Source of the DNA: a virus
Reading direction: 5' to 3' (one strand)
Virus record (IMG/VR): IMGVR_UViG_3300025009_000292
Coordinates: 1-34,018 of that record
DNA: 34,018 bases
The notes beneath the pieces were generated by a model that had not been told where the DNA came from, made no database searches, and worked only from the letters and a program-made list of their open reading frames with translations. The translations under genes were made by a program, and so were the position numbers. Shown piece by piece: positions 1-34,018 of the stretch (positions are counted from its first letter, which is position 1; each line of letters opens with the position of its first letter).

Positions 1-33
1 GTTTACATTTTCAATCTCGAAAACTTTCTTCAT
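1..33 (-). CDS. Start of a 23-residue ORF that closes across the window ends (partial)
   Basis: An ATG at 33 overlaps the HNH stop codon as ATGA, the usual sign of translational coupling. Eleven codons (MKKVFEIENVN) run to base 1. If base 1 is joined to base 34018 the frame continues for twelve more codons (LERIIYSPIRID) and stops at TGA a few bases before the small terminase start. No domain is recognised. The peptide matters mainly as evidence for circularity; it may also be a real leader peptide or simply chance. Confidence 0.35.
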   Translation of the reverse strand, partial: MKKVFEIENVN

Positions 34-407
34 ACCCCTCCCCTTGGACTATGAATCCGATTACCGAATCCACCATCTGATGCAGCGGTCTTCCGACTAT
101 GACAACTCGTGCACATCGGATTGAGGTTGCTCTCCTCGTGTGTCCCACCCTGTGATAGCGGGACCACATGATCAACATGCCGAGCCATCACCCTCATCCC
201 GGAATGCACACCATACGGATCCGAGCACCACATGCGTTTCCGTAGAAACGCCTCGCGTATCTTGCGCCACTCGTAGTCGTACCCTCTAGCGCTGGAGCTC
301 CCGCGCTCCTGCTCCCGCTGACGCAAATGCACAGCACACAGCGAACCAGACCGCACCAATTCGATGCAGCCTGGATATGAGCAGGGCTTGAGCGCAGCAT
401 TCGGCAT
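30..407 (-). CDS. HNH endonuclease (terminase-associated)
   Basis: A small HNH nuclease. The N-terminal part has a zinc-knuckle-like C-x4-C ... C-x2-H pattern (CSYPGC and LCAVH). The C-terminal half holds the HNH core HVDHVVPLSQGG followed by NLNPMCTSCHSRK, with the His-Asp-His metal site and paired cysteines. HNH proteins next to phage terminases are known to help cut concatemeric DNA at cos in several phage families. Here the gene becomes the direct neighbour of the P27-type small terminase if the window is circular. The ATG at 407 is preferred; a GTG at 434 would add nine residues and overlap the upstream gene by 14 bases. Confidence 0.9.
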   Translation of the reverse strand: MPNAALKPCSYPGCIELVRSGSLCAVHLRQREQERGSSSARGYDYEWRKIREAFLRKRMWCSDPYGVHSGMRVMARHVDHVVPLSQGGTHEESNLNPMCTSCHSRKTAASDGGFGNRIHSPRGGV

Positions 408-420
408 CAATCTCTCAGTT

Positions 421-843
421 TCATTTGATTCCACCTGTCCGAATAAACAACACCAGCAGCGCCATTCCCTGGGTAATCACATAAGCAATCACTATCATGA
501 TCACTGCCCACACGCGCCCTGATATCTTTTCTTTGCGCGCTTTGGTTTCGGTAGCCAGTTTATCCTTAGCCGTTTTCTCTTCGGTTGCCAGCAGCTTCTT
601 GGCCTCGTCTGCTTGCTGAGCCAGGAGCTTCACCGCGTCGTCCTTTTCTTGTTCACAACGCAAATGATCCTTGACCAGTAGCTGTAACTGTCGATGGTCC
701 TCAATGATCCCCGGCTTCCCATTGCCGTTGATCGCCTGATCCAGCTTGTTCACCTTTTCACTGATGAACGACACATCACTGATCAACCTGCCAAGCATGA
801 GAGTAATATCGTTATTACTTGCCTCTTTCGGTGAACCTGCCAT
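421..843 (-). CDS. Coiled-coil protein with C-terminal membrane anchor (holin/XhlA-like)
   Basis: A 140-residue protein. Residues about 10-100 are charged and rich in Lys, Glu and Ala with heptad-like spacing, consistent with a coiled coil. A single hydrophobic helix (VWAVIMIVIAYVITQGMALL) lies near the C-terminus and is followed by a short tail. This layout resembles XhlA-type phage haemolysin or antiholin proteins and small phage membrane anchors. It lies between a multi-pass membrane protein and HNH at the start of the presumed late operon, far from the lysin gene. Its role in lysis is therefore only a guess. Confidence 0.6.
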   Translation of the reverse strand: MAGSPKEASNNDITLMLGRLISDVSFISEKVNKLDQAINGNGKPGIIEDHRQLQLLVKDHLRCEQEKDDAVKLLAQQADEAKKLLATEEKTAKDKLATETKARKEKISGRVWAVIMIVIAYVITQGMALLVLFIRTGGIK

Positions 844-854
844 GTCGACGCGCC

Positions 855-1193
855 TTATTCAGCAGATGGCTTTACAAAATAACGATTCACCAGGTCATGC
901 AGATAGTTTGCACCGCGCCCAATGGCTGCCCCAGTCAGAATAATGCCGAAGATATTGGTCGCGATTCCAGCCTTCACATACAAACCGATTAAATAAATAA
1001 GATCAAATTGATAAACAAACGCGCCGATTATGCCGACCCCCATCGCCACATACATCAGCGTCCACTTGTACGGAGTGATCCCGGGAACATGATCGAACAG
1101 CGCACCGAACAGATACTCCACCAGGCTTTCAACCAAAAACGCCATCAGGAAAATGACAAGCAAAATCGCGCCGACACTTAACTCAACATTCAT
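855..1193 (-). CDS. Small multi-pass membrane protein, holin candidate
   Basis: A protein of 112 residues with about three hydrophobic segments: VGAILLVIFLMAFLVESLVEYL near the N-terminus, WTLMYVAMGVGIIGAFVY in the middle and IATNIFGIILTGAAIGRGANYL near the C-terminus. Size and topology fit phage holins. The start at 1193 is chosen because GGAGG lies six bases upstream; the longer ATG at 1205 overlaps that ribosome binding site. It is the first gene after the terminator and promoter-like region at 1240-1480, so it probably opens the late transcript. No homologue is recognised by name. Confidence 0.6.
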   Translation of the reverse strand: MNVELSVGAILLVIFLMAFLVESLVEYLFGALFDHVPGITPYKWTLMYVAMGVGIIGAFVYQFDLIYLIGLYVKAGIATNIFGIILTGAAIGRGANYLHDLVNRYFVKPSAE

Positions 1194-1240
1194 TTCATCC
1201 TCCATAGATTGAATAATAGGTACATTTTCTTATACTATTC

Positions 1241-1269
1241 ATCTTATGCCGGGATGAGCATTGATACAA
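1241..1269 (-). promoter_or_regulatory. Candidate late promoter A
   Basis: On the minus strand TTGTAT (1269-1264), a 17-base spacer and TAAGAT (1246-1241) give a weak sigma70-like match, about 40 bases upstream of the first late gene. The -35 overlaps an 18-base box, GGTTTTCCCTACGTTGTA, at 1282-1265, which is repeated exactly at 1479-1462 with its own promoter-like match. A weak core with a repeated upstream box suggests an activator-dependent promoter. Confidence 0.45.
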
Positions 1270-1307
1270 CGTAGGGAAAACCTTATAGCACGTGCTCTCC
1301 GTGCGTA

Positions 1308-1338
1308 CCCCGGGAGTGGCTGCAAGCCACGAGTGGGG
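1308..1338 (-). repeat. Intergenic hairpin element, GGGG type, copy 1
   Basis: Outer stem CCCC/GGGG and inner stem GTGGCT/AGCCAC around GCA; total 31 bases. It is preceded by GCGTAC on the plus strand. A second small hairpin (GCACG/CGTGC) lies beside it. It belongs to the family described under findings and lies upstream of candidate promoter A. Confidence 0.75.
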
Positions 1339-1353
1339 CTACTACGCATTAAC

Positions 1354-1383
1354 AGAAAAACGCCCGGGCACCAACCGGACGTT
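1354..1383 (-). terminator. Rho-independent terminator
   Basis: The minus-strand RNA forms a nine-pair stem AACGTCCGG / CCGGGCGTT (one U-G pair) with loop TTGGTGC, followed by TTTTTCT. It lies after the last early gene (1545-1946) and downstream of candidate promoter B, and before the first late gene. Confidence 0.75.
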
Positions 1384-1437
1384 CTTCGCTTGCAGCCGAT
1401 CACCAACCAATAAGGAGGGAAAAGAAGGAGTGCTTAT

Positions 1438-1466
1438 ATCCTAAGCCAATCACCCTCCTCTTACAA
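1438..1466 (-). promoter_or_regulatory. Candidate promoter B (duplicate of promoter A)
   Basis: On the minus strand TTGTAA (1466-1461), a 17-base spacer and TAGGAT (1443-1438). The same 18-base box as promoter A (1479-1462) overlaps its -35. A transcript from here would meet the terminator at 1383-1354 after about 75 bases. Confidence 0.4.
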
Positions 1467-1501
1467 CGTAGGGAAAACCAAACCTCGCGCTGTATTGCGC
1501 G

Positions 1502-1532
1502 CCCCGGGAACGGCTGTAAGCCGTGACTGGGG
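1502..1532 (-). repeat. Intergenic hairpin element, GGGG type, copy 2
   Basis: CCCC/GGGG outer stem and ACGGCT/AGCCGT inner stem, 31 bases. The minus-strand copy begins with GGAAACCCC shortly after the stop codon of the 1545-1946 gene. A GC-rich companion hairpin (CGCGC/GCGCG) follows it. It sits upstream of promoter B just as copy 1 sits upstream of promoter A. Confidence 0.75.
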
Positions 1533-1544
1533 TTTCCAATTCAC

Positions 1545-1946
1545 CTACTCTTTGAGCTTTGGCCAAATACTAATTGGCTGCCCACATCGCCGGCATTTTG
1601 GATAGTGCGTCTCCTCAGTAAGATCGATAGGATTAAAATAAGTGCTTGGTCCCAAGATTTGTCTTTCGTATTTGAGTACTGGGCTTCCATCTGACCAAAC
1701 AAAATCTTCCGAGAGTATCTCCATGTCCTTTTTCATCTTTTTTGTGCAATAAAACACAATACATCCACAAGTATCATGAATATACGCATACTTAAATTTC
1801 TTTGGAACCCATACATTTTGAAGATCTTCAACTGCTGCCACATAGGCTTTTTGCCTTTTGAGTATCATCTCCGCATCTGGAACAGATGTACCACTCGCAC
1901 TTTCCCATTTAACCTGTTTCTTAAATATCCTGTTCAACCAATTCAT
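1545..1946 (-). CDS. Hypothetical protein with cysteine pairs
   Basis: 133 residues starting MNWLNRIFKKQVKWE. The start at 1946 is chosen because GAGGTGAGA lies directly upstream; the reading frame extends further but would overlap the LuxR-like gene. Cysteines cluster at TCGCIVFYC in the middle and as PKCRRCGQPI at the C-terminus, suggesting bound zinc. No named family is recognised. It is the last gene before the terminator at 1354-1383, so it probably closes the early operon. Confidence 0.7.
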   Translation of the reverse strand: MNWLNRIFKKQVKWESASGTSVPDAEMILKRQKAYVAAVEDLQNVWVPKKFKYAYIHDTCGCIVFYCTKKMKKDMEILSEDFVWSDGSPVLKYERQILGPSTYFNPIDLTEETHYPKCRRCGQPISIWPKLKE

Positions 1947-1971
1947 TCTCACCTCTCTCCTCAATTCTACA

Positions 1972-2205
1972 TCAATCATCCTCGAAAGGATTAACCAGCC
2001 CCAGCGCCACCGCCTTCGCCACCGCCGCCGGGCAGCTTGGCGCATCCAGCTTCCGCTTGATATCACTCACGATCACCTCAACCCGGCTCTCCGAAATCCC
2101 CAGGCAGTCAGCGATCTTCACCTGCAAGTCCCCGCGCACCAGCCCCGCCAGCACCTGCAGCTGCCGCGCCGTGAACTTCACGCTAGCCAGCGGGTGCGTC
2201 GTCAT
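1972..2205 (-). CDS. Single-domain LuxR/GerE-type HTH regulator
   Basis: 77 residues that are almost entirely a GerE-like DNA-binding domain: FTARQLQVLAGLVRGDLQVK, then IADCLGISESRVEVIVSDIK, then RKL. The conserved LuxR pattern of helices including the recognition helix is visible. There is no receiver or ligand domain. GAGGAGAAGG about ten bases upstream supports the ATG at 2205. Standing near the end of the early operon and just before the late control region, it is a reasonable candidate for the late-gene activator, possibly acting on the repeated box at 1265-1282 and 1462-1479. That link is inference. Confidence 0.8.
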   Translation of the reverse strand: MTTHPLASVKFTARQLQVLAGLVRGDLQVKIADCLGISESRVEVIVSDIKRKLDAPSCPAAVAKAVALGLVNPFEDD

Positions 2206-2497
2206 TACCGAAAACCTTCTCCTCGTACCGATGCCATAACCAACACTTCGCCAATGCGCCAGCATAAGACCCTCCGTCAAATCGATGAACGCCGTGCACA
2301 CTCACCGTCCGCTTCTTCATCCTGCGGAACACCCGCCAAAAAGACACATCCGTCTTCGAACACATCGCCAGCACCATCTGCCTGAACACATCCCCCGCCT
2401 TCGCATCGAAATCAGCCGCCGCCTCATCCCACGCCTCCTGATCGCCCAGCCCCTCGATGCGCTCTTTCTCTTTGATCATTACATCTTGGCTTAACAT
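2183..2497 (-). CDS. Hypothetical early protein
   Basis: 104 residues beginning MLSQDVMIKEKERIEGLGDQ. The ATG at 2497 overlaps the stop of the VRR-NUC gene by a few bases, and the end overlaps the LuxR-like gene, so the three are probably translated together. The first half is acidic and helical in composition; the second half is basic and aromatic (SFWRVFRRMKKRT, CWLWHRYEEK). No family is recognised. A start at the second Met (2479) is possible. Confidence 0.65.
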   Translation of the reverse strand: MLSQDVMIKEKERIEGLGDQEAWDEAAADFDAKAGDVFRQMVLAMCSKTDVSFWRVFRRMKKRTVSVHGVHRFDGGSYAGALAKCWLWHRYEEKVFGNDDAPAG

Positions 2498-2919
2498 GAG
2501 GATGGATCCGTCCTTTTCAACTCCAAATACCCTTTGATGGCATCCCGCGCCGCCTCCCATCCGAAGCACACATCCACCTGATATCCAAATTCCTTCAGCT
2601 TCGCGATCCAAACAGCCTGTTCCGGGCTAACCTTTGCGCCCTTTCGCAGGCTCTTCAACTCGACGAACAATCCGTGATACCCGCCCGCAGCCACCGGAAG
2701 GCACAAGTCCGGCACACCCGGCTGCAGCCCCTCGCTCTTGAGGATCATCGCCTGCTTGCTGTAACGGTTCTTCCCTTTGCCCGTGTATGGCAGCTTCGCA
2801 CCGTTCGGGATGGCAAACAGCCACGACGCATCCGGGTACTGCGCCAGCGTCGCCGTCTCCCGCGTCCAGCGCATCAACTCCACCTGCTCCGAGTGCTCAG
2901 AGAATACTACTTCGCCCAT
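2491..2919 (-). CDS. VRR-NUC domain nuclease
   Basis: 142 residues matching the stand-alone VRR-NUC branch of the PD-(D/E)xK nucleases common in phages. The catalytic stretch is GLQPGVPDLCLP followed by HGLFVELK (Asp, then Glu-x-Lys), then a conserved Gln in SPEQAVW and the closing GYQVDVCFGWEAA strand. Such proteins are usually Holliday-junction or structure-specific nucleases. Upstream IPNGAK also fits the family. The gene is coupled to its downstream neighbour by overlap. Confidence 0.9.
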   Translation of the reverse strand: MGEVVFSEHSEQVELMRWTRETATLAQYPDASWLFAIPNGAKLPYTGKGKNRYSKQAMILKSEGLQPGVPDLCLPVAAGGYHGLFVELKSLRKGAKVSPEQAVWIAKLKEFGYQVDVCFGWEAARDAIKGYLELKRTDPSSC

Positions 2920-3056
2920 TACAAACCGCCGTATAATGAATTCATGAAGTCCTTAGTTCGCGCAGTGAGTGAATTGATCTGCATCCTCTTATCCTTGCCG
3001 GCACATGTGGTCATGATGCTGGCATTCATCCTGGTATTGTGGGTAATTCTGATCAT
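2919..3056 (-). CDS. Possible 45-residue protein coupled to the VRR-NUC gene
   Basis: An ORF beginning MIRITHNTRMNASIM and ending LYGGL; its TAA overlaps the nuclease ATG as TAATG. It fills an otherwise empty stretch of the operon in the correct direction. The ribosome binding site is weak. The opposite strand encodes a hydrophobic peptide over the same bases (2944-3066), so only one of the two is likely to be real. Confidence 0.4.
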   Translation of the reverse strand: MIRITHNTRMNASIMTTCAGKDKRMQINSLTARTKDFMNSLYGGL

Positions 3057-3066
3057 GTCTCAATAG
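2944..3066 (+). CDS. Possible 40-residue membrane peptide, antisense
   Basis: ATG at 2944 encodes MKSLVRAVSELICILL and a long hydrophobic stretch (VVMMLAFILVLWVILI). TATAAT lies at 2932-2937, so transcription would begin about at the ATG and the message would be leaderless; no ribosome binding site or convincing -35 is seen. Hydrophobic antisense shadows of hydrophilic genes are common, so confidence is low. Confidence 0.25.
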   Translation: MKSLVRAVSELICILLSLPAHVVMMLAFILVLWVILIMSQ

Positions 3067-3075
3067 GATTGAAAA

Positions 3076-3192
3076 TTATCGTTTGGAATTACCGCTGCTG
3101 GCCACCCACAGACCAACAATATAACCCACCAAAAAACAAATAGCGGGAAACAGTCCTGGAATCTCAAAATTTATCATCTTTAGAAATGTCAT
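3076..3192 (-). CDS. Small single-pass membrane protein
   Basis: 38 residues, MTFLKMINFEIPG followed by a hydrophobic segment LFPAICFLVGYIVGLWVA and a polar tail. The ATG overlaps the previous stop as ATGA, and GAGG lies seven bases upstream. The gene is too short for most gene callers. Function unknown. Confidence 0.6.
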   Translation of the reverse strand: MTFLKMINFEIPGLFPAICFLVGYIVGLWVASSGNSKR

Positions 3193-3584
3193 CTCTCCAC
3201 CTCATTCAGCACTGTGGCTATACGATTCCAGGCGAGGATGGCGAGTTCACGGGTGCCGCAATATGGCAATTCAATACAGTAATCGTTGCTTTTATATATT
3301 GCAAAATGGATATCAGCAAACCCCTCTCTGACAATCTCGGGCAACTTCCCCCACAACGCTATCGGCTCTACTGCGGGGGTCAGGTCAGGGAGGTCAAGGA
3401 TTGTGTAGCGGATAACCTTCGGTTCGCCAACGAATACAGCCACAAACATCGCATCGTTACTAATAAAGCAAATTTCAACACGATTTCCGGCAACAGATTT
3501 CCATTCATACAGAACAGTCTTGCCAATCACATCTTCAATTAGTGGAATTTCCGTTGACCAATTCAGTTTAGATTCAGGTGTCAT
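3189..3584 (-). CDS. Hypothetical protein, weak Lar-like C-terminus
   Basis: 131 residues with AAAGGAG just upstream. The protein is acidic to neutral with a beta-rich composition. The tail YCGTRELAILAWNRIATV recalls the C-terminal part of Lar-type restriction alleviation proteins (a CG zinc pair followed by an A-W-N-R helix), but the other cysteines of that family are missing. I treat the function as unknown. It is coupled to the small membrane protein downstream. Confidence 0.65.
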   Translation of the reverse strand: MTPESKLNWSTEIPLIEDVIGKTVLYEWKSVAGNRVEICFISNDAMFVAVFVGEPKVIRYTILDLPDLTPAVEPIALWGKLPEIVREGFADIHFAIYKSNDYCIELPYCGTRELAILAWNRIATVLNEVER

Positions 3585-3649
3585 TTTTGCTCTCCTTTGT
3601 TTTAGGTATTACCATAATGCTGTGTCCACTATTACTCCAGCGGATGCTT

Positions 3650-3952
3650 TCATGCTTTCACCTCTTTATCCTTTAGCGCCTGCGCTTCACTCAGCATCTT
3701 CCCGCATCGTTTGCAGGCGAGCACCTTCACAGCGTCCTGCCCCTCTTTCGAGATCTCGAACGTCTTCCAGCCCTTTTCGAGCAGCCGTTTGCCGGCATCC
3801 TGGGCATCAAAAGCCATCACATCGCTCACCTTCGTGCATACCCCGCACCTGCACACAAACCGCTGCATCTTCTTGAATAATCCGTGATACTCCCTGACCT
3901 GATTTGAAGATTCAGTGCCTTCCGTGTTTTCCGTGGTTAATTGATTTTCCAT
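3650..3952 (-). CDS. Zinc-ribbon-like protein
   Basis: 100 residues with CRCGVC at about residue 37 and CKRCGK near residue 82, a plausible four-cysteine zinc site. GAGG eight bases upstream supports ATG 3952. The N-terminal part MENQLTTENTEGTES is encoded by bases resembling the CCACGGAAAACACGGAAGGC repeat seen between genes in many environmental bacteria, so the true core may begin at MQRFVCRCG, with the start region grown from a repeat. Function unknown. Confidence 0.65.
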   Translation of the reverse strand: MENQLTTENTEGTESSNQVREYHGLFKKMQRFVCRCGVCTKVSDVMAFDAQDAGKRLLEKGWKTFEISKEGQDAVKVLACKRCGKMLSEAQALKDKEVKA

Positions 3953-3988
3953 AATCACATCCTCTCTTTAGCGCGCTCTTTGCGCGTA

Positions 3989-4019
3989 CCCCGGGAACTC
4001 GTGAAACGAGTGACTGGGG
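3989..4019 (-). repeat. Intergenic hairpin element, GGGG type, copy 3
   Basis: CCCC/GGGG outer stem; inner stem ACTCGT/ACGAGT, fully different from ACGGCT/AGCCGT of other copies yet still paired. The minus-strand copy starts GGAAGCCCC directly after the stop codon of the nucleotidyltransferase gene. A companion hairpin CGCGC/GCGCG follows. Confidence 0.8.
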
Positions 4020-4024
4020 CTTCC

Positions 4025-4555
4025 TTACAACCTGTTTTCAGGTTGCACCCACTCCAGCGCTAGAGCCTCAAACACATCTTTCTCCTCCGGCGTCTCCAGC
4101 ACACACCCGCCGCGCCACAGCCTGCCGTCCTGGAAATCAATGTTGCTCGGGCACATTCCGCCGTCCTTCTTCTTCGTCACCAGCTTGTGGTTGAAGTACG
4201 CGTTACCAGTCTTGAGCGTAAAGATCACTCCCCACTTCTCGGGTGTCGTCAGGGACACATCCACCATCACCCCCTGGATGCGCGCCTGCTTGAACAACTC
4301 CCCGTTCTTCAGGATCTCGAACCCATGCTCGCGCAAAACCTGCTCAATGCGCTGCGAACCAAATACCTCCGTACCGAACAGATCCGCCGATATCTTCTTC
4401 GGGATCAGCACCACCTCAATATCGCCAACTTCCCTGGCATGCCGGCGGACACTGCCCGCGATCTCAATGCGCTCACATTCCGGCGCCAGGATGTTCACCA
4501 CCTGGTCAGCCATGATCTTCGCAAAACTGTAGGGTAATCGGTCTCCGTTGCTCAT
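4025..4555 (-). CDS. DNA polymerase beta-like nucleotidyltransferase
   Basis: 176 residues. IEIAGSVRRHAREVGDIEVVLIP (split here as IAGSVRR and VGDIEVV) gives the GS ... G-D-x-E signature of the Pol X palm at residues 34-48, and VMVDVSLTTPEKWG gives the third acidic residue. The following TLKTGNAYFNHKL matches the fingers/thumb region of Pol beta. The 8-kDa lyase and PHP domains are absent. The second carboxylate of the usual D-x-D is Glu47. ATG 4555 overlaps the upstream stop as ATGA and has AAAGG upstream. Likely a repair or nucleotidyl transfer enzyme; activity unproven. Confidence 0.85.
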   Translation of the reverse strand: MSNGDRLPYSFAKIMADQVVNILAPECERIEIAGSVRRHAREVGDIEVVLIPKKISADLFGTEVFGSQRIEQVLREHGFEILKNGELFKQARIQGVMVDVSLTTPEKWGVIFTLKTGNAYFNHKLVTKKKDGGMCPSNIDFQDGRLWRGGCVLETPEEKDVFEALALEWVQPENRL

Positions 4556-4683
4556 CTTTTCCATCCTTTGATCGTTTTCCTCGCACCGCACCACTTACAG
4601 CGCAGTGAATAAAATCGGTCATGGCGCTGGTACCTCGCCACAGGGAAATGCCCGAAGATCCTGCACAAGATATGTTTTTTCAT
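4552..4683 (-). CDS. Small CxxC protein
   Basis: 43 residues, MKKHILCRIFGHFP then SLRCKWCGARKTIKGWKR. One CxxC pair and an earlier Cys/His suggest zinc binding; the tail is basic. It lies between the 4688-4897 gene and the nucleotidyltransferase, with which it overlaps by four bases. Such short Cys proteins (IFGH ... CxWCG) are frequent in phage early regions. Function unknown. Confidence 0.65.
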   Translation of the reverse strand: MKKHILCRIFGHFPVARYQRHDRFYSLRCKWCGARKTIKGWKR

Positions 4684-4687
4684 AATC

Positions 4688-4897
4688 TCACTCCCTCGGA
4701 TCGATCCTGCCCATTTCCTCGAGCACCGCTTCACGGTTCTGGCTCCACCACTTCGCGCCGTACTGCCCCACCACGCGTGAGTACACCAGCTTCCGTGCCG
4801 CGTCCCGTTTAGCCATGGCGCCGTCCGCTTCCTTGATCGCCGTCTTAAACTCATCCAGTACTGCTTTCGGTAGAACACTTTTCTTTTCTCTCAACAT
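4688..4897 (-). CDS. Small charged helical protein
   Basis: 69 residues beginning MLREKKSVLPKAVLDE, largely helical and charged, with AGGAG seven bases upstream. No recognised domain. It follows hairpin copy 8 and precedes the CxxC protein. Confidence 0.65.
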   Translation of the reverse strand: MLREKKSVLPKAVLDEFKTAIKEADGAMAKRDAARKLVYSRVVGQYGAKWWSQNREAVLEEMGRIDPRE

Positions 4898-4922
4898 AAT
4901 TTCTCCTAGCGTTTTTTGCGTA

Positions 4923-4944
4923 CTTCGACAGTTCGCGGTCGAAG
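4923..4944 (-). repeat. Intergenic hairpin element, AGTT-loop type (copy 8)
   Basis: CTTCGAC / GTCGAAG with loop AGTTCGCG. The same loop occurs at 18776-18799 with stem ACTCCGAC / GTCGGAGT, so the stem has changed on both sides while the loop is identical. It starts at the stop codon of the zinc protein gene and is preceded by GCGTA on the plus strand. Confidence 0.8.
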
Positions 4945-4945
4945 C

Positions 4946-5131
4946 CTATCTTGGTAAATTAGTGCGCCAGTCAACCATCCTGATCGTCCGCATGTGCCCG
5001 CAGGCATCACACTTCACGATCGTCCTTTTATCCGGCGTGATCTCTCGCAGCGTGCACTTCCGGTGATCAATGATCAACTTCCCGTCCACGATATCCGCCA
5101 GCACAACCCCGCATTTCAGGCACTCAATCAC
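4946..5131 (-). CDS. Small two-CxxC zinc protein
   Basis: 61 residues with CLKCG at the start and CDACGH near residue 42, a likely four-cysteine zinc ribbon. The GTG start at 5131 overlaps the upstream stop as GTGA, with GGAG seven bases upstream. DNA or RNA binding is possible; function unknown. Confidence 0.7.
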   Translation of the reverse strand: MIECLKCGVVLADIVDGKLIIDHRKCTLREITPDKRTIVKCDACGHMRTIRMVDWRTNLPR

Positions 5132-6057
5132 AGCCCGGCTCCACCGTGCGTGCCCCGGGAACGGCCGAAAGCCGTGAGTGGGGTTTCAGACCTTTTCAAC
5201 TTTCCTATCCTGAAACCTACCTGCTTGCTGTCCCGCTTCATCAGCCTGCCGATCTCCACGGAATTCCTGCCCTCAGCGTCCATCCTCAGCATGAACTCGT
5301 CCGCCCGGTCAGTGATCCAGGGTATACGTCCGTCTGTGCGCAGGGGATGGCGGTACCTCTCCGCGTCACTCAATCTCACGAACCAATAAGCCCAGTTGGC
5401 ATTATTCCTTCCGCCAATATGCGGGCACTGGATTGCCGGCAGTCGTTTTTTATACACATCCGCCATTACCGTTCTGGCATTCTTCAATCCCTTGAGCCTG
5501 GCAACCTCGGCACTGCTCAGCCACTGATCACCCCAGCGCGCCTGTGCTTTTTCAACCAGCCTTCGCAGGTACCCGGGTTTCATCTTTTCCACTTTAAAGT
5601 ATGGCCAGTGCTCCGGACGCGTCACCCAGTATTTCAAATACTCAAGGTTGATCAAGGTAATGTCCCGGCGCTCAGTAACTGCCGGCTTCCCCTCCATGAT
5701 CCCCAACCGCACCCATGCCGGGACCGTGTGGCTGTCAAGCCCCATCAGCTTGCATACCCGGTGAGCTGTCACCCAGCCTCTTGCCCGGATCGGTGCCGTA
5801 AACCCCAGTCGCGTCCAATGGACCTTGATCGCGTTGGTCGACCTTCCCAACGCCGCTGCCATCTCGCTCATGGTCAATACACCCAGGTTCTCTTTCAGGA
5901 AATCGTCCTCTGTTTTAGACCATGCCGGGTTCCTGGTAATTGTCTGTTTTTCACCACGGAGTATCCCGCCGCGGCTTTGAAGTACAGCCGGAGAAGCACC
6001 CGCTGAAAGCATGGCGTCGCTGACAATGACGTTCATCATCTCCGCCAGTTCGGTCAT
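5128..6057 (-). CDS. HTH DNA-binding protein with a repeat-derived C-terminal tail
   Basis: 309 residues. AWSKTEDDFLKENLGVLTMS to LGRSTNAIKVHWTRLGF (about residues 46-87) looks like a SANT/GcrA-like HTH that recognises DNA. A second HTH-like segment follows (WVTAHRVCKLMGLDSHTVPAW), a third near residue 180 (LSSAEVARLKGL), and a last near RNSVEIGRLMKRDSKQVGFRI. Serial HTH modules suggest a regulator or DNA-organising protein. Start ATGA overlaps the ParB-like stop. The last 20 residues are encoded by hairpin element copy 4, so the frame appears to have been extended by that repeat. Confidence 0.75.
   Translation of the reverse strand: MTELAEMMNVIVSDAMLSAGASPAVLQSRGGILRGEKQTITRNPAWSKTEDDFLKENLGVLTMSEMAAALGRSTNAIKVHWTRLGFTAPIRARGWVTAHRVCKLMGLDSHTVPAWVRLGIMEGKPAVTERRDITLINLEYLKYWVTRPEHWPYFKVEKMKPGYLRRLVEKAQARWGDQWLSSAEVARLKGLKNARTVMADVYKKRLPAIQCPHIGGRNNANWAYWFVRLSDAERYRHPLRTDGRIPWITDRADEFMLRMDAEGRNSVEIGRLMKRDSKQVGFRIGKLKRSETPLTAFGRSRGTHGGAGL
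5153..5183 (-). repeat. Hairpin element, GGGG type, copy 4, inside a reading frame
   Basis: CCCC/GGGG outer stem and ACGGC/GCCGT inner stem, 31 bases, preceded by GCGTGC. Unlike most copies it lies inside a gene, encoding about residues 292-303 of the 309-residue HTH protein. Confidence 0.75.
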
Positions 6058-6962
6058 TCGGTCCTCTCAATAAGGTCCGTAATGAACTCAACCAGCGCAC
6101 AGCCGCTGCAGGTGGAGGAGGATGCCAGGTCCCTCAGCACGCAGGCATCACAGACCTTTTTCGCGCTTGCTTCAACCTGCACCCAGGGAGGAACGCTGCC
6201 GGCTGCCACAAAGACATCGTATTTGGGCCGGTTCAGCTCACCTGCCTTGATCGTTGCCAGTCTGATCGATGGCGTTTCCGATGTCGGAATACTCTTTTCC
6301 CTCACATGCGCTCCCAGGCGCTCGCAGGCTTCAACACCAGCCTTCACACTTGCCCCGCGGCTTGCCAGGGTTTCCGCCATGTTGATCCTGTGCTTTGGGT
6401 TCCGGATGCTCAGCAGTGACTTCACCAGGCGGGAGTCTTTGGGTAACCTGCCATCAGCGACCATCTGCTGCACTTCCGGCTCAAGCTCCAGCAGCATCAG
6501 CCTGGAATTGATCAAGGTGCTGTTTGTGCCCAGTTTCCGGGAGATCTCTGCAACGGAATATTTCAATTCGTCTTTCATCTTCCGGAACGCCATTGCTTCT
6601 TCGAGGGGATTCAGATCCTGCCGCTGCATATTCGCAACGACAGCCAGCACCAGGCGCCTTGCTGGTCCAATATCCTGAGGAGGATTCACCAGGCAGCCGA
6701 TCGTTGCCAACCCAAGCTGTTTTACTGCCCTCAGCCTCCGCTCGCCATCGATCAGGATATAAAAATCATCCTTATTGAATTTGGTTTCGTCCAGGTGTGG
6801 ACCCTCAACGGTGATCGGGTACAGCAGCCCTTCGCTCTCGATGGATGCCGCCAGCTCACTGATCCCCTCCACACCGAACACTTCCCGCGGCTGCTCCGGG
6901 TTCACCAGGATCTGATCAACCGGTATTGACATGATTTGTTGAGTCATAATTGTTTTTGTCAT
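6054..6962 (-). CDS. ParB-like nuclease-domain protein
   Basis: 302 residues. The N-terminal ParB/Srx fold is clear: IPVDQILVNPEQPR, a GLLYPITV strand, then ILIDGERRLRAVKQLG carrying the GERR nucleotide-binding box, then ANMQRQDLNPLEEA. A central HTH (KYSVAEISRKLGTNSTLINS) is the DNA-binding part. The C-terminus has CDACVLRDLASSSTCSGC, a probable zinc site not found in chromosomal ParB. No parA or clear parS is near, so it is more likely a phage regulator or replication accessory than a partition protein. It is coupled to the following HTH gene. Confidence 0.9.
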   Translation of the reverse strand: MTKTIMTQQIMSIPVDQILVNPEQPREVFGVEGISELAASIESEGLLYPITVEGPHLDETKFNKDDFYILIDGERRLRAVKQLGLATIGCLVNPPQDIGPARRLVLAVVANMQRQDLNPLEEAMAFRKMKDELKYSVAEISRKLGTNSTLINSRLMLLELEPEVQQMVADGRLPKDSRLVKSLLSIRNPKHRINMAETLASRGASVKAGVEACERLGAHVREKSIPTSETPSIRLATIKAGELNRPKYDVFVAAGSVPPWVQVEASAKKVCDACVLRDLASSSTCSGCALVEFITDLIERTE

Positions 6963-6974
6963 TTTCTTTTCTCC

Positions 6975-8120
6975 TTATCCCAGGTGCATCGGCATCAACA
7001 CCACGACCATACTCTCCGGATTTTCGTCCGGGCGGATGGCGACAGGGGTGTTGTGCTTGTTAAATCCAATGCGGATATTCTCTCCAGGGATGTGCGACAC
7101 ACACTCGCTCAGCATCCTATCATTCACCGCGATCTTGAACGGCAGGGTAAATCCGTCCACCTTCACACACGCCGAAGGGCGTACTCTTGTCATCGCGGAA
7201 CCAATACTTTCAGCAGCGTAGCTGATCATCAGGCTGTATTCGTTCTCGAATTCCATTCGCGTTGCATCGGCATAATCGCTCAACTTCCTGATCACGCCTG
7301 CCGGCTTCAAATTCTCCAGCAGCTCTTTTTTATTGATAATGAACCAGCAGGCTACCTCTTTTGGAATTATCGCGTTCACCGCGGGGAAGTTACCATTGAT
7401 AGGGAAGAACATCAACCTGTCATTGCCGCACTCCACCAGGCTGCCTATGTTCGTTTGTGTAAGTTTGAATTCCGCGTCCCCGAAGAGGCTGCTAATTGCT
7501 TTGAGTGCGCCGAGATCTATCAAGCCTTTCAGGTTCTCGACGCCGTGCGCCACCTTCGCGATCCGGAATCCGTCCGTGGTGGCCATGAAATCATCAAAGT
7601 AAACGCAGTTCAACACTGGCCTGGCGGCATCCACACTCGCAGCAAATATCACCGGTCTGATGGCAGAAGCCAATCCTTTCACCATTACCGGATCAATGCC
7701 AGTGATTGGCGAGCATTCTTCCAGGCTGTGGTAAAACAGGAATTTATCCGGTTCGTAGATCATGATCGTGAAATCAACATCCTTACCGATGATGTCCAGG
7801 ATGTGCCGTTCGGTGTCCCATATCAACTCCACCTGGTCGTCCGGCAGCGAAGATCCTTTCATCGCTGCCAAAATCTTCTGCAACAATTTGATTGGCACAA
7901 CCATAGGTTGTCCGAAGCCTTCAACTTTCGTATTTACCATTTTGGTGGCGATGAACTCTCCATTCGCACACGCCAGTTCCAGACCATCCAGTGTTTTTGA
8001 GGGGTCAAATCCAATCCTTACCAGGTGCTTTTCCGGGTAGTCACTGGTCGGTTGTTCGGAATACTTGGCCAGTTTACCCAGACAATTCAATAGTTCAGTG
8101 CGTTTCAAAATTGCGTGCAT
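6975..8120 (-). CDS. dnaN: DNA polymerase III beta sliding clamp
   Basis: 381 residues, close to the usual length of bacterial DnaN (about 366-380). Three-domain clamp features are visible: an N-terminal MHAILKRTELLNCLGKL helix, the RPVLNCVYFDDFMATTDGFR region typical of the domain II boundary, FFPINGNFPAVNAIIPKE, and the C-terminal P-x-x-I-R-P ... VVVLMPMHLG end that forms part of the protein-binding pocket. It would be loaded by the host clamp loader and tether host Pol III to phage DNA. ATG 8120 follows AGGAGAC-like spacing; the frame extends upstream through the repeat without a better start. Confidence 0.92.
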   Translation of the reverse strand: MHAILKRTELLNCLGKLAKYSEQPTSDYPEKHLVRIGFDPSKTLDGLELACANGEFIATKMVNTKVEGFGQPMVVPIKLLQKILAAMKGSSLPDDQVELIWDTERHILDIIGKDVDFTIMIYEPDKFLFYHSLEECSPITGIDPVMVKGLASAIRPVIFAASVDAARPVLNCVYFDDFMATTDGFRIAKVAHGVENLKGLIDLGALKAISSLFGDAEFKLTQTNIGSLVECGNDRLMFFPINGNFPAVNAIIPKEVACWFIINKKELLENLKPAGVIRKLSDYADATRMEFENEYSLMISYAAESIGSAMTRVRPSACVKVDGFTLPFKIAVNDRMLSECVSHIPGENIRIGFNKHNTPVAIRPDENPESMVVVLMPMHLG

Positions 8121-8145
8121 AGCAGTCTCCTTCTCTTTCTGCGTA

Positions 8146-8176
8146 TCCCGGGAACGGCTGCAAGCCGTGACTGGGA
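8146..8176 (-). repeat. Intergenic hairpin element, GGGG type, copy 5
   Basis: TCCC/GGGA outer stem with ACGGCT/AGCCGT inner stem. The outer closing pair is T-A where other copies have C-G, a compensated change. Located between the initiator stop and the clamp start. Confidence 0.8.
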
Positions 8177-8214
8177 TTTCCGCGTACCCTGTACCTCTTT
8201 TGGTCAGATCAAAC

Positions 8215-9138
8215 TTATTGCGTTTCTGCGGAAACATCCACATCGTTTTCCGCCAGGACCACCAGCCCCACATTCTGGCCGGACAGGCCCCTCAGTTTCT
8301 GCAGCAGCATAGGACCAGCTCGCGACTGCACCCAATCCCTGGCATAAGTATTGATCGCCATCACCTTGAAATTGTTGGAGCCGTTCATCCCCACCATCTT
8401 CAGGTCGCGCATCCACGCATCAAAATCCGCCTTGCTCATCTCGCGCTGCACCTGCCCCATTGCCTCGTTCCAGATCTTCAACTGATCCGGCCGGCTTATT
8501 TTGAGAATGGGTGCATCCAGCGATAGAGGTTCAGAAACAGGGTTCTTACGGGTGAGCGGTTTGAGCGAGGATTCAACTCGCGAACCGCAATCAACATCAA
8601 CATCATCATTACAATCACCATTAACATCTTCATTACCATTACCATTAACATCGTCATTAGGTAGACGACCTGAAAACACATTCAATTCTTTAGGTAGAGG
8701 ACTTGAAAACACTTCCAATTCATTAGGTAGCCGACTTGAATTCCAGTTGTCGGATTGGATTACCTGGCGCCCTTTTCCGTGATAGCGGAACCGATCAGTC
8801 CATCCGGATGGCGCAGGGTATTTCGAAGCGCTCAACCATTCCGCTTTACGCTGGTAAACCTGCCACTTCACGATCTGCAGGTACTTCTTGCCATCAATCT
8901 CATACTCCTGGATAAATCCCTCAGCTTCCAACTGCTGCAGGTCGAGCTTGATCTCATCCAGGGAGATGTCCTCCAGCGGCCACACCTGGGATCTGATCAA
9001 TGCCGGGTTTGCCAACCCTCTGCCCTGGTCATCCACGGTCAATATCAGCCCGTACCACAGATCCCGCTGCCGAAAGGTCAGATGTGCAACGGACTCTGAT
9101 TTGCGAATTGCCGGATCAATAAAGCGATGTGTTGTCAT
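8215..9138 (-). CDS. Replication initiator, winged helix plus DnaA domain-I-like C-terminus
   Basis: 307 residues. Residues 1-100 (RFIDPAIRKSESVAHLTFRQ, RDLWYGLILTVDDQGRG) match the N-terminal winged-helix part of phage replisome organisers. Residues 218-298 (IWNEAMGQVQREMSKADFDA, ARDWVQSRAGPMLLQKLRGL) match DnaA domain I, which contacts DnaB helicase. The linker holds an 11-residue repeat (LPNELEVF, LPKELNVF, LPNDDVNG) and a Asn/Asp-rich stretch. The repeats correspond to 33-base DNA repeats that could be the origin. It precedes the clamp gene, and together they would recruit the host replisome. Confidence 0.85.
   Translation of the reverse strand: MTTHRFIDPAIRKSESVAHLTFRQRDLWYGLILTVDDQGRGLANPALIRSQVWPLEDISLDEIKLDLQQLEAEGFIQEYEIDGKKYLQIVKWQVYQRKAEWLSASKYPAPSGWTDRFRYHGKGRQVIQSDNWNSSRLPNELEVFSSPLPKELNVFSGRLPNDDVNGNGNEDVNGDCNDDVDVDCGSRVESSLKPLTRKNPVSEPLSLDAPILKISRPDQLKIWNEAMGQVQREMSKADFDAWMRDLKMVGMNGSNNFKVMAINTYARDWVQSRAGPMLLQKLRGLSGQNVGLVVLAENDVDVSAETQ
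8590..8755. other. Candidate replication origin inside the initiator gene
   Basis: Three direct repeats with a 33-base period begin at 8657, 8690 and 8723 (TTAGGTAGNCGACNTGAA core). They adjoin an AT-rich run of short CATCATT/CATTAC-like repeats at 8590-8656. The layout recalls lambda ori, where iterons and an AT-rich segment lie inside gene O. The repeats also encode an 11-residue protein repeat, so a purely coding explanation is possible. Confidence 0.45.
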
Positions 9139-9139
9139 A

Positions 9140-9418
9140 CTACGCGATCCTTCCGTAGCGTCTCAGTGAGCGCAGGGTAAGGCTTTCACCACCAGCAGAC
9201 ATTGCCGGCTGAACAATGGAAATGTCGTAAGTGCCATCTTTCCAGTTGATCGCCGTTACCGTCCCCTTTTTCTCAATTCCGCTTTCCTCATTGACTACGC
9301 GCACATCTTCCCCAACCTGCGGCATCGGAAGATCCAGGCTGCGGTAGATCCCTTTTACTTCTCGCAGGCATCCGCTCTCTCTTTTCTCAATGACCGTCAA
9401 CGGCTTTTTTGGTGGCAT
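9140..9418 (-). CDS. Small SH3-like beta protein, unknown
   Basis: 92 residues. VGEDVRVVNEESGIEKKGTV followed by TAINWKDGTYDISIV resembles a KOW/SH3-like barrel, often seen in tiny phage accessory proteins. The N-terminus is basic. It sits directly upstream of the initiator, with its stop overlapping the region of that gene's start. No known name. Confidence 0.65.
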   Translation of the reverse strand: MPPKKPLTVIEKRESGCLREVKGIYRSLDLPMPQVGEDVRVVNEESGIEKKGTVTAINWKDGTYDISIVQPAMSAGGESLTLRSLRRYGRIA

Positions 9419-9478
9419 GTTCTTTACCTTTCAATGGTTTTTGGTTTTGTAAAATTTCGTTCTTTTCGGGTCTTCATG

Positions 9479-9503
9479 CCCTTGAGCGTTCTTTGCTCGA
9501 GGG
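9479..9503 (-). repeat. Intergenic hairpin element (copy 10)
   Basis: CCCTTGAGC / GCTCGAGGG with a seven-base loop, followed by TTCC on the plus strand. One position pairs as T-G on the plus strand but mismatches in minus-strand RNA. Located between the winged-helix gene and the SH3-like gene. Confidence 0.65.
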
Positions 9504-9530
9504 TTCCGTGGTGAATATGCTCTTGCTCGT

Positions 9531-9956
9531 CTACTGCACAAAGCTCATCTGATTGCCCCAGTACCTGGCAGCGCCGTTGCGCATCGCCTTTTCCTGTTCC
9601 AGCAGGTCCATCGCGAAATCATGGAACTGCACCTTTAGGAACGGCTCCAGCTCAGCCCAGCTTTCACACATCCAGTAACCGCCCTTTATCCCGCCTGTGG
9701 ACCCGATCGGCCAGCCCTGCTTGCGCAGGTTATTGATCACCTCCCGGAAGTACCGCGTCTCTTTCAGGTCGAATCCCTGGGCATTCAGCTCGAACAGCAT
9801 CCTGGTGCCCTTGATCGCCTTCTTCCTGCCCACGTGGAAGGATAGGATCAGCAGCACAGCCTTTTCCAGCCGCTGCGCATCCTCGGCCGGCATGTTTGCC
9901 AGCCTGTGGGCTTCCTGCCCGATGTTGAAACCAACACTGGATTGATTCTTAGTCAT
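9531..9956 (-). CDS. Winged-helix DNA-binding protein
   Basis: 141 residues. LFELNAQGFDLKETRYFREV then INNLRKQGWPIGSTGGIKGG and YWMCES match the winged-helix pattern of phage replication accessory proteins, in which a recognition helix is followed by P-I-G-S and a G-G-Y-W wing. The C-terminal third is helical. It overlaps the end of the upstream ribbon-helix-helix gene, so the two are coupled. Likely a replication or transcription accessory factor. Confidence 0.75.
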   Translation of the reverse strand: MTKNQSSVGFNIGQEAHRLANMPAEDAQRLEKAVLLILSFHVGRKKAIKGTRMLFELNAQGFDLKETRYFREVINNLRKQGWPIGSTGGIKGGYWMCESWAELEPFLKVQFHDFAMDLLEQEKAMRNGAARYWGNQMSFVQ

Positions 9957-10134
9957 CGGATTTTTCTTTTGAAACCGATGCAGATTTGGGAATTAAGAGT
10001 CCACGCCTTTCTAGTTCTTTTTCGAGCATAAACTCAATTTGGAGTTTTACGGGCCTCTTTTCGTCATTTGAGAGTTGATGCAAAGCTTCAAAGACCTCGC
10101 CCTCCAACCAGAATGTAATCTTCCTATCATCCAT
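9949..10134 (-). CDS. Ribbon-helix-helix-like small protein
   Basis: 61 residues, MDDRKITFWLEGEVFEALHQ then helices ending FMLEKELERRGLL. A short N-terminal strand followed by two helices fits a ribbon-helix-helix fold. The segment FMLEKELERxGLL is shared almost exactly with the neighbouring 10136-10312 gene, so the two are tandem paralogues. AAGGAGG upstream lies within the end of that gene. Confidence 0.7.
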   Translation of the reverse strand: MDDRKITFWLEGEVFEALHQLSNDEKRPVKLQIEFMLEKELERRGLLIPKSASVSKEKSDD

Positions 10135-10135
10135 T

Positions 10136-10312
10136 TCATTCCTCCTTTTCCTGGTTGGGTTCTGGTTCAGGCGTCAATAAACCAAGCCGTTCCAATTCTT
10201 TTTCGAGCATGAAAGCGGCCTGGTCCCTTAACGTTCTGTGTTCTTTGTCCGCGCAGCGGGCAAGTGCCATGGCGGCATTGTGTTCAAGAGAAACGTATAC
10301 TCGTACAAACAT
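10136..10312 (-). CDS. Ribbon-helix-helix-like small protein, paralogue
   Basis: 58 residues, MFVRVYVSLEHNAAMALARC and then FMLEKELERLGLL with an acidic tail. AAGGAGG lies six bases before the ATG at 10312. Its stop is one base from the start of its paralogue. The gene is short and easily missed. The pair may form a heteromeric repressor or act separately; no operator is assigned. Confidence 0.75.
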   Translation of the reverse strand: MFVRVYVSLEHNAAMALARCADKEHRTLRDQAAFMLEKELERLGLLTPEPEPNQEKEE

Positions 10313-10346
10313 GGATCCTCCTTGGTTGTGTGGACCTTATTACGGT

Positions 10347-10363
10347 GCTCGGTCCTCCCGAGC
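10347..10363 (-). repeat. Hairpin in tandem cluster
   Basis: GCTCGG / CCGAGC with loop TCCTC. It is the first of three hairpins in 80 bases upstream of the small ribbon-helix-helix gene. Confidence 0.6.
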
Positions 10364-10375
10364 GTTTGTTGCGAG

Positions 10376-10397
10376 CTCCGACAGCTCGTGGTCGGAG
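10376..10397 (-). repeat. Intergenic hairpin element, AGTT-loop type
   Basis: CTCCGAC / GTCGGAG with loop AGCTCGTG, near-identical in stem to the 18776 copy and followed by TTGCC in place of TTTCC. Confidence 0.75.
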
Positions 10398-10399
10398 TT

Positions 10400-10423
10400 G
10401 CCAGGCGAGTTTCCCCGCCTGGC
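10400..10423 (-). repeat. Intergenic hairpin element, AGTT-loop type
   Basis: GCCAGGCG / CGCCTGGC with loop AGTTTCCC, directly adjacent to the previous hairpin. The loop again begins AGTT although the stem sequence is unrelated. Confidence 0.7.
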
Positions 10424-10435
10424 GGTCGTAGTGTC

Positions 10436-10540
10436 TCACCCGCTCGACCGGGCAATGATGGCCCTTGCTTTACCGTTTAACTTTGGTCTGGGTAGGCCAT
10501 TTACGGCGACCAATTCTGGCGGTGAGGATTTGAACCTCAT
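10436..10540 (-). CDS. Possible 34-residue protein
   Basis: ORF MRFKSSPPELVAVNGLPRPK continuing to ARSSG. Residue use looks protein-like, but no ribosome binding site is obvious. Its first bases form a tRNA T-arm-like sequence, which I considered and rejected as a tRNA. It fills part of a 280-base stretch that is otherwise short of genes. Confidence 0.35.
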   Translation of the reverse strand: MRFKSSPPELVAVNGLPRPKLNGKARAIIARSSG

Positions 10541-10590
10541 AGGCTTTTACTGACCTGTAACAGTTAGGTTTCCGTCTGCCTCGATCATAA

Positions 10591-10743
10591 TCAGGCACAA
10601 ATCAACTGAGAGTCGCCCTTCTCCTGTAAGTGTGTGTTCCCACCCGGTCCGAAACTAACCACAACACCGTCAACCGTTTTCACACCGCCGCCAGAGTATT
10701 CAATTGTTAATCTGCAGGCACGATCCTGTTCTCGTGAAACCAT
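10591..10743 (-). CDS. Small protein, 50 residues, overlapping
   Basis: ATG at 10743 lies inside the end of the 10707-10892 gene in another frame. The product reads MVSREQDRACRLTIEYSGGG, then VKTVDGVVVSFGPGGNTHLQ, rich in beta-prone residues. The true start may be nearer LTIEY. A short in-frame tail of another ORF (ending MIEADGNLTVTGQ) follows directly, which may be a separate tiny gene or the remains of a frameshift. Confidence 0.45.
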   Translation of the reverse strand: MVSREQDRACRLTIEYSGGGVKTVDGVVVSFGPGGNTHLQEKGDSQLICA

Positions 10744-10892
10744 TCGGTGTAGGGTTTACCGTCTACCAGGTTTTCAACTGCAACCTGCGGTTCAGAATAA
10801 AGGTATTCAGCTCTTCCTGTCACCGTCCCTGTAAAACCAGTGACTACATCGCGAACCTTGGCGCCAAGTGGAACAATATGTTCTTCAGCAAT
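10707..10892 (-). CDS. Small phage SH3-like protein with a likely ATT start
   Basis: 61 codons reading IAEEHIVPLGAKVRDVVTGF, then TGTVTGRAEYLYSEPQVAVE and a WFHENRIVPAD end. This is the style of small phage SH3-like proteins (G-x-K-V-x-D-x-V-T-G-F-x-G). An in-frame TAA lies eight codons above, and no ATG, GTG or TTG occurs between it and the conserved core. AAGGAGG sits four bases before an ATT, so ATT is the best start. ATT starts are rare; a frameshift or sequencing error is the alternative. Confidence 0.55.
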   Translation of the reverse strand: MAEEHIVPLGAKVRDVVTGFTGTVTGRAEYLYSEPQVAVENLVDGKPYTEWFHENRIVPAD

Positions 10893-10983
10893 TTCTCCTC
10901 CTTTCCTCCAGTTTTAGTGTGCCGGTCTCTCCCGGCTGTCGCGCCGCCTACCTTTGACACGGTGCCTTGCCGACGTTAGCATG
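10893..10983 (-). other. Short intergenic stretch with GC hairpin
   Basis: No convincing gene. A 22-codon basic ORF (MLTSARHRVKGRRRDS) is open here, and GCCGG/CCGGC forms a small stem. Neither is strong. Confidence 0.3.
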
Positions 10984-11094
10984 CTATAAGGCTTGATGGG
11001 TGGCGCCGATTCGAACGGCTGTTCCTGGCGGCAGGGTTGAGGGGGGCAACTCGCCGCATCCACCCACGAGATACTTTCCGTTTTCTAGTACCAC
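10984..11094 (-). CDS. Small protein, 36 residues
   Basis: GTG start at 11094 overlaps the last codons of the previous gene; GGAGAG lies next to it. The product MVLENGKYLVGGCGELPPST ends in RIGATHQAL and looks like a small beta protein. The same bases carry a T-arm-like GTTCGAATC, rejected as a tRNA because no cloverleaf forms. Confidence 0.45.
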   Translation of the reverse strand: MVLENGKYLVGGCGELPPSTLPPGTAVRIGATHQAL

Positions 11095-11402
11095 CTCTCC
11101 AGCCGCACGACATAAAACTCCATCACCTTTTCCGCCGTACCCAGTTTGCCGATGTTCGCGTTCAAGAAGTTCGGCCACACAAAATACGGGTACGGATCCG
11201 GCTCGGGAGTGTAGTAACACGTCCACGCACTGGGTAATTCCTTGGGGATGATCGTCCACTCACTGTCTTCAATGATCTGTTTCACCGGGATAAAACGCAC
11301 GAATACCTTGTCGAAATCGCCCTTCGCTGCCTGGTGAGGCTGCCAGAACGCCAGCATCATCAGCGCGCACAATAACTGGATCAGTTTCAAGAGGAATATC
11401 AT
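11085..11402 (-). CDS. Small membrane-anchored or secreted protein
   Basis: 105 residues. The N-terminus MIFLLKLIQLLCALMMLAFW is a signal peptide or membrane anchor. The rest is polar and aromatic, with PEPDPYPYFVWPNFLNANIG. The ATG overlaps the upstream stop as ATGA. Function unknown; a surface or exclusion role would be a guess. Confidence 0.65.
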   Translation of the reverse strand: MIFLLKLIQLLCALMMLAFWQPHQAAKGDFDKVFVRFIPVKQIIEDSEWTIIPKELPSAWTCYYTPEPDPYPYFVWPNFLNANIGKLGTAEKVMEFYVVRLERWY

Positions 11403-11674
11403 CGCCTGCGCGCTTCCTCGTCAATATCAGGTTCTTCGTCCGGAATAACGGAAAGTTGAGCACTTGCCGGCACCGTCGGCGCCCCGTCGCGCTCGAGCAG
11501 CCTTAGGGCATTCAGCAAAAGCACGCTCACTTCCATCATCGAGACCAGCGTCTCAGGATCCGTCCTGATCCGGCCCACGATCTCCTGCAGATCGATCTGC
11601 GCATCGTTGACCATTTCCGCCGCCTGGTCGCGTAACTCGTTTGAAATGTACCCTCCGCGTATCCTTGGTGTCAT
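11399..11674 (-). CDS. Small helical protein
   Basis: 91 residues from MTPRIRGGYISNELRDQAAE. AAGGGG five bases upstream supports ATG 11674; the frame is open upstream but without a better site. The body is helical, and the tail is acidic then ends EEARRR. No family is recognised. Confidence 0.65.
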   Translation of the reverse strand: MTPRIRGGYISNELRDQAAEMVNDAQIDLQEIVGRIRTDPETLVSMMEVSVLLLNALRLLERDGAPTVPASAQLSVIPDEEPDIDEEARRR

Positions 11675-11735
11675 TGCTGCCCCTTTTCCTTCCTGTTTTC
11701 GTCCTTTTGTGTTCCTTTTGGCTTTGCGGTGATAA

Positions 11736-11762
11736 GATAAAACCAGCAAATTAAGCTGGTTT
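11736..11762 (-). terminator. Terminator or attenuator overlapping a stop codon
   Basis: Minus-strand RNA AAACCAGC TTAATTT GCTGGTTT then TATC. The TAA of the first early gene lies in the loop. It would limit transcription into the rest of the early operon unless read through. Confidence 0.6.
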
Positions 11763-11963
11763 CTCTAACAACTGAATACTGTCGTCGACCTTCAAAACAC
11801 CATCCAACCCCTGCACTGCCAACATCCTCTTGCCAGCCGGCATCGGAGCCGCATCGATAAACTCCTCAACCACTGTGGACATATACTTTCCGCTGGCCTT
11901 GGAGAGGTCTTCAAGTTTTTGTCGGGATTCGAGCTTAAGTGACAAAGTTACTGTTGTTTTCAT
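11751..11963 (-). CDS. Ribbon-helix-helix regulator, first early gene
   Basis: 70 residues, MKTTVTLSLKLESRQKLEDL SKASGK begins with the strand and helix of a CopG/Arc-type ribbon-helix-helix (a KTTVTLSLKL strand, then two helices). It stands first after a near-consensus promoter and divergent from the repressor gene, the position of Cro-like or antirepressor proteins. AGGAG precedes the start. The terminator at 11736-11762 covers its stop codon. Confidence 0.75.
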   Translation of the reverse strand: MKTTVTLSLKLESRQKLEDLSKASGKYMSTVVEEFIDAAPMPAGKRMLAVQGLDGVLKVDDSIQLLEKPA

Positions 11964-11983
11964 GCATACTCCTGTATGTTTTT

Positions 11984-12030
11984 CCTACTTATGTATGATT
12001 ATACGACTGTTGTAACTTTTGTCAAGTAGG
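11984..12030. promoter_or_regulatory. Operator-like inverted repeats between repressor and early genes
   Basis: CCTACTT (11984-11990) and AAGTAGG (12024-12030) are inverted arms flanking the early promoter. CATAC/GTATG occurs next to the start of the early gene (about 11966-11979), and GTAT/ATAC within GTATGATTATAC. These are plausible repressor binding sites. Confidence 0.45.
11998..12025 (-). promoter_or_regulatory. Early leftward promoter
   Basis: Minus strand TTGACA (12025-12020), 16-base spacer and TATAAT (12003-11998), both hexamers fully consensus for sigma70. It drives the early operon starting at 11963. Confidence 0.85.
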
Positions 12031-12056
12031 CAATTTTTACACAGGAAGGTTATAAA

Positions 12057-12479
12057 ATGTTCTATATGGCAAACAAAACTTCCGCGTGGTTAAATCAAAA
12101 ATTCCTCCAGTGGCAATCCGCTGAAGGACAAAGAAAAACAATTGGAGACTTCTCACAGTTCCTGGGTGTTGGTGAAGCCGCCCTTGGTCATTGGATGAAT
12201 GGACGCAGGGATCCCGCGTTCAAGAACGCCTCACAGATTGCCAATAAACTCAATGACAATACGATTTTGGCGCTCTTGGGTTTCGATCAGCCAGAGCTGG
12301 ACTTCTTGAGCTCATTCCCGGGGGAAGTCCGGGACCGCCTCCTGGCAGCCAAGGGAGATCTCAATTTATATTTGATCGCCTCGGGATTGTCTCCGGATTC
12401 ACCCGACGCTGAAAGAATGATCAGAGAAATATTGGGCAAATACGATATCACTGTCAAATCAAAAACGATTGAAGACTGA
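12057..12479 (+). CDS. XRE-type HTH repressor
   Basis: 140 residues. TIGDFSQFLGVGEAALGHWM NGRRDP (residues about 28-53) is a helix-turn-helix of the XRE type, followed by ASQIANKLNDNTILALLGF. The C-terminal part is helical and lacks a Ser-Lys LexA-type protease, so induction would need another route. AGGAAGG seven bases upstream supports ATG 12057; a second Met lies three codons later. Divergent from the early operon, it is the best candidate for the lysogenic repressor. Confidence 0.8.
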   Translation: MFYMANKTSAWLNQKFLQWQSAEGQRKTIGDFSQFLGVGEAALGHWMNGRRDPAFKNASQIANKLNDNTILALLGFDQPELDFLSSFPGEVRDRLLAAKGDLNLYLIASGLSPDSPDAERMIREILGKYDITVKSKTIED

Positions 12480-12549
12480 TTATCAACACAGGTGTAATAA
12501 ACTTTCATTTTGGCTCCCCAGTCAGATAACGGCAATTACAATGGTTTCA

Positions 12550-12571
12550 TTATAGAACGATTATTCTATAA
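12550..12571. promoter_or_regulatory. Inverted repeat upstream of the zinc membrane protein
   Basis: TTATAGAA and TTCTATAA around six bases, AT-rich, 28 bases before the gene start. A likely operator or promoter element for the next gene. Confidence 0.45.
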
Positions 12572-12598
12572 AAGCAACTTAAAAAAGAGGAGGAAATA

Positions 12599-12928
12599 AT
12601 GGCAAAAGAACCCAATATCTGTCCGTACTGCAGCCAGGCAATCACCAGTGACCAGGCCGAATTCACCACCCAAAGCGGCATCCACTATCACCAGGAGTGT
12701 TACCACAACCTTGAGATTGACGACTGGGTGTCCAAAATTGAAAAGAAATACCCGACCACAGACGCCAAACTTGCCCGCATCATCAGTCAGAATAATGATC
12801 TTCTCGACACAGCGAAAAAACAGCGTGATCACCTGGGCAGTATAAAAACCGTCGTGGTGCTCTTCATGATCCTCGTCATTGCCGGCATCATCCTGCAGAG
12901 CTGCTCAGCGCTCCTGACGGGTTATTAA
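12599..12928 (+). CDS. Zinc-finger protein with C-terminal membrane helix
   Basis: 109 residues. CPYCSQAITSDQAEF ... GIHYHQECYH is a C-x2-C ... H-x2-C zinc site like those in LIM or RING-like fingers. A charged helix follows, then a membrane segment TVVVLFMILVIAGIILQSC near the C-terminus. AGAGGAGG stands upstream. It lies between repressor and attP on the repressor strand, so it may be expressed in the lysogen. A superinfection exclusion or host-benefit role is possible but unproven. Confidence 0.7.
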   Translation: MAKEPNICPYCSQAITSDQAEFTTQSGIHYHQECYHNLEIDDWVSKIEKKYPTTDAKLARIISQNNDLLDTAKKQRDHLGSIKTVVVLFMILVIAGIILQSCSALLTGY

Positions 12929-12933
12929 TCCAG

Positions 12934-12950
12934 TGAACCTCCGACCTCTT
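12934..12950. repeat. Inverted partial copy of the att core
   Basis: A 17-base stretch, TGAACCTCCGACCTCTT, is the exact reverse complement of 13050-13066 in the tRNA-like attP core. About 100 bases separate the arms. Confidence 0.8.
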
Positions 12951-13040
12951 TTCTCGTTTCAAACCCATCGAACCGCAGGTACATTACCTGCCTTTTCGCG
13001 GGAGGTAAGCGAGCTCTCGTTGCCCTCGTTTCTTGATTTC

Positions 13041-13084
<44 letters not shown>

Positions 13085-13087
13085 GCC

Positions 13088-13124
13088 GACCGCTATTATC
13101 CTCCAAAACGGTATAATAGCGGTC
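13088..13124. repeat. Arm-type repeat hairpin beside attP
   Basis: GACCGCTATTAT and ATAATAGCGGTC are perfect 12-base inverted arms with 13 bases between. CGCTATTAT recurs at 13165-13173, and CAAAACGG followed by a TA-rich run occurs twice (about 13104 and 13138). Candidate integrase arm sites or an operator. Confidence 0.6.
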
Positions 13125-13190
13125 TTTCGTTGCCACCCAAAACGGGTAATAACCAACCTCAGGTCGCTATTATCGAAATCAAGGTGACGT

Positions 13191-14153
13191 ATGAAACTGA
13201 CCGACGCAATCCAGGGATTCACCTACCACCTCACCAGCAACGGCAAATCACCGTCTACCATCCGCCTCTACACCACCTACCTCAACAAACTGGATGCTTA
13301 TCTCCAGCGTCCGGATCTCGAAACCGTCACATCCCAGGATATCGTCCGCTACTATGGGTACATGCGCTCAGACTACATCCCATTTCGCCTCAGCGGGGAT
13401 TCCAAGCCCCTGGCAGACGGCACCATTCAGAATATCTGGATCGCCATCCGCTCATTCTACAACTGGGCAGAAAAAGAACTGCACATCACCCGCGTGGATG
13501 GATCCATCGAAAAACCCAAGTTTGATTACCCGGAGATCGCTCCCTTCTCCCAGGATGATATCCGCGCTCTGATGAAAGCCTCTGAGAACAACCGCGCCAG
13601 CCAGCCAGCCAACCGCGCACCATTCGCCTCCAAACGACCCACCAAAGCCCGTGACCAGGCCATCATCATGCTTCTCCTGGACACCGGTGTGCGCGTCTCA
13701 GAAGCTGCGCGCCTGTGCATCAAGGATCTGGATTTCAAGAACTCAGAGATCTTTCTCGAACCCTTTGGCTCCGCACGCAAAACCAAGTCCCGCCACATCC
13801 CCATCGGTAACACATGTAAAAAGTTTCTATGGACCTACCTTGCCGGCAGAGGCGACCCCGCGCCCAATGACCGCGTCTTCGTCACCCGGGATGGCACGCC
13901 GATGGATCGTAATTCCATCCGCCACGTCCTCAGCGAGATCGCTGATCGTGCCCGGGTAACCCACTGCCACCCGCACCGTTTCCGCCACACCTTCGCCATT
14001 GAATTTTTACGCAACGGCGGGGATGTCTTTTCCCTCAAGAACATCCTCGGTCACTCCACCCTCGATATGGTCAACACTTACCTGCAGCTCGCCAGCTCCG
14101 ATGTTGCCGCCGCCCACCGCCGCGCCTCCCCTGCAGACAACATGAAACTATGA
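13191..14153 (+). CDS. int: Tyrosine recombinase, phage integrase
   Basis: 320 residues. The N-terminal SAM-like domain (ITAIQ-type start, SPSTIRLYTTYLNKLDAYL) binds core DNA. The catalytic domain shows Arg168 in DTGVRVSEAARL, the H-x-x-R box HPHRFRH with His262 and Arg265, His288 in ILGHST and the nucleophile Tyr297 in MVNTYLQL. All expected residues are present, so the enzyme is probably active. It should join attP at 13041-13082 to a host tRNA-Pro gene. The next gene overlaps its stop as ATGA. Confidence 0.95.
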   Translation: MKLTDAIQGFTYHLTSNGKSPSTIRLYTTYLNKLDAYLQRPDLETVTSQDIVRYYGYMRSDYIPFRLSGDSKPLADGTIQNIWIAIRSFYNWAEKELHITRVDGSIEKPKFDYPEIAPFSQDDIRALMKASENNRASQPANRAPFASKRPTKARDQAIIMLLLDTGVRVSEAARLCIKDLDFKNSEIFLEPFGSARKTKSRHIPIGNTCKKFLWTYLAGRGDPAPNDRVFVTRDGTPMDRNSIRHVLSEIADRARVTHCHPHRFRHTFAIEFLRNGGDVFSLKNILGHSTLDMVNTYLQLASSDVAAAHRRASPADNMKL

Positions 14154-14395
14154 CGGATCTCCCGGCACCGCCTGTCGCAACATTTACCGTCTCTGAAATT
14201 GTCTACACGAAGAACATGATTAATTATGTCATCGCCGAGGTGTCCTACCCATACCTCTCGATAACCCACACCATGAAGATCTCCAGGGCGGATATCCTCA
14301 AATTCCTGCACTCCAGCGATAGATTTTTATACAACAGCGCTTCCTGGAGCATCGACCCATCCGGATTGATCCACCCGGTCGAAATAAAGCCTTAG
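14150..14395 (+). CDS. Hypothetical protein coupled to integrase
   Basis: 81 residues, MTDLPAPPVATFTVSEIVYT and then MKISRADILKFLHSSDRFLY. The ATG overlaps the integrase stop as ATGA, so the two are translated together. Predicted mixed alpha-beta; no excisionase HTH is evident. Its position suggests a role in recombination control, without sequence proof. Confidence 0.6.
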   Translation: MTDLPAPPVATFTVSEIVYTKNMINYVIAEVSYPYLSITHTMKISRADILKFLHSSDRFLYNSASWSIDPSGLIHPVEIKP

Positions 14396-14480
14396 CGTAT
14401 CAAAAGGATTGAAAAAATAAGGCTAAATTTCGATTAATTTTCACAATAGGTCTATTTATATGGATAATGCGCGAATTGAC

Positions 14481-14503
14481 TAAAAACTCCCCTTTCGGGG
14501 AGT
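14481..14503 (-). terminator. Late operon terminator
   Basis: Minus-strand RNA ACTCCCC GAAA GGGGAGT followed by TTTTTAG: a seven-pair GC-rich stem, stable tetraloop and T tract. It ends the leftward late transcript after the 14552 gene. The plus-strand integrase transcript converges on it but has no T tract there. Confidence 0.85.
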
Positions 14504-14551
14504 GAATACGGATGACATTTGAGCATAAAAATTAGAGGCTTCATCCGTTTA

Positions 14552-14791
14552 CTATGATGGCTTCCTGTACACGGTAACGATCTTCCCATCCGGCCCGCGC
14601 ACCTTGAAAGCTTTATACACGCCCTTCTCCACCTTCTCGCGCAGGAACTGGTTGCAGTATTTCCGTTCATGCCCGGTCGCTGCCGCCACATCATCCCCCG
14701 TGATATCTCCAGGCTGTCTTTCCACCAGTCCATGTTCTTTCTTCAGCTCTTCCAGTAATTCGTTGATCTCGCCAATGATCTGCTCGCTCAT
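14552..14791 (-). CDS. Small HTH-like protein, last late gene
   Basis: 79 residues. The start is helical and acidic. PGDITGDDVAAATGHERKYC NQFLREK looks like an HTH of the winged type, and the end VRGPDGKIVTVYRKP may be a wing. It overlaps the phosphoesterase stop by four bases and is followed by the terminator at 14481-14503. A DNA-binding role is likely; target unknown. Confidence 0.65.
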   Translation of the reverse strand: MSEQIIGEINELLEELKKEHGLVERQPGDITGDDVAAATGHERKYCNQFLREKVEKGVYKAFKVRGPDGKIVTVYRKPS

Positions 14792-15690
14792 AATACCTCC
14801 ACACTTCGAATGTCCAGCTTGGAATGAAATTCATGCGTTTCAGTTTTCACACCGTTCTCGAACACGTACACATTCAGCCCGTGCGCGATCTCGTTCTGGC
14901 TCTGCGTTGCTTGTGTCGCGTGATCATTGAACATAGACCACGACGGCAGCACGTACAATTCCGAGGTAAATCCCTGCATCCGCAGCAGCTCGTACACCGG
15001 CGTGTGATAATGCCCCCTCAGCACCAGCTCCGGAGGTTTCCTGCCGCGCATGATCTCCCGCTGCATCAGGTCCCTCAAATAGAACCGCGCCACATTCCCC
15101 GCCAGCCAGTTCCTCGAACCCGGATGCGGTCCGTGATGGGCATAGTCCGTCACCACACCCCCGTATTCCATCAGTCCATGATAAAGCGGCCTGACATCCA
15201 CCTTCGGATATCTCGCCGCCAGCAGTTGCGCCAGGATCAATTCCAGCGATCCTTCCCCCGCGTTATGCGCCTGGGTCCCGATCACCTGCCTGTACGCCTT
15301 GAGATTCTTGTACTCGAACCAGGGACGCGCGTTGTAATCCGCAATAAAAGCCTGGTCCGAAAGCCGCGTGCTCACCAGACCCTGCGGGTACTTCACGCCA
15401 TGGCAAGCATCCCCCAAGTGCAGCGCCAGCATTTCGCACCCGTCCGCGATCGCAAATGTATCCTCGATCGCCTTGCTGCGCGTTTTCCACAAATACTCCT
15501 GCGACCTCGTCATTGCCGGCTGGTATGGCACCGGGTTGCCGGCTTCATCCTCCGAGAACAGGGTTGTTTCCGGATTCATCAGCGCCAGCTTGAACCCGCC
15601 GTGAGAATCCGTTTCCACCACCTGGATCTTTCTGTTGCTTCGCGCATTTCGCGCCCCGGAACGTAGTGAGAGGGTTGACGGTTTTTTCAA
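14788..15690 (-). CDS. Calcineurin-like metallophosphoesterase
   Basis: 300 residues. Metal-binding signatures occur in order: VVETDSHGG (D-x-H), ALHLGDACHG (G-D), a conserved YAHHGPHPGSRN loop and the terminal LRGHYHTP (G-H-x-H). This matches phage members of the calcineurin-like phosphoesterase family. The substrate may be nucleic acid or a nucleotide; the family does not fix it. The start is TTG 15690 with TGAGG upstream. Codons 5-18 are encoded by a hairpin-repeat-like stretch, so the N-terminus appears to be repeat-derived. It follows the lysin in the late operon. Confidence 0.85.
   Translation of the reverse strand: MKKPSTLSLRSGARNARSNRKIQVVETDSHGGFKLALMNPETTLFSEDEAGNPVPYQPAMTRSQEYLWKTRSKAIEDTFAIADGCEMLALHLGDACHGVKYPQGLVSTRLSDQAFIADYNARPWFEYKNLKAYRQVIGTQAHNAGEGSLELILAQLLAARYPKVDVRPLYHGLMEYGGVVTDYAHHGPHPGSRNWLAGNVARFYLRDLMQREIMRGRKPPELVLRGHYHTPVYELLRMQGFTSELYVLPSWSMFNDHATQATQSQNEIAHGLNVYVFENGVKTETHEFHSKLDIRSVEVL
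15641..15677 (-). repeat. Hairpin-element-like sequence inside a reading frame
   Basis: CGCGC/GCGCG small stem next to CCC/GGG around GGAACGTAGTGAGA, resembling the bipartite intergenic elements. It encodes the N-terminus of the metallophosphoesterase. Confidence 0.5.
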
Positions 15691-15697
15691 TAGGGCC

Positions 15698-16726
15698 TCA
15701 TTTCAAGAATGTCGTCCCGTTGTAGCGCTCAGCGCACCACTGCTTGTATCCGATGCGGTGCCAGATGTTCGCACCCAGGATCATCGTTTCCAGAATGGGA
15801 ATGTCCGTGTTGACCGGCATCCACTTTTCCACCGTCGACCCGTATGTTCCGATCGGAGTATTGCGCACGTTCAAACCGCCCAGCTCGATCACTGTCTTGA
15901 ATTCAATTATTTTCGTGGTCGACCCGGGAGGAACGATCACCACCGGAGGTTCCGGGTCCTCGGTCGGAGGAGGAATAATTGGAGGAGTGCTGCCCAGGAA
16001 CCTTGACCATTCTTCCGGCGTTCCCAGCCAGGCATTCAGATCCAGCGCAGCGGTTTCCATGCCCAGTGTTTTCCCGTCACCGATCCCATCCATGTTGATA
16101 TCCCCGTCGCTGGCATACTGCCAGATGACGATCTCACCCAGCCAGCCGGCTTTCCGGCAGGCAGCAATGATCTGCTCCTTGGTCTTTGACCGGTCATACC
16201 AGGCAACATACAGCGTGCGTTTTCTTGCCCATTCATATAGGTTGGGGATGAACCCCACGGAACAATAGATCCCGCACACCCCGCCAGTCAGCGCATCGTA
16301 CGTTTCAGCCAGCGGACGCATGATCTCGTTGTAACTCTTCCGGTTGAGGATCCCGATCGGATGCCCCCCGCTGGGTTCGCAATCCAAAAATCCTTTCCCT
16401 TCTCCCCAGTCGCCTTTCATGAAATTGGCCCAGTTGGTTCCCTGCTCGATCCCCCATGCGCGATCGCTTACCGGCACCGCTAAGGTTCTGTGAGAGTAAT
16501 AATCACCGTACCAGTAACTCAGGCGCGCCAGCCGTCCCTTGGATTGGCTCCAGAACCAATCGAACAGCGCGTCTTTCACCCGGCCCAGCCCGACCCGCAC
16601 AATGATCGCCATGAATCCGGCTGCCATCAGTTTCAAGATATCCGGTTTGAAGGGTGTGGTCAGGTCATCCTGCCACCTGGAAACATCAACTATATCGATC
16701 TGATAATCATCGTAAGGGTTGCTCAT
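15698..16726 (-). CDS. Endolysin: GH25 muramidase with SH3 domain
   Basis: 342 residues. The N-terminal glycoside hydrolase 25 domain starts with DIVDVSRWQ (residues 11-19), continues AIIVRVGLG, SYWYGDYY, KGFLDCEPSGG and ends with IVIWQYASDGDINMDGIG, all typical of GH25. A proline-rich linker (about 245-268, STPPIIPPPTEDPEPP) leads to a C-terminal SH3-like wall-binding domain (GGLNVRNTPIGTYG). It would cleave the peptidoglycan glycan strand at lysis. GGAGG nine bases upstream supports ATG 16726. No signal peptide, so a holin is needed. Confidence 0.93.
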   Translation of the reverse strand: MSNPYDDYQIDIVDVSRWQDDLTTPFKPDILKLMAAGFMAIIVRVGLGRVKDALFDWFWSQSKGRLARLSYWYGDYYSHRTLAVPVSDRAWGIEQGTNWANFMKGDWGEGKGFLDCEPSGGHPIGILNRKSYNEIMRPLAETYDALTGGVCGIYCSVGFIPNLYEWARKRTLYVAWYDRSKTKEQIIAACRKAGWLGEIVIWQYASDGDINMDGIGDGKTLGMETAALDLNAWLGTPEEWSRFLGSTPPIIPPPTEDPEPPVVIVPPGSTTKIIEFKTVIELGGLNVRNTPIGTYGSTVEKWMPVNTDIPILETMILGANIWHRIGYKQWCAERYNGTTFLK

Positions 16727-16748
16727 CTCGTTGTTCCTCCTAAATTCA

Positions 16749-17315
16749 TCATTCACTCTCCCAAGTCATCACTTGACCGCCAAGTAAATATTCGATCACA
16801 AGTTTTGGCTCGGCATAGGTTGTGTTGTCAAAAGATGCAACCGTGCGCTGTGAACCGGATGACCCGCCGTTTTCGTGAATTAGAACCGCCAGCGTGTTGC
16901 CACTAGCCCACCCCGCGCGGTTTAGTATTTCCTGAACAGCCGTTGTTATATTCCATGTGTACTCAGTACCGGCGGTTTGTGCTGCTACATTGTTGTCATC
17001 GGTGTATGCTGCTGACATGGTTCGTGAATTAAGCGTAGCCCATGTGGAAGGTGCGCTCGGATTGTCTGCCGCTTCACACCCGAACCTTAATTTACAAGTT
17101 GCACCGGAGCGGGTATTGTTGGCAACCAGTTTAATGGTTGAAGAGACAATAACCGTGTTTTTCAGGAATGGAACAGCAGTAAAAGGAATCCACGCCTTAC
17201 ACGGATCGTCTGAAATCTTACCTAGTTCCAGCCCCGTGCCGGAAATACTGAATACAGAACCGGAAGCCCGTCCGTAGCAATCATCCGCTGTGGTTGATAA
17301 GGTTGCAATCACCAT
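16749..17315 (-). CDS. Virion-surface or tail fibre protein, DNRLRE-like fold
   Basis: 188 residues. AWIPFTAVPFLKNTVIVSST, TLNSRTMSAAYTDDN and WNITTAVQEILNRAGWASGN, then SFDNTTYAEPKLVIEY, give the beta-sandwich pattern of DNRLRE-type domains that bind surfaces or carbohydrate. In a tail cluster this suggests receptor binding. It lies immediately before the lysin. Confidence 0.65.
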   Translation of the reverse strand: MVIATLSTTADDCYGRASGSVFSISGTGLELGKISDDPCKAWIPFTAVPFLKNTVIVSSTIKLVANNTRSGATCKLRFGCEAADNPSAPSTWATLNSRTMSAAYTDDNNVAAQTAGTEYTWNITTAVQEILNRAGWASGNTLAVLIHENGGSSGSQRTVASFDNTTYAEPKLVIEYLLGGQVMTWESE

Positions 17316-17327
17316 TAGTCCACCACC

Positions 17328-17765
17328 CTAGTCATAGGAATACGTCCCGCCCAGGAGCATGTCCTTGATATCTGCATGTGGGCTTGCATCCATCTTCAAA
17401 TAGATAAATTTCCCTGCCGGAACCGTGGCATCATTGAAGCCGCTCGACACCGAGCGTACGCCGTTGGTTGTGTCCAGCGCGCAAATGAGTGTAGCGTTGG
17501 CATAACTGCCAATATTCATGTCGTCCGCAAACATCAGGTCACCGGCAAATTCAGCACCCGGGGTGTAGTCCGCCAGCGTAAGTTCTGCCGAGGCGATGGT
17601 CAGTGCCGCGCGCGTTTTCTTGATGAAGATTTCCGGGCGCTGCGCATATATCGCCTGTGGGTTACTGATAGAGGAGCCAAACTCGCGTAAGTTGAGACTC
17701 GCTATGGCATTCACCAGCGCAAGCAGATCTGCTGCTTCAATTTCCTGTCCTGTTTCAATTGTCAT
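17328..17765 (-). CDS. Tail-cluster structural protein, unknown
   Basis: 145 residues, from MTIETGQEIEAADLLALVNA. A start at ATG 17765 with GAGGTGG upstream overlaps the previous stop as ATGA. The latter part (PAGKFIYLKMDASPHADIKD) is beta-rich and resembles its neighbour at 17762-18274, which also has TRFIYINVAAA. Probably a fibre or baseplate decoration. Confidence 0.6.
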   Translation of the reverse strand: MTIETGQEIEAADLLALVNAIASLNLREFGSSISNPQAIYAQRPEIFIKKTRAALTIASAELTLADYTPGAEFAGDLMFADDMNIGSYANATLICALDTTNGVRSVSSGFNDATVPAGKFIYLKMDASPHADIKDMLLGGTYSYD

Positions 17766-18274
17766 ATCCACCTCGATCGTTTCACAAATCCCTTTTTCCG
17801 GATGCTCACAAATGCGCCAAAAAGTGTGAATCCAGATCCGCTGGCGCCGCACGTCGCCAAGAAATCTGCCGAGTCTTTATACCCCCTGAAAAAGTTGTCC
17901 AAGTAAGACATTGCCCCAGCGTCAACAGTCATTCCTGTGACGTCTGGTGCTGCAATGCCCAGAATCAAATCTGTAGGGGAAGAGACGATATCCTCACTAA
18001 AAGGCTTTTCTTCTTTAGCTATTGAAGACCTTATTGCAGCTGCTACATTTATATAAATAAACCGCGTAGCCTGCGAGATCGTGCACGCCACAGTTCCAGT
18101 GGGCGGGTTTTCCATCGTACTGATCGAGACCCCGTTCGCACATTCCTGGCTCATCGCCGCTCCACCCAGCGTCGGATTGGTCGTGCCTGCCACCAGGGCA
18201 ACCACCATCCTGGTATCAGCCGGGATGGTCAGGTCTCCACTGGAGGCTTTCAATTCACTCGTAAAAGGGATCAC
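17762..18274 (-). CDS. Tail-cluster structural protein, unknown
   Basis: 170 residues from a GTG at 18274 with GGAAGG upstream. Beta-rich: SGDLTIPADTRMVVALVAGT then NPPTGTVACTISQATRFIYI. This is the style of small jelly-roll phage proteins. Its neighbours on both sides are of similar size and style, forming a run of four accessory fibre-like proteins. Confidence 0.6.
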   Translation of the reverse strand: MIPFTSELKASSGDLTIPADTRMVVALVAGTTNPTLGGAAMSQECANGVSISTMENPPTGTVACTISQATRFIYINVAAAIRSSIAKEEKPFSEDIVSSPTDLILGIAAPDVTGMTVDAGAMSYLDNFFRGYKDSADFLATCGASGSGFTLFGAFVSIRKKGFVKRSRWI

Positions 18275-18287
18275 AATTAACCTTCCA

Positions 18288-18704
18288 TTATTCCGGTGGA
18301 GAGAATACCGGGTAGATCGTACAGAATGTCACACCGGCGCCTGCTCCACTGCACCCGGCTTCAATTTCATCGCCGGTCTCAATAACATTGTGCGCTGTGT
18401 CGATCACCGGCTGGGTGGTTGCAGTTTCACTGGATCCTTCACCCTCCTCGATCGTGATATTTGTTGATAGCATACTCGTCCCGTTGATCTTGAGTGTCAG
18501 GGTCACATTCCCACTGGAAGAAACCGCCTTCACTCGCGCCTTTACACCGGTCAACCTCCAGCCATCTCGATGTTCAGGAGCCCATTCGTAAGCCTTGTCT
18601 GCAATCGTCAGCGCATCCCCCCCGTTCAACTGCATGGAAAGCGCGCCGCCAACCAACGCCAGTACTTCCGCAACGATCAATTCACCACCAGGTGTTAAGC
18701 TCAT
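18288..18704 (-). CDS. Small beta-sandwich tail or fibre protein
   Basis: 138 residues. DGWRLTGVKARVKAVSSSGN VTLTLKINGTSML and TAHNVIETGDEIEAGCSGAG fit a jelly-roll domain often seen in phage fibres. Two cysteines lie near the end. Located after the hairpin pair at 18743-18799. Confidence 0.6.
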   Translation of the reverse strand: MSLTPGGELIVAEVLALVGGALSMQLNGGDALTIADKAYEWAPEHRDGWRLTGVKARVKAVSSSGNVTLTLKINGTSMLSTNITIEEGEGSSETATTQPVIDTAHNVIETGDEIEAGCSGAGAGVTFCTIYPVFSPPE

Positions 18705-18742
18705 AAAATCACCTTCCTAGCGCGATCTCGCGCATTTTGCGC

Positions 18743-18767
18743 CCCCGAACAGTTCTTGTGAGTGGGG
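18743..18767 (-). repeat. Intergenic hairpin element, intermediate form
   Basis: CCCC/GGGG outer stem with inner AGTTCTTG loop-like segment; preceded by a GCGC/GCGC companion hairpin. It links the GGGG type with the AGTT-loop type. Confidence 0.65.
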
Positions 18768-18775
18768 TTGCGCGT

Positions 18776-18799
18776 ACTCCGACAGTTCGCGGTCGGAGT
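18776..18799 (-). repeat. Intergenic hairpin element, AGTT-loop type
   Basis: ACTCCGAC / GTCGGAGT, eight perfect pairs, loop AGTTCGCG, flanked by GCGT and TTCC. Same loop as 4923-4944 with a compensated stem change. Confidence 0.8.
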
Positions 18800-18832
18800 T
18801 TCCTTGATCTGCAAAATATATTGAGTCATTCT

Positions 18833-19369
18833 CTAATTCACTGTCACGTTGTATTCAAAGGTCAAGTCATTGGCTGCAGCCGAATTGTCATAGCTCTGCA
18901 GGAAATGGCTGAACAACGTACCGCTTCCCGGTGTTGCGCTGGCTGCCTCGCCAAAGATCCCGGCTTCCTTCACAAACACGGTGCAGGCGCTCGCCAGGTA
19001 GAACACGCTCAGCGTGATCACTACCCCAGATCGTGATTTCGTCGTCAGCACTTTCCTGGCGTATTCCGTTGTCAACGCCACATCCGAAACGCTCGGAGTT
19101 GTTGTTCCTGTTCCAATAGCGTGCCAGGTCAACCCGTTCAGCGAGAGCCCATCACCGATCAGGTAATCCGCCACCAGCAACTTTCCTGCCGTCACCACCA
19201 GGTTATCCACGGTATTTTCAAACCGCATCTTCCCGGCACGGTTTGCCAGTATCATCGCATCGTACAGGCAGTACCCTTTGGACAGTAGACCCGGTATCGC
19301 GCCCTTTTCGAAGGCTTTTAGCGTCGATTGACCCTTGATGCTCAAATCGAAATTACAAAATTGATTCAT
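18833..19369 (-). CDS. Tail-associated structural protein
   Basis: 178 residues from ATG 19369 with GGAG six bases upstream, overlapping the hub stop. NLVVTAGKLLVADYLIGDGL and WHAIGTGTTTPSVSDVALTT EYARK match a widespread phage tail-fibre module (G-T-G ... D-x-x-L-x-x-E). The C-terminus is beta-rich (GTLFSHFLQSYDNSAAANDL). Probably attached to the tail hub. Confidence 0.7.
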   Translation of the reverse strand: MNQFCNFDLSIKGQSTLKAFEKGAIPGLLSKGYCLYDAMILANRAGKMRFENTVDNLVVTAGKLLVADYLIGDGLSLNGLTWHAIGTGTTTPSVSDVALTTEYARKVLTTKSRSGVVITLSVFYLASACTVFVKEAGIFGEAASATPGSGTLFSHFLQSYDNSAAANDLTFEYNVTVN

Positions 19370-19371
19370 AA

Positions 19372-21495
19372 TTAGCTCCATACTGCGAATCCATATCTGG
19401 CCGTGCCGTAAACATACGGCGCGGTGCTTCCGTCCACTGACGTGCTTTCACTGTCCATCGCCAGAGACTCAGCCTGGCTTTGTTTCCATTCACGCCATGC
19501 TGCAAAATTCCACCGATCACCAGAATCCCAGTGGTAGGGACCTTTATCGGCGGACATAGAGGTGGTTTCTGCAATAAAATGCAGGTATTCAGAACTGTCC
19601 AGCAGCTCATCCAGCACCTCGTTCTCATTCCATTCGATTTCAGCCACGCCGGCTCGTTTCAATGCCAGCAGCAGCCCTACCAGGCTCTGATCCACCGCCC
19701 CCAGCTCCACCGCTGCAGTAACAAAACCAGCCACACCGATGGTCGTGGTCACCCGCTGGATCAGGTAACTCCCGACAACCCCCCTCGCATTCAGGCTGAT
19801 ATTCTGGGTCATTCCAGCCCTCAGACCGGGTTCCCGGCTGGTGTAAGATATTGCTGGATTTGCGAAAGCATTTTGTGCCAGTTCAGCTTTTCCGCGCATC
19901 TGACCGATCGCCTTGTTCACAATTTCCGGAGCGTTCACGATCCCCTCCAGCCATTTGCCGTAATGATCGTGGCTTGCCTGGTTCCGCACCCTCGTTCTCA
20001 TCGGAGTTTCATACCGCCCGGTCACCTCTACCGAATTGGCAATTCCAGGCCAGGGGGTTTCCTGCTCCAGCCTGGCGGTCCGCTCGTAATACAAAACGAC
20101 GTTCCTTGCAGAAAGTGTATCCGTCCCGCCTGTTTTTACGCTCAGATCCGTCCACACCGGCATATCCACCCGCGTGGATGTGGAATTGTTCGCTGTACCC
20201 GTCCAGGCATATCCTGTCCCCAGGCTGCCATCGCAATAAGCAGTCGGCCAGGTCTTTTTTTCAGCCTGCACCCCGTCAAAATAGACAATTTGCGCGGAGT
20301 CAGTACCGTTGTTCCTCAACTCCACCCGCACCGTCTTGTCCGCTCCGGAGGTATTGGTGTAGGATGCCGTCAACTGCTCCCACGCGCTGGTCTTCCGGTT
20401 CGTTGTGCTGGATAAAACCGCGGACCCGGTGGAATCCCAGATCGCCAGGGTCGACATCTCCAGCGTATTGCACCAGGTCATCGCCTGCACGGTCAGGGTT
20501 TCTCCAGGCGCCAGCGTGAGGTTTGCTGTGTGCAGCCGCGACAGTGCCGTTCCCGCTGTCATCTTCAGGGATTTCGTCCCCTTGTTGAATTTGACGGCAT
20601 CCTGTGCCCATGCCGCGCCGCTTCCGGACTGCAGCTGCGTCCATCCATCGGTGATATTCACCTCGAAGGATGGATTGACCACCAGGTTCGTTGTCGGACC
20701 GCCATCATTGCGCCTCACCCCGATCCCCGATTCCCCGGTTGCCGGCTTGTACCGGTGCTTGAGGTCGATCGTTACTGACACGCCATTCGGGAGGTATTCG
20801 TTATCCACCACATCATCCGAGAGGTCGCTGCCGCCAACCACTTCCACCAGGTTGACAACACTCGCTCCGTTGGTGGAGATCCTCACGCCTTCCACGGTCA
20901 CCTTGGAGGTTTGCGTTGGATCATCGGTCACATCGTAATTTGATGAAAACTCCTCGGTGCCGAAATAATGCACTTTCTTGTCGTAATCCACGTACCAGTG
21001 ACCGCCCGTCTGCAGGCAGATCCAATCCAGGATATCTCTTACTGATTTTCTGTTGAACCGTACCCGCTCAAAGGAGGTCAGGTTTCCAATAAAGGTACTC
21101 ACATCAAAACCTGCCAGCTCATCCGAACTCGCAAAAGCGGCCGCGATGATCTGTGCATCAGTGTAATCCTCGTATTCTGCCTTCACGAACACTTTGCCCA
21201 GAAAACATCCGTAATCGGAGCATCCCAGCACGTAGTCATTCAGCGCCGCGTTGGCCGCCGCGAACTTCTCAACCGTCATCACATACCCGCCGAAGATCTT
21301 CACTGAGTTATCGTTGATCACGATCTCCTGCCACTCCGTGGGAGCGATGGCGTCCGCAGCCTGCAGCGTGAGTATCAGCGTATCCAGCTCCTCATCCAGT
21401 GCGCTTGTGATCACCGGCTGCACCAGGTTCAGCGCGCAGTACGCGGTCACATCCACATCGTCCAGCAGGATTTCCAGGGCTACAGTTTCTGGCAT
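19372..21495 (-). CDS. Tail hub / baseplate protein with inserted carbohydrate-binding-like domain
   Basis: 707 residues. The N-terminal half (KIFGGYVMTVEKF, SVRDILDWICLQTGGHWYVD) and the C-terminal LRAGMTQNISLNARGVVGSY match siphophage tail hub (gp27/Tal-like) proteins. An insertion at residues about 268-445 begins NLVVNPSFEVNITDGWTQ and has the W-rich beta-sandwich pattern of a carbohydrate-binding module (AWEQLTASYTN, QIVYFDGVQAEKKTWPTAY). It probably contacts cell-surface sugars. The gene follows the tape measure after hairpin copy 9. Confidence 0.8.
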   Translation of the reverse strand: MPETVALEILLDDVDVTAYCALNLVQPVITSALDEELDTLILTLQAADAIAPTEWQEIVINDNSVKIFGGYVMTVEKFAAANAALNDYVLGCSDYGCFLGKVFVKAEYEDYTDAQIIAAAFASSDELAGFDVSTFIGNLTSFERVRFNRKSVRDILDWICLQTGGHWYVDYDKKVHYFGTEEFSSNYDVTDDPTQTSKVTVEGVRISTNGASVVNLVEVVGGSDLSDDVVDNEYLPNGVSVTIDLKHRYKPATGESGIGVRRNDGGPTTNLVVNPSFEVNITDGWTQLQSGSGAAWAQDAVKFNKGTKSLKMTAGTALSRLHTANLTLAPGETLTVQAMTWCNTLEMSTLAIWDSTGSAVLSSTTNRKTSAWEQLTASYTNTSGADKTVRVELRNNGTDSAQIVYFDGVQAEKKTWPTAYCDGSLGTGYAWTGTANNSTSTRVDMPVWTDLSVKTGGTDTLSARNVVLYYERTARLEQETPWPGIANSVEVTGRYETPMRTRVRNQASHDHYGKWLEGIVNAPEIVNKAIGQMRGKAELAQNAFANPAISYTSREPGLRAGMTQNISLNARGVVGSYLIQRVTTTIGVAGFVTAAVELGAVDQSLVGLLLALKRAGVAEIEWNENEVLDELLDSSEYLHFIAETTSMSADKGPYHWDSGDRWNFAAWREWKQSQAESLAMDSESTSVDGSTAPYVYGTARYGFAVWS

Positions 21496-21538
21496 AGCGA
21501 ACCCTTCTTAAACACTTTTTGTAATCCAGGGTGAGCGT

Positions 21539-21565
21539 ACCCTGAACAGTTTCTTCGTTCAGGGT
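21539..21565 (-). repeat. Intergenic hairpin element, AGTT-loop type (copy 9)
   Basis: ACCCTGAAC / GTTCAGGGT, nine pairs, loop AGTTTCTTC, flanked by GCGT and TCCTC. The minus-strand copy begins at the tape measure stop codon. Confidence 0.8.
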
Positions 21566-21571
21566 TCCTCA

Positions 21572-23257
21572 TCAAAAAGCTCCCTGTAATTTCAGCTGGC
21601 GCATAACCTCGGCTGTGTTCGCACCATTGATGTTATAAATATAAGTGTTTCCGCCGTTGTTGCTCACCTGGTTTGCCGGCGTCACCTGTACTTGTTCGCC
21701 AGATTCAAAAAATATTGGCCCAAAAGAATCATTTGGATGTCCTGGCGGGACTGTAAAACTCCCCCCTGCAGACATTCCACCTCCAATGTTCATCCCCATA
21801 CCGCCGCTCGAAGTCTGTGCTTGTATTAAGGCCGCCACATCACTTGAGAGACCAGCGGTTGCAAGTTGCACTTGGAGCGTAATTGTTTTTTTGGATTGCT
21901 CGCTGATGAAATTATCCAGAAGTGTTGTGGCTTCTGCATACGTGGCATCAAATGTTTCCATGATTCCGGTGATCACCGTATCTTTGGACTCTCCCATTTT
22001 TAATTCAACTGAGGCCGCGCCAAGATAAGCCTCCTGGAACATCCTTGTGGCTTCCTCGTTTGTGATCGTGCCAGCCGACCAGGCAGCCTTAATTTGCGCA
22101 TAAATGTTTTGGTAGATCATTCCGCCAGCCTGCAGGAAAGCCAACTTGCCCAATTCAGATTGGATTTCTGAACCAAAAGAAGGGGAAATATCGTCCAGGC
22201 TCCGGAGTTTTTTATCAAGTTTTTCAACTTCTCCTGCCGCGTTTTCCGAGGATTCAGATATATCGATCAGATTATTGGAAGCTTCGCTTGTTTCAAATGC
22301 CAGGCTTCCCATTCTCCGCGAAGTAATATCTAGCGAAGGGTTCAGACCAATATCCAGAACGTCCCAGGTCCGCATTACGGCATCCTTATATTCCCGCATT
22401 CCCTGGTTATTCAATGCTTGTTGAGCTTGCTGAGCGCGCAGTTTATCTGCGTTTTTGCCCATGATCGTATTCAATCCGCTTATGCCGGAAATAATTGAAC
22501 TGGTTAGTGGTACAAACCTGCCGATTGTCTCAAGTGTTTTTAGGAATGTGCCGTCGCCTTTGTTTGTGCGTTCAATAAGGTCGCTCAAAACAAGAGCATA
22601 GTCTCCCACTATTGGCGTCAGTTCTTTTCCAATTTTGTTCTTTACTCCATCAACGGAATCGCCCAAGGCATCCATCGACTCCTGGTATTCGATCGTGGCT
22701 TGAATAGCTTGCTCGTCCATCACGAGGCTGTCTGAGACAGCACCCATTCGTTGGTAGATCGCCGCGCTGCCTAACTTCATCACTTTTTCAAAATCTAGCC
22801 CCTGTTTCCCAAATCGCTCGGTAAGAAATAGGTTTTGTTCTTGTTCTGTCTTAAGCGACCGGAATTCATCAGACATAGCTGCGAGCGCAGGAACTGATAC
22901 ATCCAGTCCTTTCTTGGCAGCCGCTTCAATTGCTCGCTCCAGCGATTCGAAGGGGATCCTCGCATCGTCAACGACTTGCGCAAATCTGCTTACAGTTTCA
23001 GCAGAACCGCCCATTTTGAGCTGCAGTGATTCTGTTTGGTTCCCTAAATCCACCGTGGTCTGAATAGACTCTTTGGCTACCTGGTTTAATTTCTTGAGCG
23101 CCATCATGCCGACGCCGATCGCAGTTGCTGAGCTCAGGCTGAATCCGGTTAATTCCTTAAATGTGTTGGATACCTTTTTCAGTCCATTGACGGTTTCTTT
23201 ATCTCCGCCGCCGCGCTTGACTGTACTGATAACAATATTAAGAATAGAATCGGACAT
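21572..23257 (-). CDS. Tape measure protein
   Basis: 561 residues, the longest head-to-tail coiled and helical protein in the cluster, set between the tail chaperones and the hub, the invariant place of tape measure proteins. The N-terminus MSDSILNIVISTVKRGGGDK and the following helical repeat-like body fit. A hydrophobic stretch occurs near residue 45 (SATAIGVGMMAL). At about 1.5 angstrom per residue the tail would be near 84 nm; this is a rule-of-thumb estimate. Confidence 0.85.
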   Translation of the reverse strand: MSDSILNIVISTVKRGGGDKETVNGLKKVSNTFKELTGFSLSSATAIGVGMMALKKLNQVAKESIQTTVDLGNQTESLQLKMGGSAETVSRFAQVVDDARIPFESLERAIEAAAKKGLDVSVPALAAMSDEFRSLKTEQEQNLFLTERFGKQGLDFEKVMKLGSAAIYQRMGAVSDSLVMDEQAIQATIEYQESMDALGDSVDGVKNKIGKELTPIVGDYALVLSDLIERTNKGDGTFLKTLETIGRFVPLTSSIISGISGLNTIMGKNADKLRAQQAQQALNNQGMREYKDAVMRTWDVLDIGLNPSLDITSRRMGSLAFETSEASNNLIDISESSENAAGEVEKLDKKLRSLDDISPSFGSEIQSELGKLAFLQAGGMIYQNIYAQIKAAWSAGTITNEEATRMFQEAYLGAASVELKMGESKDTVITGIMETFDATYAEATTLLDNFISEQSKKTITLQVQLATAGLSSDVAALIQAQTSSGGMGMNIGGGMSAGGSFTVPPGHPNDSFGPIFFESGEQVQVTPANQVSNNGGNTYIYNINGANTAEVMRQLKLQGAF

Positions 23258-23259
23258 TT

Positions 23260-23544
23260 TTACCTTTTTGCCTTCAAATATTTCCTGTACCCTTGCTTTT
23301 TAAGCCAATCCGCGTGGCTCTTCTCTTGCGCCTTTACCATTGCCTGTGCTCCCGGGAGCTCATCCACTAGCGCCAGAAAAGTGTCCATCCATTCATCATT
23401 CAATCCGTCGACCTCCCAGGGCATCAACACCGGCCCCCCGATCACTTGGTTTACTTTTTTCGCCCGGTAGATGTTTACCAGTCGTTCATCGGTCGTCCGC
23501 CCTGTCCGGGCAATTTCAAGCAGCGCGGACTCTAGCCTTTTTTT
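23260..23544 (-). CDS. Tail assembly chaperone frameshift extension (T part)
   Basis: The frame one base back from the chaperone is open from the slip site to TAA at 23260. It encodes RLESALLEIARTGRTTDERL and onward to GYRKYLKAKR, 92 residues. A -1 slip on A AAA AAA (23544-23538) would join it to the first 133 residues, giving about 225 residues, like lambda gpG-T. An internal GTG at 23445 could start a shorter product but lacks a clear ribosome binding site. Confidence 0.85.
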   Translation of the reverse strand, partial: KKRLESALLEIARTGRTTDERLVNIYRAKKVNQVIGGPVLMPWEVDGLNDEWMDTFLALVDELPGAQAMVKAQEKSHADWLKKQGYRKYLKAKR

Positions 23545-23936
23545 ATGTTGAGCCTGTGATCCACGATCATTTGATTGACTCGTGTTTTTACCCAGGTCCA
23601 GAATCCCGGATCTGTTTCAAAGGTTTCAACGGTCATGGTTTTCAATTCTTCTGCACTTATTTTGGTTGACTCGTTGCCCTGGCTAAGAATTTCTGAATAA
23701 CATTTCAACTGCTCTTCCAGGATCGAATCCACCAGTTTTTGGTTGGCAACTGCCTGCTCCGATGTCACAGGTTCTGTGGAGATAACAATTTCGTTGATCC
23801 TATTCAATGCAGATCTTAAGTCATTCAAAATGCTCTTTGGAGGATTTACCCACACCTCCAGGCATACCCCGCCAAATGCTTCTGAGTAATCCTTCAATTC
23901 CAGCTTCTTCACGATCTTCGGAATAACAATGTTCAT
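23532..23936 (-). CDS. Tail assembly chaperone (G part)
   Basis: 134 residues, MNIVIPKIVKKLELKDYSEA to DHRLNIKKG. Its place between tail tube and tape measure, its size and its A7 tract at the end all fit the tail assembly chaperone that binds the tape measure during assembly. Confidence 0.85.
   Translation of the reverse strand: MNIVIPKIVKKLELKDYSEAFGGVCLEVWVNPPKSILNDLRSALNRINEIVISTEPVTSEQAVANQKLVDSILEEQLKCYSEILSQGNESTKISAEELKTMTVETFETDPGFWTWVKTRVNQMIVDHRLNIKKG
23538..23544 (-). promoter_or_regulatory. -1 ribosomal frameshift site
   Basis: Zero-frame reading ATA AAA AAA GGC TAG; seven consecutive A residues form A AAA AAA immediately before the stop. Re-pairing one base back gives AAA AAA AGG CTA, which enters the open T frame. 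Confidence 0.8.
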
Positions 23937-23950
23937 TTTTTTCCTTTACT

Positions 23951-23974
23951 CCCCTCTCCGTTTGCGGAGAGGGG
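23951..23974. repeat. REP-like palindrome
   Basis: CCCCTCTCCG / CGGAGAGGGG with a TTTG loop, just upstream of the chaperone start; a type of palindrome common between bacterial genes. Confidence 0.6.
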
Positions 23975-23994
23975 TTTGGGGGTCGCGGTTTTTG

Positions 23995-24020
23995 CACACC
24001 CGAGCGTAGCGAGAGGTGTG
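23995..24020 (-). repeat. Hairpin after the tail tube gene
   Basis: CACACC / GGTGTG around CGAGCGTAGCGAGA, immediately after the tail tube stop codon. Confidence 0.6.
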
Positions 24021-24023
24021 AGG

Positions 24024-25019
24024 TTAGATCGTCGAGGAATTCGTGGTCACATCCACCGTGAACATCTTGTCCCCGGTCGGGTCATAGATCGCCTCAAACT
24101 GAACTGTGGTCAGGCTCGTATCTTTCTCCGCGCTGTCAAAAAGATTCGGCTCCATCACGATCCCGGAGAATGCGATTACCAGGCTGTGAGGATCACCCGT
24201 GCCGATTGCCGGGCCTGACATCACCAATTGAACGACCTTCATCGTGCCCAGGGCATCGTACAACGCAACTGCCTCAGCGCCGCTGTCCAGCGTGAGTGTG
24301 CATAACAGGCTCGGTTTTCCCTGACCGATCGTGTCAAAGGTCAGTGTCGTCCCGCCGTGGAACTCCGGGTAGAATCCGCCGATGATCTCAATATCGAACG
24401 CACGCAGGATGTTGGCCTTCAGCGTTCCGCCCACACCCGCCCACGCGGAATCGATGTACAACTGGGTCAGGAACCCGCTCATCTCGGTAACCGTGGGAAC
24501 CGCGATAGACTCTGTGAACGTAACTTTTGAATTCTGCCTGCCAAAGAAATCGATGCTGATCTTGATCGAAGCGTCCCCGCCGTCCTGTGGGATCGTCCCC
24601 GAGATCTTCACCTTCTCGAATACCACATACTCATTCTCGAACGCCTGGATACCGGCATCCCCGGACTCCAGCGTGATCGAATCCGGAGTGTTCCCGGTCG
24701 CGGTCAGATCCTGCGAGAACGCCCACAGGTAATCGCCTTGTTGTGCGGTCTGCTCCACCGCAGTGATCCCGCCCTCGAGCAGCAGGCTGAAGATCAGCGG
24801 CAGCAATTGGAAATACCCGCGCTCCACCTCGATTGTGTTGGTCACCAGCTTGCCGCCGGTCACCGCCCGGTATCCGGGCACATTCTTACCGATATCGTCC
24901 TGTGGCAGTACCACCTGTTGATCCAGCACGTGTTTGATCTTGCCCAGGATCCGCTTGGTTGCCACAACAGCCGTACCTGCTGTTTCCTCCACACCGTATT
25001 GCAATTGTTCTAGTATCAT
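24024..25019 (-). CDS. Major tail tube protein
   Basis: 331 residues. KVKISGTIPQDGGDASIKIS and the strand-rich organisation around VTNTIEVERGYFQLLPLIFS match phage tail tube proteins of the lambda-like beta-barrel type, which polymerise into rings around the tape measure. It lies between the tail terminator and the chaperones, as expected. The length is at the upper end for tube proteins, possibly because of an extra C-terminal domain. Confidence 0.8.
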   Translation of the reverse strand: MILEQLQYGVEETAGTAVVATKRILGKIKHVLDQQVVLPQDDIGKNVPGYRAVTGGKLVTNTIEVERGYFQLLPLIFSLLLEGGITAVEQTAQQGDYLWAFSQDLTATGNTPDSITLESGDAGIQAFENEYVVFEKVKISGTIPQDGGDASIKISIDFFGRQNSKVTFTESIAVPTVTEMSGFLTQLYIDSAWAGVGGTLKANILRAFDIEIIGGFYPEFHGGTTLTFDTIGQGKPSLLCTLTLDSGAEAVALYDALGTMKVVQLVMSGPAIGTGDPHSLVIAFSGIVMEPNLFDSAEKDTSLTTVQFEAIYDPTGDKMFTVDVTTNSSTI

Positions 25020-25033
25020 GTCTGACTCCTTTT

Positions 25034-25067
25034 GTCATTGCGAGGACGCTCTTCCGAAGCAATCCCC
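25034..25067. repeat. REP-like repeat, copy 1
   Basis: GTCATTGCGAGG ... CCGAAGCAATC with partial inward pairing ATTGC/GCAAT. Identical to 25088-25121, and including a CAAAAA tail. Confidence 0.75.
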
Positions 25068-25087
25068 AAAAAATAAAAATATCGAAT

Positions 25088-25121
25088 GTCATTGCGAGGA
25101 CGCTCTTCCGAAGCAATCCCC
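25088..25121. repeat. REP-like repeat, copy 2
   Basis: Same sequence as 25034-25067, 54 bases away. It belongs to the GTCATTGCGAGG/GAAGCAATC palindrome family often seen between genes of environmental bacteria. Confidence 0.75.
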
Positions 25122-25146
25122 AAAAATAGTTACTCGTACTGTTTTT

Positions 25147-25181
25147 GTCCTGTGAGATCGCGGAAAGCGAACGAACAGGAC
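25147..25181 (-). repeat. Intergenic hairpin element
   Basis: GTCCTGT / ACAGGAC outer stem with an inner TCGC GGAAA GCGA stem, followed by TTCC; the minus-strand copy begins directly after the stop of the tail terminator gene. Confidence 0.65.
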
Positions 25182-25187
25182 TTCCTT

Positions 25188-25658
25188 TTACGGACTAACC
25201 GTATACTTCCCTGACTGGTTCTCGATCACCACCCAGGGCACCAGCAAACCAAAATGCTCATCCTCGTTGCCCCAGGACAAAGTAACCGGCCGGATCGACC
25301 CCGGGGTTACCAGTCGGAACGACACCACTTTGCCGCCCAGCGTGATCGAACTGGCCGCCTTCTGCAGGATCTTGTCCGGGAAGCTCATCACATACGGCAG
25401 CAGGTTCTTCTGTACCCCAAGCGTGAGATGAAACTCGGTTTTCCCGTGGTAGGTCACCATTGTTGGCCCGCCTGTGGAGGGAGAATGATCAACATCGCCA
25501 TCCAGGAAAGAGATCGCGCACGGTGTCTTGGTAACACTCTCCGGGATCTTCTCCATCGTGTAGCTCACCACCGCCACACCCTTGTCATCCCGGATCTCGC
25601 CGAATAGCTTACACAACGAGTTAAACCAGTACCTGAGTCCATACTCAATGGCTGCCAT
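25188..25658 (-). CDS. Tail terminator or tail completion protein
   Basis: 156 residues from MAAIEYGLRYWFNSLCKLFG. It lies between an HK97 gp10-like gene and the tail tube, the standard position of the tail terminator that caps the tube. GAGAGG supports ATG 25658. The sequence itself (ISFLDGDVDHSPSTGGPTMV, beta-rich end) fits but is not decisive. Confidence 0.7.
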   Translation of the reverse strand: MAAIEYGLRYWFNSLCKLFGEIRDDKGVAVVSYTMEKIPESVTKTPCAISFLDGDVDHSPSTGGPTMVTYHGKTEFHLTLGVQKNLLPYVMSFPDKILQKAASSITLGGKVVSFRLVTPGSIRPVTLSWGNEDEHFGLLVPWVVIENQSGKYTVSP

Positions 25659-25679
25659 AAGACCTCTCAATAATTGGAT

Positions 25680-26225
25680 TCATTTGACTTTCATCCCTTC
25701 AATGATTTCCTCCACAGCTTTCTTCAGCAGTCCCAGCACCAAAGGCATCCGTTCCACCATTACTGGCCGTGCGATCGGAGTGCCTTTGATTCCTTTTTGC
25801 TTGATGCTTCTCGCCAGCGCGAACGCCGTCCGCACCTCGTCCTTCTCATTAGGGTGGAATTTTGCCCGCACCCAGTCCAGCAGGTCGTACACCCAGGGCT
25901 GTGAATTATTGTCATTCTTCCAATAAGATCCGTCCTGCATAAAGCGGAACACGTGCGCTCTGGGGTTACTCCCATGATCTGATGGGCCTGTAATGCCCGT
26001 CGCTGATCCAAATTGACCTATTTTCACCCGGCTGGTAATGCTGCGAGCTGTAGAACCGCTGAACTTTCTCACCCTCGCCTGCACCCCGGCTTTCATCGCC
26101 GCATTACCCTTCCGGACAGCCGCCACCAACGGTTTGTACAACTCCACGGGTGATTTCTGCAATTGCGAAATCTGTTTATACAGATCGTCCGCATTGATTT
26201 GAATATCCAGGCCGCCTTGATTCAT
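25680..26225 (-). CDS. HK97 gp10-like head-tail joining protein
   Basis: 181 residues, DDLYKQISQLQKSPVELYKP then AAMKAGVQARVRKFSGSTAR and an acidic helix end VEEIIEGMKVK. This pattern and place match the HK97 gp10 family, which helps attach tail to head. TAATG coupling links it to the preceding adaptor. Confidence 0.75.
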   Translation of the reverse strand: MNQGGLDIQINADDLYKQISQLQKSPVELYKPLVAAVRKGNAAMKAGVQARVRKFSGSTARSITSRVKIGQFGSATGITGPSDHGSNPRAHVFRFMQDGSYWKNDNNSQPWVYDLLDWVRAKFHPNEKDEVRTAFALARSIKQKGIKGTPIARPVMVERMPLVLGLLKKAVEEIIEGMKVK

Positions 26226-27238
26226 TACTCGCTCCAGATCCTGAACGGATCCAGCACTTCCGCGATCGTCTTCTGCGGAAACTCGCTCAAATACTTCCCC
26301 TGGCCCATTTCAGCGCTCCCGGTGATCCCCGAGAACCCCGAAGCCGCCTTCATCCGCATCAAAGCCGCGATCTGCCTGCAGAGATAATTCACCGTATCCG
26401 GCACCAGGTACTGGCTCACAGCCTTGCTTGAATGTGTGGCTGCAGTAGTCCCATTCACCCCGCGTTCCACCGTGAATGTCCTGTACACCTTGATCGCTGC
26501 GTCGTTCACATGATCAGCCGGGACAGTCCCGTTCCACCCGCGCTCGACAGCCAGTGTGTGCGTGTTGATCTTGAGGATCTTCAAATCCTCCACACCGATC
26601 TGGATCACTTCACCCATGTGGAACTCAGCGCCGTTATCCACCACGATGCTGAAATCATTCTCATCGATGGCGCCGTTCACCAGTGAGGTTGCCGCGGAAG
26701 CTGCCGGGCTGTTCTTGGATCCCAATCCCTCGGAAACATATTCCTGCTCGCTCTCGATCAGCAGCACCATCCCCGGGCATATCAGCGAACCGTCTGTCAC
26801 CACCAGTGTGGTTTCTGCAGCAGTCGCCTGGGAGATCGTTGCCCCGGTCAACCGCGTTTCATCGTACTTGCCCCATTTCCCGCTGATCACCACCTCGTTT
26901 TCCTCGCCCCAGGCGCCATCCTGCTCGATCTCAATGTACGGACCATTCGGCCACATTTTGTTATAGGGTTTCAGGTCGTAGTCGGTCACAGCCGCGCCGT
27001 CACTGATGATCGATGTCACCGCCAGCAGCGGGTTCACATCCAGCGGATCCCACAACTTGGAAGCAGGTTTGCCAAAATACCGCGTCTCGGTCACCGGGAT
27101 GAAATTATTAAAGTTGTACTTATTCACGATCTCCTGGCTGGCGCCCCTGATCCAATCCATCAGATTGCCATCCTCGAACCCACGCAAATTGAGATCCTCG
27201 ATCACATCCAGTGCCGTGCAGTAAATTTGTCTGTTCAT
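26225..27238 (-). CDS. Head-tail adaptor with a beta-repeat insertion
   Basis: 337 residues. The first part, CTALDVIEDLNLRGFEDGNL, and the end YLCRQIAALMRMKAASG frame a helical adaptor of the gp6 type. The middle has a twice-repeated beta motif (LAVERGWNGTVPADHVNDAA and FTVERGVNGTTAATHSSKAV) not present in simple adaptors. GAGG before ATG 27238 fixes the start. It lies after the coat gene and hairpin 27290-27319. Confidence 0.7.
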   Translation of the reverse strand: MNRQIYCTALDVIEDLNLRGFEDGNLMDWIRGASQEIVNKYNFNNFIPVTETRYFGKPASKLWDPLDVNPLLAVTSIISDGAAVTDYDLKPYNKMWPNGPYIEIEQDGAWGEENEVVISGKWGKYDETRLTGATISQATAAETTLVVTDGSLICPGMVLLIESEQEYVSEGLGSKNSPAASAATSLVNGAIDENDFSIVVDNGAEFHMGEVIQIGVEDLKILKINTHTLAVERGWNGTVPADHVNDAAIKVYRTFTVERGVNGTTAATHSSKAVSQYLVPDTVNYLCRQIAALMRMKAASGFSGITGSAEMGQGKYLSEFPQKTIAEVLDPFRIWSE

Positions 27239-27289
27239 AATGACCTCGCGCGCTTTATCATCAAATTCGTCGGTCTCATTTCTTCTTGA

Positions 27290-27319
27290 AACTGGCAAAA
27301 TCTCGCGATCTTGCCAGTT
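27290..27319 (-). repeat. Intergenic hairpin between coat and adaptor genes
   Basis: AACTGGCAA / TTGCCAGTT, nine pairs, 12-base loop; follows the coat protein stop by about 20 bases. No T tract on either strand. Confidence 0.65.
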
Positions 27320-27336
27320 CGTAGCTGAAAAAAACC

Positions 27337-28491
27337 TTATCCGAGCAGGATTGCGATTGCCTCGGATTTGACCGCTTTCACACCCCAGGCTAACCCGATT
27401 TCAAAGGCAACCCGGCGGTACTGGCGGTACATCGCAACCTGGAAGCTGATCCCGGTCAAAGGATCAGTGATCACGGTCACATCGTCCGCGGCGTCTCCGC
27501 CTTCCGGCATGGCAGGAACACGCATCAGCAAAGCGATCGCTTCGCGCGCGAAGGCCATGTTGGCTGCGTAATTTGCACCGATAGTCAGGTCGTCGTTGTT
27601 AACCCAGGCAACCCGTAGACCTGGATTGGCCAGCACAATGTCGGTATCCACGCCGGTAGTTCCTGTGCCGCCAGTGCCAACGATGTACTTGTTGGTATCA
27701 CGGCCGGTCTTTACGTTGGTTAGGACGTCGCCAGCCTTGATCTGACCCAGGCCAGTATCGATGTGGATCGCAGTTAATCCAGCCGCATAACCTGCGGTCA
27801 GGTCAACCTTGTACCCGGTTCCCGCACCCTTGGTATGATCCTTCACCTGGGCGCTCTCGCGCACCTGGAACCCGTGGATTGGGAGCAAAATGCCGCGTTC
27901 GCGCAGCTCTTTGGTTCCCATGTCAGCCATGTTGTTCAAAGTGGCCAGGGTGCGCAGGTTTGCGCCAGCCGTGGTGTTGATCACCATCTGAAGATCACCC
28001 AGTGGAGCGCCGTTGTCAGCCAGGATCTTGCGCACCTGGGCAGGATCACCCAGTGTGGAGGCAAATGGAGCCACACCAGCGGTTCCATAAGCGCGGGAAG
28101 CGTAGATGTACAGCGCAGCCAGGTCGGCCTCGACCTCGTTCACCAGCGTGCGCATGCCCTGCGCAAACTGATCTTTCAAGATCTTGGGGCCAAGTGATCC
28201 AAGACCCTTCTGTTCCTCTGCTTCCCAGAAGAACTTTGTGCTCTTAACCTTGCTGATGGTCATGGTGACCGGAGCAATGGTTTGAGAAGCGGGATCGGGG
28301 CCAGTAGCAGCCGGGGCGATATCACCAGCCTCTTGAACTGGCGTGACACCAAATCCAATGGATTGGTTTTTAGCAGCCTGTTCACCTGAAGCATCCAGGT
28401 TGACTGCCGGAATGAACCCCGCCAATTCACGCAGCACAACATCCGCGGCTTCGTAAATGGTAGGGATAAGACCTGTTAAAGTGTTGCTCAT
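27337..28491 (-). CDS. Major capsid protein, P22 coat-like
   Basis: 384 residues. SNTLTGLIPTIYEAADVVLR ELAGFIPAV at the start and FEIGLAWGVKAVKSEAIAIL at the end resemble the P22 gp5-type coat family (whose end reads as L-W-Y-G-V-x-A-T-R-P-E-A). The body has the expected mix of helix and strand for an HK97-fold coat. It follows the scaffold candidate and protease. The pairing of a P22-like coat with a ClpP-like protease is noteworthy. Confidence 0.85.
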   Translation of the reverse strand: MSNTLTGLIPTIYEAADVVLRELAGFIPAVNLDASGEQAAKNQSIGFGVTPVQEAGDIAPAATGPDPASQTIAPVTMTISKVKSTKFFWEAEEQKGLGSLGPKILKDQFAQGMRTLVNEVEADLAALYIYASRAYGTAGVAPFASTLGDPAQVRKILADNGAPLGDLQMVINTTAGANLRTLATLNNMADMGTKELRERGILLPIHGFQVRESAQVKDHTKGAGTGYKVDLTAGYAAGLTAIHIDTGLGQIKAGDVLTNVKTGRDTNKYIVGTGGTGTTGVDTDIVLANPGLRVAWVNNDDLTIGANYAANMAFAREAIALLMRVPAMPEGGDAADDVTVITDPLTGISFQVAMYRQYRRVAFEIGLAWGVKAVKSEAIAILLG

Positions 28492-28525
28492 TTAGAACCT
28501 CCTAGAAAAATTTTTCAAGAAAATT

Positions 28526-28565
28526 GTCATTGCGAGACCGTGATCTTTACGGTCGAAGCAATCTC
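28526..28565. repeat. REP-like repeat, copy 3
   Basis: GTCATTGCGAGACCGTGATC ... GGTCGAAGCAATCTCC, with an ACCGT/ACGGT inner stem differing from copies 1 and 2 but with the same ends. It lies between the scaffold candidate and the coat gene. Confidence 0.7.
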
Positions 28566-28586
28566 CAAGTGGATTTAAGGACCTTC

Positions 28587-28955
28587 TTAGTCCTCAACAG
28601 TTCCGCCTGAGCGGACGAATTGGGCACGGTCAACAAGACTCATCTTGTCGTACTCCGCGCGTTTGATCACCGTCGGCTGAGAGCCTTCGGCGTCCTCGGG
28701 GGATGGATCGCTGATCGGCACAAAGTTTTTAGCGATGTCATTCGGGCGGTTTGCATTTTGCATCGCCTCGTACAGTGACACAGCCTCAGCGTGTTTTTTC
28801 TGTGCTTCGTCCAGCGCGGGGCGCAGATCAATCGTCGCTTTTAGTGTGCTTTCTTCCGACCCTTCGCGAAAGAGCGTATCAATTTCATTGGCGATCCGCT
28901 GTACTTCCGCATCTGCCGCATTAACGGCATCGAAATAAGGTTTCAAATCAAGCAT
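28587..28955 (-). CDS. Scaffolding protein candidate
   Basis: 122 residues from MLDLKPYFDAVNAADAEVQR. A long helix with coiled-coil character (IDTLFREGSEES ... ALDEAQKKHAEAVSLYEAMQ) is followed by an acidic tail. Placed between protease and coat gene, where phages encode the scaffold or delta domain. AGGAG precedes ATG 28955, overlapping the protease end. Confidence 0.65.
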   Translation of the reverse strand: MLDLKPYFDAVNAADAEVQRIANEIDTLFREGSEESTLKATIDLRPALDEAQKKHAEAVSLYEAMQNANRPNDIAKNFVPISDPSPEDAEGSQPTVIKRAEYDKMSLVDRAQFVRSGGTVED

Positions 28956-29784
28956 TTTCGTTCTCCTTTCGTAAAAGTTGAGAAACTCGATCGCGAAGTG
29001 TTTGCGCCTCGCGTTGGATGTCATCCTCCACAACCGGATCGCTGGATACCGGCTCTGTCGGGACATTTTCAATTTGGAAAGCTTCTGTCACTGCCTCTGG
29101 CACATTGGAATACTCGTTCAGGCAGTTCAGGAAAGCCGCATTTTGCAGTACGGAGTTGAGGTTTTTCACCGGACCACCCACAACTTCATCCACAAACCCC
29201 ATTTTTTTTGCGTCCTGGGCGGTCAGCCAGGTTTCATCGGTCATCAGTTTGGCCAGTTTTTCGGCTTCCATACCGGTTTTACCCTGGTAAGCTTCAACTA
29301 TTCCCTGTTTGATAACCTTCAGGAATTCGATCGTCTCTTTCAGATCTTCAACCGTGCCGTATAACATGCACGCCGGGTCGTGGATCATGAAGAATGCCGT
29401 GTCCTGCATCAGGATCCGGTCACCTGCCAGCGCAATATAGGTTGCAGCACTGGCGCACAACCCGTCAATACGGGTGGTCACACGCCCTGGGTAATCCACC
29501 AGCATCGCCCTGATCGCGCTCGCAGCCCACACCTCGCCGCCGCCAGAATGAATGCGCACGGTCACCGGTCCTCCCCTGCCAATGCTCATCAAGTCAGCCT
29601 TGAACTTTGCCGGGGTGATCTCGTCCCCCCACCAGCTGTACTCACTGATGTGCCCGTAGAATTCGATCTCGGGTTCCCCGCTGTCAGATTCCGCAGCGTC
29701 CCTCACGCGCCAGAATGGTTCATAGGGCTTGGCCGTCCCCTCAAAACACCGGATCGGATTATGACTTGCTTTGCTGTTTTTCAT
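28948..29784 (-). CDS. Prohead protease, ClpP-like
   Basis: 279 residues from ATG 29784 (GGAG five bases upstream). ClpP signatures: VTVRIHSGGGEVWAASAI, DGLCASAATYIALAGD with nucleophile Ser112, FFMIHDPA with His135. Such ClpP-type head maturation proteases digest scaffold or coat termini. The C-terminal 70 residues are acidic and coiled and may act as a built-in scaffold. It stands between portal and the scaffold candidate. Confidence 0.92.
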   Translation of the reverse strand: MKNSKASHNPIRCFEGTAKPYEPFWRVRDAAESDSGEPEIEFYGHISEYSWWGDEITPAKFKADLMSIGRGGPVTVRIHSGGGEVWAASAIRAMLVDYPGRVTTRIDGLCASAATYIALAGDRILMQDTAFFMIHDPACMLYGTVEDLKETIEFLKVIKQGIVEAYQGKTGMEAEKLAKLMTDETWLTAQDAKKMGFVDEVVGGPVKNLNSVLQNAAFLNCLNEYSNVPEAVTEAFQIENVPTEPVSSDPVVEDDIQREAQTLRDRVSQLLRKENENA

Positions 29785-31060
29785 CTTGGCTCCATTCATT
29801 TTGTAAATTTAGATCTTCCTTTGCCGGGTCAGGTGCGCTGATCGCCGTGATGCTGCCGTCGCTGTTGACCACAGCCATATTTGCAGGAATAAGGTGGATG
29901 TCGCCGCCGTCGTAAGCGCTCATGTCGTCCTTTTCGCGTCCTTCGTTCGGGGTCATCATCCCGTTTTGGATCCTTCTTGCCATTGTTTCAGCCCGTGCCT
30001 TGCTGTCCATTCGCAGTAAAGCCTCGCGTATGAACTTAAAATAAGTGTTCGGTTGCTCAGCGCTCGAGAGCCACCGGATCCTTGCCGCTTCTTCCCACGG
30101 CACCAGGTAGGCATCCAGCGTTCCCTGCAGGTACTCGATATATTTTTGCTCGTTGGAGTTGTACGCTTCCTTACCGCGATTAAGCATGTGCTCCGGCAGC
30201 CCGAAGAAATTACAAATGTCGCGGTCCGTGGCATCGATGCTCTCCAGGAACTGTGCATCCTTGAGCTGTATATCGATTGGGTTGAATTCCAATACACGTT
30301 TATCAAAGACCGCCAGGCGGTACGCATTCTCCGCCCCGCTCACAGCCTCTTCATACGCCACACGTACTTTGCCCCGTGCATCTGCATTCAGCTCGCCGTC
30401 CATTTTTACATAGGCAGCAGGCATGAATCCGTTTTTATAAAAAGCCGACTGGGTCTTGTGGGCCGCCAGTTGCTTCCCAAAGGTATCTCGCGCAAATGTG
30501 ATCACGCCCCGCCCTATGAACCCTGTCGGGTCTGGATTGATCAGCAAATGCAGGATCTCAACCGAAGGAATGTAGGAAGCCACCTGGTTGCTGAACACAT
30601 GCCGATACCAGAGATTGCCTTCCATGTCGAAGACTGGCGTGGTTTTGTCTGCAGGAAGGATCAAAAGCTGCCGCGGTCCCTTCGTCGGGCTCCAAATATA
30701 AGCATTCCCGTAGAACAGCAGCCACTCCATAGCCGCTTTTTTGAATTGAAAAGGCGTCCATCCCCATAGATTTGGGCTCACCTGCAGCAGGTACGCCATG
30801 TTTCGGGTCACCGGATCCGGGTCAACCTGGCTGATGGCGCGTCCATTCCGCCTGATCATCTGGAACGGCAGCTTTGCCACGTCGTCGCTGATGATGTTTT
30901 TTGCCCGGTACGCCGTCGCAATTGAACTGGACTTGGCAACCGATACCAATTCACCCGAGTTCGACCGGTAACCGTACGATGGCGCATAATCCGGGCGCGG
31001 GCTCGCCTGAGGATCTTCTTGGATCTTTTTATTTCCGCTCAATAATTCACTGAGGATCAT
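29759..31060 (-). CDS. Portal protein, HK97 family
   Basis: 433 residues. Features of HK97-type portals: SSSIATAYRAKNIISDDVAK LPFQ, WTPFQFKKAAMEWLLFYGNA YI, a membrane-free helical core with FFGLPEHMLN and YIEYLQGTLDAYLVPWEEAA, and the terminal crown. It forms the dodecameric DNA channel. AAAGGG before ATG 31060 fixes the start, overlapping the small membrane gene by ATGA. Confidence 0.95.
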   Translation of the reverse strand: MILSELLSGNKKIQEDPQASPRPDYAPSYGYRSNSGELVSVAKSSSIATAYRAKNIISDDVAKLPFQMIRRNGRAISQVDPDPVTRNMAYLLQVSPNLWGWTPFQFKKAAMEWLLFYGNAYIWSPTKGPRQLLILPADKTTPVFDMEGNLWYRHVFSNQVASYIPSVEILHLLINPDPTGFIGRGVITFARDTFGKQLAAHKTQSAFYKNGFMPAAYVKMDGELNADARGKVRVAYEEAVSGAENAYRLAVFDKRVLEFNPIDIQLKDAQFLESIDATDRDICNFFGLPEHMLNRGKEAYNSNEQKYIEYLQGTLDAYLVPWEEAARIRWLSSAEQPNTYFKFIREALLRMDSKARAETMARRIQNGMMTPNEGREKDDMSAYDGGDIHLIPANMAVVNSDGSITAISAPDPAKEDLNLQNEWSQDEKQQSKS

Positions 31061-31212
31061 ATTTTGCCCTTTACCCTTCCGATCAGTACACCAAACCCGA
31101 TCAACATCACGCCGCCAGTGATCCAGGTTGCAATAACACTCCACTGCACCAGTCCCACCAGGATACAAACACATCCGCCAAGCAGCAGAAGATCATCCAA
31201 ATACTTCTTCAT
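31057..31212 (-). CDS. Small two-helix membrane protein
   Basis: 51 residues, MKKYLDDLLLLGGCVCILVG then WSVIATWITGGVMLIGFGVL and a basic tail. AAGGAG lies six bases upstream. Its stop overlaps the portal start. Too short for many gene finders. Function unknown; a holin-like or assembly role is possible. Confidence 0.65.
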   Translation of the reverse strand: MKKYLDDLLLLGGCVCILVGLVQWSVIATWITGGVMLIGFGVLIGRVKGKI

Positions 31213-31757
31213 CGCTGCTCCTTATATGCTCCGAAAACAGTCACCAATGGCCCTGACATGGCTTTTACTCGCTGCCAGTTTGGCAGCATATTTTTTCCAT
31301 CTTCCACCCAGGGGGCAATGTGATGATCTAATGGGTAATGGAAGTGTGGTTTATCCTTGTAATCATGGAAATATTTCTGTTCACCCTGGTAACAATCCAT
31401 CCCGCACAAGATCACCGGATCGCACCCAAGCCAGCACGCAAACCAAGCCGCCAGATTTGAGCTGTAGAAACCCGTCCACACCGGCACATCGAACTGGATA
31501 TCTGAGGTAGGTTCAGGACTCACCTTAATGCGTTTAAAGGTTTTGACCGCTTCGTCAAGCTCCTCAAAACTATCCGGATGGTCGTTATAGACCATGAACG
31601 AAGGATTACACAGCATCAGCGCATGGTGATTCACCGCGATCAAAACACAACCGTTCGGCAGTTTCTTCATATCCGCAGGTAGACTGGGTCCGCCGCCCAA
31701 CACTGCAGCAGGGCGCCCCAGGTACTTGTCCTTGTATTCGCTCATCAACTTAACCAT
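31209..31757 (-). CDS. DUF115/MptE-like Rossmann-fold protein
   Basis: 182 residues. RPAAVLGGGPSLPADMKKLP begins a Rossmann-type nucleotide-binding loop, continuing VLIAVNHHALMLCNPSFMVY ND. This resembles the DUF115/MptE-like domain found in some phage cargo proteins near terminase. The later WFACWLGCDPVILCGMDCYQ GE also fits. Substrate unknown. GAGGG six bases upstream supports ATG 31757. Confidence 0.7.
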   Translation of the reverse strand: MVKLMSEYKDKYLGRPAAVLGGGPSLPADMKKLPNGCVLIAVNHHALMLCNPSFMVYNDHPDSFEELDEAVKTFKRIKVSPEPTSDIQFDVPVWTGFYSSNLAAWFACWLGCDPVILCGMDCYQGEQKYFHDYKDKPHFHYPLDHHIAPWVEDGKNMLPNWQRVKAMSGPLVTVFGAYKEQR

Positions 31758-31766
31758 GAGCTGCCC

Positions 31767-33536
31767 TCATTTCATCCCCCAATCTTCCGAAAGGATCTCA
31801 TCGCTGATATCCTTGAATCCGGCCGATTGCAGCACAGCCAGCCTCACCATCGCGTTAATAATTGCCGCCAGTGGATCAATGCGCTGCGTGTCATCCTTGT
31901 TCAATTTGCTCAACTTAATGTTTTCGTTGTTGTCGTGTACTTCCTTGGCGTTCCCCAGCGCCCACTTCAACAGCGGGCTGCCGTCATGGATGATTTTCTT
32001 TTGCGCGATCATCGTCCTGAATAATTTGGTAGGTTCGCTCAATGTCCGCGCACCCTGCCTGATCTCCACACACACCCGGCCCTGGTCTGTGAGCTGGGTC
32101 GCCAGATGGGTCGCGTTATAGGGGTCGTAAGCCACTTCCAATACCTTCAAGTGGTTCTCGGTCTCGTAGTCATCCATGTGTTTGACCACCGCGTCATAAT
32201 CCGTCACCGCCCCCTCGGTCATGGTCACCCACCCATCGTTAATCCAGTCTCGATAGGGGATCTTGTCCGTTTTCTCATGCCTCACCACTGCCTCAGATGG
32301 CATAAACCCATGCGCGCACACCGCGATCTTGTCTTCCTCTGGCAGATAGAACAAAAACCCGTCACCTGTCAGATCCATTGTCTTAGCCAGGTCAGTACCA
32401 AAGATACACGGCATGCCGTCAACCAGTTTTGCAAAAGCCTCCTGGCGCTGAGCCGGGGTCGACCGCTTGACTGGCAGCACCGAGAGCTCATCCCACAATG
32501 CCAGGTATTCACCGATGTACCCGCTCACAGTGTCATACACCCATTTATTCAGCCGCTTGATTCTGAAAGTCCTGATCTTGTCCGGGTCCTTCGAGGAGAA
32601 CGCCTCATCGTGTTCTTCCTGCAGCGCTTCCATTCCCTCGGGTATTGTTGCGATCAGCGGGTTAGCCTTGATCCAATTTTTGGGATCGTGCTCGTCATCG
32701 TCCTTATCCATCTCGCAGATATAAACAAAGTAACGATCATTCGCGATCGCTCCGGAAAGGATCTGTTTGCAGTATTCGTATTCCTTGAAGCACGGGCTTT
32801 TTTCAGCGTTCTCACCCGCCGTGGTGATGATCACCATCAACATTTGCGCTCTGTGCGCCCTGGCGCTGGCGATCAGGTCGTAGATCTTGCTCGTATCATG
32901 CGCATGGTATTCGTCAATGATCGCGCCTGAGGGGTTCAGTCCATCCTTGTTCTTGGTCTCTTTCGATAGGGGCATCAGCTTCCCGCCCCTGGTAATATGG
33001 CTCATCGTGTAGTTCCGGATCTTCATCCGCTTGGCAATATCCGGGCTTTTCTCAGCCATTACCTTTGCAATGTTATAGACAATGCGCGCCTGCTCTTTAT
33101 CCACAGCAGCGCAGTACACCGCGGGGTTTTCTTCCCCATCACCAACCATCAGGAAGTTAGCCACCCCGCCCAGGATCGTTGATTTCGCATTCTTTCTGGC
33201 CAGCTGGATGTACGCTTTCTTGAACCGGCGCAGACTACTTTTTTTATGGACCCACCCGAAGACGCACCCCAGCATGAACTTCTGGAACGGCGCCAAAATG
33301 ATCGGCTGACCTTCCAGCCTGCCTTCTACGTGGTGGCAGTACGTGAACCACTCATAGATCCGGTTGGCTTTATCTTCATCGAACACCCACGGGAAATTCT
33401 TCGTACCCTGGCGCTTAAGATCCTCCAGGTGCCGTTTGCACGCCAGCAGCTCCGACTGACCGACAACATATTTCCCCTCGGTCACATCGAGAGCATATAG
33501 AGTGCATGGGTGTAAAGTCTTGCTTTTCTTATCCAT
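31767..33536 (-). CDS. terL: Terminase large subunit
   Basis: 589 residues. The ATPase domain has a Walker A-like ARKNAKST (residues 113-120) and Walker B AIIDEYH (about 205). The nuclease domain shows FGTDLAKTMDLTGDG and later VAYDPYNATHLATQL with acidic residues of the RNase H-like fold. This is the packaging motor and headful or cos cutting enzyme, of the HK97/Terminase_1 type. TGATG coupling joins it to the small subunit. Confidence 0.95.
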   Translation of the reverse strand: MDKKSKTLHPCTLYALDVTEGKYVVGQSELLACKRHLEDLKRQGTKNFPWVFDEDKANRIYEWFTYCHHVEGRLEGQPIILAPFQKFMLGCVFGWVHKKSSLRRFKKAYIQLARKNAKSTILGGVANFLMVGDGEENPAVYCAAVDKEQARIVYNIAKVMAEKSPDIAKRMKIRNYTMSHITRGGKLMPLSKETKNKDGLNPSGAIIDEYHAHDTSKIYDLIASARAHRAQMLMVIITTAGENAEKSPCFKEYEYCKQILSGAIANDRYFVYICEMDKDDDEHDPKNWIKANPLIATIPEGMEALQEEHDEAFSSKDPDKIRTFRIKRLNKWVYDTVSGYIGEYLALWDELSVLPVKRSTPAQRQEAFAKLVDGMPCIFGTDLAKTMDLTGDGFLFYLPEEDKIAVCAHGFMPSEAVVRHEKTDKIPYRDWINDGWVTMTEGAVTDYDAVVKHMDDYETENHLKVLEVAYDPYNATHLATQLTDQGRVCVEIRQGARTLSEPTKLFRTMIAQKKIIHDGSPLLKWALGNAKEVHDNNENIKLSKLNKDDTQRIDPLAAIINAMVRLAVLQSAGFKDISDEILSEDWGMK

Positions 33537-33973
33537 CAGTCAAATTTCTCGCTAAACGAATCTTTGATCTTGTCTGCCTTTTTCTTCACCAGCCTCGCTC
33601 TTGCTGAGGGAGTAAGACCTAACTTGTCCGCATAACTGATCGCTATCCTGCTGTACGCCTGGAACTCCTTCACCTGGTCAGAGTCCAGCTTGTCCAACTT
33701 GATCAGCTTCTTCGCCTTAGATACGTTTTCGCAATATAACGCGAGGATCTCTGTATCCATGTTGTCCAGCAGCTCCACACCTTTCGTGGAAGCGAGTACA
33801 CGTTTCCATACTTCCTTGGCTCCTTTGGACAATTCACTCGGGGCATATAATCCGCGCGGTTTTGCCCGCTTGAGACCTTCGGCAGCCTTCTTCCTGGCTT
33901 CCTTTTCCGCCCGCGTCCAATGTTTTCCAGACCCGGCTTCCATGACTTCGTTGGTAACAGTTTGTGTAGGCAT
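33536..33973 (-). CDS. terS: Terminase small subunit, P27 family
   Basis: 145 residues. LSKGAKEVWKRVLASTKGVE and the terminal YADKLGLTPSARARL are characteristic of the P27-type small terminase. The N-terminal part is basic (EARKKAAEGLKRAKPRG), and would bind the packaging site. The start at 33973 has only a weak ribosome binding site; the small frame from the left window end would stop just upstream. Confidence 0.9.
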   Translation of the reverse strand: MPTQTVTNEVMEAGSGKHWTRAEKEARKKAAEGLKRAKPRGLYAPSELSKGAKEVWKRVLASTKGVELLDNMDTEILALYCENVSKAKKLIKLDKLDSDQVKEFQAYSRIAISYADKLGLTPSARARLVKKKADKIKDSFSEKFD

Positions 33974-34018
33974 CCATCTTCAATCAATTCTGATCGGGGA
34001 ATAAATTATGCGTTCGAG

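Follow-up and report, generated by a model that had tools for sequence, protein, structure and literature searches.

A control region near the left end of a tailed-phage genome is probably an early-to-late switch, built of familiar parts in a combination that we have not found described. It contains two promoter-like units, P1 and P2, each carrying the same 18-bp box, and an intrinsic terminator between them. In our preferred reading, which we hold with a probability of about 55%, a small LuxR-type protein activates both P1 and P2 through the box, late genes are transcribed from P2, and transcription from P1 is attenuated. We infer from sequence comparison that the promoters are active, that they are activated through the box, which protein does so and that P2 is the main late promoter.

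The DNA analysed (hereafter the window) is a virus record of 34,018 bases. Large and small terminase subunits, portal, major head protein and tail proteins are recognised in it, which identifies a tailed phage. Near the left end, genes on the minus strand follow in the order LuxR-type helix-turn-helix (HTH) protein, a protein of 133 amino acids, the control region, a membrane protein of 112 amino acids, a small protein and an HNH endonuclease (Table 1). The membrane protein had no match in Pfam, and neither its gene nor the control region had any among the 50,697 phage records searched. From the membrane protein, small protein and HNH genes, the late operon would run on across the contig ends into terS and terL. 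In a related locus (L058) the genes for membrane protein, small protein, terS and terL are contiguous, the terS-like and terL-like names being read from translations, and because of this order we place the control region just before the late operon. The contigs of the window and of its relative G001, described below, both start at homologous positions beside the HNH gene, terS standing at the far end of the window. The contig end may be a physical genome end.

Table 1. Features of the control region and its neighbourhood (window coordinates; G001 is the relative described in the text).
Feature	Position	Strand	Remarks
P1 box, GGTTTTCCCTACGTTGTA	1462..1479	-	16 bp kept in G001
P1 -35-like hexamer, TTGTAA	1461..1466	-	TTGAAA in G001, position kept
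P1 -10-like hexamer, TAGGAT	1438..1443	-	predicted start near 1431; same hexamer and spacing in G001
P2 box, exact copy of P1 box	1265..1282	-	
P2 -35-like hexamer, TTGTAT	1264..1269	-	TTGTAA in G001
P2 -10-like hexamer, TAAGAT	1241..1246	-	predicted start near 1234; TATATT in G001, same spacing
Intrinsic terminator	1355..1387	-	dG -20.1 kcal/mol, z -3.8, U tract; same place in G001
Type-1 intercistronic hairpin upstream of P1	1502..1532	-	missing at that site in G001
Type-1 hairpin upstream of P2	1308..1338	-	smaller hairpin adjoins at about 1289-1303
LuxR/GerE-type HTH protein, single domain, 77 aa from ATG, candidate late activator	1972..2205	-	Pfam PF00196, PHROG 3282
133-aa protein with two Cys pairs	1545..1946	-	absent between LuxR gene and P1 in G001
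First late-operon gene, 112-aa hydrophobic holin-like membrane protein	855..1193	-	putative holin function
Small protein, second late gene	421-843	-	
HNH endonuclease, third late gene	30-434	-	
terS, terminase small subunit	33536-33973	-	opposite contig end
terL, terminase large subunit	31767-33536	-	opposite contig end

The two boxes form an exact direct repeat of 18 bp, 197 bp apart. No further copy with up to three mismatches occurs in the window, and 100 dinucleotide shuffles of it gave no match. Both boxes overlap a -35-like TTGWAW, which is followed by a 17-bp spacer and a -10-like hexamer, and each covers about -48 to -31 relative to its predicted start. The box has no obvious dyad; as in ComA, some LuxR-type domains also use direct repeats (PMC4797271). 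The cores are weak: of 12 consensus positions, their hexamers match just 7 to 9. A plain sigma-70 consensus scan reported neither P1 nor P2, and promoter-like and terminator-like matches in positions 1-4000 were as numerous as expected by chance. Since the consensus scan misses both promoters, the case for them rests on comparison. Just before the P2 box, at 1303-1283, GGAG is followed by GTG CTA TAA (a start, one codon and a stop), an arrangement kept in G001.

Scanning a viral collection for the box pattern returned two loci, L003 and L004. The latter looks like a chance match, situated in an unrelated place and having no -10 at the right distance. The former (also L042) belongs to G001, a 47-kb virus and true relative, whose colinear blocks are about 67-82% identical to the window and whose control region is about 76% identical. 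G001 keeps the layout of P1, terminator and P2. Both boxes are identical between the two genomes at 16 of 16 positions, and in G001 the box is restricted to these two sites. Both TTG..-17-TA...T cores are retained as well, and in all four promoters exactly 20 bases separate the box end from the -10 (TAGGAT, TAAGAT, TAGGAT and TATATT). The spacers, in contrast, are 45% identical at P2 and about 53% at P1, whereas the first late gene reaches 75% and the LuxR gene about 71%; the P1 value is approximate because the G001 slices were one base out of register, an offset that also explains the computed 15/17 for the P1 box. Functional promoters to which a factor binds should keep box and spacing while their spacers diverge. 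This is the pattern observed, and it supports P1 and P2 as real promoters, the box being known from two genomes only, which are related to each other. The original prediction of two promoter-like units upstream of the late operon is in this respect strengthened, and the search for the same box upstream of late genes in relatives found both copies in G001 and no other match that we regard as true.

The strong terminator claimed to lie between the units was confirmed: a stable hairpin, rich in G+C, runs into a U tract and so conforms to the usual definition of an intrinsic terminator. Its hairpin begins about 45 nt past the predicted P1 start, and the whole P1 transcript would be about 77 nt long. 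The P1 leader contains a pyrimidine run, ..UUUUCCCUCCUUA.. in the window and ..UUUCCUCCUUG.. in G001, with CCTCCTT in both (1418-1412 in the window). This heptamer resembles the 16S rRNA 3' tail.

The duplicated unit was first proposed to include a hairpin in front of the box. Box, -35, 17-bp spacer and -10 do occur twice as a unit; the hairpin had to be removed from it. It belongs to a family, here called Type 1, of which five copies share one strand of the window (1308, 1502, 3989, 5153 and 8146; matches on the plus strand, RNA sense minus). Their pattern is CCCCASTC-stem-loop-stem-TCCCGGGG; TACGC and a ribosome-binding site usually come next. Most copies stand either at a gene end or in the interval that separates a stop codon from the following ribosome-binding site. 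Three of the four boxed promoters are preceded by such a hairpin, and P1 of G001 has box, spacing and -10 without it. Because the five window copies lie mostly far from promoters and G001 has a P1 without hairpin, we regard it as a separate intercistronic element and reject it as a part of the promoter unit.

Type-1 hairpins covary. Across seven copies, 98.4% of cells are paired, and six of the nine pairs show changes on both sides; none of 500 shuffles matched this, a figure which is not a probability, as the copies are related to one another. G001 has at least two copies, and only the one before P2 occupies a site orthologous to a window copy. These differing positions suggest mobility or rapid turnover. 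In the stretch of 63 bases that starts with GTAGTAG and leads up to the P2 box, the window and G001 differ at one position. Rfam gave no match to the hairpin at gathering score, one sub-threshold match being due to chance. An origin as host repeat was also considered and dismissed: a genome-wide pattern scan returned 20 scattered single matches in unrelated bacteria, their inner stems mostly unpaired, and we took them as chance. A repeat in L005 has CCCCGGGA..GTGACTGGGG in common with the hairpin, but in a different context. A second hairpin type, with the loop CGCGAACT followed by TACGC, is present in the window at 18776-18797, 4922-4943 and possibly 21539. It is also seen in G001 near 2384-2415 and in G002 near 16942, shows a compensatory stem change and stands mostly shortly before a start codon.

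The candidate activator is almost entirely HTH, the profile match spanning residues 11-74 of its 77. On a longer reading of 109 amino acids it matches its Pfam family with E 1.4e-8, and its best PHROG, annotated 'sigma factor', gives E 1.2e-8. Scores against the GerE HTH profile (34.6 bits in the window, 32.3 bits in G001) exceed the curated cut-off of 23.5. The protein is 69% identical between the two genomes, and the recognition region of the HTH, GISESRVEVxVSxIKRK, is conserved. Its gene is followed directly by P1 in G001, and in the window one extra gene (1545-1946) stands between them. A class-II activator site overlaps the -35, as the box does. The idea of an activator, put forward together with the duplicated unit, fits both the position of the box and the LuxR-type HTH gene that immediately precedes P1 in G001. 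In L052, small membrane-protein genes have a related LuxR-type gene upstream of them. A second LuxR-like ORF is found in G001 at about 44638-44997 (L044:4638-4997; LuxR-type profile E 2.6e-7), so that this type of regulator is not unique there. The open-access literature yielded no paper describing LuxR-type late activators of phages.

On these grounds we propose how the switch might work. P1 and P2 would be sigma-70-type promoters with weak cores, each provided with the same activator site in a class-II-like position. The box would be bound by an early phage protein that recruits RNA polymerase, and the LuxR-type HTH protein encoded just upstream is the likeliest candidate. P2, located past the terminator, would drive the membrane protein and HNH genes and, after circularisation, terS, terL and the structural genes. 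The terminator would stop read-through from the early operon and would also end P1 transcripts, and P1 would contribute to late expression only if polymerase gets past it. P1 may have been kept through read-through under some condition, or for a role of its short RNA.

A comparable arrangement is known from the Ltr/RinA/ArpU type of late control in phages of Gram-positive bacteria. Ltr of phi13 (Ltr/P23) is the product of the last early gene and activates the adjacent late promoter via a repeated element upstream of the -10, which is needed for activation (PMC13123087). The likeness consists in the last early gene standing just upstream of its promoter, as the LuxR gene of G001 likewise does. 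The differences are that the protein here has a LuxR/GerE HTH, that single boxes occur in two promoters instead of four tandem repeats at one, and that a terminator lies between the promoters.

Attenuation appears to extend beyond the two boxed genomes. Using the membrane protein as query, we obtained first 9 and later 26 loci, in overlapping sets. Of 20 genomes, the window and G001 included, 11 have a terminator (dG of -10 or lower plus a U tract) no more than 230 nt upstream of the membrane-protein gene, compared with 29 of 530 random segments from the same loci (5.5%). Among the nine others, L074 differs in having its terminator about 200 nt upstream. The remaining eight (L053/L009, L055/L010, L057/L012, L058, L061, L073, L075/L016 and L077) show the succession of sigma-70-like promoter, terminator and ribosome-binding site, the promoters having been chosen by eye around -10-like hexamers. 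Inspection by eye found no room for a second promoter between terminator and gene in these eight, and late expression there should therefore need read-through. Attenuation as originally predicted is thus supported in spirit, as a probable theme of the clade: promoter and terminator are the sole leader seen in the other relatives. Its specific likening to lambda is not supported at P1, for reasons given below.

Five of the eight (L010, L012, L016, L058 and L077) encode a zinc-ribbon protein of 71-80 amino acids directly upstream of the attenuated leader, a candidate for a new antiterminator. A zinc-ribbon profile search of the window and G001 detected no homologue. The 133-aa protein at 1545-1946 was considered as a homologue of these zinc-ribbon proteins, which is not supported: profile comparison aligned 10 columns only, at a probability of 7%. 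Several relatives' leaders have a common motif near the start, about CAAYNNNAATAGGG. In L009 and L010, TACAAT or CACAAT stands 5 bases past the -10, placed like the -10-like pause element of Q promoters. The box read in reverse resembles the initial-transcribed motif of the relatives, with 17 of 5000 shuffles being as good; this comparison was picked afterwards and needs gaps, and we take it as no more than a lead. In L067 and L068, direct repeats GTTCTAATTGTTCTAATTG lie just upstream of TTGTAA-17-TAAAAT/TATAAT and resemble another activator site at the position of a late promoter.

The membrane-protein gene of L009 is 80% identical to that of the window at the DNA level and yet has a leader of the other, unboxed kind. 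The gene has apparently stayed while the control cassette before it was exchanged. A wider and rather doubtful picture would be that the clade attenuates its late genes and swaps cassettes, most members using the new zinc-ribbon antiterminator at about CAAYNNNAATAGGG and the lineage of the window having replaced it with the LuxR-type protein and two boxed promoters flanking the terminator.

Several other explanations of the boxed region have to be weighed. One is processive antitermination, in which the box loads a phage factor at P1 and polymerase reads through into the late genes, P2 being auxiliary; we consider it unlikely. The conserved leaders of the relatives, in which read-through control is likely, speak for it, and so does the fact that G001 keeps both P1 and the terminator behind it. 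Both AlpA (PMC9371919) and Q (PMC6606751) are antiterminators that bind DNA and are loaded at promoters. Lambdoid pR'/tR', the analogy originally drawn, likewise has a late promoter with an intrinsic terminator within about 80 nt, before a lysis-packaging operon; in the AlpA/PalpB/tB system of Pseudomonas, a promoter-bound regulator is combined with a downstream intrinsic terminator before lysis genes. However, Q loads between -35 and -10 and needs a -10-like pause just after the start (PMC6606751), and AlpA also has its site between the hexamers and needs a sigma-dependent pause (PMC9371919). At P1 the box covers the -35 and extends upstream from it, the spacers are not conserved, and reading of the first transcribed bases in both genomes revealed no -10-like pause sequence. 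Being nearly all HTH, the LuxR-type protein could not accommodate an N-terminal ring such as that of 21Q or AlpA, and P2, beyond the terminator, makes read-through unnecessary. P2 itself has TAGTAT/TATTAT from about -3 to +3, but no terminator downstream. Since the box is outside the -35/-10 interval and both a pause hexamer and a spare N-terminal part are missing, the lambda analogy is not supported at P1 of the window. It is attractive for the relatives without the box. The put RNAs of HK022 share with our region two adjacent stem-loops in a phage RNA; put elements are downstream of early promoters (PMC9378689), whereas the five hairpins here are upstream of boxes or between stop and start codons.

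Activation by another protein, be it a host regulator or a different phage protein, would leave the promoters as we describe them, and we regard it as a lesser possibility. In its favour, the link between the LuxR-type protein and the box is indirect, G001 has its second LuxR-like ORF, and the window has other early DNA-binding genes, such as a D5-like regulator at 5128-6057. Against this stand the location of the LuxR gene, the conservation of its recognition region in both genomes that share the box, and the absence of the box from the examined relatives that lack the LuxR-type protein. It is very improbable that the terminated P1 RNA is itself the product, its pyrimidine run pairing with ribosome-binding sites: CCTCCTT is present in both P1 leaders and P1 is kept though its transcript should end early, but this is a single short motif in two related genomes, and no such run was seen in the leaders of other relatives. 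Nor do we see much in the notion that the boxes are recombination sites or accidental duplications, which is extremely improbable despite the exact direct repeat, as both copies are at the same place in G001 in spite of diverged flanks and a -10-like hexamer follows at the same distance in four of four cases. Activation of P1 and P2 by the LuxR-type protein is the reading we retain.

Late-gene control of phages is known in detail for a few groups only. The late switch suggested by our comparison alone would use an activator box twice, with a terminator between the promoters, and small candidate regulators can be named for both types of switch. If true, related phages exchange attenuator-based and activator-based late switches before the same gene.
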